From the NCBI GenBank assembly GCA_947507155.1, contig CANNOC010000006.1, positions 34,787 to 98,786 on the forward strand: DNA of 64,000 bases, given 5' to 3'. The translations under genes were made by a program, and so were the position numbers. The DNA is from an uncultured Collinsella sp. GTDB taxonomy: Bacteria > Actinomycetota > Coriobacteriia > Coriobacteriales > Coriobacteriaceae. The notes beneath the pieces were generated by a model. That model made no database searches. It had not been told where the DNA came from and worked only from the letters and a program-made list of their open reading frames with translations. The first letter of the stretch is position 1. Each line of letters opens with the position of its first letter. This document shows, in pieces, positions 1 through 64,000 of this stretch.

Positions 1-767
1 GTGAGTGTGCCGTCGCCGGGGCCCTCGGTCACAACGACCTTGGTGCTTGCAGCCTCGTCATCGGCAGCAAAGCCGCAATCGTCGCAGTAGACCAGCGAAG
101 CCTCGCCGGCGTCGGCCAGCGCCATGTACTCGACGGAGGTATCGCCGCCGATCTCACCGGAGTCGGCAACAACGGGCAGGGCCTTGATGTAGCAGCGCTC
201 GCAGATGTTGGCGTAGGCCTGCTTCATCTTGTCGTACTCCTCCTGCAGACTCTCCTGCGTGGCAGAGAAGCTGTAGGCGTCCTTCATGATGAACTCGCGA
301 CCGCGCATCAGGCCAAAGCGGGGACGGAACTCGTCGCGGAATTTATCCTGGATGTGATAGAGATTCACCGGCAGCTGCTTGTAGGAACGCAGCTCGTTGC
401 GCACCAGGGCAGTCACGGTCTCCTCGTGCGTGGGGCCCAGCACGAACTCGCGTCCGTGGCGGTCATCAAAGCGCACGAGCTCCTTGCCATAGGCATCGAT
501 ACGGCCGGACTCACGCCACAGCTCGGCATCGACCATGATGGGCATCATGAGCTCCTGGGCGCCGGCAGCGTCCATCTCGTCGCGCACGATGTTCTCGATC
601 TTGCGAATCGAGCGCCAAGCAAGCGGCAGATAGGAATAGAGACCGGCGGCCTCCTTGCGAATCATGCCGGCACGAAGCAGCAGGCGATGGCTCGCAAGCT
701 CGGCGTCGGCCGGATCCTCTTTGAGCGTCGGAGCATACAGCTTTGACATATACATTGCTCGAGTCAT
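1..767 (-). CDS. proS: Prolyl-tRNA synthetase, N-terminal part (truncated by window start)
   Basis: Minus-strand reading from ATG at 767 gives [52 protein letters not shown]...[16 protein letters not shown], typical of bacterial ProRS; open to the window edge. Confidence 0.93.
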
Positions 768-1820
768 TTATTTCTCCTCAATAAGCTTGTCGACCTCGGC
801 CATAAGCGCGTCGACAATTTGGTCCTCAGCTACTTTACCAATGATCTGGCCGTGCGAAAAGAGCAGGCCCTGACCTCGTCCGCAGGCAACGCCCAAGTCG
901 GCGTCAGAGGCCTCGCCGGGGCCATTGACCGCGCATCCCATAACGGCGATTGAAAGCGGCGCGGAGTAGTTCTTAAGCCGCTCGGTGACCTCCTCGGCGA
1001 TAGGAATGAGGTTGACCTGGCAGCGAGCGCACGTGGGGCACGATACGATCTCGGGGCCACGGCGGCGAAGACCCAGTGACTGCAGGATACCCCAGGCGAC
1101 CGGCGGCTCCTCGACCGGATCGGCCGTGAGCGAGACGCGCATGGTGTCGCCAATGCCCTCGGAAAGCAAAATTCCCAGGCCCACAGAGCTCTTAATGGTG
1201 CCCTGGAGCTTGGTTCCGGCCTCAGTCACGCCCAAATGAAGCGGAACATGGGGGATTTCGCGCGACAGGGCACGATAGGTGTCAAGCGTCGTGGACACGC
1301 TATGAGCCTTGGCGGAAAGCACGATATTGGTAAAGCCGCGATCCTCAAAATGTTTGACGAAACGCTCGCTCGACATCACAAGCTTTTCGGGCTGCGTAAG
1401 GTCATCGCGCTCGGCGATATCCTGCTCAAGCGAGCCGGCGTTCACGCCAATGCGAATCGCGCACCCAGCGGCGCCCGCGGCATCGATCACGGCATCGACC
1501 TTGGCCCAATCGCCAATGTTGCCGGGATTGATGCGGAGCTTAGCGGCACCGGCCTCCACGGCGCCAATGGCGAGCTTATGGTTAAAGTGGATATCGGCAA
1601 CGATCGGCACCGGAGACTCCGCACAAATCGTGCGAAAGCCCTTAAGCGCGGCCTCGGTAGGCACACTCACGCGCACAACATCACAACCCGCCTGGGCAAG
1701 CGCACGCACTTGCGCAAGCGTTGCCTGGGCGTCGGCGGTATCGGTACAGGTCATGGACTGAACCACCACCGGAGCGCCGCCGCCTATCTGCACGTCGCCC
1801 ACAAATACGGGGCGCGTCAT
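768..1820 (-). CDS. ispG: 4-hydroxy-3-methylbut-2-enyl diphosphate synthase (flavodoxin/ferredoxin)
   Basis: VQSMTCTDT...ADIHFN...LRINPGN...CPTCARCQ...GCAVNGPGE motifs; likely start MTRPVFVGDV at 1820 rather than the ORF start at 1937. Confidence 0.95.
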   Translation of the reverse strand: MTRPVFVGDVQIGGGAPVVVQSMTCTDTADAQATLAQVRALAQAGCDVVRVSVPTEAALKGFRTICAESPVPIVADIHFNHKLAIGAVEAGAAKLRINPGNIGDWAKVDAVIDAAGAAGCAIRIGVNAGSLEQDIAERDDLTQPEKLVMSSERFVKHFEDRGFTNIVLSAKAHSVSTTLDTYRALSREIPHVPLHLGVTEAGTKLQGTIKSSVGLGILLSEGIGDTMRVSLTADPVEEPPVAWGILQSLGLRRRGPEIVSCPTCARCQVNLIPIAEEVTERLKNYSAPLSIAVMGCAVNGPGEASDADLGVACGRGQGLLFSHGQIIGKVAEDQIVDALMAEVDKLIEEK

Positions 1821-1863
1821 CTCGCGCGGCAAAGGATGGGACAAAGACAATCCAAACACTCCC

Positions 1864-3225
1864 CTACAAAATAAATCGAAGGACGTCGGAACGAAGCATA
1901 TAGACAAACAGCAGCGCAAAGAGCGCGATGCCGACATAGCTCACGATCGTCTGCACCTTCAGCGGCAACTCGCGACCGGCGACCTTTTGGATGATCTCGA
2001 TAACCAGCTTTCCCCCGTCGAGCGGCGGAATAGGCAGCAGGTTCATAAAGCCCAGCGAAAACGAGATGAGCGCGGCAAACGTCAAGAACGTCGCAGGGCC
2101 GGCTGCCGCCGCCTGAGAAGACATGACACTGATGCCCACAATCGAGCTGGACTGATCGAGTATCTCCATCGTATGCTGCGGCTGCAGCAGGCGCATCACG
2201 CCCTCAGCTGTCTGCTGAACATAGGAGAACGACAGGCGCGCCGACGTAATGGGGTCCAAATGGACCACCTGCGTAGAGGCATAAACGCCCAAACGCTCGC
2301 CCTCCTTGAGCGCGACCGAGGTCGTAAATTTCTTGCCGTCGTGCTGATACTCAATGGCGATATCGTCCTTGCCAGCGGCCGCTCCGATCGCATCGTACAC
2401 GTCCATCCAGGAAGAGCACGACACGCCATCGACACTAAGAATCGTGTCGCCGGCCTCGATGCCCGCCTTGGCGGCTATCGAGCCTTCTTCGACCTGACCG
2501 ATCACATTGCTATCGACCGGCACCGATACGCCGGCGATAGAGTAGATACTCATAAGCAGCAAAAAACCCGTCAGGATATTGACGAGAATGCCCGCGAGCA
2601 GCATAAAGGCACGCTTGAGAAAACCCTGGCCCAGATAGGTATGCGAGCGCTCCTGCTCAAGAAACTCCGAAGCAGTGACCGGCAACTCCCACACGTCGCC
2701 CTCTGCAGTCGCATGCTCTCGATCGAATTTGCGACCGTCAAAGGTGGTATATCCTGCAGCATCGCGCGGCAGCGTCTGGTACCTAACCGGATAATAGCTG
2801 GGTGAAGGCTTCTCCCTTTCCTCGTACCAAGGTGCAATGGAACCCCAGCCCAAAAGCAAGGCACAAGCCTCGAGAACATCCTCCTCGGGCAGCTCCAGCT
2901 CGACGGAAAGGTCTGCAACCGAAACGCGACCATGACGATAGATCGCCGCAAGCACACGGTCGGCGCACGAGACATCGGTCGGGTCCATACCGCAGATAGC
3001 GGCATAACCACCCAGCAGCAGCGGCGTCACGCCAAACTTGGTACCGATGCGACGCGACGTATGGTGAATGTCGAAGCGACACGGTAGGCCCAAGAAAAAC
3101 TCGGTGACGCGCACGCCGCACGCACGGGCCGCTAAAAAGTGGCCACCCTCGTGCAGAAACACGAGGACGGATAGCATCAAAAGACCCCAAAAGACCGAGG
3201 AGAGAACGCTCAGAACAGTATCCAT
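1864..3225 (-). CDS. rseP: RseP-type M50 site-2 metalloprotease with PDZ domain and a large inserted cytoplasmic domain
   Basis: HEGGHF zinc-binding motif in TM1, PDZ-like segment (VIGQVEEGSIAAKAGIEAGDTILSVDG), LLPIPPLDGGK motif; start MDTVLSVLSS at 3225. Confidence 0.92.
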   Translation of the reverse strand: MDTVLSVLSSVFWGLLMLSVLVFLHEGGHFLAARACGVRVTEFFLGLPCRFDIHHTSRRIGTKFGVTPLLLGGYAAICGMDPTDVSCADRVLAAIYRHGRVSVADLSVELELPEEDVLEACALLLGWGSIAPWYEEREKPSPSYYPVRYQTLPRDAAGYTTFDGRKFDREHATAEGDVWELPVTASEFLEQERSHTYLGQGFLKRAFMLLAGILVNILTGFLLLMSIYSIAGVSVPVDSNVIGQVEEGSIAAKAGIEAGDTILSVDGVSCSSWMDVYDAIGAAAGKDDIAIEYQHDGKKFTTSVALKEGERLGVYASTQVVHLDPITSARLSFSYVQQTAEGVMRLLQPQHTMEILDQSSSIVGISVMSSQAAAAGPATFLTFAALISFSLGFMNLLPIPPLDGGKLVIEIIQKVAGRELPLKVQTIVSYVGIALFALLFVYMLRSDVLRFIL

Positions 3226-3248
3226 AAAACGAAAAGCAATCCTTACGA

Positions 3249-4436
3249 TTAAGAGCGGGTTGCAGCGAGCACCTCGGCGGCCTTGGCGCGAGCCCATGTA
3301 TCGATATCGCGAAGCTGCTCAAACGATGCAACCGCCTGCGGATCGTGCGCATCCATGCAGGACTCAACGATGCGATCGATATCGGTAAAGGTGCAGGCAT
3401 CGTGCAGGAAGGCATCGACGGCAACTTCGTTGGCGGCATTCAGCACGCACGGCATGGTGCCGCCCGTCTTGCCGGCACGCTCGGCCAGCGCAAGGCAACG
3501 GAACGTCTCCATGTCGGCCGCATCGAAGGTAAGCTGCCCCAACTCACGAAAATCGATTCGAGGCGCCGGAGTATCCCAACGCTCGGGATACGAAAAAGCA
3601 AACTGGATGGGAATGCGCATATCGGACGCACCGAGATGCGCCATCACGGAGCCGTCGGCAAACTCGACCATAGAATGAATCTTTGACTGACGCTGAACGA
3701 CCACGTTGATAAAGTCGAGGTCGCAACCGAACAGATGCATCGCCTCGATACGCTCCAGACCCTTGTTCATAAGGGTGGCGGAGTCAATCGTGATCTTAGC
3801 GCCCATGGCCCACGTGGGATGTGCCAGCGCATCGGCGCGTGTCACGCGATTGAGCTCGTCGCGCGTGCGGCCAAAGAACGGACCGCCCGAGCAGGTGAGC
3901 CAAATACAATGAGCCTCGCGTGGGTTCTCCCCCAGATAGCACTGGTAGATGGCGGAGTGCTCAGAGTCGACTGGAATAAGCTGGCCCGGTTGCGCCAACG
4001 GCATAAGCAAGTCGCCACCGACGACGAGGGACTCCTTGTTGGCAAGGGCAAGGCGCTTATTCGAGGTCAAGGCCGCATGGCTCGCCTCGAGACCGGCGGC
4101 GCCCACAATAGCAACGAGCACGCAGTCGACATCGTCGCGACGCGCGAGCTCGCAAACCGCCTGCGCGCCAACGCCGAGCTTCGTTCCCTCGGGCAACTCC
4201 TGCAGCACGGCGTCATCGCCATGAGCGACATCGGCCACGGCAACGGCCGGGACCGAAAACTCGCGGGCGGCGGCAACGAGCTCCGAGGTGCTGGAGTTAA
4301 CGGACAGTGCCGTCACCTGCAGTCGATCGGCATGCTGACGGCATACATCGAGTGCCTGCGTGCCGATAGAGCCCGTACAGCCCAGAATGGCAACGCGAAG
4401 GCGTCCATCGGGGCCATACGTCGTCTGGAATGACAT
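3249..4436 (-). CDS. dxr: 1-deoxy-D-xylulose 5-phosphate reductoisomerase
   Basis: GCTGSIGTQALDV, LANKESLVVGG, DSEHSAIYQC motifs. Confidence 0.96.
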   Translation of the reverse strand: MSFQTTYGPDGRLRVAILGCTGSIGTQALDVCRQHADRLQVTALSVNSSTSELVAAAREFSVPAVAVADVAHGDDAVLQELPEGTKLGVGAQAVCELARRDDVDCVLVAIVGAAGLEASHAALTSNKRLALANKESLVVGGDLLMPLAQPGQLIPVDSEHSAIYQCYLGENPREAHCIWLTCSGGPFFGRTRDELNRVTRADALAHPTWAMGAKITIDSATLMNKGLERIEAMHLFGCDLDFINVVVQRQSKIHSMVEFADGSVMAHLGASDMRIPIQFAFSYPERWDTPAPRIDFRELGQLTFDAADMETFRCLALAERAGKTGGTMPCVLNAANEVAVDAFLHDACTFTDIDRIVESCMDAHDPQAVASFEQLRDIDTWARAKAAEVLAATRS

Positions 4437-5311
4437 TACAGCACGCCTCCGATCATCAAAAGCAGCTGCGCGGTAATGCAGCCAAAGATAAGCGAGTCGC
4501 TTCGATCGAGCATGCCGCCATGGCCCGGAATAAGGTTGCCAGAATCCTTGACGCCCACGCCACGCTTGATGCGTGACTCGATGAGGTCACCGATAACGCC
4601 CAGGATGGACACAACCACGCCGCAAAGCAGCGCATAGGGCAAGCTCAGCTTATAGAAATGCGTCGCCCACAAAATAAGCCAGATAAGAACCGAGCCCAAG
4701 ATGCCGCCGACAAAGCCCTCCCAGCTCTTTTTGGGAGAGATCTTGGGGACCATCTTGTGCTTGCCGATACGGCTGCCCACGATGTAGGCAAACGAATCGG
4801 AGACCCAGAGAGACGCGCAAACACCCACCGAAAGCAGGGCGCCGGCAAAACCGGGCACGGCATCGCGCAGCAGCACGATGGCCGACAGCATAAAACCGGT
4901 GTAGATGGGACCCATGAGTGTCACAGCCACATCGGATATGCGGGTACGCGACGAACAGACATACCAAATGCCCACCGCAAGCATCAATGCAAAAAGCAGC
5001 GCATTCAACAGCAGCGAGTCACCCAGCGCCGAGAGCGGAAAGAGCACGGCGGCAGCGATACCCAGGCGCTCGTTGGCCACCTTGCCATCGAGCTTCGTCA
5101 TGCGGAAATACTCAAAGCAGCACAGGCCGCTCATGACGGAGACGAAGATGGCGGTGGGAACGATACCCAAAACCAGGCAGAGAATAAATACGACGGCGTA
5201 GACGATACCTGCGGCGGCACGGGTAATAAAGCCGGCAAGCCACGAAGTCGCGGCCGCGCCGCTCTTGGCGGCAGGCGCCTTGGGAGCAGACGCCTTGGGA
5301 CGATCGGACAC
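4436..5311 (-). CDS. cdsA: Phosphatidate cytidylyltransferase
   Basis: Multi-TM protein with SPKKSWEGFVGG and KDSGNLIPGHGGMLDRSDSL signature. Confidence 0.95.
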   Translation of the reverse strand: MSDRPKASAPKAPAAKSGAAATSWLAGFITRAAAGIVYAVVFILCLVLGIVPTAIFVSVMSGLCCFEYFRMTKLDGKVANERLGIAAAVLFPLSALGDSLLLNALLFALMLAVGIWYVCSSRTRISDVAVTLMGPIYTGFMLSAIVLLRDAVPGFAGALLSVGVCASLWVSDSFAYIVGSRIGKHKMVPKISPKKSWEGFVGGILGSVLIWLILWATHFYKLSLPYALLCGVVVSILGVIGDLIESRIKRGVGVKDSGNLIPGHGGMLDRSDSLIFGCITAQLLLMIGGVL

Positions 5312-5313
5312 GA

Positions 5314-6108
5314 TTAAGCCTCCTCGGTCTTGCTCAGTCCACCAAACCTACGGTCGCGGCCCTGATAGGCCAAAATGGCGTTGACAAGACCCCAACGATC
5401 AAAGTCGGGCCAATAGGTATCGGTGACATAAAACTCGGAATAGGCAACCTGCCACAGCAGATAGTTCGAAAGGCGAAGCTCGCCGGAGGTTCGAATCACA
5501 AGCTCCGGATCGGGCAGCCCAGCGGTGTACAGGTGCGAAGCAACCATATCATCGTCAATAGCGGCGGGATCGATCTTTCCGGCAGCGGCATCGAGCGCGA
5601 TCTGACGGACAGCACGGGTGATCTCGGCACGGGCGCCGTAGTTGACGGCAAGCGCCAGCGTCATGCCGGTGTGCTCGGCACACTCGGCAAGACCCCGCTC
5701 AAAGACATCGCGGGTCTTCTTGGGCAGTGCGGAAATATCGCCCAAAAAGACAACGCGCACGTTTTCGCGCTTAAGCAGCGGCAGCTCATCGATAAACGTC
5801 TTGGCAAACAGATGCATTAAAACGTTGACCTCATGCTGCGGACGATTCCAGTTTTCGGTGGAAAACGCATAGGCCGAAAGGACGTCGACGCCCAAACGCA
5901 CGCATGCGGTAATGATCTCGCGCAGGGAGACGATACCGGCCTTGTGTCCCTCGGTGCGGGCAAGACCGCGCGCCGTGGCCCAGCGACCGTTACCGTCCAT
6001 GATGCACGAAATATGATGCGGAATCTTATTGAGGTCAAGGTCGGAAAAACCGACGCCCGCAGGGGCGTCGGCAAAGTACTCGACCAGTTTGTTCTCGTCG
6101 TATTGCAC
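5314..6108 (-). CDS. uppS: Isoprenyl (undecaprenyl) diphosphate synthase
   Basis: HISCIMDGNGRWATARGLARTEGHKAG...LSAYAFSTENW...PELVIRTSGELRLSNYLLWQ. Confidence 0.96.
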   Translation of the reverse strand: MQYDENKLVEYFADAPAGVGFSDLDLNKIPHHISCIMDGNGRWATARGLARTEGHKAGIVSLREIITACVRLGVDVLSAYAFSTENWNRPQHEVNVLMHLFAKTFIDELPLLKRENVRVVFLGDISALPKKTRDVFERGLAECAEHTGMTLALAVNYGARAEITRAVRQIALDAAAGKIDPAAIDDDMVASHLYTAGLPDPELVIRTSGELRLSNYLLWQVAYSEFYVTDTYWPDFDRWGLVNAILAYQGRDRRFGGLSKTEEA

Positions 6109-6109
6109 C

Positions 6110-6646
6110 TTAGATCTCCATGACCTCGGCTTCTTTTTCCTTCAAAAGCTCCTCGACCTTGGCAACATACTCATCGGTATACTTCTGGACCTTGGCCTGC
6201 TCGCGACGGACATCGTCCTCGGTGAGCTCTTCATCGCGCTCGAGCTTGTTGTTAAAGTCGCGACGGATGTTGCGAATGGAGACCTTGGCCTGCTCGGCAT
6301 ACTCGCGGCACTCCTTGACGAGCTCGCGACGACGCTCCTCGGTGGGAGCCGGGAACGGCAGGCGCACGACGGTACCGTCAGAGTTGGGAGTAATGCCCAG
6401 ATCGGAAGCGCTGATAGCCTTCACGATTGCGTTGACGAGCGCCTTGTCCCAGGGCTCGATAAGCAGCATGTGAGCCTCGGGGGTCTTAACGGCGGCAACC
6501 TGGGTAACCGGCGTGGGAACACCGTAGTAATCGACCGAAATGTCGGACAGAATGTTAGCGTTGGCGCGGCCCGTGCGAACCTTGGAGAAGTTGTGCTTGA
6601 GGGACTCGAGCGACTTGTCCATGTGGGCGGTGATGTTCTCTGCCAT
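6110..6646 (-). CDS. frr: Ribosome recycling factor
   Basis: SLKHNFSKVRTGRANANILSDISVDYYGVPTPVTQVA...RNIRRDFN. Confidence 0.96.
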   Translation of the reverse strand: MAENITAHMDKSLESLKHNFSKVRTGRANANILSDISVDYYGVPTPVTQVAAVKTPEAHMLLIEPWDKALVNAIVKAISASDLGITPNSDGTVVRLPFPAPTEERRRELVKECREYAEQAKVSIRNIRRDFNNKLERDEELTEDDVRREQAKVQKYTDEYVAKVEELLKEKEAEVMEI

Positions 6647-6648
6647 GC

Positions 6649-7371
6649 TTAATCCTCCTGATAGACGAGCGTGCCGACGGGCTCACCCGAAAGCGCGCGT
6701 TTGACGGTGTCCTCGCCATCGATGTTGAGGACCAAAATCGGCATACGGTTATCCTGGCACAGTGCCGTAGCCGTGGAATCCATAACCTGCAGACCGCGGA
6801 CGAGAACCTCGTGATAGGTAATCTTGTCAAAGCGGACGGCATCGGCGCACTTGACGGGATCCTTGTCGTAGATGCCGTCAACCTTGGTGGCCTTAATCAG
6901 AATCTCAGCACCGATCTCGCAGGCACGAAGAGCCGCGGCGGTGTCGGTCGTAAAGTACGGATTGCCCGAACCGGCGGCAAAAATAACGACGTTGCCCTTG
7001 GAAAGGTGGTTGATGGCGCGACGGCGAATATAGGGCTCGCAGATCTCGTTCATCTGGATAGCGCTCATCACGCGGCAGGGAACATCGTTGTGCTCGAAGG
7101 CATCCTGCAGAGCGAGCGCATTCATAACGGTTGCCAGCATGCCCATGTAATCGGCCTGAGCGCGCTCCATGCCACCGGCAGCGCCGGCCATGCCGCGGAA
7201 AATGTTGCCGCCGCCGACAACGACGCCGACCTCGTGACCAACGGCGAGCAGCTCCTTGACCTGCTTGGCAAGATGATCGGTAATCTTGGGGTCGATGCCA
7301 TATTGGCCGTCGCCCATCAGTGCTTCGCCGGAAAGCTTAAGAAGCACGCGTTTATATCGGATGTCGGACAA
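6649..7371 (-). CDS. pyrH: UMP kinase
   Basis: [45 protein letters not shown]. Confidence 0.96.
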
Positions 7372-7430
7372 AGCGATCCTCCTTTAATTAGACTCTCAAT
7401 ATGATATCAAAGGCTCTGATAAGAGCCATG

Positions 7431-7465
7431 AAAAAGCAGGCTGTGAGTAAAACCCACAGCCTGCT
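7431..7465 (-). terminator. Intrinsic terminator of rpsB-tsf operon
   Basis: 11-bp perfect stem AGCAGGCTGTG/CACAGCCTGCT followed on the minus strand by TTTTT, just downstream of the tsf stop. Confidence 0.85.
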
Positions 7466-7488
7466 CATTACCAGCTACAAGAGCTTAT

Positions 7489-8373
7489 TTACTCGCCACG
7501 GACCAGACGGTCAAAGGCAACGACGGTAATGGTATCGCCGAGCTCCTTGGAGACCTGCTCAGCGTACTTCTTGATGGTGAGGGAGCTGTCCTTGATGAAC
7601 TCCTGCTCGGTGAGCACGGACTGCTTGTAGAACTTCTCCAGACGGCCAACAGCCATCTTCTCCTGAATGGCCTCGGGCTTACCGGACTCGGCAGCCTGAG
7701 CCATGTAGATCTCCTTCTCGTGCTCGACGGTCTCGGCCGGAACCTGATCGCGGGTAGCGCAGATCGGGGCGACGGCGGCAACCTGAAGGGCAACATCGTG
7801 AGCGAAGGTCTTGAAAGAGTCGGCCTGAGCGGTCTCGGCCTTCTCGAAAGCGAACTCGACGAGGACGCCGATCTTACCACCCATGTGGATGTAAGAAGCG
7901 AGAGCGCCATTCTCGACCTTGCGGGCGGAGAAACGAGCGATCTTCATGTTCTCGCCCATGATGTGAATCATCTCGGTGAGCTCGGAGGAGACGGTCTCCT
8001 CGCCCATCGGCTTCTCGAGCAGAGCATCGACATCGGCCGGCTCGGTGGTAGCGACAACCTCGGCGACCTTGGAAGCAAAGCCGGTGAACTTGGCGTTGGA
8101 GCCGACGAAGTCGGTCTCGCAGGAAAGCTCGAGCAGAGCGCCGGACTTGCCGTCCTCGGAGACGAACGCGGCGACAGCGCCCTCGTTGGTCTCACGGCCA
8201 GCCTTCTTGGCAGCCTTGGCGAGGCCGTTCTTGCGCAGAACGTCAACAGCGACGTCCATGTCGCCGTCAGCCTCAACGAGAGCCTTCTTGCACTCCATCA
8301 TCGGGGAGTCGGTCATCTCGCGGAGCTGCTTGACCATAGCGGCAGTAATCTGGGCCATTGTGGTTCCTTTCAA
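7489..8373 (-). CDS. tsf: Elongation factor Ts
   Basis: MVKQLREMTDSPMMECKKALVEADGDMDVAVDVLRKNGLAKAAKKAGR. Confidence 0.96.
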   Translation of the reverse strand: MKGTTMAQITAAMVKQLREMTDSPMMECKKALVEADGDMDVAVDVLRKNGLAKAAKKAGRETNEGAVAAFVSEDGKSGALLELSCETDFVGSNAKFTGFASKVAEVVATTEPADVDALLEKPMGEETVSSELTEMIHIMGENMKIARFSARKVENGALASYIHMGGKIGVLVEFAFEKAETAQADSFKTFAHDVALQVAAVAPICATRDQVPAETVEHEKEIYMAQAAESGKPEAIQEKMAVGRLEKFYKQSVLTEQEFIKDSSLTIKKYAEQVSKELGDTITVVAFDRLVRGE

Positions 8374-8403
8374 AGAGATGAAAAAGACTTAAATAGGACT
8401 GAT

Positions 8404-9132
8404 TTACTCGGCCTTGGGCTCGGCGGCCATCTCGGCCTCGGAGACCTGCTCCTTACCGGAGCCAGCGAGGCAGGCGTCGGCCATGAGCTCGCACATAAGG
8501 GTGACAGCGGAGATGGCGTCATCGTTGCAGGGGATGCCGTACTCGACCTCGTCGGGATCGGAGTTGGTGTCGATCAGAGCGACGACGGGGATGTTCAGGC
8601 GCTGGGCCTCCTTGATGGCGTTCTCCTCGCGCTTGGTGTCGATGACGAAGAGAGCCTGGGGCAGACCCTTCATGTCGCGGGCGCCACCGAGGTTGGTCTG
8701 GAGCTTAGCGAGCTCCTTGCCGAGCACAGCCTGCTCCTTCTTGGGCAGCACTGCCATGCGGCCGTCCTCGACCATGGCCTCGAGCTCCTCCATGCGGTTG
8801 ATGCGGGAGCGGATGGTGACGAAGTTGGTCAGCATGCCGCCGAGCCAACGCTGGTTGATGTAAGGCATGTTGGCGCGCTCAGCGGCGTTCTTAACAGCCT
8901 CCTGAGCCTGCTTCTTGGTGCCGACGAACAGCACGTTGCCGCCCTTGGCGACGTTCTTGACGAAGGTGTAGGCCTGGTCGGCGTCAAGGATGGTCTGCTT
9001 GAGGTCGAGGATGTAGATGCCGTTGCGCTCACCGAAGATGAACGGCTTCATCTTGGGGTTCCAGCGACGGGTCTGGTGACCGAAGTGGCAGCCGGCCTCG
9101 AGCAGGGTGCGGATATTAATCTTGGTAGCCAT
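8404..9132 (-). CDS. rpsB: 30S ribosomal protein S2
   Basis: [38 protein letters not shown]. Confidence 0.97.
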
Positions 9133-9273
9133 ATTAAACCTCCTGTGGTTTGCCTCCGCGCGGGGTCATCCTCCAAAACCAACCCGGACATGTGCTACCA
9201 AAGCCCGGGCACCACGGTATGAAGTAGCCGCGCGTGCGTGATAAAAACCTGTTGCCGTGAAGCAACCCGATGA

Positions 9274-9302
9274 ATGATAGCAGGATTGTCTCTTCCTGCC
9301 AA
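9274..9302 (-). promoter_or_regulatory. Predicted sigma70-type promoter for rpsB-tsf
   Basis: Minus strand TTGGCA - 17 nt - TATCAT with extended TGC before the -10; ~135-nt 5' leader follows to the rpsB ATG. Confidence 0.7.
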
Positions 9303-9349
9303 CCCGCAATCAAAACCACACACCTCGGTGCGCGCGGGAGGCCCTTCTC

Positions 9350-10258
9350 CTACTCGCCGCGGGGGTGTGCCTGACTCACGGCGCGCTTGAGTCGGTCGGG
9401 CGTGAGGTGCGTATAGATCTGCGTCGTGGACAAGCTCGCATGCCCCAGCAGCTCCTGAACCGAGCGCAGATCCGCGCCGCCCTCGAGCAGGTCGGTCGCA
9501 AAGGTGTGGCGCATCGCATGCGGGGCGATGTCGGCAGGAATGCCGGCAAGTGCCGCAAGCATGTGGAACCGCCTTCTGAGCATGGCGGCACTCATGCGGT
9601 TTCCGCGCGCCGAGATAAACAGCGGATGCACGCCGTTCGCACTATCGACACGCTTTGCCTGCACAAGGAGATGTGGCCTCCCCTCCTCAATATAGCGACG
9701 AGTCGCCTCGAGAGCGCGCCGATAGAGGGGCACGATACGCTCCTTGCTCCCCTTGCCCCAAAGTCGCAGCGTTCGCTCTGACCAAGCAATGGACTCCACG
9801 TTGAGCGCCGCGAGCTCCGAGATTCGCGCGCCGGAGGCATAGAGCAGCTCGAGCATCGCTGCATCACGCAGCCCCGAAGGCGTCGAGGTGTCGGGGGCCT
9901 TGAGCAACGCCTCGACTTGCCGGGTCGTCAGCACACCGGGAAGATCGCGCGGCAGTTTGGGCGAGGATATCGCCGAGACCGCATCGCCCTCAACGATTCC
10001 CTCGGCAGCCATCCACCGATAGAGCGAGCGAATGGCAGACAGATGCGCCGCAAGGGTCCGAGCCGCCACCTGGCCACGCGACAGCTCGGCCAAATAGGAG
10101 CGAACGGTCCGTACGTCGGCGACGCGAGCGTCGATGCCCTCACGGTCGCACCACGCGGCGAAGTGCTCGAGCCGCGAGGCGTAGGCGGTTACCGTATTGG
10201 GAGCGAGCCCTTCGACGCGTGCAATGTAGGCGATGAACGAGTCGACGGCATCGTACAG
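9350..10258 (-). CDS. xerC: Tyrosine recombinase XerC-like
   Basis: Catalytic region GLRDAAMLELLYASGARISEL...HAMRHTFATDLLEGGADLRSVQELLGHASLSTTQIYTH; the frame stays open upstream of the listed Met (10093) and encodes DAVDSFIAYIARVEGLAPNTVTAYASRLEHF, giving ~302 aa from a CTG at 10258. Confidence 0.85.
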   Translation of the reverse strand: MYDAVDSFIAYIARVEGLAPNTVTAYASRLEHFAAWCDREGIDARVADVRTVRSYLAELSRGQVAARTLAAHLSAIRSLYRWMAAEGIVEGDAVSAISSPKLPRDLPGVLTTRQVEALLKAPDTSTPSGLRDAAMLELLYASGARISELAALNVESIAWSERTLRLWGKGSKERIVPLYRRALEATRRYIEEGRPHLLVQAKRVDSANGVHPLFISARGNRMSAAMLRRRFHMLAALAGIPADIAPHAMRHTFATDLLEGGADLRSVQELLGHASLSTTQIYTHLTPDRLKRAVSQAHPRGE

Positions 10259-10266
10259 GTCAAAGG

Positions 10267-11610
10267 CTATGACCTCTCGCCTCCAAACAGATCGGAGCGC
10301 GTTTCCAGATAGGCATCCAGGGCCTTGAGGGCGCGGTCCGCGTAAGCCTGGTAACGATCCCGCTTGCTGCGACGCTTACCGTCCTCGAGCGGCGGCACAA
10401 GACCAAAGTTGACGTGCATGGGCTGGTAGCCCACCGTAGCCGGATCGGTCGCATACCCCACAAGCGCGCCCAGGGCGCCCACGCGCGGCAGCTCGACGCC
10501 CGCGGCCCCGATGGCCTCGGCATAGGTGTTGAGCGCAGCGAGCAGACCCGTCGCCACGGCCTCCATGTACCCCTCGGTACCAGTAATCTGACCGGCAAGA
10601 CGCACGCTCGTGCCGGGAACGGCAAAGGTGCCGTCGAGCACGTGCGGAGCATCGACAAAGGTGTTGCGGTGCATAACGCCGTAGCGGAAGAACTCGGCGT
10701 TCTCCAGGCCGGGAACCATATGGAAGACGCGCTTCTGTTCGCCGAAGGTCAGGTTGGTCTGGAAGCCAACCAGGTTATAGGCGGTCTTCTCCTTGTTCTC
10801 GGCGCGCAGCTGAATTGCCGCCCAGGGACGGCGACCGGTGCGCGGGTCGGTGAGCCCGACGGGCTTCATGGCGCCAAAGCGGATGGCATCCTTGCCCGTG
10901 CGCGCAACCTCCTCGGCAGGCTGGCAGGCCTGGAACAGGTCCCCGCCCTCAAAATCCTTGAGCACCACGCGATCGGCCGTGGTAAGCGCCTCGATAAAGG
11001 CCTCGTACTCTTCCTTGTTGAGCGGGGCATTGAGATAGTCGCCACTCCCCTGCTCCTCATAGCGCGACTGCGAGAACAGCACGTCCATATCGAGCGTAGA
11101 GGCATCGACAATCGGGGCGGCCGCGTCAAAGAACGCCAGGGCGTCACCACCGACGAGCTTCATGACCTCCTCGCTCAATGCCGGCGAGCATAGGGGGCCC
11201 GCGGCGATAACCACATGACCCTCGGGAATCTGGGTGACCTCGCCGTGGACGACCTCGATATTGGGGCGGGCGGCAACCTCAGCCTCGACGAGCTCGGAAA
11301 ACTTGACGCGGTCGACCGCCAGGGCACCGCCGGCAGGAACGGCCGCACGATGAGCGCAGTCGAGCAGCACCGAGCCCATGCGCTCGAGCTCGGCCTTCAG
11401 CAGACCGGCGGCAGAATCGGGACGGGTCGACTTAAACGAATTGGAGCAGACGAGCTCCGCCAAGTGATCGGTATGGTGGGCAGGAGAGCTCACCTGCGGG
11501 CGCATCTCGCACAGCTTTACGGCGAACCCGCGATCTGCCAGCTGAATCGCGCATTCCGATCCCGCCAGACCGCCACCGATAACCGTCACCTGATCAAACA
11601 GCATCTGCAA
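10267..11610 (-). CDS. trmFO: tRNA (uracil-5-)-methyltransferase TrmFO (folate-dependent)
   Basis: VTVIGGGLAGSECAIQLADRGFAVKLCEMRP...LVCSNSFKS...LAGQITGTEGYMEA. Confidence 0.95.
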   Translation of the reverse strand: MQMLFDQVTVIGGGLAGSECAIQLADRGFAVKLCEMRPQVSSPAHHTDHLAELVCSNSFKSTRPDSAAGLLKAELERMGSVLLDCAHRAAVPAGGALAVDRVKFSELVEAEVAARPNIEVVHGEVTQIPEGHVVIAAGPLCSPALSEEVMKLVGGDALAFFDAAAPIVDASTLDMDVLFSQSRYEEQGSGDYLNAPLNKEEYEAFIEALTTADRVVLKDFEGGDLFQACQPAEEVARTGKDAIRFGAMKPVGLTDPRTGRRPWAAIQLRAENKEKTAYNLVGFQTNLTFGEQKRVFHMVPGLENAEFFRYGVMHRNTFVDAPHVLDGTFAVPGTSVRLAGQITGTEGYMEAVATGLLAALNTYAEAIGAAGVELPRVGALGALVGYATDPATVGYQPMHVNFGLVPPLEDGKRRSKRDRYQAYADRALKALDAYLETRSDLFGGERS

Positions 11611-11618
11611 ACACCTTT

Positions 11619-12554
11619 CTAATTGACACGTTTTCCATTGTGACCGAAGGGCGTCTGGGCGTGAAGGGCAAACTTGGAGGGCGCATACCTTCCATCCATC
11701 ATGCGCTCGATGAGGCCCTCGAGTTCGAGCGAACCCAGAAGTTTGAGCACGCCGACGGCATCGAGCGAGACGAGTGCCGCGATGTCGTCGACCTTGAGCG
11801 GCGAGGCGATGAGCGCATGCATCACGGCCTGCTGCGTGGGGTCCAGATCTGCGATACCGGGTGCATCAGGACGCGAATAGCGCAGGGTACCGTATATGCG
11901 AGAGATAGCCACCTCGATGGACTCCTCGTCAATAATGCAGCAGGCCCCGTTGGCAATGAGGTAGTTGGTACCGCGCGACTCGGGTGACAAAATCGAACCC
12001 GGCACGGCAAGAAGCTCGCGCCCCAGGTCCATGGCGGCCTCCGCCGTCGAGAACGTGCCCGAAGGCATGCCAGCCTCCGACACGAAGAGCGCCTGCGAAA
12101 GCGCGGCAATCACCCGGTTACGCCGCGGAAAGGCAAACTTACGCGGCCCCATACCCCAAGGCGAGATGGACACGACCGCGCCGCCCGTATCGATCGTGCG
12201 CGCGATGAGTCCCGCGCTCGAGCGCGGGTAGATTACATCGGCGCCTGTCCCCAACACCACGACATGTTTGCCGCCGGCATTGACTGCGGCCCAACCCGAC
12301 GCCTGGTCGCAACCGACCGCACCGCCCGATACCACCGTCACCCCCGCTTCCACCGCGACCTTGGCCGCAAGCTCCGCGACGGCAAGGCCGTAGGGAGAGG
12401 CCTTGCGCGCACCGATAATCGAGAGCGCCGGTGTCGAGAGAACCTCAGGGTCGCCACGCACGAACAGCGTCTGTGGCACATCGGAAAGCTCCAGAACAGT
12501 AGCGGGGAACAGCCCATCCCCGGGATGCAGTTCGTAGCGAGCCTCATCCATCAC
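11619..12554 (-). CDS. dprA: DNA-processing protein DprA
   Basis: LSIIGARKASPYG...VSGGAVGCDQASGWAAVNAGGKHVVVLGTGADVIYP...PRRNRVIAALSQALFV. Confidence 0.92.
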   Translation of the reverse strand: MMDEARYELHPGDGLFPATVLELSDVPQTLFVRGDPEVLSTPALSIIGARKASPYGLAVAELAAKVAVEAGVTVVSGGAVGCDQASGWAAVNAGGKHVVVLGTGADVIYPRSSAGLIARTIDTGGAVVSISPWGMGPRKFAFPRRNRVIAALSQALFVSEAGMPSGTFSTAEAAMDLGRELLAVPGSILSPESRGTNYLIANGACCIIDEESIEVAISRIYGTLRYSRPDAPGIADLDPTQQAVMHALIASPLKVDDIAALVSLDAVGVLKLLGSLELEGLIERMMDGRYAPSKFALHAQTPFGHNGKRVN

Positions 12555-14074
12555 TGGTCCCTCCTTCCCTGATACATTGCGGCCTCGAGCACATGATCTT
12601 GCGTCACCCGCTCACTTTCGGCGACATCGGCAATCGTGCGCGCGATGCGCACCAGGCGCACGATGCCGCGTCCCGTGAGATGCGTGCGCTTCGACAGGCC
12701 GAGCACGCACGTTTCCGCCGCCTGATCGAGCGCAAAGGTCGACACAACACCATCGATAGAGCGGGACTCGTCGTCCTCGGCCTCGGCATCCGCATCGTCC
12801 ATATGGGTCTCGCGCCAGGCACGAAAAGCCCTACCGCGGACAACGTAGTCGCGCAGCTCGGCCGACGACATGCCCTCGGCGCCCTCAATAATCACCTGCG
12901 GATCGGGGCGGGTCACGTCGATCATCAGGTCGATACGGTCGGCCAAGGGACCGCGTAGCTTGGACCGGTAGCGCTCGACCATCGATGCCGAGCAGCGACA
13001 TGGAACCTCTCGATCGCCCAAAAAGCCGCAGGGACAGGGATTGCTCGCCGCAAGCAGCTGAAAGCGCGAGGGAAACGTGAAGGCGCCATCGACGCGCACG
13101 ATCCTGACATAACCGCGCTCGATAGGCTGCCTGAGCGTCTGCAGCACACCGGTGGGAAACTCGGCAAGCTCGTCCAAAAAGAGCACGCCGCCATGGGCAA
13201 GGCTGATCTCGCCCGGATGCACCGGGCGCCCTCCGCCAATAAGGCCCGCTGTCGATATGCTGTGATGGGGGCTTCGAAACGGCCGATGCCCCGCAAGCAG
13301 GCCATCGATGTTCTCACCCAAGACCGAATGAATGCACAGCGCCTCCTGCTGGTCCTCGACGGAAAGCTCGGGCAAGATACCCGTCATGCGACGCGCAAGC
13401 ATGGTCTTGCCCGATCCCGGAGACCCAATCATGAGCAGGCCCAGCTCCCCCGCCGCCGCAAGCGCCATGCCGCGCTTGGCGACCTCCTGCCCCAACACAT
13501 CGGCATAATCGAGCTCGAGCTCAAAGGTGGCCTCGAGCACTTCAGAATCCAGATAATGCCGAGCTGCCTCGCCCATACCGTGAGCAAGCTGCGACAGATG
13601 GTCGATAAAACCGCAGTCGACCCCCGAAAGCGGAACATGCTGGTCGGACCTGCCGGCGATAAAAGACAGCCCCATGTCGCGAGCCAGCAGCTGGAACGCC
13701 ACCTCGCCCTTGACGGGAAGCACCGTACCATCCAAGCCGAGCTCGCCGGCAATGAGGCAGCGGTCGAGATTGTCGCGTGGAATCTGCCCATCGGCCGCAA
13801 GCACCGCAATGGCTATCGGCAGGTCAAAGCCGCTACCGGTCTTTCGGATATCGCCCGGCGCCAGATTGACCGTAATGCCCGAGCGAGGGATCTCGAATCC
13901 CGCAGAGCGCATCGCGCAGCGAATGCGCCCGCGCGACTCCATGACCTCCATACTCGGGATGCCGAGCATCTGGATGCCCGGGATGCCACCCGCAAGCGAT
14001 ACCTCGACCGTAACGGGAATCGCCTCGACGCCGCGGATACAGGCAGCGTGAACGGCAAAGGTTTCGAACGCCAT
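12551..14074 (-). CDS. comM: YifB/ComM-family Mg chelatase-like AAA ATPase
   Basis: MAFETFAVHAACIRGVEAIPVTVEVSLAGGIPGIQMLGIP..., GSPGSGKTMLARR Walker A, GEISLAHGGVLFLDELAEF; start at 14074 overlaps the upstream stop (TGATG). Confidence 0.93.
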   Translation of the reverse strand: MAFETFAVHAACIRGVEAIPVTVEVSLAGGIPGIQMLGIPSMEVMESRGRIRCAMRSAGFEIPRSGITVNLAPGDIRKTGSGFDLPIAIAVLAADGQIPRDNLDRCLIAGELGLDGTVLPVKGEVAFQLLARDMGLSFIAGRSDQHVPLSGVDCGFIDHLSQLAHGMGEAARHYLDSEVLEATFELELDYADVLGQEVAKRGMALAAAGELGLLMIGSPGSGKTMLARRMTGILPELSVEDQQEALCIHSVLGENIDGLLAGHRPFRSPHHSISTAGLIGGGRPVHPGEISLAHGGVLFLDELAEFPTGVLQTLRQPIERGYVRIVRVDGAFTFPSRFQLLAASNPCPCGFLGDREVPCRCSASMVERYRSKLRGPLADRIDLMIDVTRPDPQVIIEGAEGMSSAELRDYVVRGRAFRAWRETHMDDADAEAEDDESRSIDGVVSTFALDQAAETCVLGLSKRTHLTGRGIVRLVRIARTIADVAESERVTQDHVLEAAMYQGRRDQ

Positions 14075-14559
14075 CACGACACCTGCCAATCGAACGCATT
14101 GTACTGGTGCTCGATCTCGGCGATATGCCCGCCGCGAATGGTGACGCCCACGGCATCGAAGCGGATCGCCTTGAGCGGATAGTGCTCCATGAGATAGCAA
14201 CTCGCGATGCGACGATAGCGCCGCTGCTTTTGGGCGTTCACCGCTTCCTCGGGAAACACCCGAGTATCGCAATCCAGCGCAACACGCCTGGTCTTGACCT
14301 CGGCCATCACCACCACATCGTCGAGCTCGTCGAGCAGCACCAGGTCGGCCTCGCCCTCCGAGCATCGATAGCCTTGTTCCAACAATGCATAGCCGCGCTC
14401 GTTAAAGTAATCGATTGCGATAAGCTCGCCCAGCATACCGAGCTCGCGAGGACTGAGCCCCTTGATAAACTCAGGGGTGATCGACCCGCAATCGAGCTCC
14501 CCCTCTTCCCAACGCTCCTTGAGCTGCTGCGTCTTGCTCATTTTGGCTGCGGCACACAT
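14074..14559 (-). CDS. YraN/UPF0102-family endonuclease-like protein
   Basis: LGMLGELIAIDYFNERGYALLEQGYRCSEGEADLVLLDELDDVVVMAEVKTRR; start MCAAAKMSK at 14559. Confidence 0.82.
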   Translation of the reverse strand: MCAAAKMSKTQQLKERWEEGELDCGSITPEFIKGLSPRELGMLGELIAIDYFNERGYALLEQGYRCSEGEADLVLLDELDDVVVMAEVKTRRVALDCDTRVFPEEAVNAQKQRRYRRIASCYLMEHYPLKAIRFDAVGVTIRGGHIAEIEHQYNAFDWQVS

Positions 14560-14663
14560 GGGGTCTCCTTTCCCACTCCCTGCATTGCCTCGATAATGAG
14601 GGCAGGTTTCATGCGGGTAAGTACCGGAAGCAAACCGAAAACCAACCAAATGCCGACAAATGA

Positions 14664-14699
14664 GGGGCCGCGCGCAACAATAGCGTTGCACACGGCCCC
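14664..14699. other. Strong intergenic hairpin between rnhB and the yraN-like gene
   Basis: 15-bp arms GGGGCCGCGCGCAAC/GTTGCACACGGCCCC with 6-nt loop; two G-U-type mismatches; no obvious U-tract. Confidence 0.7.
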
Positions 14700-14747
14700 T
14701 ACCAGCAGGTTTATAGAACCCTTAAGGTCCCAGTCTCCACAATTGGC

Positions 14748-15563
14748 CTAAAAAAGGCGCTCAGTCTGCAGAAAGTTTCCGCAAAAGCTCACACGGTGCA
14801 GCGGAGAAAGACCATGTTTGCGAATGGCCTCAATGTGCTCGGGACTCGCATAGCCTTTCGATTCGGCCAAATGGTACTCGGGATACTCGGCATCGTACTC
14901 GACCATCATCTCGTCACGCGTGACCTTTGCCATGATGGATGCCGCGGCGATACAGGCGATCTTGGCATCGCCCTTGACCACGTCGCGCTCATGGGGCACG
15001 GCGCCCAGGGGGTTGCCGTCCATAAGCACGCAATCGGGCTCAAGCCCCGTATCGGACACCGCACCCGCGACAGCGGCTCGAATGGCGCGGGCCATGCCCA
15101 TCTGATCGATATCCGCAGGAGCGATATGGCAAAAGCCGATAGCAGTCGCCACCTCGGCAATCTTCACCGAGAGCAGCTCGCGGCGCGCCGGCGTGAGCTT
15201 TTTGGAATCATTGATGCCCCAGATGCGCGGCTCCATCGGAAGACACACGGCACACACGGTCAAGGGACCCGCTACCGAGCCACGGCCCACCTCGTCGACA
15301 CCCACGACCACGCCATCACCGCCGAGCTCATGCATAAGCTCGTACATGCCGTTGACGCGCTCGCGTTCGGAAAGTTCCTTGGCATGGCGCTTAAGGGCAC
15401 GTTCGCAAGCCTTGATCACCTGCTGGCGCGGATCCTCGCGATAATGCTCCACGAGGGCGGGAATCTCCTCGAACGTGGCGCTCGCCAGCTCGCCGGCAAC
15501 CTGCGATGCCGAAACCGAGCTCGTCATGTTGGCCATATCGGGGCCTCCTTGTATGCAAATCAA
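14748..15563 (-). CDS. rnhB: Ribonuclease HII
   Basis: VVGVDEVGRGSVAGPLTVCAV...INDSKKLTPARRE. Confidence 0.94.
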   Translation of the reverse strand: MICIQGGPDMANMTSSVSASQVAGELASATFEEIPALVEHYREDPRQQVIKACERALKRHAKELSERERVNGMYELMHELGGDGVVVGVDEVGRGSVAGPLTVCAVCLPMEPRIWGINDSKKLTPARRELLSVKIAEVATAIGFCHIAPADIDQMGMARAIRAAVAGAVSDTGLEPDCVLMDGNPLGAVPHERDVVKGDAKIACIAAASIMAKVTRDEMMVEYDAEYPEYHLAESKGYASPEHIEAIRKHGLSPLHRVSFCGNFLQTERLF

Positions 15564-15565
15564 AT

Positions 15566-15595
15566 AAAAAGAAGGGCCACCCGAAGGTGACCCTT
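15566..15595 (-). terminator. Intrinsic terminator downstream of rplS
   Basis: 10-bp stem AAGGGTCACC-TTCG-GGTGGCCCTT followed by TCTTTTTATTT on minus strand. Confidence 0.8.
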
Positions 15596-15629
15596 TTGTC
15601 CAAACGAGTGAACAGACGCTGCGATCTTC

Positions 15630-15977
15630 TTAGCGCTTCTCGGGGATGCGAGCAGCCTTGCCCACCTTGTCGCGGAGGTAGTACAGCTTGGCGCGACGGA
15701 CGCGACCATGACGGACGACCTCGAGCTTGGCGATCTTGGGGCTGTGAAGCGGGAAGGTACGCTCAACACCGACACCGAAGGAAATCTTGCGGACGGTGAA
15801 GGTCTCACGGGCACCGGCGCCGGCCATGCGGATGACGTCGCCCTGGAAGACCTGGATGCGCTCGCGGTCGCCTTCCTTAATGCGGTAGTGAACCTTGACG
15901 TTGTCGGCGACGCGAACCTGAGGAATGTCCTCGCGGATCTGCTGACGCTCGATTGCGCGGATGTAATCCATGTGCAA
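15630..15977 (-). CDS. rplS: 50S ribosomal protein L19
   Basis: [58 protein letters not shown]. Confidence 0.96.
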
Positions 15978-16040
15978 TTCCTTACTCTTCTAGAGGTGCC
16001 GTACCACCTTGGCCGGCACGTAGTTGAACAAACGTATTCG

Positions 16041-16068
16041 AGTATACACGCGCGGGTTTCTGCTGCAA
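16041..16068 (-). promoter_or_regulatory. Predicted promoter for rplS
   Basis: Minus strand TTGCAG - 16 nt - TATACT. Confidence 0.6.
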
Positions 16069-16114
16069 GAACAATTTTTTACGCAGACAAAAAGACAAAA
16101 CCCGCACATGATAA

Positions 16115-16142
16115 CCGCCCGCCTCACGAATGAGACGGGCGG
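16115..16142 (-). terminator. Terminator-like hairpin downstream of ppdK
   Basis: 12-bp stem CCGCCCGTCTCA/TGAGGCGGGCGG with 4-nt loop; weak U-tract. Confidence 0.5.
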
Positions 16143-16180
16143 CGGGAAGGGGGCTACGCTAGGCGCCCAAACCCAAAACG

Positions 16181-18931
16181 TTAGGCGGAACGCTTCGCCT
16201 CGAGCTTGGCCTGGGCGGCCGCCAGGCGCGCGAGGGGCACACGATAGGGCGAGCAGGACACGTAGTCCACGTCGGCCACGTTAAACAGGCCCATGATGGA
16301 CTTGGGGTCGCCGCCGTGCTCGCCGCACACGCCAAAGTGCATGTCGGGGTTGGTGGCGCGACCCTTCTCGACGGCCATGCGCACCAGCTCCAGTACCGCC
16401 GTGTCGATGGTCTCGAAGGGGTTGTCCTTCAAGATCTTCTTGTGCATGTACAGCGGGATGAACTTGGCCTCGGCATCGTCACGAGAGAAGCCGAAGGTCG
16501 TCTGGGTGAGGTCGTTGGTGCCAAAGCAGAAGAAGTCGGCATGATGGGCGATCTCGTCGGCGACCATGCAGGCGCGTGGCAGCTCGAGCATCGTGCCCAC
16601 GGGAATATTGAGCTCGACGCCCTCCTCGGCGGAAACCTTGGCGATCACGCGCTCGATGACCTCGCGGGTCTGGACATGCTCCGCCGTGATGGAGACGAGC
16701 GGAACCATGATCTCGGGACGCGGGTCGACGCCCTCCTTGATGAGGCGAGCGGCAGCCGTGGCGACGGCGCGAACCTGCATGAGCGGCAGATCGCTAAAGA
16801 CAACGGACAGGCGCACACCGCGCAGGCCGAGCATCGGGTTGGACTCGACCATGCCGTCGATACGACGCAGGCGGGCACGCAGGACGGCAAGCTCTTCCTC
16901 GCTGGCGCCGGCGGCTTCCTTCTTGGTGATGGCGACCTCGAGCTCGCGAGGATTATCCAGGAACTCATGAAGCGGCGGATCGAGCAGGCGAACAACTACG
17001 TCGCGACCGGACATGGTCTTGAACATTGCCAGGAAGTCCTCGGTCTGAACCTTGAGCAGGTCGGACAGGGCCTGCTGCTTCACGGCCTCATCATCGGACA
17101 GGATAAAGCTCTGGATGATGTTCTTACGGTCGCCCAGGAACATATGCTCAGTGCGGCACAGGCCGATGGCCTCGGCGCCAAACTCGAGCGCGAGCGCGGC
17201 ATCCTCGGGGTTGTCGGCGTTGACGCGCACATGGTTGGCGTGGCCACAGGTCTCGTCCAGACGAATCTCGTCGGCCCAGGACAGGATGGTGTCCAGGTCG
17301 CCGGTGAGCTCGGCCGAAACCAGATCAACGGCGCCGTCGACGACGATACCCTGGGTGCCGTCGATGGAGATGACATCGCCCTCGTGCAGCACACGATCGC
17401 TGCCTTCGATGCGTACGAACTTCTCAGCCGCGTCAATGTGGAAGCGCTCGACGCCGCAGACGCAGGGTGTGCCCATACCGCGAGCGATAACGGCGGCATG
17501 GCTCGTCTTGCCACCGTGGCTGGTCAGGATGCCCTCGGCAGCAACCATGCCCTTCAGATCGTCGGGGTTGGTCTCCCAGCGAACCAGAATGACCTTATGG
17601 CCCTCGTTGGCGCGCGCGACGGCATCGTCGCTCGAGAACACGACCTCGCCCACGGCGGCACCAGGGCTGGCGTTAAGACCGCTGGCCAGAGCCTCGTACT
17701 TCTTGGAGGCATCAAACTGCGGGTGCAGAAGCTGGTCGAGCTGCGCGGGATCGATACGGGCCACGGCCTCCTCGCGGGTGATCAGGCCCTCCTCGACCAT
17801 TTCGATGGCGATACGCAGGGCGGCGGTGGCGGTGCGCTTGCCCACGCGCGTCTGGAGCATCCAGAGCTTGCCCTGCTCGATGGTGAACTCGATATCGCAC
17901 ATATCGCGGTAATGATCCTCGAGCGTCAGGAAAACGCGCTCGAGCTCTTCCCCAGCAGACTCGAGGCCCGGGGTGGTCTTGAGGTCAGCGATAGGCTCGG
18001 TGTTGCGGATGCCAGCGACAACGTCCTCGCCCTGGGCATTAACCAAAAAGTCACCGTAGAACTCCTTGGTGCCGTCGGCCGGGTTGCGCGTAAAGGCGAC
18101 GCCGGTCGCAGAGGTCTCCCCCTTGTTGCCAAACGCCATAGCCTGCACGTTGACGGCGGTGCCGAGCTCGTCAGAAATACCGTGCCGCTTGCGGTAGATG
18201 CAGGCGCGCTCATTCATCCAGCTGCCAAAAACGGCCTGGATGGCAAGGCGCAACTGAAGCTCAGGATCATGTGGGAAGACGGGCTTGCCGTCAGCGACCT
18301 CGAGCTCGGGATACAGGGCGGCCTCGACGTTCTCGGAGAAGATGCCCTTAAAGGTCTCCACGAGCTCCTGCAGGTCCTCGGCCGAAAGCTCGGAATCGAC
18401 GCGAGCGCCTGCGACCAGGCGTGCCTGGGTCAGCGCGTTCTCGAACAGGTCGGCATCGACACCCATAACGACGTTGGAGAACATCTGGATAAAGCGGCGG
18501 TAGCTATCCCAGGCAAAACGCGGGTTTTGCGTCTGGGCGATGAGACCCTGAACGGAGTCGTCGTTGAGGCCCAAGTTGAGGACCGTGTCCATCATGCCGG
18601 GCATGGAAAACGGAGCGCCCGAGCGAACCGACACGAGCAGCGGGTCGGAGGCGTCGCCGAGCTTCTTGCCGCAGCGGGCCTCGAGGTCGGCCTCGGCGGC
18701 AACGATCTCATCGAGTGCGCCTTCGGGCCAGACGTTGCTGGCGCCGGAGTACTCGACACAGGTCTGGCAGGTAATGGTAAAGCCACCGGGAACCGGTAGG
18801 CCGATTCGGCTCATCTCGGCAAGGTTTGCGCCCTTGCCGCCAAGCACAAAGTTCATGGACTTGTCGCCCTCAGTGACACAGGTGCCCTGGGCGTCGGTTC
18901 CAAAACGGTAAACCCTCTTGCAATCGCTCAC
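16181..18931 (-). CDS. ppdK: Pyruvate, phosphate dikinase
   Basis: ~916 aa; KSMNFVLGGKGANLAEMSRIGLPVPGGFTI, LTSHGGKTSHAAVIARGMGTPCVCG phospho-His motif, C-terminal PEP/pyruvate domain. Confidence 0.96.
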   Translation of the reverse strand: MSDCKRVYRFGTDAQGTCVTEGDKSMNFVLGGKGANLAEMSRIGLPVPGGFTITCQTCVEYSGASNVWPEGALDEIVAAEADLEARCGKKLGDASDPLLVSVRSGAPFSMPGMMDTVLNLGLNDDSVQGLIAQTQNPRFAWDSYRRFIQMFSNVVMGVDADLFENALTQARLVAGARVDSELSAEDLQELVETFKGIFSENVEAALYPELEVADGKPVFPHDPELQLRLAIQAVFGSWMNERACIYRKRHGISDELGTAVNVQAMAFGNKGETSATGVAFTRNPADGTKEFYGDFLVNAQGEDVVAGIRNTEPIADLKTTPGLESAGEELERVFLTLEDHYRDMCDIEFTIEQGKLWMLQTRVGKRTATAALRIAIEMVEEGLITREEAVARIDPAQLDQLLHPQFDASKKYEALASGLNASPGAAVGEVVFSSDDAVARANEGHKVILVRWETNPDDLKGMVAAEGILTSHGGKTSHAAVIARGMGTPCVCGVERFHIDAAEKFVRIEGSDRVLHEGDVISIDGTQGIVVDGAVDLVSAELTGDLDTILSWADEIRLDETCGHANHVRVNADNPEDAALALEFGAEAIGLCRTEHMFLGDRKNIIQSFILSDDEAVKQQALSDLLKVQTEDFLAMFKTMSGRDVVVRLLDPPLHEFLDNPRELEVAITKKEAAGASEEELAVLRARLRRIDGMVESNPMLGLRGVRLSVVFSDLPLMQVRAVATAAARLIKEGVDPRPEIMVPLVSITAEHVQTREVIERVIAKVSAEEGVELNIPVGTMLELPRACMVADEIAHHADFFCFGTNDLTQTTFGFSRDDAEAKFIPLYMHKKILKDNPFETIDTAVLELVRMAVEKGRATNPDMHFGVCGEHGGDPKSIMGLFNVADVDYVSCSPYRVPLARLAAAQAKLEAKRSA

Positions 18932-19229
18932 GATACTTCCCCTTTCATGCGCTCTCGCGCACGACCGTGGTGACGAATCGACCCGCCGGATGCGGGCCGT
19001 GAGGGAACTATACGGCGGACGTTGAGCGGGCTTGCGTAGAGGGCGAGGGGTTTGGTAAACGTGATAAATGCGACGGTAAACGGTAGGTAAAGGTGGTTAC
19101 CTTATGAAGATACCACTGCAAGTAAATTGCAGGTCAAATGCAAGTTCTTTGCTAAATCGCTTTACCAATATCGTGCATTATTTTTAGATAGTATTTTAAG
19201 GACGGTGAATTTTTAGCTACCCCAATGAG

Positions 19230-20105
19230 TTAGCTTTGCTGACCTCGGCGGGCGGCGCGGCGGGCACGGGCTTCTTGGATTTCCATCAAATGACCGATGA
19301 TCTCGGAGGCGCTCTCCTCAATCGCTTTGCCATCGGTACGCACCACAAAGCAGCCCAGACGCTTCATGAGGGCACGGGCTTCCTCGAGCTCGCTGCGCAC
19401 GCTCTCGGGCTCGGCATAGGAGCCGGCGACGGCGCGAGCATAGTCATCGCCCAAGCGGCTATCGCGAATCTCAGAGATGACGTCAACGGTCGAAATCAGG
19501 CCAAACAACCGCATCGGGTCGACCTTGTAAATAGACTTCGGCGGCTCCATGCCATGTGCCAACGGAACATTGGCAACCTTGTAGCCCTGATAGGCCAAAT
19601 ACATCGACAGCGGCGTCTTGGACGTGCGCGATACACCCAGCAGCACGATATCGGCACCCGATAGATCGTCGCAACCGCGCCCGTCATCGTGCTCAACGAA
19701 ATACTCCATGGCCTCGATACGATGAAAATAGCGGTCATCGGTCTTGTGAATCACGCCCGCGACGCCCTTGGGCGACGCACCGATAAGCGACGACAGCACG
19801 GCGAGCGCCGGACCAATCAGGTCGACCGAGCGGATATGCAACATGCCCAAATAATCGAGCACGCGGGCGCGAAGCGCCGGATCGACAATGGTATGGAACA
19901 CGGCAATATCGCGATGGTCCGCATCGACACGCGGCCCCACAAACGACTTGACCTGCTCCACCGAGTTCACCTTGGGCAGGCGCAAGAGACGAAAAGCCCC
20001 TTCATCAAATTGCCCGGACGCCGCAAGCACCACCTCACAAGCGGTATCACCGAGCGAATCGGAGATAACGATAACGGTGGGACGAGCGGTGACCGGGCAA
20101 TCCAT
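19230..20105 (-). CDS. Pyruvate, phosphate dikinase regulatory protein (PDRP, DUF299 kinase/pyrophosphorylase)
   Basis: VIVISDSLGDTACEVV...GVSRTSKTPLSMYLAYQGYKVANVPL; adjacent to ppdK. Confidence 0.92.
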   Translation of the reverse strand: MDCPVTARPTVIVISDSLGDTACEVVLAASGQFDEGAFRLLRLPKVNSVEQVKSFVGPRVDADHRDIAVFHTIVDPALRARVLDYLGMLHIRSVDLIGPALAVLSSLIGASPKGVAGVIHKTDDRYFHRIEAMEYFVEHDDGRGCDDLSGADIVLLGVSRTSKTPLSMYLAYQGYKVANVPLAHGMEPPKSIYKVDPMRLFGLISTVDVISEIRDSRLGDDYARAVAGSYAEPESVRSELEEARALMKRLGCFVVRTDGKAIEESASEIIGHLMEIQEARARRAARRGQQS

Positions 20106-20139
20106 GCGGGGCTCCTTTTGCGCTTATGCGCAGGCTGGC

Positions 20140-22236
20140 TTACTTTTTGCGAGCAAGCTCACCGATGTTTGCGATGCCGGAGAAAACGGCCTCGAAGCGG
20201 TTGAGCAGCTTAAGGCGATTATCGCGGAGCTGTTCGTCCTTGTCCATGACCATGACCTCGTCGAAGAAGCGGTCGATGGGGGCACGCAGGGCGGCGAGGG
20301 CGGCAAATGCGGCCGGGTAATCCTCGGTAGCGAGGGCGGCATCGACGGCAACCTGAGCAGCCTCGGAGGCTTCGGCGAGCGCGAGCTCGGCCTCGCCCAT
20401 CAGGCTGCGGTCGTACTCCGCACCCAGCTCGGGCTTGGAGATGTGCGCGGCGCGGGCATAGGCGGTAGCCAGGTTGTCGAAGGTCTCGGCGTCGTTCTTG
20501 CGGGCCTCGTCGAGCGCGGCGCAGCGGGCGAAGAAGACGGACGGGGCGATGATGTGCACCGCAGAGACAGCGGCGACGGTATCGGCCGGAATCTTCTCAT
20601 CGCGGGCCATGCTTACCAGGCGGCCGTGGAAGAAGTCGCGGACCTGCTGGGCGACCTCGGCGGCGTCAAACTCAATGCCCTGCTCGCTATAGAGCTCAAG
20701 GGCAAAGTCAATCAGCGACGTGGGGTCAATCGGCAGGCGATCGCGCAGGATGTTGATGATGCCGATGGCGGCGCGGCGCAGCGCGTACGGATCGGAAGAG
20801 CCGGTCGGGGGCTCGCCGATGGCAAAGATACCGGCAATGGTATCGAGCTTGTCGGCACAGGCCACGATGCAGCCAGCGGTGCCCTCGGGCAGCTCATCGC
20901 CGGCGAAGCGGGGACGATAATGATCGCGAATGGCGTGGGCGACCTCGTCGTTCTCCCCCATCGCGGTGGCGTAGTAACCGCCCATCACGCCCTGCTGGCT
21001 CGTGAACTCGACGACGGCGTTGGATACCAGGTCGGCCTTGCACAGGTGCGCGGCGCGAGCGGCATCGGCGGCCAGGTGGGCGCCCAGATGGGCCTCGCGG
21101 GCGATAGCAAGCGCGAGCTGCTCGATGCGCTCGGACTTGGCGAGCACGCTACCGAGCTTCTCCTGGAAGGCAACCTTGGCCAGACGCTCACGGAACTCAT
21201 CGAGGGAGATCTTCAGGTCCTCCTCGTAGAAGAACTTTGCGTCGTCCAGACGGGCGCGCACGACGCGCTCGTTGCCGTCGATCACGCGCTCGGCGTTCTC
21301 GGGCTTGCTGTTGGAAACGACCACGAACTCACGCGTGAGCTTGCCCTCGCCGTCATAGATCGGGAAGTAGCGCTGGTTGGTGAGCATGGACTCGCAGATG
21401 ATCTCGTGCGGGACCTTGAGGAACTCCTCGTCGAAGGTACCGACAAGCACCGTCGGCCACTCGCAGAGGTTGATGACCTCCTCAAAGACCTTCTTGGGCG
21501 TGTCAACATGACAGCCGGGGCGAGCGGCCTCGACCTCGGCGATACCGGCAAGGATGGCCTCACGACGACGCTCGGCAGAGAGCACGCCGGCGTCCTCGAG
21601 CACCTGCTCGTAGACGGCGGGGCTGGCGACCACATGGTCACCGGGGCCAAGTACGCGATGACCACGCGTGGTGTTGCCACTCGTCACGTCGGCAAACGAC
21701 ACAGGCACAACGTCCTCACCCAAAAGGCAGCAGATCCAACGGACCGGACGAACAAACGTAGCGTGCTCGTGGCCCCAGCGCTGGCTGCGGTAGTTGGGCC
21801 ACTGCAGGCCGGCGATGGTCTTCTCGCACAGAGCGGTCAGAATCGGCGTAGCCGGTGCAGAGGGAATGTTCTTCTCGGCGAACACATACTCGCGACCGTC
21901 GGTGTCCTCGCGACGGACCAGGTCCTCGGCAGACACACCGCACTTGCGGGCGAAGCCCTGAGCGGCCTTGGTGGCGTTGCCGTCGGCATCAAAGGCAATG
22001 TTTACCGCGGGACCGCGTTTGACCTCATGGACCTCATCGGTCGCGGTGGCGACGTTGGCCACGAGCGCAGCCAGACGACGCGGGCTCGAGATCACACGGA
22101 CCTCGCCATGGGCCAGACCGGCCTCGTCGAGGCCCTTGGCAATCATGGTGCCAAGCTGCTTGACGGCATTGTTCAGCGGTGCAGAGGGCATTTCCTCCGT
22201 ACCGATCTCAAACAGGAAATCCTTAGCGTCTGCCAT
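20140..22236 (-). CDS. glyS: Glycyl-tRNA synthetase beta subunit
   Basis: FLFEIGTEEMPSAPLNNAVKQL...MTNQRYFPIYDGEGKL-type segment; follows glyQ. Confidence 0.95.
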   Translation of the reverse strand: MADAKDFLFEIGTEEMPSAPLNNAVKQLGTMIAKGLDEAGLAHGEVRVISSPRRLAALVANVATATDEVHEVKRGPAVNIAFDADGNATKAAQGFARKCGVSAEDLVRREDTDGREYVFAEKNIPSAPATPILTALCEKTIAGLQWPNYRSQRWGHEHATFVRPVRWICCLLGEDVVPVSFADVTSGNTTRGHRVLGPGDHVVASPAVYEQVLEDAGVLSAERRREAILAGIAEVEAARPGCHVDTPKKVFEEVINLCEWPTVLVGTFDEEFLKVPHEIICESMLTNQRYFPIYDGEGKLTREFVVVSNSKPENAERVIDGNERVVRARLDDAKFFYEEDLKISLDEFRERLAKVAFQEKLGSVLAKSERIEQLALAIAREAHLGAHLAADAARAAHLCKADLVSNAVVEFTSQQGVMGGYYATAMGENDEVAHAIRDHYRPRFAGDELPEGTAGCIVACADKLDTIAGIFAIGEPPTGSSDPYALRRAAIGIINILRDRLPIDPTSLIDFALELYSEQGIEFDAAEVAQQVRDFFHGRLVSMARDEKIPADTVAAVSAVHIIAPSVFFARCAALDEARKNDAETFDNLATAYARAAHISKPELGAEYDRSLMGEAELALAEASEAAQVAVDAALATEDYPAAFAALAALRAPIDRFFDEVMVMDKDEQLRDNRLKLLNRFEAVFSGIANIGELARKK

Positions 22237-22239
22237 GGC

Positions 22240-23151
22240 TTACGCCACCTCGCCTTCCTGGTCGGCATTCTCGTTGACTCCAGCGACCTCGGCCATATAG
22301 GCCTCGCAGCACGCCTTGGCGACGGCGCGGACGCGCAAGATGTAGTTAGCACGCTCGACCGCGGACAGGGCGCCGCGGGCATCGAGCAGGTTGAAAGCGT
22401 GGCTGCACTTCATGACGCAGTCATATGCCGGCAGCGGCAGCTTGCGCTCCAGGCAGGAATGGCACTCGGCCTCGTAGTCATCAAACTTCTGACGCATCAT
22501 CTCGACGTTTGCGACCTCAAAGTTATAGGCACTGAACTCGCGCTCGTTCTCGAGGAACACGTCGCCATAGGTCATGGGCGTGCCGTCGGGCAGGTAGCTC
22601 CACACCAAGTCGTAGACCGAGTTAACGCCCTGCGCATACATGGCAATGCGCTCTAGGCCATAGGTGATCTCGACGGGTACGGGGTCGACCTCGATGCCGC
22701 CTACCTGCTGGAAGTACGTAAACTGCGTGACCTCCATGCCGTTGAGCCAGACCTCCCAGCCAAGGCCCCAGGCGCCGAGCGTCGGGCTCTCCCAGTCGTC
22801 CTCGACAAAGCGGACGTCATGGTCGTTGGGGTCCAGACCGATAGCGGCAAGAGACCCCAGGTAAAGCTCCTGGGCGTTGACCGGTGAGGGCTTGATGAGC
22901 ACCTGGAACTGATAGTAGTGCTGCATGCGGTTGGGGTTCTCGCCGTAGCGGCCGTCGGCGGGACGGCGGCAAGGCTGCGCATAGCAGGTGCGCCACTCGG
23001 CGGGACCGAGCGAGCGCAGCGTGGTCGCGGTATGGAAGGTACCGGCACCGACCTCGGAGTCATAGGGCTGCATAATGACGCAGCCCTGCTCGCCCCAGTA
23101 CTGCTGGAGGCGCAGGATGATGTCTTGGAAGGAAAGCGATGAAGCGTTCAT
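22240..23151 (-). CDS. glyQ: Glycyl-tRNA synthetase alpha subunit
   Basis: [48 protein letters not shown]. Confidence 0.97.
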
Positions 23152-23210
23152 GCCTCTAATATCCCCTCGTCGAAACGATTACACGGTTAGGTACTGTACT
23201 ATAGCGGTTT

Positions 23211-23780
23211 TTAGTCGATAGCGCCGATGCGGTTGAGCGGCCAGTAGCGCACAAGCGCCACGGCGATCAAATCAGAGCGATCGACGGGACCAAAGTAACG
23301 TGAGTCGGCAGAGTTTTCGCGGTTGTCGCCCATCACCCACACGCACCCGTCGGGAACGGTGTAGGGATAGCTTACCTGAGCGCCGGGAGCCTGGACCGAA
23401 AGCGGCCAGCTCATGCCGGTCGTGTAGTCCTCGTCGAGCGCCTGGCCGTCAACGACCACCTTGCCGTCCCGAAGGTCGACCGTCTGGCCGGCCGTGGCAA
23501 TAACACGCTTGACGAGAACATCGTGCTCGGAGGTGCCATCGGGGTTGTGGAACACCACGATATCGCCTTGGCTGACGGGCTGGCCGAGTTCAAGGCTCAC
23601 CTTTTGCGCCAGGATCTGGTCGCCGATCTCGATCGTGGACTCCATGGAGCCGGTGGGCACCACAAAGGGTTCGACCACAAACGAGCGAATCAGGAAGGTG
23701 GCGACCAGTGCGATCGCGACGACCACGATCCACTCAAACGCACCCTTTAGCACGGAATGCTGCGATGGAACCATTCTCAC
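23211..23780 (-). CDS. lepB: Signal peptidase I
   Basis: N-terminal TM, VPTGSMESTIEIGD Ser region, KRVIATAGQTVDLRDGKVVVDG Lys region, MGDNRENSADSRYFGPV. Confidence 0.94.
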   Translation of the reverse strand: MRMVPSQHSVLKGAFEWIVVVAIALVATFLIRSFVVEPFVVPTGSMESTIEIGDQILAQKVSLELGQPVSQGDIVVFHNPDGTSEHDVLVKRVIATAGQTVDLRDGKVVVDGQALDEDYTTGMSWPLSVQAPGAQVSYPYTVPDGCVWVMGDNRENSADSRYFGPVDRSDLIAVALVRYWPLNRIGAID

Positions 23781-24562
23781 TCCTTGCTCTGCGAATACGA
23801 TGCGTCCAGGATGTCCTGCGCGTATGCGCGCTCCTCGGGCGTGAGCCGCGCCGTCTCGATCAGGTCGGGACGCCAGCGGCAGGTGCGCTCGATGGCATTC
23901 TTACGGCGCCAGGCGTCAACCTTGGCATGATCGCCGCTCACGAGCACCGGCGGCACGCCCTCGCCGTTGAACTCGGCGGGGCGAGTATACTGCGCGTACT
24001 CGAGCAGGCCACCGTCCTCGGCAGTCGAGAACGACTCATCGACGTTACTCATCTCGTCACCAAGGGCGCCGGGAATCAGACGCACGACGGCGTCGGCAAC
24101 GACCATAGCGGGAAGCTCGCCGCCCGTAAGCACGTAGTCGCCGATCGATAGGCGCTCGTCGGCATACGCATACGCGCGCTCGTCGACACCCTCGTATCGA
24201 CTGCATACAAACAGCAGGCGCTCGCTTTTGAGCAGGCGCTCGGCCACATGCTGCGTAAAGGGTTCGCCGCAGGGCGTAAAGAACACCACGGTGGGCTTGG
24301 GACCCTCAGAGCTAATAGCCTCGATGGCCTCGGCGATGGGCTCGACCTTCATGAGCATGCCCTGCCCGCCGCCGTACGGCTCGTCATCGACGGTACGATG
24401 GCGGTCGTGCGTCCAGTCGCGCAGGTTATAGGCCTTAAAATCAAAAAGGCCGGCCTTGCGGGCGCGGCCCAAGATCGATGTGGACATGACGGGCTCAAAC
24501 ATCTCGGGAAAGACCGAAAGGGTCTCAATCAGCATGTTGTCCTCCCTACTTGTCCATATCAA
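23777..24562 (-). CDS. trmD: tRNA (guanine-N1)-methyltransferase
   Basis: IETLSVFPEMFEPVMSTSILGRARKAG...VDDEPYGGGQGMLM...IGDYVLTGGELPAMVV. Confidence 0.95.
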   Translation of the reverse strand: MIWTSREDNMLIETLSVFPEMFEPVMSTSILGRARKAGLFDFKAYNLRDWTHDRHRTVDDEPYGGGQGMLMKVEPIAEAIEAISSEGPKPTVVFFTPCGEPFTQHVAERLLKSERLLFVCSRYEGVDERAYAYADERLSIGDYVLTGGELPAMVVADAVVRLIPGALGDEMSNVDESFSTAEDGGLLEYAQYTRPAEFNGEGVPPVLVSGDHAKVDAWRRKNAIERTCRWRPDLIETARLTPEERAYAQDILDASYSQSKE

Positions 24563-25067
24563 TCAAACCGTCCATAACGTGGACGGAAATTGTCCCCTGA
24601 TCGGGAAGATCGAGCACAACCTGCTCGATCACGGGAATCAGCACCTCGCCGTACCGATCGCCCTCGACAACCCAAACATCGTTGGCGGGAGTCGACATGA
24701 TCTCGACAATCGTGCCGAGCAAGCCAAAGCGCTCGTCGACCACCTCGCGACCCATCAGGTCGGTATAGGCGGCATCGAGCGAATCGAGCTCAAAATCGTC
24801 ACGGTTTGCCAGCACGTAGCATCCGGTGATGCCCTCGGCGGCCGTCAAGTCGTCTATGCCCTCAAACGAGACCAGATCGCCATCGCCCGTATCGGTGACG
24901 GATACGACCGTGCAAAAACGGTCGCGCTTGAGCGCCGGCGGCGTCAAGGCGACGCGCATACCCGGCGTCAATACAGAAGGAAGCCCCCGCAGCGGCTGCG
25001 CGAGGACCTCCCCCTTCCTTCCGTGCGGCTTGACCACACGGGCGATGTTTTTGTACTGGGACCTCAA
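24546..25067 (-). CDS. rimM: Ribosome maturation factor RimM
   Basis: IARVVKPHGRKGEVLAQPL... between khpA and trmD. Confidence 0.9.
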   Translation of the reverse strand: MRSQYKNIARVVKPHGRKGEVLAQPLRGLPSVLTPGMRVALTPPALKRDRFCTVVSVTDTGDGDLVSFEGIDDLTAAEGITGCYVLANRDDFELDSLDAAYTDLMGREVVDERFGLLGTIVEIMSTPANDVWVVEGDRYGEVLIPVIEQVVLDLPDQGTISVHVMDGLIDMDK

Positions 25068-25071
25068 GGTC

Positions 25072-25356
25072 CTAGCCCAGAACCTCTACCTCGACTGCAG
25101 TGTCGAGGCGAGCGGCCAGTGCACGGGCGAGCGTGCGAATGGCCTTGATGGTACGGCCACGACGGCCGATGACCTTAGCGACGTCATCCTCGGCAACCGA
25201 AACCTCAATCGTGGAGGCGTCGTCACCATCGATGACCTCAAGGCTCACGGAATCCGGGTCGTCGACGATCTGAACAACGAGATATTCGACGAGATCGGCG
25301 ATGCGATCTGAGAGCATTGCCTCACCCTCGAGCTGTGCAGCGTCAACCTCAGGCAC
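25072..25356 (-). CDS. khpA: KH-domain RNA-binding protein (KhpA-like)
   Basis: AEDDVAKVIGRRGRTIKAIRTLARALAARLD; position between rpsP and rimM. Confidence 0.88.
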   Translation of the reverse strand: MPEVDAAQLEGEAMLSDRIADLVEYLVVQIVDDPDSVSLEVIDGDDASTIEVSVAEDDVAKVIGRRGRTIKAIRTLARALAARLDTAVEVEVLG

Positions 25357-25359
25357 GAT

Positions 25360-25701
25360 TTACTCCTCGGCGCCCTCAGCGGCCTCAGCGGCAGCCTTAG
25401 CGGCCTCGGCCTCTTTGGCGAGCTGCTTCTTGGACTTCTTGACGACGGTCTCGGTCTTCTCGCCCTCGTTGGCGGCCTTGACCAGAGCAGCGACAGCGTC
25501 GGTGAGCTGAGCGCCCTTGGACTGCCAGTCGGCGATCTTCTCGAGATCGAGGTTGATGGTCTTGGGGGCGGTCATCGGGTTGTAGCGGCCAACCTCCTCG
25601 ATGATACGACCGTCACGCGGGGCGCGGGAATCGGCGACGACGACACGGTAGTACGGACGCTTCTTAGCGCCGTGACGAGCAAGGCGAATCTTGACTGCCA
25701 A
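25360..25701 (-). CDS. rpsP: 30S ribosomal protein S16
   Basis: [42 protein letters not shown]; start is probably TTG at 25701 with GGAG upstream. Confidence 0.94.
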
Positions 25702-25902
25702 AGGAAACTCCTCCAACCAAGCAGCTTTAGGCTGCAACTACAAACAAACAGTTGAACATAATACGCCATCGACGCGGGCAGGTGAAGTCCGTGAGACCAA
25801 CTTCTTCGGTGTAGTCGAAGGCAAATCCATATCTTAGACAAGAATTCGCGATTTGCAAGCACATCCACGCACCCCACATGAGCTGCGCGGTATACTCATG
25901 CC

Positions 25903-27156
25903 ATGAAAAGACGCGAACATACATACGGTTATGAGGATGCTGCGGGCGTCACGCCTCCGCCCTGGACGGGACCGGCGGTGGGCCTCATGGATCTCGATGC
26001 GTTTTTTGCGAGCGTGGAGATGCTCGACCATCCCGAGTGGCGCGGCAAGCCGCTCATCGTGGGTGGCGATGCCGATTCCCGCGGCGTCGTGTCCACCTGC
26101 TCCTACGAGGCGCGCCGCTTTGGCGTGCATTCCGCCATGCCCTCGGCCGAGGCACGGCGCCTCTGTCCGCAGGCCATTTGGACGCATGGGCATTTCAATC
26201 GCTACCACGAGGTCAGCGCACAGGTCATGGCGATTCTCGCCGACGAGACCCCGCGCGTTGAGCGCGTATCAATTGACGAGGCCTTTATCGATATCACACC
26301 GGGCCGCTTTGCGCCCGAAGATCCGCTGCTGGTTGCGCGGCGGATAAGCGACCGCGTGGCAGCGCTGGGAGTGACCTGCTCCATTGGCGTAGGCTGCAAC
26401 AAGACGGTCGCAAAGATCGCAAGCGAGAGGGACAAACCGTTTGGGCTGACCATCGTGCGCCCTGGAACCGAGCAGCGCTTTTTGGCCGCGCTGCCGGTAT
26501 CTGCCATGAGTGGCATCGGGCGCTCGGCCGAGGAGCGACTGCGCCGCATGCGCATCTACACGCTCGGCGAGCTATCCCGCGCACCGGAATCCACCTTGGC
26601 CTCTATTTTTGGCATCAACGGCGAACGCATGCGCCAGCGTGCGCTGGGACTCGAACTCTCCGAAGTCACGAGCCTCGATGAAGAGCGCGAGGTCAAGTCG
26701 GTCAGCAATGAACGCACCTTTGCGAAGGATTTGACTGAGCGTGGGGATATCGAGGCGGCGATTGCGCTGCTCGGCGAGTCGGTTGGGCGCCGCCTGCGCC
26801 GTCAAGGGCTGACGGGCGGAACCGTAACGCTCAAGCTCAAGTACTCGTATGGCAGCGGACGCACGGCACAGCGCTGCTTGCCCCACCCCACCGACGACGA
26901 GAATATCTTTGTGGCCGTAGCGCTCGAGCTGCTCGACAATATCTGGCAAGAAGGCATGCACGTGCGTCTGGCGGGCATCGGCATGAGCGACTTTGACCAT
27001 CAGGGCGGCATCCAGACCGACCTGTTCTGCGAAATCGACGACCGCGGAGCCCAATCGAGCGACCGTCGCGACCTCTCGCTCGCCATCGACGCCGTCCGAG
27101 ACAAGTTCGGCGACACCGCCCTATCCTTCGGCCGTCAATCCCGCTTCAACGATTAG
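25903..27156 (+). CDS. dinB: DNA polymerase IV (Y-family)
   Basis: VGLMDLDAFFASVEMLDHPEWRGKPLIVGG...SYEARRFGVHSAMPSAEARRLCP...SIDEAFID. Confidence 0.94.
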   Translation: MKRREHTYGYEDAAGVTPPPWTGPAVGLMDLDAFFASVEMLDHPEWRGKPLIVGGDADSRGVVSTCSYEARRFGVHSAMPSAEARRLCPQAIWTHGHFNRYHEVSAQVMAILADETPRVERVSIDEAFIDITPGRFAPEDPLLVARRISDRVAALGVTCSIGVGCNKTVAKIASERDKPFGLTIVRPGTEQRFLAALPVSAMSGIGRSAEERLRRMRIYTLGELSRAPESTLASIFGINGERMRQRALGLELSEVTSLDEEREVKSVSNERTFAKDLTERGDIEAAIALLGESVGRRLRRQGLTGGTVTLKLKYSYGSGRTAQRCLPHPTDDENIFVAVALELLDNIWQEGMHVRLAGIGMSDFDHQGGIQTDLFCEIDDRGAQSSDRRDLSLAIDAVRDKFGDTALSFGRQSRFND

Positions 27157-27166
27157 TCCCTTAGAC

Positions 27167-27208
27167 AAAAAGAAAGCCGGGCAGCTGCGAATGATGCAGC
27201 TGCCCGGC
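27167..27208 (-). terminator. Intrinsic terminator between convergent dinB and rsfS
   Basis: 13-bp perfect stem GCCGGGCAGCTGC/GCAGCTGCCCGGC; minus-strand U-tract TTTCTTTTTG. Confidence 0.85.
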
Positions 27209-27250
27209 GAACGGTAAAGGTTAGCTAAAAAGCCCGTCCCAAATGAGCTA

Positions 27251-27706
27251 CTAGAGGAGGTCGAGGGGAAGCTGGGGGGCGTCGCCCCAGAGCTTCTCGA
27301 GACGGTAGAACTCGCGCGCCTCGGGAGTGAAGACGTGGACGACAACCGAACCGTAGTCCATGAGCATCCAGGTCTTCTGCTCGCGGCCCTCGATGGAAAA
27401 CGGGTGCTCGCCGCAAGCCTCGGCGACCTTCTCCTCAATCTCGTCGACGATAGAATCAACCTGGCGGTTGTTGGTGCCGGTAGCGAGAACAAAGTAGTCG
27501 CACACATCAGAAAGCTCAGTCAGGTCGAGCACCTGAACGTCCTCGCCTTTCTTGTCGTAGGCCGCCTGCGCGGCGGCGCGGGCGACATCCTCGGCGGCGA
27601 CACCGCTCGCGGACAGCGAGGCGGCAGTGCGGTCGGACGTGGCAGCGAAACTCTTGTGCTCCACACCTTCAAGAATCTGCTCGTCGGTCATGGTCTCGTC
27701 GGCCAT
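27251..27706 (-). CDS. rsfS: Ribosomal silencing factor RsfS
   Basis: VLDLTELSDVCDYFVLATGTNNRQVDSIVDEIEEK...WMLMDYGSVVVHVFTPEAREFYRLEKLWGDA. Confidence 0.94.
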   Translation of the reverse strand: MADETMTDEQILEGVEHKSFAATSDRTAASLSASGVAAEDVARAAAQAAYDKKGEDVQVLDLTELSDVCDYFVLATGTNNRQVDSIVDEIEEKVAEACGEHPFSIEGREQKTWMLMDYGSVVVHVFTPEAREFYRLEKLWGDAPQLPLDLL

Positions 27707-27733
27707 GGAATACCTCTTTCTAGACAGCCCGAG

Positions 27734-28342
27734 CTAGCGCAGCTGGGCGTAATGGTTGTAAATCGAAATAGCCGTGGGATAAAGATAACGCCCGGTCTGG
27801 ATCACATAGACCAGACCCTGCGCAAAACAGGAGAAGAACAACTCGTCGAGCGAGGACTTCCCCACCATCTTGCGCAGCGCATGGGCATAATCACCGTGGC
27901 GGTTGGGTTCGATGGCATCGGCCACAAAGACCACCATATCGAGCGGCGTCATGTCGCAAGCGCCCACGGTGTGACGGTCGACAGCCTGAAAGACCGCCGG
28001 CGACAGCTCGGGAAAAAGCTGCGGAAGCTCATAGGCGGCAACCGGGCCATGCAAAAGCGGCGTCGCGGCAGACGGAGAGCCGGCAATCTTAATGCCGTAA
28101 TGCAGAGCGCGCGTGACCAGCTCGTCGTCGGAGAGCACCTTGTCCCAGTCATGGATCAGGCCAGCGGCAGCGGCATCAAAGCGGTTGACACCGTACACCT
28201 CGGCTAGGTGCAACGCAGTCTCGGCAACCCCGAGCGAATGCACGTAGCGCTTACGCTTATCCTTCATGCGCACATCGAGCAACTCGTGGATGCGCGTCAA
28301 GAGCGCGCGCTCGTCGCCCTCAAACTGATCTTCTACCGACAA
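27734..28342 (-). CDS. yqeK: YqeK-like HD-domain phosphohydrolase
   Basis: RYVHSLGVAETALHLAEVYGVNRFDAAAAGLIHDWDK; between nadD and rsfS. Confidence 0.88.
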   Translation of the reverse strand: MSVEDQFEGDERALLTRIHELLDVRMKDKRKRYVHSLGVAETALHLAEVYGVNRFDAAAAGLIHDWDKVLSDDELVTRALHYGIKIAGSPSAATPLLHGPVAAYELPQLFPELSPAVFQAVDRHTVGACDMTPLDMVVFVADAIEPNRHGDYAHALRKMVGKSSLDELFFSCFAQGLVYVIQTGRYLYPTAISIYNHYAQLR

Positions 28343-28354
28343 CGTTCTCCCCCA

Positions 28355-29032
28355 TCAATCAAAATCGTCTTGCCCAAGATCGGCATACAGGCCGCGTTTC
28401 CGGATATAGCCGAGCACGGACTCGCTCGTAAGATAGCGCACGCTCATACCGCGGGCAACCCGCTTGCGAATGTTGGTCGAGCTAATCGCCAGCGCCGGAA
28501 TCTGAATATAGCGCACGTCGAATGGCAGCCCCGATTCCTTAATCCGCGCCCGGGCCGTATCGATGTCAAAGCCGGGACGCGTCGCAGCAATAAAGGTTGC
28601 CAGTTCGGCAATCTCATCTGCATTGTGCCAGGTCACAATATCGATAATCGCATCGGCACCCGTAATAAAGTAAAGCTTCACCCGTGGCGGGTAAAACTCG
28701 CGAAGGGCGCGCAGCGTATCGGCTGTGTAGGTGACACCGGCACGATCGATCTCGAAGCGGCTTGCCAAAAAGGCCGGGTTCGCGGCGGTCGCGAGGACCG
28801 TCATGGCATAACGGTCCTCAGCAGGCGTCACCGGTTTGTCGAGCTTAAAGGCGGGAGAGCCGGCCGGCATAAAGAGCACGGCGTCCAAGTCGAGCGACTC
28901 GCGCGCCTGCTCGGCGGTAACCAAGTGCCCATAATGAATCGGGTCAAAGGTACCACCCATAATGCCGAGCCTAAACTCCTGCCCGTCTTCTAGAGGAAGC
29001 TCGGGCAGACCGATTCCACCGCGCAGTGACAT
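28355..29032 (-). CDS. nadD: Nicotinate-nucleotide adenylyltransferase
   Basis: RLGIMGGTFDPIHYGHLVTAEQARESLDLDAVLFMPAGSPAFK...ISSTNIRKRV. Confidence 0.95.
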   Translation of the reverse strand: MSLRGGIGLPELPLEDGQEFRLGIMGGTFDPIHYGHLVTAEQARESLDLDAVLFMPAGSPAFKLDKPVTPAEDRYAMTVLATAANPAFLASRFEIDRAGVTYTADTLRALREFYPPRVKLYFITGADAIIDIVTWHNADEIAELATFIAATRPGFDIDTARARIKESGLPFDVRYIQIPALAISSTNIRKRVARGMSVRYLTSESVLGYIRKRGLYADLGQDDFD

Positions 29033-29035
29033 GGC

Positions 29036-30544
<1,509 letters not shown>

Positions 30545-30550
30545 CTACAA

Positions 30551-30592
30551 AAAAGAGGGAGACCCTTGAATCCTAAAACTCAAGTGCCTCCC
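30551..30592 (-). terminator. Intrinsic terminator/attenuator between rpmA and obgE
   Basis: GGGAG-n3-CTTGA/TCAAG-n3-CTCCC stem followed by TCTTTTTTG on minus strand. Confidence 0.7.
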
Positions 30593-30617
30593 ACATATGT
30601 GCTCTATGAAGGGTGAA

Positions 30618-30875
30618 TTACGCGTTCGCGAGCGGGCGTACGCTGACCCTGTGCTTGATACCCTTGTGGAACTCAACGGTACCGTCGACCAGCGCGAACA
30701 GCGTGTCGTCCTTGCCACGGCCAACGTTCTCACCCGGGTGGATGTGCGTGCCGTGCTGACGGACGAGAATCGTGCCCGTGGTTACCGTCTGGCCGGCATA
30801 GCGCTTCGTGCCAAGGCGCTGACCGCGGGAGTCACGGCCATTACGGGAGGAACCGAGTCCTTTTTTGTGTGCCAT
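30618..30875 (-). CDS. rpmA: 50S ribosomal protein L27
   Basis: [48 protein letters not shown]. Confidence 0.97.
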
Positions 30876-30908
30876 TGTGTATACCTACTCTTTCGTTACG
30901 AGTGTAAT

Positions 30909-31283
30909 CTACTCGGCGACGGGAGCCTCGGCAACAGCCTCAGCCTCTGCCTTGACAGCCTTCTTGGCGCGGGAGGTAGCCTGAACCTTCACGATCTTCA
31001 GCTTGGTGAGCTGCTGACGGTGACCCTTCAGACGACGATAGCGCTTACGCTTGTGGAACTTGAAGACCAGCTGCTTCTCGCCCTTGAACTGCTCAACGAT
31101 CTGAGCGGTAACCTTGGCCTTGGCCAGCTTGTCGGGATCGGTGACGATCTTCTTACCATCGTTGAGGAAGATAACCGGCAGGGTGATCTTATCGCCCTCA
31201 TTGCCCTCGATCTTCTCGACGGTGATGACATCGTCGGTGGCGACCTTGTACTGCTTGCCGCCCGTGTTAACGATTGCGTACAT
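30909..31283 (-). CDS. rplU: 50S ribosomal protein L21
   Basis: MYAIVNTGGKQYKVATDDVITVEKIEGNEGDKI...KRKRYRRLKGHRQQLTKLKI; start at 31283; extended Ala-rich C-terminus. Confidence 0.95.
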   Translation of the reverse strand: MYAIVNTGGKQYKVATDDVITVEKIEGNEGDKITLPVIFLNDGKKIVTDPDKLAKAKVTAQIVEQFKGEKQLVFKFHKRKRYRRLKGHRQQLTKLKIVKVQATSRAKKAVKAEAEAVAEAPVAE

Positions 31284-31350
31284 GTTTACTTGCCCTTCAT
31301 GCATCAGTTAGTGCAACAGCCGAATATAGTAGCAGGCGATAATACCCCCG

Positions 31351-32163
31351 TCAACGAGTATGTGGAGCAAATCCACAAGTTCGCACAGGTATGGGGCTGA
31401 CGAGTCGGCCCTCGTCGTCCTCGCATGCTTGATTCTGACGCTCGACATCGTAGGAGCAGATGGTCACGAGGTCTTGCATACCGGTGGAAACAATAGGTGC
31501 ATCGACGCCCGGGGTCAAGCCCTGCAACAAAACATCAGCTGCGGAAAGCAAAATTTCCGGACGCATGGAGCCCTCGTTATCGGCATGGGTGTCGAGCATG
31601 AGCACCAGATGGTCCGGGCGCTCCCCTGCCGTAAGCTCGTAGCCCACCAGAGTGTGGTCAAGATCTAGGCGCTTGCTCTTCTTACCGCGTGCGTAGTCGA
31701 TGCCGTGGCCCGCGCGCAGCGTATCGATAGCACGATGCACCTCGTCGGCGGAGGCCGGTGCCTCAGGGTCAAGATGCAGGTCGATACGATAGGACAGACG
31801 CGTGAGCTGCGCCGTCAGCGCCGGAGTGCGCACGTCGATGTATGCCGCCTCGATGGGGGCCAGATCGGCCGGAGATGCCGCCGCCAGGCGCTCAAACGCC
31901 TCGTCGAGTGCGACGAACTCGGTCATAAACAGGTCATACCACTCGCAGGTCGACGACGTTCCCACCGGCAACGCCGACGAAAAGCCCACGCGCATGTGCG
32001 GGGAGAAACCCTGCGTCACGGCGTAGGGCAGCCCCGCGCGACGCACGATGCGCTCAATGGTATGAATCACTTCGAGATGGCCCAGGTACTTAAGACGGTC
32101 GCGCTTGCCATAGCGAACGCGAAGCCTAAAGAGCGTGGAGTTGTCGGTCAAGCGCTCACTCAT
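31351..32163 (-). CDS. DUF2344 / TIGR03936-like protein
   Basis: FRLRVRYGKRDRLKYLGHLEVIHTIERIVRRAGLPYAVTQGFSPHMRVGFSSALPVGTSS; paired with radical SAM gene. Confidence 0.85.
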   Translation of the reverse strand: MSERLTDNSTLFRLRVRYGKRDRLKYLGHLEVIHTIERIVRRAGLPYAVTQGFSPHMRVGFSSALPVGTSSTCEWYDLFMTEFVALDEAFERLAAASPADLAPIEAAYIDVRTPALTAQLTRLSYRIDLHLDPEAPASADEVHRAIDTLRAGHGIDYARGKKSKRLDLDHTLVGYELTAGERPDHLVLMLDTHADNEGSMRPEILLSAADVLLQGLTPGVDAPIVSTGMQDLVTICSYDVERQNQACEDDEGRLVSPIPVRTCGFAPHTR

Positions 32164-34037
32164 GCGCGATCACCCACCAATACGTTCTTGGCATGGAGCG
32201 TGGGGCAGATTCCACAGCCGGTGCACGACGTGCGGGTGCAGTCGGGCGTCGTGACACCCTCCAGCGAGCGGCGGTACTCGCGCTCGAGAAAGCCGCGCGA
32301 GCAGCCGGGGCTCACGTGCTCCCAGGGCAGGCGCCAGTCCAGTTCGTAGGGCAGGTGCACGAGCTCGTTGAGGTCGATGCCGTTTTTGGCCGCCGCCTCT
32401 TTCCAGTTATCGAGCGAAAAATGCTCCACCCAGGCGTCAAAACGCGAGCCCGCACGCCAGGCGTCGATGATGACCGGCGTCATGTCACGGCCGGCGCGAG
32501 ACAGCGCGGCCTCAACGAGCGAGGTCTCGGCATCGTGGTAGTGCACGCGTACGGCGCGGTTGCGCACGCTCGTGATGAGCAGCTTTTGGCGACGCTTGAC
32601 GTCATCGTAATCGAGCTGCGGGCACCATTGGAACGGCGTGGCGGCCTTGGGGATAAACACCGACACCGAGATGGACACCGAGATGGAGCCGCGACGCGCC
32701 TTGGGAACCACGGAGCGGCCGAGCTCGAGCACATGGTCGGCCAGGTTGGCGATGGCCACGATATCCTCGTCGCGCTCGCCGGGAAGGCCCATCATAAAGT
32801 AGAGCTTCATGCGGTTCCAACCAGCCTCGAAGGCCGCCTTGGCCGCACGGTCCAAGTCCTCCTCGGTCACGTTCTTGTTGATGATGTCGCGCATGCGCTG
32901 ACTGCCGGCTTCGGGGGCAAACGTCAGGCCGCCCTTCTTTTCGCCGGCGACCGACTCGGCCATATCCACGCCAAACGAATCCAGGCGCTGCGAGGGAATG
33001 GACACGCGAATGCCCGTATCTTCCAGACGGCGGTTAAGGCGACCGAGCACATCGCGGATGCAGGAGTGATCGGTGGTCGAAAGCGAGGTAAGCGACACCT
33101 CGTCATAGCCGGTCTTTTCCAGGCCCTGGATCACCGAGGACACAATCTGGTCGGCCGAGCGCTCGCGCACCGGGCGATAGGTCATGCCGGCCTGGCAAAA
33201 ACGGCAGCCGCGGGCACAACCGCGCAGAATCTCGATCGACAGGCGATCGTGAACGAGCTGCGCGTAGGGCACGCACGACTGCGACAACGGATTGGTAGTG
33301 CCAAAGTCCTCAACGACGCGCTTGTAGACCACCGGTGGGACGTCCTTGCCTTCGCGCGGCACGGTGTAGCCATGCGGCGAGCAGGGCTCGTCATGGCGCA
33401 CCTCGTAGAGCGACGGCACATAGGTGCCACCGACCGTCGCGAGCTGCTCGACAATCTGAGCGCGCGAGACGCCCTCGTCGCGCAAGCGGCGATGCAGCTG
33501 GCAAACCTCGAGCAGCGACTCCTCGCCCTCGCCAATGAGGATGGCATCGAAGAAGGCTGCATACGGCTCGGGGTTATAGACCGAGGGACCACCGGCGACG
33601 ATGATGGGATCGTCCTCGGTGCGGTCGGCCGCCAGCAGCGGAATGCCGGCTAGATCGAGGGCCTCGAGAAAGTTTGTCACGGCCATCTCATGCGGCACGT
33701 GCATGCCGACGATATCGAACGAGGCCACGGGTGCTGCGCCCTCGAGCGACAGCAGCGGGATACCAGCCTCGCGCATGGCATCGCCCATATCGGGCCACGG
33801 CACATAGCCGCGCTCGCAGGAAATGCCCTCGGCCTGATTGAGGATGTTGTACAGGATGGCAATACCCTGGTTGGGCAGGCCAACCTCGTACACATCCGGG
33901 TAAATCATGCAGCAACGATAGTCGGCATCGGCCTTGGAGAGCGTGCCCCACTCATGGTCGATATAGCGGCTCGGCTTCTCGACCTTTGCGAGCAGGGGCT
34001 CAATCAAATGAAAACAGTCTTGGTACACAGCGCGCAA
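32160..34037 (-). CDS. TIGR03960-family B12-binding/radical SAM protein
   Basis: YRCCMIYPDVYEVGLPNQGIAILYNILNQAEGISCERGYVPWPDMGDAMR, EILRGCARGCRFCQAGMTYRPVRERS (CxxxCxxC). Confidence 0.9.
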   Translation of the reverse strand: MRAVYQDCFHLIEPLLAKVEKPSRYIDHEWGTLSKADADYRCCMIYPDVYEVGLPNQGIAILYNILNQAEGISCERGYVPWPDMGDAMREAGIPLLSLEGAAPVASFDIVGMHVPHEMAVTNFLEALDLAGIPLLAADRTEDDPIIVAGGPSVYNPEPYAAFFDAILIGEGEESLLEVCQLHRRLRDEGVSRAQIVEQLATVGGTYVPSLYEVRHDEPCSPHGYTVPREGKDVPPVVYKRVVEDFGTTNPLSQSCVPYAQLVHDRLSIEILRGCARGCRFCQAGMTYRPVRERSADQIVSSVIQGLEKTGYDEVSLTSLSTTDHSCIRDVLGRLNRRLEDTGIRVSIPSQRLDSFGVDMAESVAGEKKGGLTFAPEAGSQRMRDIINKNVTEEDLDRAAKAAFEAGWNRMKLYFMMGLPGERDEDIVAIANLADHVLELGRSVVPKARRGSISVSISVSVFIPKAATPFQWCPQLDYDDVKRRQKLLITSVRNRAVRVHYHDAETSLVEAALSRAGRDMTPVIIDAWRAGSRFDAWVEHFSLDNWKEAAAKNGIDLNELVHLPYELDWRLPWEHVSPGCSRGFLEREYRRSLEGVTTPDCTRTSCTGCGICPTLHAKNVLVGDRA

Positions 34038-34046
34038 AAGAAACCC

Positions 34047-34976
34047 CTAAGCAGCGAGATCAGATGCGTCCTCAAAGGGACCCATGGGACGAGTAGCGCC
34101 GGCAACCGTGGTCACCAGGTCGCGAACGCGCGAGAACGTGGCGGCAGCCACCTCGTTGGCACGGCTGTAGTCGATGTCGCGCTCGTACAGCGAAACGAGC
34201 GCACGGCCCATGCCATAGGTGCCCGCGGCGGCGGTCAGCGCCTTGACGGCAAACCCAATATGCGGCGTCTGCTTTACCAGGGCGCGGGTGACGGCGCGGA
34301 GCACCAAGCCGCCGGCAAGCACGCCCGCGACCTCATAGCCGCGCTCGGGCTTTATGCCGCGTCCAAAGATGGCCGCGAGCTCAAAGAGCATGCCCACCTG
34401 CGCCAGCGCCATAACGGGATAATCGGCCCCCGGCAAAAACACCAGCGCGCCCGTCGCCATATTGGTAAGCGCGCACGAGGTGATGATGCGGTTAGCGGCA
34501 GCGATACGCATGAAGGTGAAGTTCGCCGCAAAGGCTGTCTCCTTGTCCGTGCGGTCGAGAATCCAGCGAGCGAGCGTCTCGAGCAGATACGTCTTATCGG
34601 TAGCCGCCACCGCGCCGAGCATGGGCGTGGACTCCTGGATAAAAGGCACCTCCACAGCAGACTCGGCAAGCACGCACACGGGGGCGCCGGCAATCACAAG
34701 CTCCTGTACAGCGCTCTCAAGACGGTCGGATCCGCACGAAAGGACCAGCACCACGTCGGTATCGGTCTTGGGGACGATACGGTCCTCACCCAGGCGCTCA
34801 ACGCGCACAATGCCCGACGTCGTCTGCGGCACGAAGGCATCGCGCACCGTCTCGACCAAAAAACGCGAGGCAGACGAATCGAGGTAGACGGACACGCGTA
34901 CCGGCGTGTCGGAATCCTTCTTGGTGGTCGCGCCCATCTTAAAGACGCGGGTCAGCTTGTCCACGGGAATCTTCAT
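34047..34976 (-). CDS. Hypothetical protein with DUF697-like membrane-associated C-terminus
   Basis: C-terminal segment ITSCALTNMATGALVFLPGADYPVMALAQVGMLFELAAIFGRGI resembles DUF697/YcjF; no P-loop visible in N-terminal half. Confidence 0.6.
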   Translation of the reverse strand: MKIPVDKLTRVFKMGATTKKDSDTPVRVSVYLDSSASRFLVETVRDAFVPQTTSGIVRVERLGEDRIVPKTDTDVVLVLSCGSDRLESAVQELVIAGAPVCVLAESAVEVPFIQESTPMLGAVAATDKTYLLETLARWILDRTDKETAFAANFTFMRIAAANRIITSCALTNMATGALVFLPGADYPVMALAQVGMLFELAAIFGRGIKPERGYEVAGVLAGGLVLRAVTRALVKQTPHIGFAVKALTAAAGTYGMGRALVSLYERDIDYSRANEVAAATFSRVRDLVTTVAGATRPMGPFEDASDLAA

Positions 34977-34994
34977 AACAAACCCCTCCAGCGG

Positions 34995-36221
34995 TTACGC
35001 GGCGCCCGAACGATGCCGCCATATGGATTGTACGATACCCACCGTCAGCAACTGAATCATCATCGAGGACGAACCAAAACTAATAAATGGCAGCGGAATA
35101 CCGGTAATCGGCATCATGCCAATGCACATGCCGATGTTCTCGAAGGTCTGGAACGCCCACATGCCGACGATGCCCACGCACGATAGGCGCAAGAACAGCG
35201 ACTCGCACTTAAAGGCAACGCGAATCGTCGAGAAAATCAGCAGCACGTAGAGGCACAGGAGCAAAAAGGAGCCGCAGAAGCCGAACGTCTCGGACAGGAA
35301 GGCGAAGACGAAGTCGGTGTGGAACTCGGGCAGAAAGCCACCGGCAGACTGCGTCGCATGGCCCAGCCCTTTACCGAAAAAGCCACCCGAGCCGACGGCA
35401 ATGAGCGACTGCTGCAGGTTGTAGGCATCATCCGAATCGGCATTATCGGGGTCGATAAAGACGGTCAGTCGGTTCATCTGGTACTGCTTGATCAAAACGT
35501 CATGGCCCAAAAGAGAATCGAGCACCGAATCGAGCGCCAGGATGAGCGCCACCAAACCCACGAGCAGTGCCAAGGTCGACAGCACCCATTCGCGGCGCGC
35601 TCCGCTCATGCAGATCACAACGGCACCCGACACCAACACGACCAGGCCCGAACCCAGGTCGCCCATGGCGACAACGGCCAAAAACGGAACGGAGAGCATG
35701 CCGCAGAGCTTAATGTAGTCGCGGGCGGTATCGATGCGGCCGTTGTACTGAGAACCAAGCGTGGCGATAAAGAAGATCGTGATGAGCTTGGCGAGCTCGA
35801 CCGGCTGGAAGGTAAGACCGATACCGGGAATCTTGATCCAGCCCGTCATTCCTAAGCCGCCCGTATAGGACAGCCCCGGAATCTTGGGCGAGAAAATCAC
35901 AATGAGGTCGATGACGAGCAGCGCCGTCGAGAAGTTAGAGATGCCGCGCAGATCGGTACGCCAGACGAGCACCGCAAGCACCGCACCGATGCCGATGCCC
36001 AACAGGTGGCGCGAGAATGAGGCGTCGGCCTTAAACTGCGAGGCCGACCAAATGATGATGGCGCCATAGGCTACGAGCGCCAAGGTTGCCAGCAGCACGC
36101 CGATGTGCACCTTCTGGCGAAACGTACCGCGCGAGGCCGAAAGCTGCTTGTTGACACGGTCCAGGCTGCTGCGAGAACCGGTTTTAGTTGAGCGGAACAG
36201 GTCCGCCGGCGAAAAATCCAT
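34995..36221 (-). CDS. rodA: RodA/FtsW-family (SEDS) protein
   Basis: Multi-TM; GLTFQPVELAKLITIFFIA, QQSLIAVGSGGFFGKGLG, LPEFHTDFVFAFLSETFGF. Confidence 0.94.
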   Translation of the reverse strand: MDFSPADLFRSTKTGSRSSLDRVNKQLSASRGTFRQKVHIGVLLATLALVAYGAIIIWSASQFKADASFSRHLLGIGIGAVLAVLVWRTDLRGISNFSTALLVIDLIVIFSPKIPGLSYTGGLGMTGWIKIPGIGLTFQPVELAKLITIFFIATLGSQYNGRIDTARDYIKLCGMLSVPFLAVVAMGDLGSGLVVLVSGAVVICMSGARREWVLSTLALLVGLVALILALDSVLDSLLGHDVLIKQYQMNRLTVFIDPDNADSDDAYNLQQSLIAVGSGGFFGKGLGHATQSAGGFLPEFHTDFVFAFLSETFGFCGSFLLLCLYVLLIFSTIRVAFKCESLFLRLSCVGIVGMWAFQTFENIGMCIGMMPITGIPLPFISFGSSSMMIQLLTVGIVQSIWRHRSGAA

Positions 36222-36230
36222 CGCAACCTC

Positions 36231-38300
36231 CTATCGAACCGAGGAATCGCCCGTGGCAGAAGATGTGTCGGGCTCGTCATAGATGGCACCGAGGACATCG
36301 CGCACGACGTGCAGCGCGGTATCGGAGCCACCACCGCCCTGTTCCAAGACAGTGACAATCACGTACTTGGGCTCATCGGCCGGCGCGTAGGCGCAAAACC
36401 ACGCGTAATCGTCCTCGCCGCTCTTCTCGCCCGTGCCGGACTTGCCGTAGACCGTGGGGGTCAAGGAGTTAAAGTGCGCGGCAGTCGAAGTCGACGCCGA
36501 GTAAATCACATCGTGCATGCCGTTACGGACCAGCGCCAGGTCGGCATCGCTATTGATATGGGCCTCCAGGCGCTTCTTTTTGCCCTTGCCGTTGTACTTG
36601 TAGGCATCGCCGTCGCCATCACGCGAGACAGCAGACAAGAACACATGCGGCACATACTGTTTGCCGCCGTTGGCAAGGCCCATGTAGACACACGCCATCT
36701 GCAGCGGCGTCACCAAAATGTCGCCCTGGCCGATAGCGATGTTAGTCATATCGCCGGCATTCCACTTGCGGTCCTCGGCCGAGGCGTCGGTAAAGTAGGA
36801 CTCTTTCCACTTGGCGTCAGGAATGCGACCGGTGCCCTCACTTGGCAGATCGATGCCGCAGGTCTTGCCCAGGCCCCAACGGCGAAAGACCTCTTGCAGA
36901 CCCTCGGGATGCTGGTCGTTGTAGAAAAACGCCTTACCCATATCGTAAAACACGGGGTCGCACGAGTTGGCGATACCGGACTGCAGCGTCATAGTGCCGT
37001 GACCGGAATGCAGCCAGCAGTACTTACCCCATGACTTGCCCAGGCCCGTCCAATAGCCCGTGCAGTTCGTGGTCTGGCCTGAGGTATAGGTTCCAAACTC
37101 AAGACCGGCCAGAGCCGAGAGCGGCTTGATGGTCGAAGCCGACATATACTGGCCGCTAATGGCGCGGTTGAGCAGCGGATGCGAACCCTTGTCGTCGTTG
37201 AGCTCGGTCCACACGTCGTTGGAAACGCCGCCGATGAACACTGACGGATCAAACTTGGGCTCGCTCGCCATACCCAGAATCTCACCATTGTTGGGATCGA
37301 GGCACACCACGGCGCCGTTGCCGGCATCGCTATGACCCGTGGTCTTGGCAAGCTCAATGGCATTCGCCAGAGCCGTCTCGCAGGCCTGTTGAATCTTAAG
37401 ATCCAGCGTAAGCCTAATGTCAGAACCGGCCTTGGCGGGAACGGCGCCGGCTTGACCGGTCACATTACCCGAGGCGTCAACTTTCACGGTCTGCTCACCA
37501 CGAATGCCCTGCAGCAGATTTTCGTAGTAAATCTCTACGCCCGCCTGGCCCACAATATCGCCCGATTGATACGAGATCTGGCCAGCCGCGCTATCGCTGC
37601 CGTCCGACGACTTCTTGTTCTGCGCCTCGAGCTGCTCGGAGGTAATGGTGCCGGTATAGCCCAAGATATGGCAGGCAGTCTCGCCATACGGGTATTGGCG
37701 CTCGGTGCGCTCGGCGATCTTCACGCCGGGAAACTCACCGGCGTGCTCCTGAATGTAGGCGACAGTAGAGCGGCGCACGTCAGTCGCGATCGTATGCAGG
37801 CTCTGCGCGCCTTCGGAATTGTCCTGGATGTTGCGCAGCACCGCGATATACGGCATGCCGAGCACGTTGGCAAGATGACGCACCAGTACCTTGTCGTCGG
37901 CAAGGTCGCGATAGGCGACGACGGCGAGCGAGGGGCGGTTTTGCACCAGCGCGACGCCGTTGCGGTCCAAGATGCGGCCACGAACGGCAGGCGTGGTAAC
38001 GGTACGGGTCTGATTGCTCTTGGCCTGCTTGTCGTAGTAGTCCGACGAGACCATCTGCATGCCCCACAGCTTAACGGCAAGCGCGGCAAACATCGCACCC
38101 ACGCCCGCGGTGAGGATGGAAAAGCGGCCCTTGAAGGCCGTAGCGGCCGTATTGCCCTCGCCCTCGGTGGCGCGCGGGGCCGTTCCGTGCTGCGTGTCGT
38201 AGGTAAAGCGGGAGTCGCCGCGGCGCATGATGACCAGCGCGACCACAATGGCCACGACCAGCACGATACCGGCGACAACAACCGTCAACTGGGAAGACAT
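36231..38300 (-). CDS. mrdA: Penicillin-binding protein 2 (transpeptidase)
   Basis: GRILDRNGVALVQNRPSLAVVAYRDLADD, GQYMSASTIKPLSAL (SxxK), YGKSGTGEKSGEDDYAWFCAYAP (KSGTG). Confidence 0.94.
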   Translation of the reverse strand: MSSQLTVVVAGIVLVVAIVVALVIMRRGDSRFTYDTQHGTAPRATEGEGNTAATAFKGRFSILTAGVGAMFAALAVKLWGMQMVSSDYYDKQAKSNQTRTVTTPAVRGRILDRNGVALVQNRPSLAVVAYRDLADDKVLVRHLANVLGMPYIAVLRNIQDNSEGAQSLHTIATDVRRSTVAYIQEHAGEFPGVKIAERTERQYPYGETACHILGYTGTITSEQLEAQNKKSSDGSDSAAGQISYQSGDIVGQAGVEIYYENLLQGIRGEQTVKVDASGNVTGQAGAVPAKAGSDIRLTLDLKIQQACETALANAIELAKTTGHSDAGNGAVVCLDPNNGEILGMASEPKFDPSVFIGGVSNDVWTELNDDKGSHPLLNRAISGQYMSASTIKPLSALAGLEFGTYTSGQTTNCTGYWTGLGKSWGKYCWLHSGHGTMTLQSGIANSCDPVFYDMGKAFFYNDQHPEGLQEVFRRWGLGKTCGIDLPSEGTGRIPDAKWKESYFTDASAEDRKWNAGDMTNIAIGQGDILVTPLQMACVYMGLANGGKQYVPHVFLSAVSRDGDGDAYKYNGKGKKKRLEAHINSDADLALVRNGMHDVIYSASTSTAAHFNSLTPTVYGKSGTGEKSGEDDYAWFCAYAPADEPKYVIVTVLEQGGGGSDTALHVVRDVLGAIYDEPDTSSATGDSSVR

Positions 38301-38313
38301 CTACAGGCCTCCC

Positions 38314-38886
38314 CTATTTGAGCTTATGGGTCTTGGGCTTAAAGCGCATACCCGTCTGACGCCCACCGCGCGCGGAGAACCCATAGCCAGACTGCGGCGC
38401 GACGCCGGACATCAAAAACGGAACGGCGACCAGGCCGGTCAGAATCGAAGACGGCAGGGCATGTCCAAAGATCGCCACGACAAAACTCGATTCCAGTCCC
38501 ATAAACAGCAAGATAATGCTGTAGATCACGTTAATGGCAAGCGCAAAGGCGCCCACCGTGATGCCGCGAGCGCTCGGGGTGCCGCCCGTCTGACCGGCGG
38601 CACTGTGTGTCAGGGCAAAGCTGCCCACTGTCAGCAACAGCGACATCACGCCCACCGGCACGGCTGCCGACAGGTCGTAGAACAGGCCGCTGCAAAAACC
38701 GCAGATGACGGCCCGCGTGGGATCGCCCGAAAACACGCTCAGGCACACCAGGATAATCATAAAGTTGACGCGACCGCCCGCGATGGAGATCTGCGGCGCC
38801 AAGCCCGCCTGCAGCAGGACGCAGACAATGGCGGCAATCGCAAAAGTGCGGGAGCCAGTCCCCTGTTCGTGTAGATCCATGGACAT
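38314..38886 (-). CDS. mreD: Rod shape-determining protein MreD
   Basis: Small multi-TM protein between mreC and mrdA; PQISIAGGRVNFMIILVCLSVFSGDPTRAVICGFCSGLFYDLS. Confidence 0.85.
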   Translation of the reverse strand: MSMDLHEQGTGSRTFAIAAIVCVLLQAGLAPQISIAGGRVNFMIILVCLSVFSGDPTRAVICGFCSGLFYDLSAAVPVGVMSLLLTVGSFALTHSAAGQTGGTPSARGITVGAFALAINVIYSIILLFMGLESSFVVAIFGHALPSSILTGLVAVPFLMSGVAPQSGYGFSARGGRQTGMRFKPKTHKLK

Positions 38887-38892
38887 GCCTCC

Positions 38893-39891
38893 CTATTCGC
38901 TCGAGCCCGAGTCAGTCGTGTCGGACGCATCGGAGCTTTCATCCGAGCTTTCGTCTTTGGACTTGGTGGCCGCATCGCGCGAGGTGCCCTGCGGCGTACT
39001 GTTGGCGCTGCTCACATCCTCGTCCGAAGCCGACTGCTCATCGGTCAGCGACGTAATGACCAGCACTTCCTCGTTGTTTTCGGCCGTTGTCTGGGCGCGC
39101 ACGACGATGGTGTAGTACACATCGTTGGCAGACTTCTCCACCGACGAGACCGTACCGAGCGGCAGGCCCTTGGGGAATACGCCGCCGATGCCCGAGGTCA
39201 CGATGATGTCGCCCACCTTCACGTCGGAATCGACACTCACGTGCTCCAGGCGCAGGGTACCGTCGGGCTGCCCCTGCAGCATACCCTGAGCGCGCGTATC
39301 CTGCACCATGGCGGACACGCCCGAGTTCTCATCACTAATCAGACGGACGGTGGAGGTCTTGGCCGAAACCTCGATAATCTGACCGATGACACCGGCAGAA
39401 CTCGTCACGGGCATGTTGATGGTAAGACCGTCGGCAGAGCCCTTGTCGATGGTGACCGTCGAGGTCCAGGCATCACCCGAAGCGCCGACAATGCGAGCCG
39501 CGGTGGACTTGAGGTTGTAGGTCGACTGAAGACCGACCAGGCTCTCGAGTCGCTCGGCGGTCTTTTGAGCCTCGGAGAGCTCAGCAACCTTTGACGTCAG
39601 GACCTCGTTTTGCTTCTTAAGCTCGTCGAGGGTGTCTTGCGAAGCCGTAAGGTTTGAGAACACGTTTCCGATTGCGTTAAAGGGCGCAGCCACAGCCGAG
39701 CCCACAAAACGCACCGGCGAGGTAATCGTCGTCACGCCAGAGCGCACGGCATGAATCGGTCCCGCCTCGCCCTCGCGAATGTAAAACGTGAGCAGCAGCA
39801 CCGAAATTACGCTGAAAACAATCAACGGGCGCATACCCGTTGATTGTCGCTTGGTATTCAGATTTGAAGAGAAACCCGAAGATCGTGCCAA
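38893..39891 (-). CDS. mreC: Rod shape-determining protein MreC
   Basis: Single N-terminal TM + coiled-coil, ARIVGASGDAWTSTVTIDKGSADGLTINMPVTSSAGVIGQIIEV. Confidence 0.93.
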   Translation of the reverse strand: MARSSGFSSNLNTKRQSTGMRPLIVFSVISVLLLTFYIREGEAGPIHAVRSGVTTITSPVRFVGSAVAAPFNAIGNVFSNLTASQDTLDELKKQNEVLTSKVAELSEAQKTAERLESLVGLQSTYNLKSTAARIVGASGDAWTSTVTIDKGSADGLTINMPVTSSAGVIGQIIEVSAKTSTVRLISDENSGVSAMVQDTRAQGMLQGQPDGTLRLEHVSVDSDVKVGDIIVTSGIGGVFPKGLPLGTVSSVEKSANDVYYTIVVRAQTTAENNEEVLVITSLTDEQSASDEDVSSANSTPQGTSRDAATKSKDESSDESSDASDTTDSGSSE

Positions 39892-39912
39892 ATGGAATCC
39901 ACCTTTTGGAAA

Positions 39913-40956
39913 TTAAGCATTGGTCTGGACGAAGCCACCGTCAAACGCGTTGGCCTCGAGCACGCGGGCGCAGCCGTTGACGACGTTGTCGAGCGCCGTA
40001 GGGCTAACGTTGACCGAAACGCCGGTCTCGTCGCGCAAACGCACGTCGAGACCGCGCAGCAGCGCACCGCCACCAGTCAACAGGATGCCGTAGTACATAA
40101 GATCCGAGGCAAGATCGGGCGGCGTGGCGTCGAGGGCGTCCTTGACGGCCTTGGCCATCTCGTCGAGCGGCTTGTTGAGCGCGCGACGAATCTCCTCACT
40201 CTCGATGCGCACGGTCTTGGGCAGGCCCGTGATCACGTCGCGGCCGTTGACCTCGACGTCGAGCTCGTCCTTGAGCGGCACGGCAGAACCGACCTTGATC
40301 TTGATGTCCTCGGCCGTGCGCTCGCCGATAGCCAGGTTATAGGCATCGCGAACGTGGGTAAGGATAGCCTGGTCAAACTCGTCACCGGCAATGCGGATGG
40401 ACTGCGACACGACGATACCGCCCATGGCGATAACGGCGACCTCGGTGGTACCGCCACCGATATCGATGACCATGGAGCCAGTGGGCTCCTCGACAGGCAA
40501 GTCGGCGCCGATGGCAGCGGCCATGGGCTCCTCAATCAGGTATGCCTGGCGGGCACCGGCCTGGATCGTAGCCTCAAAAACAGCGCGCTTCTCGACCGAC
40601 GTGACACCGGAGGGGACGCAGACGACAACGCGCGGACGCGGGGTCCACGGATAGCGCTTCTCGGACGCCTTGTCGATAAAATAGCGAAGCATGGCCTCGG
40701 TAACGTCGAAGTCGGCGATAACGCCGTCCTTAAGGGGACGCACAGCCACAATGTTACCGGGCGTACGGCCGAGCATGCGCTTTGCCTCGATACCGACAGC
40801 AAGGATCCGCTCATCGTTCTTGTCGATGGCGACAACGGAGGGCTCGCGAATGACGATGCCCTTGCCGCGCACGGAGACAAGCGTGTTGGCGGTGCCGAGG
40901 TCGATGGCAAGATCGCCCGCATAGCTACCGAAAAACATATCCATCAAAGAAAACAA
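39913..40956 (-). CDS. mreB: Rod shape-determining protein MreB (actin-like)
   Basis: LAIDLGTANTLVSVRGKGIVIREPSVVAIDK...MVIDIGGGTTEVAVIAMGGIV. Confidence 0.97.
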   Translation of the reverse strand: MFSLMDMFFGSYAGDLAIDLGTANTLVSVRGKGIVIREPSVVAIDKNDERILAVGIEAKRMLGRTPGNIVAVRPLKDGVIADFDVTEAMLRYFIDKASEKRYPWTPRPRVVVCVPSGVTSVEKRAVFEATIQAGARQAYLIEEPMAAAIGADLPVEEPTGSMVIDIGGGTTEVAVIAMGGIVVSQSIRIAGDEFDQAILTHVRDAYNLAIGERTAEDIKIKVGSAVPLKDELDVEVNGRDVITGLPKTVRIESEEIRRALNKPLDEMAKAVKDALDATPPDLASDLMYYGILLTGGGALLRGLDVRLRDETGVSVNVSPTALDNVVNGCARVLEANAFDGGFVQTNA

Positions 40957-41071
40957 CGCAACTCCTGATGTGTTGGATGATAGCTGGAAAACTACTAGCC
41001 CATCATACTAGCGCAAGCCCGGCACCTCACTTGCGGTGAAGCACCGGGCAGCGCCAAATCTCATAAGGTCA

Positions 41072-42367
41072 CTACTGGTTGTCAGCAGCCGAGAGATCGA
41101 TGTCGAGCGAGGAGACGGCCCAACCGATATGGTTGTCAGAGCGCACGAACTTGACGGTGTACTCCTGCTCGCCGCCCTTGGACAGCGACGCCTTGACCTT
41201 GGCGGTGGTCTCGGTCATAGACTGATCCATGCCCTCAATGGAGACGGTGGCGCCCTGCGGAATCGAGGAAATGATCATCGACTTGGCGTCCTCGGGCAGG
41301 CTGGAGGCCAGGCAGGACTCGGCCTTGGCGGTATCGCCGTCACCGGCAGCCTGGAACAGGTCGGTGACAACAGACTCCTGCGAGGGAAAGCCCAGGCCGC
41401 GCGTGTAGGCAAAGCCAAGACCGCCTGCGGCAATGACGATCAGCAGAAGCAGCACCAAGAAAACCTTGAGGCCCGTGTGGCGATGGCGACGACGGACCTT
41501 GGCCTCCTTGCGGTCCTGCTGAACCATCTCGGACTCGGACAGGGTGAAGAAGCCGGTGTCCGAGGGGTCGGGCATAAACTGGCCGGTAGCACCCGTGGGG
41601 TCGAGCGGGTCGACGGCGGGAGCATCCATCGCGGGAGCCGGCGCCGTGGCCATGGCCGTCTGGGCCGAAAGAGCAGCGAGGGAATCGTGCACGCGGGCAA
41701 GCTCGTCGGCCTGCTCGGGCGTGAGCTGGTAGATGCCATCGGCGGTGGCGGCGTTAAAGGCATCGAGCGCGTCAGAGGGGCGACCGGCGGCAGAGAGCGC
41801 CTCGCCCATACCGGCGTTAAGCGCACGCGTGTCATCGCGCGGACCGGCAAAGTCAATGGCCGTGCGGTAGGTCTCTACGGCGTCTGCCGGACGGCCGAGC
41901 TTAATGAAGCAGCGGCCAAGATCGCCGAGGGCGGCGGCGGGAGCCGGGTTGGCGCCATCGATGGCAGCCTGACGGAAGGCGGTGCCGGCGTTGGCATAAT
42001 CGCCCGACTGGAACAGGGCGTTGCCCAGACCCAGATAGGCCTTAAACGGCGTGGCATAGGATGCATCCTGCGTTGCAGCGGAGAAAGCCTGGGCTGCGGT
42101 CACATAGTCACCCACGGCAGCAAGCGCCTTGCCGCGGTTGGTAAGCAGCGCGCCGCGCTTGCCATAGGTACCGTCGTTGAGGGCGGCGGCGTAGGCCTCG
42201 GCGGCCTCGGCATACATGCCCAGGTGCATCAAGGCGTTGCCGCGCAGATGGTCGGCCTCGCCCATAATCTCACCGGGGGTCTTTGCCGCACCGAGCATCT
42301 GGGCGGCAGCGGAATAATCACCCGCGCGATAAGCGGCGCGGCCCTGTTGGATCAGCTGGCTATTCAA
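41072..42367 (-). CDS. TPR-repeat protein with C-terminal TM and extracytoplasmic DUF4878-like domain
   Basis: Repeated Ala-rich TPR-like helices, then FLVLLLLIVIAAGGLGFAYT TM segment. Confidence 0.7.
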   Translation of the reverse strand: MNSQLIQQGRAAYRAGDYSAAAQMLGAAKTPGEIMGEADHLRGNALMHLGMYAEAAEAYAAALNDGTYGKRGALLTNRGKALAAVGDYVTAAQAFSAATQDASYATPFKAYLGLGNALFQSGDYANAGTAFRQAAIDGANPAPAAALGDLGRCFIKLGRPADAVETYRTAIDFAGPRDDTRALNAGMGEALSAAGRPSDALDAFNAATADGIYQLTPEQADELARVHDSLAALSAQTAMATAPAPAMDAPAVDPLDPTGATGQFMPDPSDTGFFTLSESEMVQQDRKEAKVRRRHRHTGLKVFLVLLLLIVIAAGGLGFAYTRGLGFPSQESVVTDLFQAAGDGDTAKAESCLASSLPEDAKSMIISSIPQGATVSIEGMDQSMTETTAKVKASLSKGGEQEYTVKFVRSDNHIGWAVSSLDIDLSAADNQ

Positions 42368-42378
42368 GGAAGTCCCCT

Positions 42379-42921
42379 TTACTCGTGAACGATCTCAACG
42401 TGGACGATCTCGTCGCCGGCACGCAACTGCGAAATCACATCGAGGCCCTCGACCGTGGTGCCAAAGACGGTATAGCCGGAGTCGAGGTTGTGCTGGGCAC
42501 CCAGGCAGAAGTAGAACTGCGAACCTGCGGAATCGGGATCCATGGAACGTGCCATGGCAAGCGCGCCGTCGACGTGGCTGTTACGCGGGTTGGTAGCGAA
42601 CTCGCCCTTGATGCAGTAGCCGGGGCCACCGGTACCGGGCATGCCGTCGGGACCCTCAAGGCCGGCAGCGACATCGGCGCCGGACATATCGCGGGTATTG
42701 GGGTCACCGCCCTGGATCACAAAACCGGGCACATAGCGATGGAACTTAAGGCCGTCGTAAAAACCCATCGTGGAAAGCTCGCAGAAGTTCGCCACGTGGA
42801 TGGGGGCGCCCTCGCCGTCAAACTTGACCTTGATGGTGCCCTTCGACGTCTCGATCACCGCGCACTCATCGCCGGCAAGCTGATACTCGGGCGTGTAGAT
42901 CTCGGTCGTAACACCAAGCAT
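42379..42921 (-). CDS. Cyclophilin-type peptidyl-prolyl cis-trans isomerase
   Basis: TIKVKFDGEGAPIHVANFCELSTMGFYDGLKFHRYVPGFVIQGGDPNTRDMSG...SQFYFCLG; start MLGVTTEIY at 42921. Confidence 0.94.
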   Translation of the reverse strand: MLGVTTEIYTPEYQLAGDECAVIETSKGTIKVKFDGEGAPIHVANFCELSTMGFYDGLKFHRYVPGFVIQGGDPNTRDMSGADVAAGLEGPDGMPGTGGPGYCIKGEFATNPRNSHVDGALAMARSMDPDSAGSQFYFCLGAQHNLDSGYTVFGTTVEGLDVISQLRAGDEIVHVEIVHE

Positions 42922-43026
42922 AAAAATCCTTCCTCGTGCGTTTAAAGCATATTTGGTCAAATTGTAGCAATAAGCACGGGCTTCCATCAATTGCGCACGC
43001 AGGTTATGCCGCCGGAGGGCAACAAA

Positions 43027-44202
43027 TTACGAACGTTGCTGCGGTCTCCATGCGCTCACGTTGGCGTCGTACTGGTTAAGCGCGCTGCTGCCGCCTTGTG
43101 CGATGGGCGCCAGGATCTCGCTCTGACGGGCGCTCAGCGACTCGCCGTCGGGAATGGACAGCGAGATATCCCAGCTCTGGCAGATCACGTCGACACGCTC
43201 GTACATCCACTGGGCAAGCTGCTTTAGATGATCGATGTCCTCCGCATAGACGGTGTCGTCCTGAACCTTGAGGTTATTGAGCTCATCCTGGGTCTTTTTA
43301 ATCTGATCGCGCAGGGCATAAGCGCTCTGCGACAGCTCCTGGCGGGTGGAGAGCGGCGTACGCAGATAGCCGTTATTAAACGAATCGATGACCTCGCCGA
43401 TCTGATCATCGTCGCTGTACGACACGATGGTCTGGTACAGGCCATCGAGCCTGGCGTAGAGTTGGTCGTCGGTTAAGACGGTCTCCTCCTGAACGACCTC
43501 GGACGCATCCTCTTGCTTGGACTCTTTCTCGGTGGCCTCGCCCTTTTGGCGCGACGGGAAGGTGGTCTTGGCGGCCTGGCCAAACTGGTCGTAGAAGCCG
43601 GGCATGACGCCCATAGGATCGGCAGTCACAAACCAATACGCACCACCGCACACGGCGGCGAGCACCGCGATGACGACAAGCGGTTTGGGGATATGGCGCT
43701 TGTGCTTGTGATAGGCATCCTCGTCGGGATGGACCTTGCGCTTGGCCTTTTGCTTTTTGGGCTGGACATCATCGCGCAGGGACACCGGTGTGGGGATATC
43801 GACCTTGGGGATGCCAAAGTCCTTATCGAAGGCAGGCAGCACGCAGGTCTCGTTGGGATCGGCGGCATCCGAGAGCACCGCGGCGGCAGAGGCCGGCGCA
43901 TGGGGCACCTCGGTATCGATCTGCTCCTGCGTCAAGCGCGGAAAGCCGGCCGTGCGGCCTGCTGCCAGATCGGATGCAGCCGCGTCTTTGGAAAGGATGC
44001 CCGGGGCGGGGCGCCCGCACTTGGGACAGGTGCGATCATGCGGGGACAGGCGTGCGCCACAACCATCGCAGAATACGAACTCGGTATGCTCGGGACCGTC
44101 GCCCGGACCAACGTATGCGTTGCAATAGGGGCAGAACGAGGCGCCGTCCTCTATGGTCTTAAGGCAATGCGGGCAGATCACGGCTTCCTCTTTTCGGAGC
44201 AA
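43027..44202 (-). CDS. Zinc-ribbon membrane protein with extracytoplasmic region
   Basis: VICPHCLKTIEDGASFCPYCNAYVG...FCDGCGARLSPHDRTCPKCGRP zinc ribbons; TM LVVIAVLAAVCGGAYWFV. Confidence 0.7.
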   Translation of the reverse strand: MLRKEEAVICPHCLKTIEDGASFCPYCNAYVGPGDGPEHTEFVFCDGCGARLSPHDRTCPKCGRPAPGILSKDAAASDLAAGRTAGFPRLTQEQIDTEVPHAPASAAAVLSDAADPNETCVLPAFDKDFGIPKVDIPTPVSLRDDVQPKKQKAKRKVHPDEDAYHKHKRHIPKPLVVIAVLAAVCGGAYWFVTADPMGVMPGFYDQFGQAAKTTFPSRQKGEATEKESKQEDASEVVQEETVLTDDQLYARLDGLYQTIVSYSDDDQIGEVIDSFNNGYLRTPLSTRQELSQSAYALRDQIKKTQDELNNLKVQDDTVYAEDIDHLKQLAQWMYERVDVICQSWDISLSIPDGESLSARQSEILAPIAQGGSSALNQYDANVSAWRPQQRS

Positions 44203-44290
44203 TTCATACAGTCGAGGTTAGAGCATAACATCGCCACGCCCCCACAGGAGCAAGGCACCAATTCAACATCGCCAGGGTAGTCTTTGTGGA

Positions 44291-44329
44291 GGGATGATTT
44301 TTTAATCCCCGTCCCAGAAAAATCATCCC
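44291..44329. repeat. REP-like hairpin, single copy
   Basis: 12-bp perfect arms GGGATGATTTTT/AAAAATCATCCC, 15-nt loop TAATCCCCGTCCCAG; shares 32 identical nt with both arms of the 52975-53050 element. Confidence 0.85.
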
Positions 44330-44343
44330 GCGGGCGGCTGAAG

Positions 44344-47094
44344 CTAGGCTTTATTTGCGGGCTTTTTCTTCTTGCTCGGCATCGAGACCTTAATGCCCTG
44401 GGCGGACTTGGTCACACGCGAGCGAGTGACGCCCGTGCCCTTCTTTTTCTTGGGCTGGGCCTTTTCCACACCCTCGAGCGCGCGAACCTCGGCCTCGCGA
44501 GCGGTGCGCTCCTCACGGCGCTGCGCCATATCGGCGGCGACGCGCTTGGCAAAACGCTGGGCAGTTGAGCCCGTCGAGCTCACCTTGCCGCCACCGCGAC
44601 CCAGACGGACGCGAACGCCACGGCCAAAGCCGGTGGCAGCATGGCGACGACGCGGCTTAAGCGAATCCATCATCGTGGCGAGCTTAAAGAACACCGTGCA
44701 GGTAAAGACGACGATCGCCAGCAAGATAACGGCCTCGCCCATCGACAGGTTGGCGATGGACAGCAGCTGCGGGAGTCCGATAACACCCGCCAGGATGCCG
44801 ACGACGACAAACACAAAAAGCACCACACGCAAGGGCGTAAGCGGCTGCGAGATACGCCAGATCAGACTCACGCTCGCCGCACACGACGTAAGCAGGCACA
44901 TGGTCGAAAGCGTGAGCTGGTTAAAGCCAAACACGCGCGCTACAAAGATATCGAGCGCCGCAGCCATAATAACCGCCAGTGACGCCGGCAACGCACGCTT
45001 GAGCACGTTGGTCAAGAATGACCCCTTCACGCGGGCGTTGTTGGGCTCCAAACCCAGCACAAAGCCCGGCGCGCCGATGCAGAAGAAGTTGATGAGTGTC
45101 ATCTGAATCGGCTCGAAGGGATACGGCGGAAACGCGATGCACAGCGCCGCCAGGCCCATCGAGAACAGCGTCTTAGTCAAGAACAGCGCCGCAGAGCGCT
45201 GCAGGTTGTTGATGGAGCGACGGCCCTCAGCCACCACGGCGGGCATCGAGGCAAAATCGTTGTCGACCAGCACGATTTCGGCCACGTTGCGTGCGGCATC
45301 GGAACCGGCGGCCATGGCCACGGAGCAGTCGGCCTCCTTGAGCGCCAGCACGTCGTTGACGCCGTCGCCCGTCATGGCAACGGTATGGTCGCGACGTTTG
45401 AGCGCCTGCACGAGTTCGCGCTTCTGCTGCGGCGTCACGCGACCAAAGACGTGGTAGCGATCCACCGCCGCATCAATCTTGGACGGCGTATCGAGCGTCG
45501 TGGCGTCAACGTAGGCATCGGCCCCCGGAACGCCCACCACGCGCGCGATCGACGACACCGTGCGCGGGTCGTCGCCGCTGATCACGTTGAGGGTCACGCC
45601 TTGCTCGTTAAAGTAGCCGATGGTCTCGGCGGCCGAGGTGCGAATCTCATCGCGAATGGTCACAAAGCCCACGGGCTCGGCCTCGCCCACCATATCGCCG
45701 TCGGGCGTAAAGCCGTCCACACGGGCCACCACAAGCACGCGGCAGGTATCGGCAAGCTCGGCTACACGGTTCTCGACCTGCGCAAAGGCGCGCTCCGAAA
45801 GCACAAATTGCGCTGCGCCCATCACATAGGAGCCCTGCGCAAACGAGGCGCCGCTCCACTTTTTGGACGACGAGAACGGAATGACCGCCAGCGGCTCGGA
45901 CACCTCTACCGGGCGGTCAGCGTAATAGTTGAGCAGCGCCTGACAGGTCTCGTTGGCGTCTGCCGAGGTGGCACGCGCCACGTTGGCGAGCGCAAAATCG
46001 AGGACCGTGGTCTCGACGGGGACAGCTGCCTCGTCCGAGTCCGCGCCAAAGCCAACGCCCTCAACAGGCAGCGGGTAGGTACCCTCGACCTCCATACGGC
46101 CCGAGGTAATGGTGCCCGTCTTGTCCAGGCACAGCACGTCGACGCGCGCGAGCGTCTCGATACAGTAGAGCTGCTGCGCGAGTACCTTGCGGCGCGCCAG
46201 ACGCACCGTGGCGATGGCAAGCACCGACGAAGTCAGCAGCACCAGGCCCTGCGGAATCATGCCCAAAAGAGCGCCCACCGTAGACAGCAGCGCCGACGAA
46301 GGCACGCGACCGGCAAGCAGCTCGGAAAAACACCACGAAAGCGCGCTATCGCCCGGCGTACCGGCGGCATCCCACAGCTCGCTCACGCTCGAGGCAAAGA
46401 GCGCCAGGCCGAGCGGAATCATAATGAGGCTCGCAAAGCGCACGATGGCGTTGAGCGCATTCATGATCTCGGAATTGACCTTTTTGACGTACTTGGCCTC
46501 GTTGTTGATCTTGGCCACGTAGTTGTCGGCGCCAACATGGATCACGCGGGCGCGCAGCAGGCCCGAGTCGATAAAGCTGCCGCTCATGAGCTCGGAGCCG
46601 GGCTGCTTTTTGATGAGATCGCTCTCGCCCGTCAGCAGGCTCTCGTTCACGAGTGCCTCACCCGAAACCACCACGGCGTCGGCCGGAATCTGGTCACCGC
46701 GCCCCAAGCGGATGATGTCATCGAGCACGATCTGGTCCAAGTCGAGCTCCACCTCGGCACCGTCGCGCACCGCGATGGCCTTCTTAGAGGTCAGCAGCGT
46801 AAGCTTATCGACCATCTTCTTGGAGCGCATGGACTGGATGACGCCAATTGCCGTGTTCAAGAACACCACGAACAGGAACGTGAGGTTCTTGAACGATCCG
46901 GTCAGCAACACCAAAATCGCCAAGACAGCGTTGATCAAGTTAAACAGCGTGCAGAGGTTCTCGATGATGAGCTCTTTGACCGATTTGGTCTTAAGCTCCA
47001 TGTTGCGGTTGATCTTACCGGAGGCGATGCGCTCCTCGACCTCGGCGGTCGAAAGCCCGCGCTCGATATCCGTTGCTGCCATACCTTGTCCCAT
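44344..47094 (-). CDS. HAD-type P-type cation-transporting ATPase
   Basis: VLCLDKTGTITSGRM phosphorylation motif, VAMTGDGVNDVLALKEADCSVAMAAGSDAARNVAEIVL; start near MGQGMAATD (47094) or MAATD (47082), since the listed ORF N-terminus overlaps a tRNA. Confidence 0.92.
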   Translation of the reverse strand: MGQGMAATDIERGLSTAEVEERIASGKINRNMELKTKSVKELIIENLCTLFNLINAVLAILVLLTGSFKNLTFLFVVFLNTAIGVIQSMRSKKMVDKLTLLTSKKAIAVRDGAEVELDLDQIVLDDIIRLGRGDQIPADAVVVSGEALVNESLLTGESDLIKKQPGSELMSGSFIDSGLLRARVIHVGADNYVAKINNEAKYVKKVNSEIMNALNAIVRFASLIMIPLGLALFASSVSELWDAAGTPGDSALSWCFSELLAGRVPSSALLSTVGALLGMIPQGLVLLTSSVLAIATVRLARRKVLAQQLYCIETLARVDVLCLDKTGTITSGRMEVEGTYPLPVEGVGFGADSDEAAVPVETTVLDFALANVARATSADANETCQALLNYYADRPVEVSEPLAVIPFSSSKKWSGASFAQGSYVMGAAQFVLSERAFAQVENRVAELADTCRVLVVARVDGFTPDGDMVGEAEPVGFVTIRDEIRTSAAETIGYFNEQGVTLNVISGDDPRTVSSIARVVGVPGADAYVDATTLDTPSKIDAAVDRYHVFGRVTPQQKRELVQALKRRDHTVAMTGDGVNDVLALKEADCSVAMAAGSDAARNVAEIVLVDNDFASMPAVVAEGRRSINNLQRSAALFLTKTLFSMGLAALCIAFPPYPFEPIQMTLINFFCIGAPGFVLGLEPNNARVKGSFLTNVLKRALPASLAVIMAAALDIFVARVFGFNQLTLSTMCLLTSCAASVSLIWRISQPLTPLRVVLFVFVVVGILAGVIGLPQLLSIANLSMGEAVILLAIVVFTCTVFFKLATMMDSLKPRRRHAATGFGRGVRVRLGRGGGKVSSTGSTAQRFAKRVAADMAQRREERTAREAEVRALEGVEKAQPKKKKGTGVTRSRVTKSAQGIKVSMPSKKKKPANKA

Positions 47095-47160
47095 CACGTC
47101 GCGTCGGTATAAGAAAACCGCCCGGACCATGCGAGGTTCGGACGGTCTTACGTTCGAGGG

Positions 47161-47234
47161 TGCCCCATGTTGGATTCGAACCAACGGCCTTCTGCTCCGG
47201 AGGCAGACGCTCTAATCCCCTGAGCTAATAGGGC
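47161..47234 (-). tRNA. tRNA-Arg (anticodon CCG)
   Basis: Minus strand GCCCTAT...GTCTGC CTCCGGA GCAGA...GGTTCGAATCC...ATGGGGC-A; cloverleaf arms pair; 3' CCA not encoded. Confidence 0.93.
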
Positions 47235-47365
47235 GAACGGTTGGCATTATACCCAAGTGCGCCACGGGCTAACAAAAGAATAGAAAAAGCTTTGCAATTA
47301 CGTGGGAGACACGGCGCAGAGGCTCACCTTAGAACGCAAAAGTGAAACAATTAGTATAAACTCTC

Positions 47366-47440
47366 ATGCACATATATAACGGCTCGCGATGCGGGCCGTT
47401 TTTGCAAGAGCTATCCATCGAGGTGAGAGGCACACCATGA
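47366..47440 (+). other. Candidate 24-codon upstream ORF overlapping the aroF start (ATGA)
   Basis: ATGCACATATATAACGGC...CACACCATGA encodes MHIYNGSRCGPFLQELSIEVRGTP*; stop TGA overlaps aroF ATG; no clear Shine-Dalgarno seen. Confidence 0.3.
47378..47403 (+). terminator. Terminator-like hairpin in the aroF 5' region
   Basis: AACGGCTCGC-GAT-GCGGGCCGTT (10 bp incl. one T-G) followed by TTT (TTTTT run overlapping stem end), 34 nt before aroF ATG. Confidence 0.65.
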
Positions 47441-48462
47441 TTGCGATTTTAAAGCAGAGCGCCAGCGACGAGGCCGTCGCCCATATCGTCAGCTGGATTG
47501 AGAAGAAGGGTCTCAAGACCGACGTCTCGCGCGGCGAGAACGAGACCATCATCGGCCTGGTGGGCGATACGACCAAGATCGACCCGTTCTTGCTCGAGTC
47601 CATGGATGTCGTCGAGCGCGTGCAGCGCGTCTCCGAGCCCTTTAAGCGTGCCAACCGCAAGTTCCACCCTGAGGACTCCGTCATCGACTGCGGCCACGGC
47701 GTCAAGATCGGCGGCGACCAGTTCCAGGTCATCGCCGGACCCTGCTCCGTCGAGGGCGAAAACCTCATTCGCATCGCACGCCGCGTAAAGGCCGCCGGCG
47801 CCACGATGCTGCGCGGTGGCGCCTACAAGCCCCGCACCTCCCCTTACGCCTACCAGGGCATGGGTCCCGCCGGCCTGGACCTGCTATGCGAGGCATCCGC
47901 TGAGCTCGACATGCCGATCGTCACCGAGATCATGGACCCGCGCGACGTGCAGGTCTTCTTGGATAAGAAGATCGACGTCATGCAGATCGGCGCCCGCAAC
48001 GCGCAGAACTTCCCCCTGCTCAAGGAGGTCGGCAAGACCAAGACCCCGGTCCTGCTCAAGCGCGGCATGTCCGGCACCGTCGACGAGTTGCTCATGGCTG
48101 CCGAGTACATCATGAGCGAGGGCAACGACAACGTCATCCTGTGCGAGCGCGGCATTCGCACCTTCGAGACCCGCACCCGCAACACCTTCGACCTCAACGC
48201 CGTGCCGGTGCTGCACCACCTATCGCACCTGCCCGTCGTCGCCGACCCCAGCCACGCCACCGGCTACACCCGCTATGTCGAGCCCATGGCGCTCGCCGCG
48301 ACTGCCTGCGGCGCCAACGGTCTGGAGATCGAGGTCCACGACGACCCGAGCCACGCTTGGTCCGACGGTGCTCAGGCCCTCACCCCCGACCAGTTCGACG
48401 ACACCATGCGCCGCATCCGCGCCATCCGCGAGGTCGTCTGCCAAGAGACCGTTCAGGAGTAA
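47437..48462 (+). CDS. aroF: 3-deoxy-7-phosphoheptulonate (DAHP) synthase with N-terminal ferredoxin-like regulatory domain
   Basis: MIAILKQSASDEAVAHIVSWIEKKGLKTDVS..., FQVIAGPCSVEGENLIRIARRVKAAGATMLRGGAYKPRTSPYAYQGMG, ADPSHATGY. Confidence 0.95.
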   Translation: MIAILKQSASDEAVAHIVSWIEKKGLKTDVSRGENETIIGLVGDTTKIDPFLLESMDVVERVQRVSEPFKRANRKFHPEDSVIDCGHGVKIGGDQFQVIAGPCSVEGENLIRIARRVKAAGATMLRGGAYKPRTSPYAYQGMGPAGLDLLCEASAELDMPIVTEIMDPRDVQVFLDKKIDVMQIGARNAQNFPLLKEVGKTKTPVLLKRGMSGTVDELLMAAEYIMSEGNDNVILCERGIRTFETRTRNTFDLNAVPVLHHLSHLPVVADPSHATGYTRYVEPMALAATACGANGLEIEVHDDPSHAWSDGAQALTPDQFDDTMRRIRAIREVVCQETVQE

Positions 48463-48465
48463 CCC

Positions 48466-49380
48466 ATGGGTACGGTGAGAAACGCACGCGTCAACCAGGG
48501 TGGACCCAAGTGCGCCGGCATCGTGGGCCTGGGCCTCATCGGCGGCAGCTTTGCCCGCGGCTATGCGCAGGCGGGCGTTCGCGTGCTTGCCTGGGACCCC
48601 GACGATGACGTGATGACGGCCGCCAGCATGGGTACCGTCGCCGGCGAGCTCAACGACGAGACGCTCGGCGAGTGCGACATCATCGTCCTTGCCTGCTATC
48701 CTAAAGGATGCATCGAGTGGCTCGAGGCCCACGCCCAGGCGCTCGCCGACGCCACCGACACCGAAGCCATCATGGGCCCCGTGGTGATCGACACCGTGGG
48801 TGTGAAGGGCATTGTGTGTGAGCGGGCCTTTGAGCTCGCACGAGAGCACGGCTTTTACTTTGTGGGCGCACACCCCATGGCGGGCACCCAGTTCTCGGGC
48901 TACGCGCACTCCCGCGCCGACTTGTTCCAGGGCGCACCGCTCGTGCTCGTTCCGCCTGCGGTAGACGATGCCCTTAAGCTGGAGCTCTTGGGCCAGGTAC
49001 GCGAGATGGTGCGTCCCTTGGGGTTTGGCAAGTTCAGCGTGACCACCGCCGCCGAGCACGACCGCGTGATCGCATTTACGAGCCAGCTCGCACACGTGGT
49101 GTCCAACGCCTACGTAAAGAGCCCCACCGCCCAGGTCCACCACGGCTTTTCGGCCGGCAGCTACCGCGACCTCACGCGCGTGGCACACCTCAACCCCCAG
49201 ATGTGGTCGGAGCTCATGATCGACGACGCCGACGCGCTCGCCTTCGAGATCGACCATCTGATCGATTCGCTCGGCGCCTACAGCCGCGCGCTCAAAGACC
49301 GCGACCAGCGTTATCTTGAGAACCTTCTTGCCGAGGGCGATCGCATCAAGCGCGCGCTCGACGACGAGAGCGCCCACTAG
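48466..49380 (+). CDS. tyrA: Prephenate dehydrogenase
   Basis: CAGIVGLGLIGGSFARGYAQAG...FYFVGAHPMAGTQFSGYAHSRADLFQGAPLVLVP. Confidence 0.93.
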   Translation: MGTVRNARVNQGGPKCAGIVGLGLIGGSFARGYAQAGVRVLAWDPDDDVMTAASMGTVAGELNDETLGECDIIVLACYPKGCIEWLEAHAQALADATDTEAIMGPVVIDTVGVKGIVCERAFELAREHGFYFVGAHPMAGTQFSGYAHSRADLFQGAPLVLVPPAVDDALKLELLGQVREMVRPLGFGKFSVTTAAEHDRVIAFTSQLAHVVSNAYVKSPTAQVHHGFSAGSYRDLTRVAHLNPQMWSELMIDDADALAFEIDHLIDSLGAYSRALKDRDQRYLENLLAEGDRIKRALDDESAH

Positions 49381-49416
49381 ACCACCCATCACGCCAGGTC
49401 GAAAGGACCATAGCTT

Positions 49417-50523
49417 ATGGCGATTACCATCGATATCGACACCGCACGCCCCTACCAGGTGCACGTCGGCACGTTTTTGCTGGAGCAGGCGGGCCCGCTC
49501 GTCCGAGCCACCGCCGGCGGATCACGCGCCGTCATTGTGACGGACACCAACGTAGGTCCCCTCTACCAGATGCCCGTTAAGCAGAGCCTGGAGGCATCAG
49601 GCTATGAGGTAAGCATTTGCACCTTCGAGGCCGGCGAGGCACACAAGCGCGCCGAGACCTACGTTGCCATTCTTGAGTTTGTAGCCGAGCACGAGCTTTC
49701 GCGTTCCGACGTGATCGTGGCGCTCGGCGGCGGCGTCGTGGGCGACGTAGCCGGCTTTGTGGCCGCCACCTACATGCGCGGCTGCAAGTTTGTGCAGATC
49801 CCCACGAGCCTGCTCGCCATGGTGGACTCGTCGGTGGGCGGCAAGACGGCCATCGACCTGGCCGCCGGCAAAAATCTCGCCGGTGCCTTTTGGCAGCCGA
49901 GCGTAGTTATCGCCGACGTGGGATGCCTTGCCACCCTCACGCCCGAGCAGTTCGCCGACGGCTGCGGCGAGGTCGTCAAGCACGCCGTGATTGCCGATCC
50001 GGAGCTTTTCGCCGAGCTGGAGAAGACCCCGCTCACGCTTGAGCTGCTGAACCGCGACGTGGCCCGCGTGGCGCTCATCATCGCCCGCAATATCGACATT
50101 AAGCGCGCTGTGGTCGTTGCCGACGAGCGCGAGACCAACCAGCGCAAACTCCTCAACTTTGGACACAGCGCCGGACATGCCGTCGAGGCCTGCGAGCACT
50201 TTGAGCTGGGACACGGCAACTGCGTGTCGATCGGCATGGGTATCATCACGCGCGCCGCGGCCCTGCACGGCATTTGCGATGCCGAGCTGCCTGGTCGCAT
50301 CGAGGAGCTCTGCGCCCGCCACGGCCTCAAGACCCGCTGTGAGCTTTCCGCCGACACCGTCTTTGCCGAGGCGTTGCACGACAAAAAACGCGCCGGTGAC
50401 ACCATCGATCTGGTGATTCCGCACGGTATTGGCCGCTGCAGCATCGACCGCACGCCGCTATCCACCTTCCATGACTTAATTGCCGAGGGCCTCGGCCAGA
50501 AGGGAGACGCATCCGCATGCTAG
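49417..50523 (+). CDS. aroB: 3-dehydroquinate synthase
   Basis: VIVALGGGVVGDVAGFVAATYMRGCKFVQIPTSLLAMVDSSVGGKTAIDLAAGKNLAGAF. Confidence 0.97.
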   Translation: MAITIDIDTARPYQVHVGTFLLEQAGPLVRATAGGSRAVIVTDTNVGPLYQMPVKQSLEASGYEVSICTFEAGEAHKRAETYVAILEFVAEHELSRSDVIVALGGGVVGDVAGFVAATYMRGCKFVQIPTSLLAMVDSSVGGKTAIDLAAGKNLAGAFWQPSVVIADVGCLATLTPEQFADGCGEVVKHAVIADPELFAELEKTPLTLELLNRDVARVALIIARNIDIKRAVVVADERETNQRKLLNFGHSAGHAVEACEHFELGHGNCVSIGMGIITRAAALHGICDAELPGRIEELCARHGLKTRCELSADTVFAEALHDKKRAGDTIDLVIPHGIGRCSIDRTPLSTFHDLIAEGLGQKGDASAC

Positions 50524-51836
50524 CCCGCATCACCCCCTCCCCGCTCAAGGGCACCGTCCCCGCCATCGCATCCAAATCGATGGCGCACCGCTTGATTATC
50601 TGCGCTGCGCTCGCCAACGGAGAAACGCATGTGACCTGCAACACCACCTGCGCCGATATTGAGGCCACGGTGCGCTGCCTCACGTCGCTGGGCGCCCGCA
50701 TCGAGACCGTCGAGGATGGCTTCCAGGTCCATCCCACCATGAAGAGTATTGAGTTCGGCCTGCTCAAGGCACTTGCGGGCGGCACGCTCGACTGCGGCGA
50801 GAGCGGCTCCACGCTCCGCTTTATGCTGCCCGTCGCCTGCGCGCTGGGGGCAGAGGCAACCTTTGTGGGCCAGGGTCGTCTGGGCGCACGCCCCCTCTCT
50901 CCGCTCTCCGACGAGATCATTGCCGCCGGCTGCGACCTGCAGGGCCTGGGCGGCTTTCCGCTCAAGACAAGCGGCCGCATGCGCCCGGGCACCTTTATCC
51001 TGCCGGGCAACGTGAGCTCGCAGTACATCTCCGGCCTGCTGCTGGCGGCCCCGCTGCTGGCCCAGCCCTCCTGCGTGCAGGTGACCGGCCTTATCGAGAG
51101 CCGCCCCTATATCAACCTGACCATCCAGGCCATGAAGGCCTTCGGCGTCGAGGTCAACGTCGAGCGTATCCCCGCCAAGGACGGCCAACCCGAGATCACG
51201 AACTTCCGCGTGAGCAGCGGCTCGTACCGCACGCCTGGCAACGTGGCTGTCGAGGGCGACTGGTCCAACGCCGCCTTTTGGCTGTGTGCCGGCGCCATCG
51301 GCTCCGACCCCATCACTGTCGAGGGCGTGTCGCTCAGCTCCGCGCAGGGTGATCGCAACGTGCTTGCCGCGCTCTCGCGCTTTGGCGCCCGCATCGTGCG
51401 CTCCACCAACGCCGCCACTGTGCAGTCCGACAAGCTCGCCGGCTTTGAAATGAGCGCGCACGACATTCCGGACCTGGTGCCCGTTATCTCTGCCGTGGCA
51501 TCGTTGGCGCAAGGCCGCACGTTCATCCGCGACTGCGCCCGCCTGCGCATCAAGGAATCCGACCGTCTGGCCACCACCACCCGCGAGCTCACCGCACTGG
51601 GCGCACAGGTGCGCATTGCCGGCGACGACCTCATCATCAAGGGTGTCGACGCCTTTACCGGCGGCGAGGTCGATTCGCACAACGACCACCGCATCGCCAT
51701 GATGGCCGCCATCGCTGCGAGCCGCGCCACTGGCGAGGTCGTGATCCACGGCGCCGAGGCCGTCAACAAGTCCTATCCCGACTTCTTCGACCACTACCGC
51801 CTGCTGGGCGGCAAGGTCACACTCGAGGAGGAATAG
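50517..51836 (+). CDS. aroA: 5-enolpyruvylshikimate-3-phosphate synthase
   Basis: LKGTVPAIASKSMAHRLIICAALANG...DCGESGSTLRFMLPVA...LRIKESDRLATTTRELTALGA. Confidence 0.96.
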   Translation: MLARITPSPLKGTVPAIASKSMAHRLIICAALANGETHVTCNTTCADIEATVRCLTSLGARIETVEDGFQVHPTMKSIEFGLLKALAGGTLDCGESGSTLRFMLPVACALGAEATFVGQGRLGARPLSPLSDEIIAAGCDLQGLGGFPLKTSGRMRPGTFILPGNVSSQYISGLLLAAPLLAQPSCVQVTGLIESRPYINLTIQAMKAFGVEVNVERIPAKDGQPEITNFRVSSGSYRTPGNVAVEGDWSNAAFWLCAGAIGSDPITVEGVSLSSAQGDRNVLAALSRFGARIVRSTNAATVQSDKLAGFEMSAHDIPDLVPVISAVASLAQGRTFIRDCARLRIKESDRLATTTRELTALGAQVRIAGDDLIIKGVDAFTGGEVDSHNDHRIAMMAAIAASRATGEVVIHGAEAVNKSYPDFFDHYRLLGGKVTLEEE

Positions 51837-51837
51837 C

Positions 51838-52935
51838 ATGTCCTCGACCTTTGGCAACGTCTTGCATCTGAGCATCTTTGGCCAGTCGCACTCCCCTGCT
51901 ATCGGCTGCTCACTCGATGGCATTCCCGCCGGTATCGCCGTTGACCAGGAGCAGCTGCAGGCCTTTTTGGACCGTCGCGCCCCCGGCCGCGACGAGACCG
52001 CGACCAAGCGCCGTGAGGCCGACGCCGCGCATATCATTGCCGGTGTGGTCGATGGACACACTACCGGCGCACCCATCGCCGCGATCATTGAGAACACCAA
52101 CACACGCTCCAAGGACTATTACGAGCTGCGCTGCAAACCCCGCCCCGGGCACGCAGACTTTCCGGCGCGCGTGAAGTACCACAACATGCACGACGTCGCC
52201 GGCGGTGGGCATTTCTCCGGACGCCTGACGGCCCCCCTATGCATCGCCGGCGGCATCGCGCTGCAGGCGCTCGAGGCCCGTGGCATCAAGGTCATGGCGC
52301 ACGTCGCGCAGATCGGTGGCATCTCCGACCTGCCCATGGACGATATGGCCTATCGCGAGGCCGACCGCAAGGCAATCCTTACGAACGATTTGCCCTGCAT
52401 TGACGCCGCCGCAGCCGGCCGCATGCGCGAGGAGATCCTAGCCGCGCGCGACGAACTCGACAGCATCGGCGGCATCGTGGAGTGCGGCATCTACGGGCTT
52501 CCCGCGGGCATCGGTGACCCCATGTTCGACGGCATCGAGAACCGCATCGCACAGATCGCATTTGGCATTCCCGCCGTGAAGGGCGTGGAGTTTGGCATGG
52601 GCTTTGCCGTGGCCGCCATGCGCGGCAGCGAGAACAACGATCCGTACCGCGTTGATGCCGAGACCGGCGAGATTGCAGTCGAGTCCAACAACGCCGGCGG
52701 CATTCTGGGCGGCATTTCCACAGGCGCACCCGTCATGTGGCGTATGGCCGTAAAGCCGACGCCCTCCATTGGCCGCGAGCAGCAGACCGTGGATATGGAC
52801 GCCATGGAAAATGCCGAGCTCTCGGTCCACGGCCGTCACGATCCCTGCATCGTCCCGCGCGCTGTCCCCGTAGCCGAGGCAGCCGCCGCCCTCGCGATTT
52901 GGGACGCCCTCCTCGAGGACGCCGCCCAGCGCTAA
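51838..52935 (+). CDS. aroC: Chorismate synthase
   Basis: LSIFGQSHSPAIGCSLDGIPAGI...RPGHADFPARVKYHNMHDVAGGGHFSGRLTAPL...GRHDPCIVPRAVPVAEA. Confidence 0.97.
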   Translation: MSSTFGNVLHLSIFGQSHSPAIGCSLDGIPAGIAVDQEQLQAFLDRRAPGRDETATKRREADAAHIIAGVVDGHTTGAPIAAIIENTNTRSKDYYELRCKPRPGHADFPARVKYHNMHDVAGGGHFSGRLTAPLCIAGGIALQALEARGIKVMAHVAQIGGISDLPMDDMAYREADRKAILTNDLPCIDAAAAGRMREEILAARDELDSIGGIVECGIYGLPAGIGDPMFDGIENRIAQIAFGIPAVKGVEFGMGFAVAAMRGSENNDPYRVDAETGEIAVESNNAGGILGGISTGAPVMWRMAVKPTPSIGREQQTVDMDAMENAELSVHGRHDPCIVPRAVPVAEAAAALAIWDALLEDAAQR

Positions 52936-52974
52936 AAATCTCCGGGGGCCAACTCCGGCCCCCACGCCCACCCA

Positions 52975-53050
52975 GTGATTTTTCTGGGACGGGGATTAAA
53001 AAATCATTGTGTACCTAATGATTTTTTAATCCCCGTCCCAGAAAAATCAC
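52975..53050. repeat. REPIN-like inverted doublet of the REP-like hairpin
   Basis: 34-nt perfect inverted arms (52975-53008 and 53017-53050) around 8-nt spacer GTGTACCT; each arm is itself TGATTTTT-loop-AAAAATCA. Confidence 0.9.
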
Positions 53051-53071
53051 CGACACGTGAAAGGGGCCTCC

Positions 53072-54217
53072 ATGGACCTTGCCGATATTCGCCAGGCCAT
53101 CGATGGCATCGACACTACGCTGCTCAACAGCTTTGTCGAGCGCATGGACATTGCCACCGAAGTCGCCAAATCCAAGATCGAGATGGGTAAGGCCGTCTTC
53201 GACCCCGCCCGCGAGCGCTCCAAACTCAACAACCTCGCCAGCCGCGCACCCGAGCGCTACGAGGCCCAGACCATCACCCTGTTCCGCCTTCTCATGAGCA
53301 TGAGCAAGGCCGAGCAGCAGCGCTACATCAACGAGGTCAAGGGCATCACAGTGTCGCAAAAGGCCCATGCCACGGCCGTAGCCTTTGACACGCCCTTCCC
53401 ACAGATGGCTACCGTCGCCTGCCAGGGCGTCGAAGGCGCCTACAGCCAGATCGCCGCGTGCAAGCTCTTCGACGTACCCGATATCGCCTTCTTTGATACC
53501 TTCGAGGGCGTCATGCGCGCCGTACGTGACGGCTTTTGCGAGTTTGGCGTGCTGCCCATCGAAAACTCCACTGCCGGCTCGGTCAACGCCGTCTACGACC
53601 TGCTTGCACAGTTCGACTTCCATATCGTGCGCTCGCTGCGCCTCAAGATCGATCACAACCTGCTCGTCAAACCCGGCACCAAGCTCGCCGACGTGCGCGA
53701 GGTCTACAGCCACGGCCAAGCCATTGCCCAGTGCGCCGGCTTTATCGAGGGCCACGGCCTGCATGCCACCAAGTACCCCAACACCGCCATGTCGGCCGAG
53801 ATGGTCGCCAACTCCGAACGCACCGACGTCGCCGCCATCGCCTCGCGCAGCTGTGCGGCGCTCTACGGCTTGGAGGTGCTGGAGTCCAACATCCAGGACT
53901 CGGACAACAACTACACGCGCTTTGTCGTCATCAGCCGCGAGCCGCGCGTTTATCCCGGTGCCAACCGCACCTCGCTCATGATCACCACGGCCAACGAGCC
54001 GGGCGCCCTCTACCGCGTGCTCGAGCGCTTCTACGCGCTCAACATCAACCTCATCAAGCTTGAGAGCCGCCCCATCCCCGGCCACGACTTTGAGTTTATG
54101 TTCTACTTTGACCTGGACTGCCCCTTTGGCAGCAAGGCCCTCGACGACTTGCTCGATTCCATCGACGACGTGTGCGAGAGCTTTACCTACTTTGGCAGCT
54201 ACACGGAGGTGCTCTAG
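53072..54217 (+). CDS. pheA: Bifunctional chorismate mutase / prephenate dehydratase (with ACT domain)
   Basis: MDLADIRQAIDGIDTTLLNSFVERMDIATEVAKSK (CM), VACQGVEGAYSQIAA...LPIENSTAGSVNAVYDLL (PDT), MITTANEPGALYRVLERFYALNINLIKLESRPIPG (ACT). Confidence 0.95.
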   Translation: MDLADIRQAIDGIDTTLLNSFVERMDIATEVAKSKIEMGKAVFDPARERSKLNNLASRAPERYEAQTITLFRLLMSMSKAEQQRYINEVKGITVSQKAHATAVAFDTPFPQMATVACQGVEGAYSQIAACKLFDVPDIAFFDTFEGVMRAVRDGFCEFGVLPIENSTAGSVNAVYDLLAQFDFHIVRSLRLKIDHNLLVKPGTKLADVREVYSHGQAIAQCAGFIEGHGLHATKYPNTAMSAEMVANSERTDVAAIASRSCAALYGLEVLESNIQDSDNNYTRFVVISREPRVYPGANRTSLMITTANEPGALYRVLERFYALNINLIKLESRPIPGHDFEFMFYFDLDCPFGSKALDDLLDSIDDVCESFTYFGSYTEVL

Positions 54218-55468
54218 ATGACCGATACCGCCACAACCCGCCCCTACGGCGTGCTAGGCCGTGTGCTGGGCCACAGCTACACCCCGACCATCTACAAGGA
54301 GCTCGCAGGCCTGGAGTATGTGCGTTTTGAGCGTGAGCCCGAGGATCTCGAGGCTTTTATGACGGGCGATGAATGGGAAGGCACCAACGTGACCATCCCC
54401 TACAAGCGCGCCGTCATGGACTACCTGGACGAGTTGAGCCCCCTGGCCGAACGCATGGGCAACGTCAACACTATCACGCGCCTGCCCGATGGCCTCCTGC
54501 GCGGCGACAACACCGACTACTTTGGTTTTCAGTGTCTGGTCGAAGAGCTGGGCGTTGAAGTTGCCGACAAGAAGGTCCTTGTGCTCGGCGCCACCGGTGG
54601 CGCGGGCACTACGGCCAGCATGGTGCTCGGCGATCTGGGCGCCATCGTCGTACCCGTAGGTCGCACGAGCGAGGTCAATTACGACAACATCGCGCAGCAA
54701 TCCGATGCCGCGCTGCTCGTCAACTGCACGCCTGCCGGCATGTTCCCCCACTGCCCCGACGCTCCCTGCGCGCTCGAAGGCCTCGATGCGCTCGAGGGCG
54801 TCATCGACATTGTCTACAACCCCGCCCGCACGGGTCTGATGCTCGAGGCCGAGCGCCGCGGCATCCCCTGCATCGGCGGCCTGCTCATGCTTGTGGCACA
54901 AGCAGCACAGGCTGTTGAGCGCTACACCGGCAAAGCCACCCCGCACGAGCGCATCCTGGATGTGACGGAACGTCTGTCCCGCCGCGAGCAAAACATCGCG
55001 CTCATCGGCATGCCGGGCTCGGGCAAGACCCGCGTGGGCGAGCAGATCGCCCAGCTCACGGGCCGCGAGCACATCGATCTCGATCGCGCCCTCGAGGAGC
55101 GCCTGGGTATGCCCTGCGCCGACTTTATCGTCGAGCACGGCGAGGTGGCCTTCCGCGAGCAGGAGACAGCGGCGCTGGCCGACATCTCCAAGCGCAGCGG
55201 CCTGGTGCTCTCCACCGGCGGCGGCGTGGTCACGCGCGATGAAAACTATCCGCTGCTGCACCAGAACAGCCAAATCGTGATGCTCAACCGCAAGCTCGAC
55301 GAACTCGCTCATAAGGGACGCCCCATCACTGCCCGCGATGGCATCGAAAAGCTCGCCGAGCAGCGCATGCCGCGCTACCGCGCCTGGGCCGACCACATCA
55401 TCGACTCGCGCGACTGCGCCGCCAACACCGCCCGCGCCGTCCTCGACACCCTCCCACCCGCTCTCTAA
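54218..55468 (+). CDS. aroE-aroK: Fused shikimate dehydrogenase - shikimate kinase
   Basis: N-terminal TNVTIPYKRAVMDYLD...GNVNTITRLPDGLLRGDNTDYFGF...VLGATGGAGTTASMVLGDLGA (AroE); C-terminal NIALIGMPGSGKTRVGEQIAQLTGREHIDLDRALEE...LSTGGGVVTRDENY (AroK). Confidence 0.95.
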   Translation: MTDTATTRPYGVLGRVLGHSYTPTIYKELAGLEYVRFEREPEDLEAFMTGDEWEGTNVTIPYKRAVMDYLDELSPLAERMGNVNTITRLPDGLLRGDNTDYFGFQCLVEELGVEVADKKVLVLGATGGAGTTASMVLGDLGAIVVPVGRTSEVNYDNIAQQSDAALLVNCTPAGMFPHCPDAPCALEGLDALEGVIDIVYNPARTGLMLEAERRGIPCIGGLLMLVAQAAQAVERYTGKATPHERILDVTERLSRREQNIALIGMPGSGKTRVGEQIAQLTGREHIDLDRALEERLGMPCADFIVEHGEVAFREQETAALADISKRSGLVLSTGGGVVTRDENYPLLHQNSQIVMLNRKLDELAHKGRPITARDGIEKLAEQRMPRYRAWADHIIDSRDCAANTARAVLDTLPPAL

Positions 55469-55513
55469 GAAAAACCGCCACAAAGGGGACAGGCACCTTT
55501 GTGGTGGTTTTTC
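55469..55513. repeat. Hairpin element immediately after the aroEK stop (REP-like or terminator)
   Basis: 18-nt arms GAAAAACCGCCACAAAGG/CCTTTGTGGTGGTTTTTC (one mismatch, G-T type) with loop GGACAGGCA. Confidence 0.8.
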
Positions 55514-55553
55514 GTTCCGCCTCACCGCCCGCCCAACCGCAAAGGAAGCAACC

Positions 55554-55991
55554 ATGAAAGCACTCGTCATCAACGGCCCCAACCTCAACATGCTCGGCAT
55601 TCGCGAGCCGGGCATCTACGGCAGTGACAACTACGACCACCTGGTCCAGATCTGCCAGGAGGCAGGCGCTGCACAGGGTTTTGACGAGGTCGAGGTCTTC
55701 CAGTCCAACCACGAGGGCAGCATCGTCGACAAGATCCAGGAGGCTTACGGCAAGGTCGACGGCATTGTCATCAACCCGGCTGCCTACACGCACACGAGCG
55801 TGGCCATCCTCGACGCCCTCAAGGCCGTCGCCATCCCTGCCGTCGAAGTCCACATCAGCGCCATAGAGACGCGCGAGGACTTCCGCCAGGTGAGCTATGC
55901 GCGCCTAGCCTGCTTCGCCACCATCACCGGCGAGGGCCTCCAGGGTTACGCTCACGCGCTGGAGCTGCTGAAAGTGCATCTGCTACACTAA
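55554..55991 (+). CDS. aroQ: 3-dehydroquinate dehydratase, type II
   Basis: MKALVINGPNLNMLGIREPGIYG...VFQSNHEGSIVDKIQEAYGKVDGIVINPAAYTHTSVAILDAL; start at 55554 within longer ORF. Confidence 0.96.
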   Translation: MKALVINGPNLNMLGIREPGIYGSDNYDHLVQICQEAGAAQGFDEVEVFQSNHEGSIVDKIQEAYGKVDGIVINPAAYTHTSVAILDALKAVAIPAVEVHISAIETREDFRQVSYARLACFATITGEGLQGYAHALELLKVHLLH

Positions 55992-55999
55992 TCTTTGAG

Positions 56000-56036
56000 A
56001 CAAATGAGCCAGTGGCGTTTGCCCTGAATCATTTGT
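56000..56036. other. Small intergenic inverted repeat between aroQ and glf
   Basis: ACAAATGA ... 21 nt ... TCATTTGT. Confidence 0.5.
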
Positions 56037-56069
56037 AACTGTTCGATTGACATACAAAGGAGCATATCC

Positions 56070-57194
56070 ATGTCCCAGTACGATTACCTTGTCGTCGGTG
56101 CCGGCCTTTCGGGTGCCGTCTTTGCCAATGCCGCCAAGCGCGCCGGCAAGTCGGTCCTGGTCATCGACCGCCGCGATCACATCGCCGGCAACATCTACAC
56201 CGAGGACGTCGAGGGCATCCAGGTCCACCGCTACGGCGCGCACATCTTCCACACCTCCATGAAGGACGTCTGGGACTACGTCAACCGCTTCGCCGAGTTC
56301 AACAACTACGTCAACTCGCCGGTCGCCAACTTCCACGGCAACATGTACAACATGCCCTTCAACATGAACACTTTCGCCAAGATGTGGCCGGGCGTCGTCA
56401 CGCCGGCAGACGCCAAGGCCAAGATCGCCGAGCAGGTGGCCGCCGAGAAAATCGGCGAGCCGCAGAACCTCGAGGAGCAGGCGCTGTCGCTCGTCGGCCG
56501 CGACATCTTCGAGACGCTCGTGAAGGGCTACACCGAGAAGCAGTGGGGCCGTGATTGCAAGGACCTGCCCGCGAGCATCATCAAGCGCCTCCCCTGCCGC
56601 TTTACCTACGACAACAACTACTTCAACGACCGCTACCAGGGCATCCCCATGGGCGGCTACACCAAAATGGTCGCCAACATGCTCGAGGGGATCGAGGTGC
56701 GCTGCGGCGTGGAGTACAAGGAGCTGATCGCCGCCGAGCCCGATATCGCCGCCAAAACGATCTACTGCGGCCCCATCGACGCGTTCTACGACTTCAAGCT
56801 GGGCACGCTGGAGTATCGCAGCCTGCGCTTTGAGACCGAGACGCTCGACGAGCAGGACCACCAGGGCGTGGCCGTGGTCAACTATACCGAGCGCGAGATC
56901 CCCTACACCCGCATCATCGAGCACAAGCACTTTGAGTTCGGCACGCAGGACAAGACCGTCATCACGCGCGAGTACCCGGCCGACTGGAAGCCCGGCGACG
57001 AGCCCTACTACCCCATCAACGACGCCAAGAACGAGGCCCTGTACAAGCAGTACGAGGAGCTGGCGGCGCAGGAGGGCGACGTAATCTTTGCCGGTCGCCT
57101 GGGCGGCTACAAGTACTACGACATGGACAAGGCCATCGCTGCCGCCTTCGAGCTCGTCCGCAAAGAGCTGGGCGTGGAGCCCACGGAGGCGTAA
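56070..57194 (+). CDS. glf: UDP-galactopyranose mutase
   Basis: YLVVGAGLSGAVFANAAKRAGKSVLVIDRRDHIAGNIYTEDVEGIQVHRYGAHIFHT...GRLGGYKYYDMD. Confidence 0.97.
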   Translation: MSQYDYLVVGAGLSGAVFANAAKRAGKSVLVIDRRDHIAGNIYTEDVEGIQVHRYGAHIFHTSMKDVWDYVNRFAEFNNYVNSPVANFHGNMYNMPFNMNTFAKMWPGVVTPADAKAKIAEQVAAEKIGEPQNLEEQALSLVGRDIFETLVKGYTEKQWGRDCKDLPASIIKRLPCRFTYDNNYFNDRYQGIPMGGYTKMVANMLEGIEVRCGVEYKELIAAEPDIAAKTIYCGPIDAFYDFKLGTLEYRSLRFETETLDEQDHQGVAVVNYTEREIPYTRIIEHKHFEFGTQDKTVITREYPADWKPGDEPYYPINDAKNEALYKQYEELAAQEGDVIFAGRLGGYKYYDMDKAIAAAFELVRKELGVEPTEA

Positions 57195-57224
57195 ACAAGG
57201 CGGCCATAAACACACAAGCAGGAA

Positions 57225-57253
57225 GCCCGGCACAGTTTATTGCTGTGCCGGGC
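57225..57253 (+). terminator. Terminator-like hairpin after glf
   Basis: 11-bp stem GCCCGGCACAG/CTGTGCCGGGC followed by CTATTTAT. Confidence 0.7.
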
Positions 57254-57360
57254 CTATTTATAGAGCGATCGAAACGCACCATTTCCATTTGAGAAAATAG
57301 GCTGCAAGTCATCCCCATGTCTTGCAGCCTTTGTTTAAACAATAGCACGCCCACGTGCCA

Positions 57361-57392
57361 AAAAACAAAGACCCGGCATTAAACCGGGTCTT
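57361..57392 (-). terminator. Intrinsic terminator downstream of tRNA-Arg(TCT)
   Basis: AAGACCCGG/CCGGGTCTT stem; minus-strand tail TTTGTTTTTTGG. Confidence 0.8.
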
Positions 57393-57403
57393 CAAAAACT
57401 CTC

Positions 57404-57480
57404 TGGTGCTCCATGGCGGATTCGAACCGTCGACCTTGGGATTAGAAGTCCCCTGCTCTATCCAACTGAGCTAATGGAGC
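57404..57480 (-). tRNA. tRNA-Arg (anticodon TCT)
   Basis: Minus strand GCTCCATTAGCTCAGTTGGATAGAGCAGGGGACTTCTAATCCCAAGGTCGACGGTTCGAATCCGCCATGGAGCA-CCA; CCA encoded. Confidence 0.95.
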
Positions 57481-57533
57481 ATAAGGCCGCACGTCCAAGT
57501 GGGTACAAGTTCACACGGCTAATAAATTATAAC

Positions 57534-58301
57534 CTACTTGAACTGGTCGTGGTATGCCTTGCAGACCTCATCCACGGGGCCATCCATGCGCAGGTCACCC
57601 TTCTCGATCCATACGGCACGCTGGCAAATGCGCTCAACCTGCTCCATGGAGTGAGAAACGAATAAGACCGTGACGTCACCACTCTCGATAAAGTGCTGAA
57701 TGCGACGCTCGCACTTCTGCTGGAAAAAGACATCGCCAACAGAAAGCGTCTCATCGACGATGAGAATATCGGGCTCGGTAATCGTGGCGATAGCAAAGGC
57801 AATGCGTGCGACCATACCCGAAGAGAAGTTCTTCAAGGGCATGTCAACGAAGTCTTTAAGCTCAGCGAACTCAATGATCTCGTCAAAACTAGCGTCGATA
57901 AACTCCTTGGTATAGCCAAGCAGCGCACCGTTCAGATAGATATTCTCACGCGCGGTAAGCTCCGGGTCAAAGCCGGCACCGAGCTCAATCAGTGGCGCGA
58001 TATTGCCGTGGACCTTAACCTCGCCTTCGCTGGGCTCCAAAACGCCAGCGATGATCTTGAGCATCGTAGACTTACCGGAACCGTTAGTACCAACAAGACC
58101 AACAACCTCGCCGCGATGCACATCAAACGAAATGTGCTTAAGCGCACGGAATTCTTCAAAGAACAGCTCGTGCTTTGCGAGCTTAATAAAGTACTCCTTG
58201 AGGTTTGTAAGCGACTCAGACGCCATATTAAAGATCATGGTGACGTCTTTGACCTCAACAGCAAGGGGCTGCTTGCTGTAATCAATAGCAGATTCAGTCA
58301 T
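57534..58301 (-). CDS. ABC transporter ATP-binding protein, polysaccharide export (Wzt/TagH-like)
   Basis: GEVVGLVGTNGSGKSTMLKIIAGVLEPSEGEVKVHGNIAPLIELGAGFDPELTARENIYLNGALLGY; start at 58301 with AAGGAG upstream. Confidence 0.93.
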   Translation of the reverse strand: MTESAIDYSKQPLAVEVKDVTMIFNMASESLTNLKEYFIKLAKHELFFEEFRALKHISFDVHRGEVVGLVGTNGSGKSTMLKIIAGVLEPSEGEVKVHGNIAPLIELGAGFDPELTARENIYLNGALLGYTKEFIDASFDEIIEFAELKDFVDMPLKNFSSGMVARIAFAIATITEPDILIVDETLSVGDVFFQQKCERRIQHFIESGDVTVLFVSHSMEQVERICQRAVWIEKGDLRMDGPVDEVCKAYHDQFK

Positions 58302-58313
58302 GAACAGCACTCC

Positions 58314-59159
58314 TTAAATGTAGAGAATAAACTTGTGCTCGGTCTTATGAAATACGGTATAGCCAATAGCAAGAGCAAGAATAGCCCAGGCAACACATAA
58401 GCCGAACGTAAGCGCAGAAGGCACGGTATTGAACAGGAAGATATCACGCATAAACTGGAGATAGTTGTACATGGGATTCACAACCACCAGCACCTGGATC
58501 CAATGTGCCATTTGGCTAATGTAATCGGTCGTCCAGAAAATAGGCGTCAGATACATCCAGGCCGTGATAACAACGGTCCACAGGTGCATAACGTCGCGGA
58601 AAAAGACCGCCAGCGCCGACAGCATCATGCCCAAGCCCATGCAGAAACACATAAGCAACAGCAAGCAAACCGGCAGCAGAATTAAATGCCAGGTAGGGAC
58701 AACACGGAAAAAGAGCATAACAAGGGCGACGGCAACCAAAGAGAAGGAAAAGTTGACAAGAGAAAACAGCACCTTCTGCACCGGAAACACCCAGCGATGG
58801 ACCTTAACCTTCTTAAGCAGAGAAGACGCCCAAATGATGGACATGAGCGCCTGGTTCGTCGACTCGGACATGACGGAGAACGTAATGTTACCGACAATCA
58901 GATACAACGGATACATTTCAGGCGTAATTGATCCATTGCGGCTCTGGCCAAAAATCGTCGAAAACACAATCGACATAACAACCATCATCAGCAGTGGGTT
59001 AAGCACGGACCAAGCTACGCCCAAAACGCTGCGACGATACTTAATCTTAAAATCCTTGGTAACCAGCTGCCTAAGGATAAATTTATCCTTCTCATAATCA
59101 TTTTTAGCGTGAGAGGCCGGTTTAGCCACCGCTTTCTGACTCTCAAGATTGTCAGCCAC
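58314..59159 (-). CDS. ABC transporter permease, polysaccharide export (Wzm/TagG-like)
   Basis: FKIKYRRSVLGVAWSVLNPLLMMVVMSIVFSTIFG and multi-TM; likely GTG start at 59159 preceded by AAGGAGA. Confidence 0.9.
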   Translation of the reverse strand: MADNLESQKAVAKPASHAKNDYEKDKFILRQLVTKDFKIKYRRSVLGVAWSVLNPLLMMVVMSIVFSTIFGQSRNGSITPEMYPLYLIVGNITFSVMSESTNQALMSIIWASSLLKKVKVHRWVFPVQKVLFSLVNFSFSLVAVALVMLFFRVVPTWHLILLPVCLLLLMCFCMGLGMMLSALAVFFRDVMHLWTVVITAWMYLTPIFWTTDYISQMAHWIQVLVVVNPMYNYLQFMRDIFLFNTVPSALTFGLCVAWAILALAIGYTVFHKTEHKFILYI

Positions 59160-59321
59160 GGACCATCTCCTTGTCTCGTAAAACATAACAGTGGAAAGTA
59201 TAGCCCTCCCACGTAGACGATAACTCACCGCAACAAATCTGGAGAACTAACCCATATCTAATCAAAGGGGGCAGGCGATAGGTATACTTTCGACCAGATG
59301 AGTCATTAAAGGAGGTCCTAC

Positions 59322-60251
59322 ATGGACTATTCGAATACCGCCGTCATAATCCCCTGTTACAACGAAGCGTTGACGATTGGCAAAGTTGTCGACGATTTTC
59401 ATCGAGAGCTGCCCGGCGCAGTTGTCTATGTTTACGACAACAACTCGTCCGATGACACTTCGCAAGTCGCCAAGCAACACGGAGCTACGGTGCGCCACGA
59501 GCCCAGGCAGGGCAAAGGCAACGTATGCCGCCAAATGTTCCGTGATGTCAATGCCGAATGCTACCTGATGGTCGACGGCGACGATACATACCCTGCCGAA
59601 GCTGCCAAGTCGCTCTGCAATCCCATCCTTAACGGCGAAGCAGACATGACCGTCGGCGACCGTCTCTCTAATGGCACCTATGCCGAAGAGAATAAACGGG
59701 CCTTTCACGGCTTTGGCAACAACCTTGTTCGCGCCATGATTAAGTGGATTTACGGTTACAGCTTTGACGACGTGATGACCGGCTACCGAGCCATGAGCAA
59801 ACCCTTCGTCAAGACCTTCCCCGTTTTGAGTGAGGGCTTCCAGATCGAAACCGAGCTCTCCATCCACGCCGTCGATCACCGCTGGCGCATTCAAGACGTG
59901 CCGGTGGAGTATCGAGATAGGCCCGCAGGCTCCGAGTCCAAGCTCAACACAGTTAGCGACGGTATTAAAGTCATAGCAATGATTGGCACACTCTTTAAAG
60001 ACTATCGTCCCCTCAAGTTCTTCAGTCTTATCGCGATCATCTTTGCCATCATAGGGCTTGCCCTCGGTATACCAATCGTCGCAGAGTACTTCCAGACCGG
60101 ATTAGTCCCTCGCTTCCCCACCGCAATGCTCGCTGTCGCATTTATGTTCCTATGCGGGTTAAGCCTGGCAACGGGACTTATCCTCGACTCGGTTGCGAAG
60201 GTCGAGCGAAAGCAATGGGAGCTACAAGCCTATAAAACCTATGCAAAATAA
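59322..60251 (+). CDS. GT2-family glycosyltransferase (polyprenyl-phosphate glycosyltransferase-like) with C-terminal TM helices
   Basis: AVIIPCYNEALTIGKVVDDFHRELPGAVVYVYDNNSSDDT...YLMVDGDDTYPAEAA...DDVMTGYRAMSKPFVKTFPVLSEGFQIETELSIHA. Confidence 0.9.
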   Translation: MDYSNTAVIIPCYNEALTIGKVVDDFHRELPGAVVYVYDNNSSDDTSQVAKQHGATVRHEPRQGKGNVCRQMFRDVNAECYLMVDGDDTYPAEAAKSLCNPILNGEADMTVGDRLSNGTYAEENKRAFHGFGNNLVRAMIKWIYGYSFDDVMTGYRAMSKPFVKTFPVLSEGFQIETELSIHAVDHRWRIQDVPVEYRDRPAGSESKLNTVSDGIKVIAMIGTLFKDYRPLKFFSLIAIIFAIIGLALGIPIVAEYFQTGLVPRFPTAMLAVAFMFLCGLSLATGLILDSVAKVERKQWELQAYKTYAK

Positions 60252-60287
60252 GAAGAAGCCCGGACTTAAGCCGGACCTCTTCTTATT
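60247..60287. terminator. Probable bidirectional terminator between convergent glycosyltransferase genes
   Basis: 17-nt imperfect arms AATAAGAAGAAGCCCGG/CCGGACCTCTTCTTATT. Confidence 0.7.
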
Positions 60288-62124
60288 TAAGACCTAAATA
60301 CTGTTCCCAGAACTCTCGCGAAGTCATATAAGGCATAGCATCTTTCCATGCCCCCCTGACGCTCTTACCTTCTTTACGATATCGCGTCATCAGTTCGTGC
60401 TCTCGGCGGCGAATGCTCTTAAATCGTACTCGATCCATCGTGCGGACCGATCCCTTCTCGCGGGTCGGATCAAGAAAGACCAGCGTCTTGCAACGTGTCG
60501 AGTTACCTTCAAGCGTACAGCTGCCGTTCTTAACAACATAACCGGGCTTCCCGCGCAACAGCGCATCGGGAAGATAGTGTTTGTCGTAAGGAATAGATCT
60601 CCAATACTTCATAAATTTCGAGGGATGGAATTCCAGATTAACATTAGCGAGTATTTGCTCCGTAACCCCGCCCTTGCGAAGAAGCTCTGGATCCATTTCG
60701 GAAACAGGGATCAGTTTTTCGTTTAACTTACCCTTGCCGATCATCGTCGCGGCGCCATCAAGCTTCTGGAGATACTCAGGGCCACGCAGATAATCCTCAA
60801 AGCCATCGAGAATAAACTCGGCAGCTTGATAGTCCATATCGCGCAAGTTCTGACGTACCCCTCGCTGAATACGAAGGACAAACATCTTCTCATCAGCACA
60901 ATCATCGAGAGCAATCATGGCAAAGAAGTTGCGGAAGTACTGGTAGCAATCAACCGAAGCGCGGAAACGCCCCTCAAAGCTTGCATGCCACACGCAAATG
61001 CAATTCATGGTCATGTAGACAGGCTTATTGCGCATGCCAAACTCGACGTCGTCGCAGCGGATAAAGAAAGGCATGGGAAGGCCGTTCTTTTCGATAGCCT
61101 TCACCGGAATGCAGCTATACCACCAAGCTCCATAGGCCTGATCAACTTCAACGTTCGTGCGTTCATTTTCGAGGATGTCGGACAGTTTGCCAACATTCAG
61201 GTCCTCTTTTACGCGACGATAGGCACCAGAAGAAGCCACATACGAGACATCCTCAAACTGACGAGCAGGATCTTCCATTGAGAGCATAGCGCCGTTAATA
61301 AAGGCATCCTTATATTTGCCCTTAGCAAGAGAGAGCAGGTTGAAGGTACGAATCAAACTCTCGGGCATGATGGAAACATCATCGTCCATCAAAATGATAT
61401 GGGTGAACTGACCAGGAGTTTCGGTGGCCGCCATCATACCACGTGCAAATCCTCCCGAACCGCCCGTGTTGGGGTTCGGAAGCACGGTAACCAGATCATC
61501 GGAAAGTGATGCAGAATCGAGCGTCTGGCCATTGTCGACGACAAACATGTGGAAGTGGTCACGAATCGGACCGCCCTCTTTAGAGATGCCGGTTTTAACG
61601 AGTTCAATGTTTGGAAGAATGTACTGCTCATTCTTAAATGTGGTAGTAGAAAGAGCAAGATTGATCTGGTTAATTGAGTCCTCAGGAACATCAGTCAGAT
61701 AAGAGGCGTTCAAGAGGTCTACGGAATAGCCCTCATCGCTCTCAATCCTAAAACCGATTAAGTCGTAGCCGGTTGTATCGATATCAATATCGAGAACGCA
61801 AGGATCAACTTCATCGCCATCAAAAGGATTTGATTTAAGCTCGACAGGATTCAGCTCGCCAGATCTCACTCCATGAACGACAACCCGGCCTCTGCCAAAT
61901 AAAGCCATATGCAAGACGACGCTGTCAACAGACGCATACTGATGCCATTTGCCAGCAGATAAGCCATTTACATACGTCAGAAAGTCAACGTTTCCATTGA
62001 TATGAAGTGAATGAAAGTCGTCACCATATAAGGCATCACCGGAGAGCACACGATAGTAAAGCTCGGGATGCATGGTCGCATGCTTATCGACCCGGAGGAT
62101 TATATTTGCCAGTTTAAAAATCAT
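60283..62124 (-). CDS. GlfT2-like galactofuranosyltransferase (GT2 family)
   Basis: NPNTGGSGGFARGMM, ILMDDDVSI, VDQAYGAWWYSCIPVKAIEKNGLPMPFFIRCDDVEFGMRN, CVWHASFEGRF; N-terminal beta-sandwich-like region. Confidence 0.85.
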   Translation of the reverse strand: MIFKLANIILRVDKHATMHPELYYRVLSGDALYGDDFHSLHINGNVDFLTYVNGLSAGKWHQYASVDSVVLHMALFGRGRVVVHGVRSGELNPVELKSNPFDGDEVDPCVLDIDIDTTGYDLIGFRIESDEGYSVDLLNASYLTDVPEDSINQINLALSTTTFKNEQYILPNIELVKTGISKEGGPIRDHFHMFVVDNGQTLDSASLSDDLVTVLPNPNTGGSGGFARGMMAATETPGQFTHIILMDDDVSIMPESLIRTFNLLSLAKGKYKDAFINGAMLSMEDPARQFEDVSYVASSGAYRRVKEDLNVGKLSDILENERTNVEVDQAYGAWWYSCIPVKAIEKNGLPMPFFIRCDDVEFGMRNKPVYMTMNCICVWHASFEGRFRASVDCYQYFRNFFAMIALDDCADEKMFVLRIQRGVRQNLRDMDYQAAEFILDGFEDYLRGPEYLQKLDGAATMIGKGKLNEKLIPVSEMDPELLRKGGVTEQILANVNLEFHPSKFMKYWRSIPYDKHYLPDALLRGKPGYVVKNGSCTLEGNSTRCKTLVFLDPTREKGSVRTMDRVRFKSIRRREHELMTRYRKEGKSVRGAWKDAMPYMTSREFWEQYLGLK

Positions 62125-62270
62125 ACGTAATTCCTGTATCTAAAATGACTCCAATGAACGGGTTGCGAACACTGAATCTTCGAGGACGCGATCGGGTCTA
62201 AATTAGCCTAGCGCGCCTAGCAGCATTATGATTCGGCGCACAGACTCGCCACGAGTCGTCGCCAAGGCAA

Positions 62271-63338
62271 CTAACTCAACGCCGCCCAATCCAACTTGCG
62301 CATCTGCTCCATTGTCGACCGCAAACCATTGTCGATATTATAGCGAGCCCTCCACCCTAGACCTCGAGCTTTTGAGCCGTCCATAAGTGCCAGCGTAGCC
62401 ATAGAATATCCCGCCGCCTCCTGAGCATCGGGCAAATCAAAGGAAACACCTACGCCTCCATTCTTGGCAACAAGCTCGGCAAGGTCTTTCAAAGAGATAT
62501 CGGACCCAGTATCAGCAAGATTGTAAGCCTCGCCATCCACGCCAAGCAACATCACGTGCAGCAAGCCGGACACGGCATCCGCAGCATGCAAATAGGAGAA
62601 CTTTTGCGTTCCTTCGCTCTTGAGTACAACATCTTCGCCCAGAAGAGATCGACGCATGAACTGGGATAAAGCTTTAGAATCGTCATTAAGCAGCGTCGGA
62701 CCGTAGACACGAGCGATGCGCGCAATTACGGCCTTAACGTCCCTCTGTGAACGATATGCCTGACACATGGCTTCGCCCAAACGCTTGGATTCGTTATAGC
62801 ACGCACGCAAAGTATTACAGTCAATATTTCCACAATACTGCTCATCGAAGCGTTCAACGTCACCGCGATTCTGGCCGTAAATCTCAACGGACGAAGCAAA
62901 TAGCAATCTAGCGCCGCTGTCGGCAGAGAACTCAAGCAAATTCTGAAGCCCATCGACGTTCGCGCGAATAGTGCCTATTGGATCAGACGAGTACTGACGG
63001 GGATGCGTGGAGCTCGCTAGGTGCAAAACAAAGTCAGCTGGACAAGTCGGACGATAGCCAGCGGACGAAACGGAAGCCTCCTCAAACGAAAAGTGGCATG
63101 ACTTAAAGTACGGAAGCCTCAATCGGGCCTTTTCGATATTGCGACCCAACGCAACAATATTGCAATCTAATTCAGCCGTCTCATTCTTTCGCATCAGAAC
63201 GTCAATGAAAAACGCACCAATCATTCCGGTCGCACCGGAGACAACAACCGTCTTCTCCTTAAAGTCATTCCAAGGAAGATCGAGATTGCATACGGCATCA
63301 AGATCGGCAACGTATTCAGTGCAGGCCAATCTATTCAT
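62271..63338 (-). CDS. NAD-dependent epimerase/dehydratase (SDR family)
   Basis: KTVVVSGATGMIGAFFIDVLMRKNE...LHLASSTHPRQYSSDP...NESKRLGEAMCQAYRSQ; start MNRLACTEYV at 63338. Confidence 0.88.
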   Translation of the reverse strand: MNRLACTEYVADLDAVCNLDLPWNDFKEKTVVVSGATGMIGAFFIDVLMRKNETAELDCNIVALGRNIEKARLRLPYFKSCHFSFEEASVSSAGYRPTCPADFVLHLASSTHPRQYSSDPIGTIRANVDGLQNLLEFSADSGARLLFASSVEIYGQNRGDVERFDEQYCGNIDCNTLRACYNESKRLGEAMCQAYRSQRDVKAVIARIARVYGPTLLNDDSKALSQFMRRSLLGEDVVLKSEGTQKFSYLHAADAVSGLLHVMLLGVDGEAYNLADTGSDISLKDLAELVAKNGGVGVSFDLPDAQEAAGYSMATLALMDGSKARGLGWRARYNIDNGLRSTMEQMRKLDWAALS

Positions 63339-63975
63339 CACGAGCTTCTTTCTCCGCAGCCCACGCGCGGAAGAATTCAAGGTTCTCGGGCGTGGTGAGC
63401 TTAATATTCCTGTCAGAGCCAGCGGCAAAGTTAAGCCTAACGCCCAGCTGGACCATCATCGTGTTCGTGTAGTTGGACCCGTCAATTCCCACGCTTTTCT
63501 CGAACGCCTCATGATACTTGGAGTCAAGGAGATCGAACCGGTATGCCTGTGGGGTTGAAACACGACGGAGCGTTTCACGCGGAATATACTGCGTGGTGGT
63601 GGTTGGGTCCTCCTCATCAATGATAAAAATCTGCTCGTTATAGGACATGCTTGTCACGGCATTCCCATGACTCTTCGCCACACGAATAACATCGGTAATA
63701 ACCTCGGGATCGAGCATGGGACGCACGCCATCGTGCACTATACAAATATCATCCTCAGAGAGTTTGCCTTCGAGGTTGTACACGCCGTTACGAATAGACT
63801 CTTGACCCGACGTTCCGCCTTTAACGATCCACCTTAACTTATCAATCTTGTATTGTTTCGCATACGCGACAAGAACCTGTTCCCAGCCATCCAGGCAAAC
63901 TACCTCAATCGAATCCACAAGCGGATGATTCTGAAAGTCCTCGAGAGTATAAACAATGACGGGTTTCTCCCCCAC
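63331..63975 (-). CDS. IspD/TarI-like cytidylyltransferase, apparently lacking its N-terminal nucleotide-binding segment
   Basis: LINVGEKPVIVYTLEDFQNHPLVDSIEVVCLDGWE...IVKGGTSGQESIRNGVYNLEGKLSEDDICIVHDGVRPMLDPEVITDVI; in-frame TAA at 63987-63985, GTG at 63975. Confidence 0.8.
   Translation of the reverse strand: MGEKPVIVYTLEDFQNHPLVDSIEVVCLDGWEQVLVAYAKQYKIDKLRWIVKGGTSGQESIRNGVYNLEGKLSEDDICIVHDGVRPMLDPEVITDVIRVAKSHGNAVTSMSYNEQIFIIDEEDPTTTTQYIPRETLRRVSTPQAYRFDLLDSKYHEAFEKSVGIDGSNYTNTMMVQLGVRLNFAAGSDRNIKLTTPENLEFFRAWAAEKEARDE
63822..63846 (+). repeat. Left arm of inverted repeat (partner at window edge)
   Basis: TAACGATCCACCTTAACTTATCAAT; inverted match to 63976-64000 (21/21 then 3/4). Confidence 0.95.
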
Positions 63976-64000
63976 ATTAATAAGTTAAGGTGGATCGTTA
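63976..64000 (-). repeat. Right arm of inverted repeat, truncated by window end
   Basis: ATTAATAAGTTAAGGTGGATCGTTA, inverted copy of 63822-63846. Confidence 0.95.

Follow-up and report, generated by a model that had tools for sequence, protein, structure and literature searches.

An inverted repeat at the end of a cytidylyltransferase gene fragment is very probably a fold-back of technical origin where a contig ends

The inverted repeat that closes the window, by which is meant the whole stretch of 64,000 nucleotides analyzed here, is with very high probability a technical artefact of some kind, all technical routes being taken together, and the most likely route is self-priming of a hairpin during library preparation. 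The window represents positions 34787-98786 of contig C6, which is 98,786 bases long, so that the contig, too, ends at base 64000. The terminal arm of the repeat, 21 nt of exact inverted copy of the inner arm, lies at offset 0 from this base; the match, which according to the earlier note stops only because the window ends, stops because the contig does.

The repeat itself is as had been described. Its arms (63822-63846 and 63976-64000) are 25 nt long, are complementary at 24 of 25 positions (96%), and are separated by 129 nt; they contain a perfect core of 21 nt, in which 63822-63842 is the inverted copy of 63980-64000, with 137 nt between the perfect arms. The 21-nt match is far beyond chance, the core having no further match at three or fewer mismatches within the window and none in 100 shuffles. 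When each interior position of the window was taken as a pseudo-end and examined for a flush inverted match of at least 16 nt within 3 kb, no match with a loop of 50 nt or more was found, and the sole other match was a short-loop hairpin ending at 53,050. This long and near-perfect hairpin (about 52975-53050; 34-nt arms, 8-nt loop) lies between two aromatic amino-acid synthesis genes and is perhaps a terminator. The features at the end of the window are listed in Table 1.

Table 1. Features at the end of the window (positions are those of the window)
Feature	Position	Strand	Description
Inner arm	63822-63842	+	Native coding sequence of the IspD/TarI-like gene (minus-strand gene, ...DKLRWIVKG...); template of the fold-back; within an uninterrupted cytidylyltransferase frame that matches IspD profiles (residues 2-204)
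Likely priming seed	63976-63983	+	Native ATTAATAA, pairing with TTATCAAT at 63839-63846 (4 nt perfect, 7/8 overall); exact breakpoint inferred
Artificial extension	63984-64000	+	About 17 nt, inverted copy of the inner arm, non-native; replaces the conserved PKQF codons of relatives; flush with the last base of C6
IspD/TarI-like cytidylyltransferase, 5'-incomplete	63331-63983	-	About 25 N-terminal codons, including the nucleotide-binding loop, absent from the assembly; relatives intact

A survey of contig ends places this repeat in a small class. The 3 kb adjoining each end of 49 contigs (98 ends) were compared, contig C50 being left out as it consists of N throughout, and a flush inverted copy longer than 11 nt was found at two ends only, those of C6 (21 nt) and C23 (26 nt). 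Exactly 55 nt, and never more, are shared or repeated at 36 of the 98 ends, and because these ends overlap by exactly 55 nt, the assembly is a de Bruijn assembly with a final k of 55. The earlier argument, by which the 21-nt length points to an assembly k-mer, fails on this value and on the 26-nt length of the fold-back at C23. Neither fold-back end has a 55-nt overlap with any other of the 98 ends, and the C6 end shares at most 10 nt with all other contig-end regions (3 kb each); in the assembly graph the two ends are therefore dead ends, as opposed to branches. Flush fold-backs longer than 7 nt are absent from 27 contig ends of public relatives, which suggests that they are uncommon in draft contigs. 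The ends of C2, C7, C25, C29, C35, C36, and C44 finish in one common repeated element (CCATTTCTTGGACATGAGAAATGGGAGG...) that looks like the terminus of an insertion sequence present in multiple copies; a 13-nt palindrome belonging to this element is found 10-14 bases from the contig end.

The window cytidylyltransferase has no close homologue in the family (67 genomes, 66 of them other than the present one, were searched), the same genus included, which suggests horizontal acquisition of the gene. The direct comparison with native sequence was therefore made at the twin fold-back of C23, and the window gene was compared with more distant relatives, from which the native base at its junction was also deduced. 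The end region of C23 (C23:31651-34650) finishes in a second flush fold-back, which takes up the last 335 bases and has arms of 26 nt with 283 nt between them, and the contig terminates within a DUF1648 gene. The same gene in nine same-genus genomes has 97-100% protein identity and an open frame of 221-223 codons, compared with 204 here. The DNA of these genomes agrees with that of C23 through the sequence TTATCA, 21 to 26 bases from the contig end, but past it 13-15 of the 20 terminal bases differ, the relatives having native sequence and C23 an inverted copy of sequence 283 nt inside. A search of the assembly with the DNA of a relative gave a match that ends at C23:34630, 20 bases short of the contig end. 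TTATCA (6 nt) is also present at the corresponding place in the inner arm, and its occurrence in both arms suggests that it served as the priming seed; comparison with the nine relatives shows that, of the two arms, only the inner one is native. A search of the assembly for the sequence that lies upstream of the DUF1648 gene in a relative gave no match, so the two sides of the C23 gap are unjoined. It was also observed that the DUF1648 gene (C23 about 33993 and 34630) is near-identical to those of same-genus relatives, yet neither flank matches the flanks of the relative in the assembly, a hint that the gene may be mobile as a unit or that its context may have been rearranged.

Comparison of the window gene with 65 related ispD/tarI loci leads to the same assignment of the arms. 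The canonical AGGxGxR...PKQF N-terminus is present in 62 of these loci, directly before the first residues that are present here; two of the other three have AAGSG instead, and in the third the visible sequence starts just before PKQF, so that the native N-terminus is kept in at least 64 of the 65. The intact N-terminus for which the earlier note proposed to look in close relatives is thus found, although in more distant relatives, the family having provided no close ones. None of the 65 loci has an inverted match of more than 10 nt between the two corresponding places. The inner arm at C6 lies in the conserved coding frame, and the terminal arm stands in place of PKQF, which identifies the former as native and the latter as non-native. 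The junction codons in the relatives are mostly those of F-I-N, often TTTATCAAT or TTTATTAAT, the second of these being the native form at the junction in seven relatives, and they fit a breakpoint within TTAT, at about 63980-63983. ATTAATAA would comprise the I-N codons and two bases of the F codon, if the F codon is TTT.

The reading frame proposed earlier for the gene is correct: on the minus strand, a TAA codon (63987-63985) is followed by CTT ATT AAT GTG GGG (LINVGEKP). The translation matches TIGR00453 (IspD) from profile position 25 of 219 (E value 3.7e-33), a match that falls short of the equivalog cut-off, and PF01128 from profile position 27 (E value 3.5e-24), a match that passes its cut-off. 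A second IspD-like gene, with a full-length profile match, is present on C25, and the window gene is therefore probably a paralogue belonging to a polysaccharide locus. The region 56000-64000 contains a polysaccharide cluster with genes, named by eye, for UDP-galactopyranose mutase-like, ABC export, glycosyltransferase, epimerase, and cytidylyltransferase proteins. A degenerate pattern search of the whole assembly found no sequence coding for IPKQF, a protein search of the assembly for the missing N-terminus returned only the truncated copy and other nucleotidyltransferases, and a motif search of the contig ends did not find it. The description of the repeat as truncating the gene is misleading: the N-terminus, with its nucleotide-binding loop, is absent from the assembly, but its absence from the organism does not follow, and the organism probably has an intact gene.

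The most likely explanation of these observations is the following sequence of events. In the library, a single-stranded fragment whose 5' end lay at 63822 would fold into a hairpin in which its 3' end (...ATTAATAA, at about 63983) anneals to TTATCAAT at 63839-63846. A polymerase would then extend the 3' end, using the 5' end of the fragment itself as template, until the template was exhausted, so that an inverted copy of 63822-63838 would be added flush with the end of the fragment, giving a molecule of about 179 nt. This size and the 335 nt implied for C23 are plausible for library fragments. The seed is directly visible at C23, as TTATCA, whereas at C6 it is TTAT or 7/8 of TTATCAAT and is partly inferred. 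The last 180 nt of the window have 43% G+C as opposed to 60% window-wide, which places them in the lowest 0.6%, a composition that is expected at a coverage gap and also suits the formation of hairpins. There is probably such a gap just past the A+T-rich end of C6, and with poor coverage beyond this spot the assembler may not have overruled the chimeric read, and the contig would end with it.

Star et al. (2014) have described products of this kind as interrupted palindromes: a short stretch of natural complementarity lets a single strand form a hairpin, extension of its 3' end then copies the 5' end of the same strand, and adapter ligation follows. The resulting palindrome is flush with the end of the molecule and joins a native 5' arm to an artificial 3' arm, and the reads concerned are A+T-rich (PMC3946424). 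Both fold-backs resemble them in having a native 5' arm, an artificial and flush 3' arm, a short natural seed, an A+T-rich composition, and 3' extension only. They differ in where they were seen, the palindromes in reads of historic DNA and the fold-backs in a bacterial draft assembly, where they make up the terminal 17-20 bases of two contigs. It should be recognized that the palindromes were rare in a modern DNA sample (PMC3946424), which counts against the hairpin route here.

Other technical routes to an inverted chimera are possible but rather unlikely. Multiple displacement amplification (MDA) with phi29 polymerase produces chimeras of which 85% are inverted, mostly primed by short complementarity and preferentially within 10 kb (PMC1855051), and pairing of partial single strands (PDSM) after sonication or enzymatic fragmentation produces inverted chimeric reads in ordinary libraries (PMC10908179). 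The fold-backs share with the MDA chimeras their inverted, short-range, and microhomology-primed character, and with those of PDSM the inversion through short complementary stretches in ordinary libraries. However, MDA inversions need not finish flush with the 5' end of the fragment itself, whereas both fold-backs fit a reaction that runs to the end of a short molecule, and this route would need phi29 amplification, of which there is no evidence here. Single-cell MDA assemblies do not typically consist of 50 contigs at 99.8% completeness, as the present one does. The PDSM chimeras are low-frequency reads in human capture sequencing, and their pairing may be intermolecular (PMC10908179). The evidence cannot strictly separate hairpin extension from MDA or single-strand pairing, all of which are artefacts.

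Of the three explanations offered in the earlier note, the dead end at C6 and the twin at C23 strongly support two in combination: the contig-end fold-back and, in its technical form (template switching via microhomology), the inverted partial duplication. The explanation by invertible, phase-variable DNA, in which a recombinase would flip the segment of about 130 nt between inverted repeats of 21-25 nt in a surface-polysaccharide locus, is unsupported and highly improbable. The setting among glycosyltransferase and polysaccharide-export genes (named by eye) is in accord with it, and a near-perfect 25-nt repeat is long enough to be a recombination site, but one of the arms belongs to the interior of a coding sequence, the other stands in place of a conserved run of codons of the nucleotide-binding region, and the repeat is present in none of the 65 related loci. 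A repeat of 25 nt would leave an assembly with k = 55 unbroken, and the coexistence of two orientations would produce a branch with 55-nt overlaps, not the unbranched dead end in which C6 finishes. Furthermore, the C23 twin is in an unrelated DUF1648 gene, which has native sequence at that place in relatives. No site-specific recombinase was evident by eye among the open reading frames of 56-64 kb.

A true inverted partial duplication in the chromosome, by which the N-terminus of the gene was destroyed, is equally hard to credit. Microhomology at the junction is also possible in biological fold-back inversions, and the native N-terminus is indeed absent from the assembly; however, a chromosomal event would have been assembled through, and two such events would need to fall precisely on contig termini, one on the last base of C6 and the other on that of C23. 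Also highly improbable is the variant in which a real short-range inversion or fold-back duplication turns off the polysaccharide nucleotidyltransferase in a fraction of the population and has acted at the C23 end as well.

The technical fold-back carries a caution for the reading of draft genomes, since the last few dozen bases of their contigs may hold fold-back copies that mimic inverted repeats and truncated genes; asking whether a contig end repeats, in inverted orientation, sequence that lies a few hundred bases further in gives a quick flag. The window gene is best annotated as "5' end missing from the assembly" and not as a pseudogene. The repeat at the end of the window is almost certainly no real biological feature, and the gene probably only appears to be broken.
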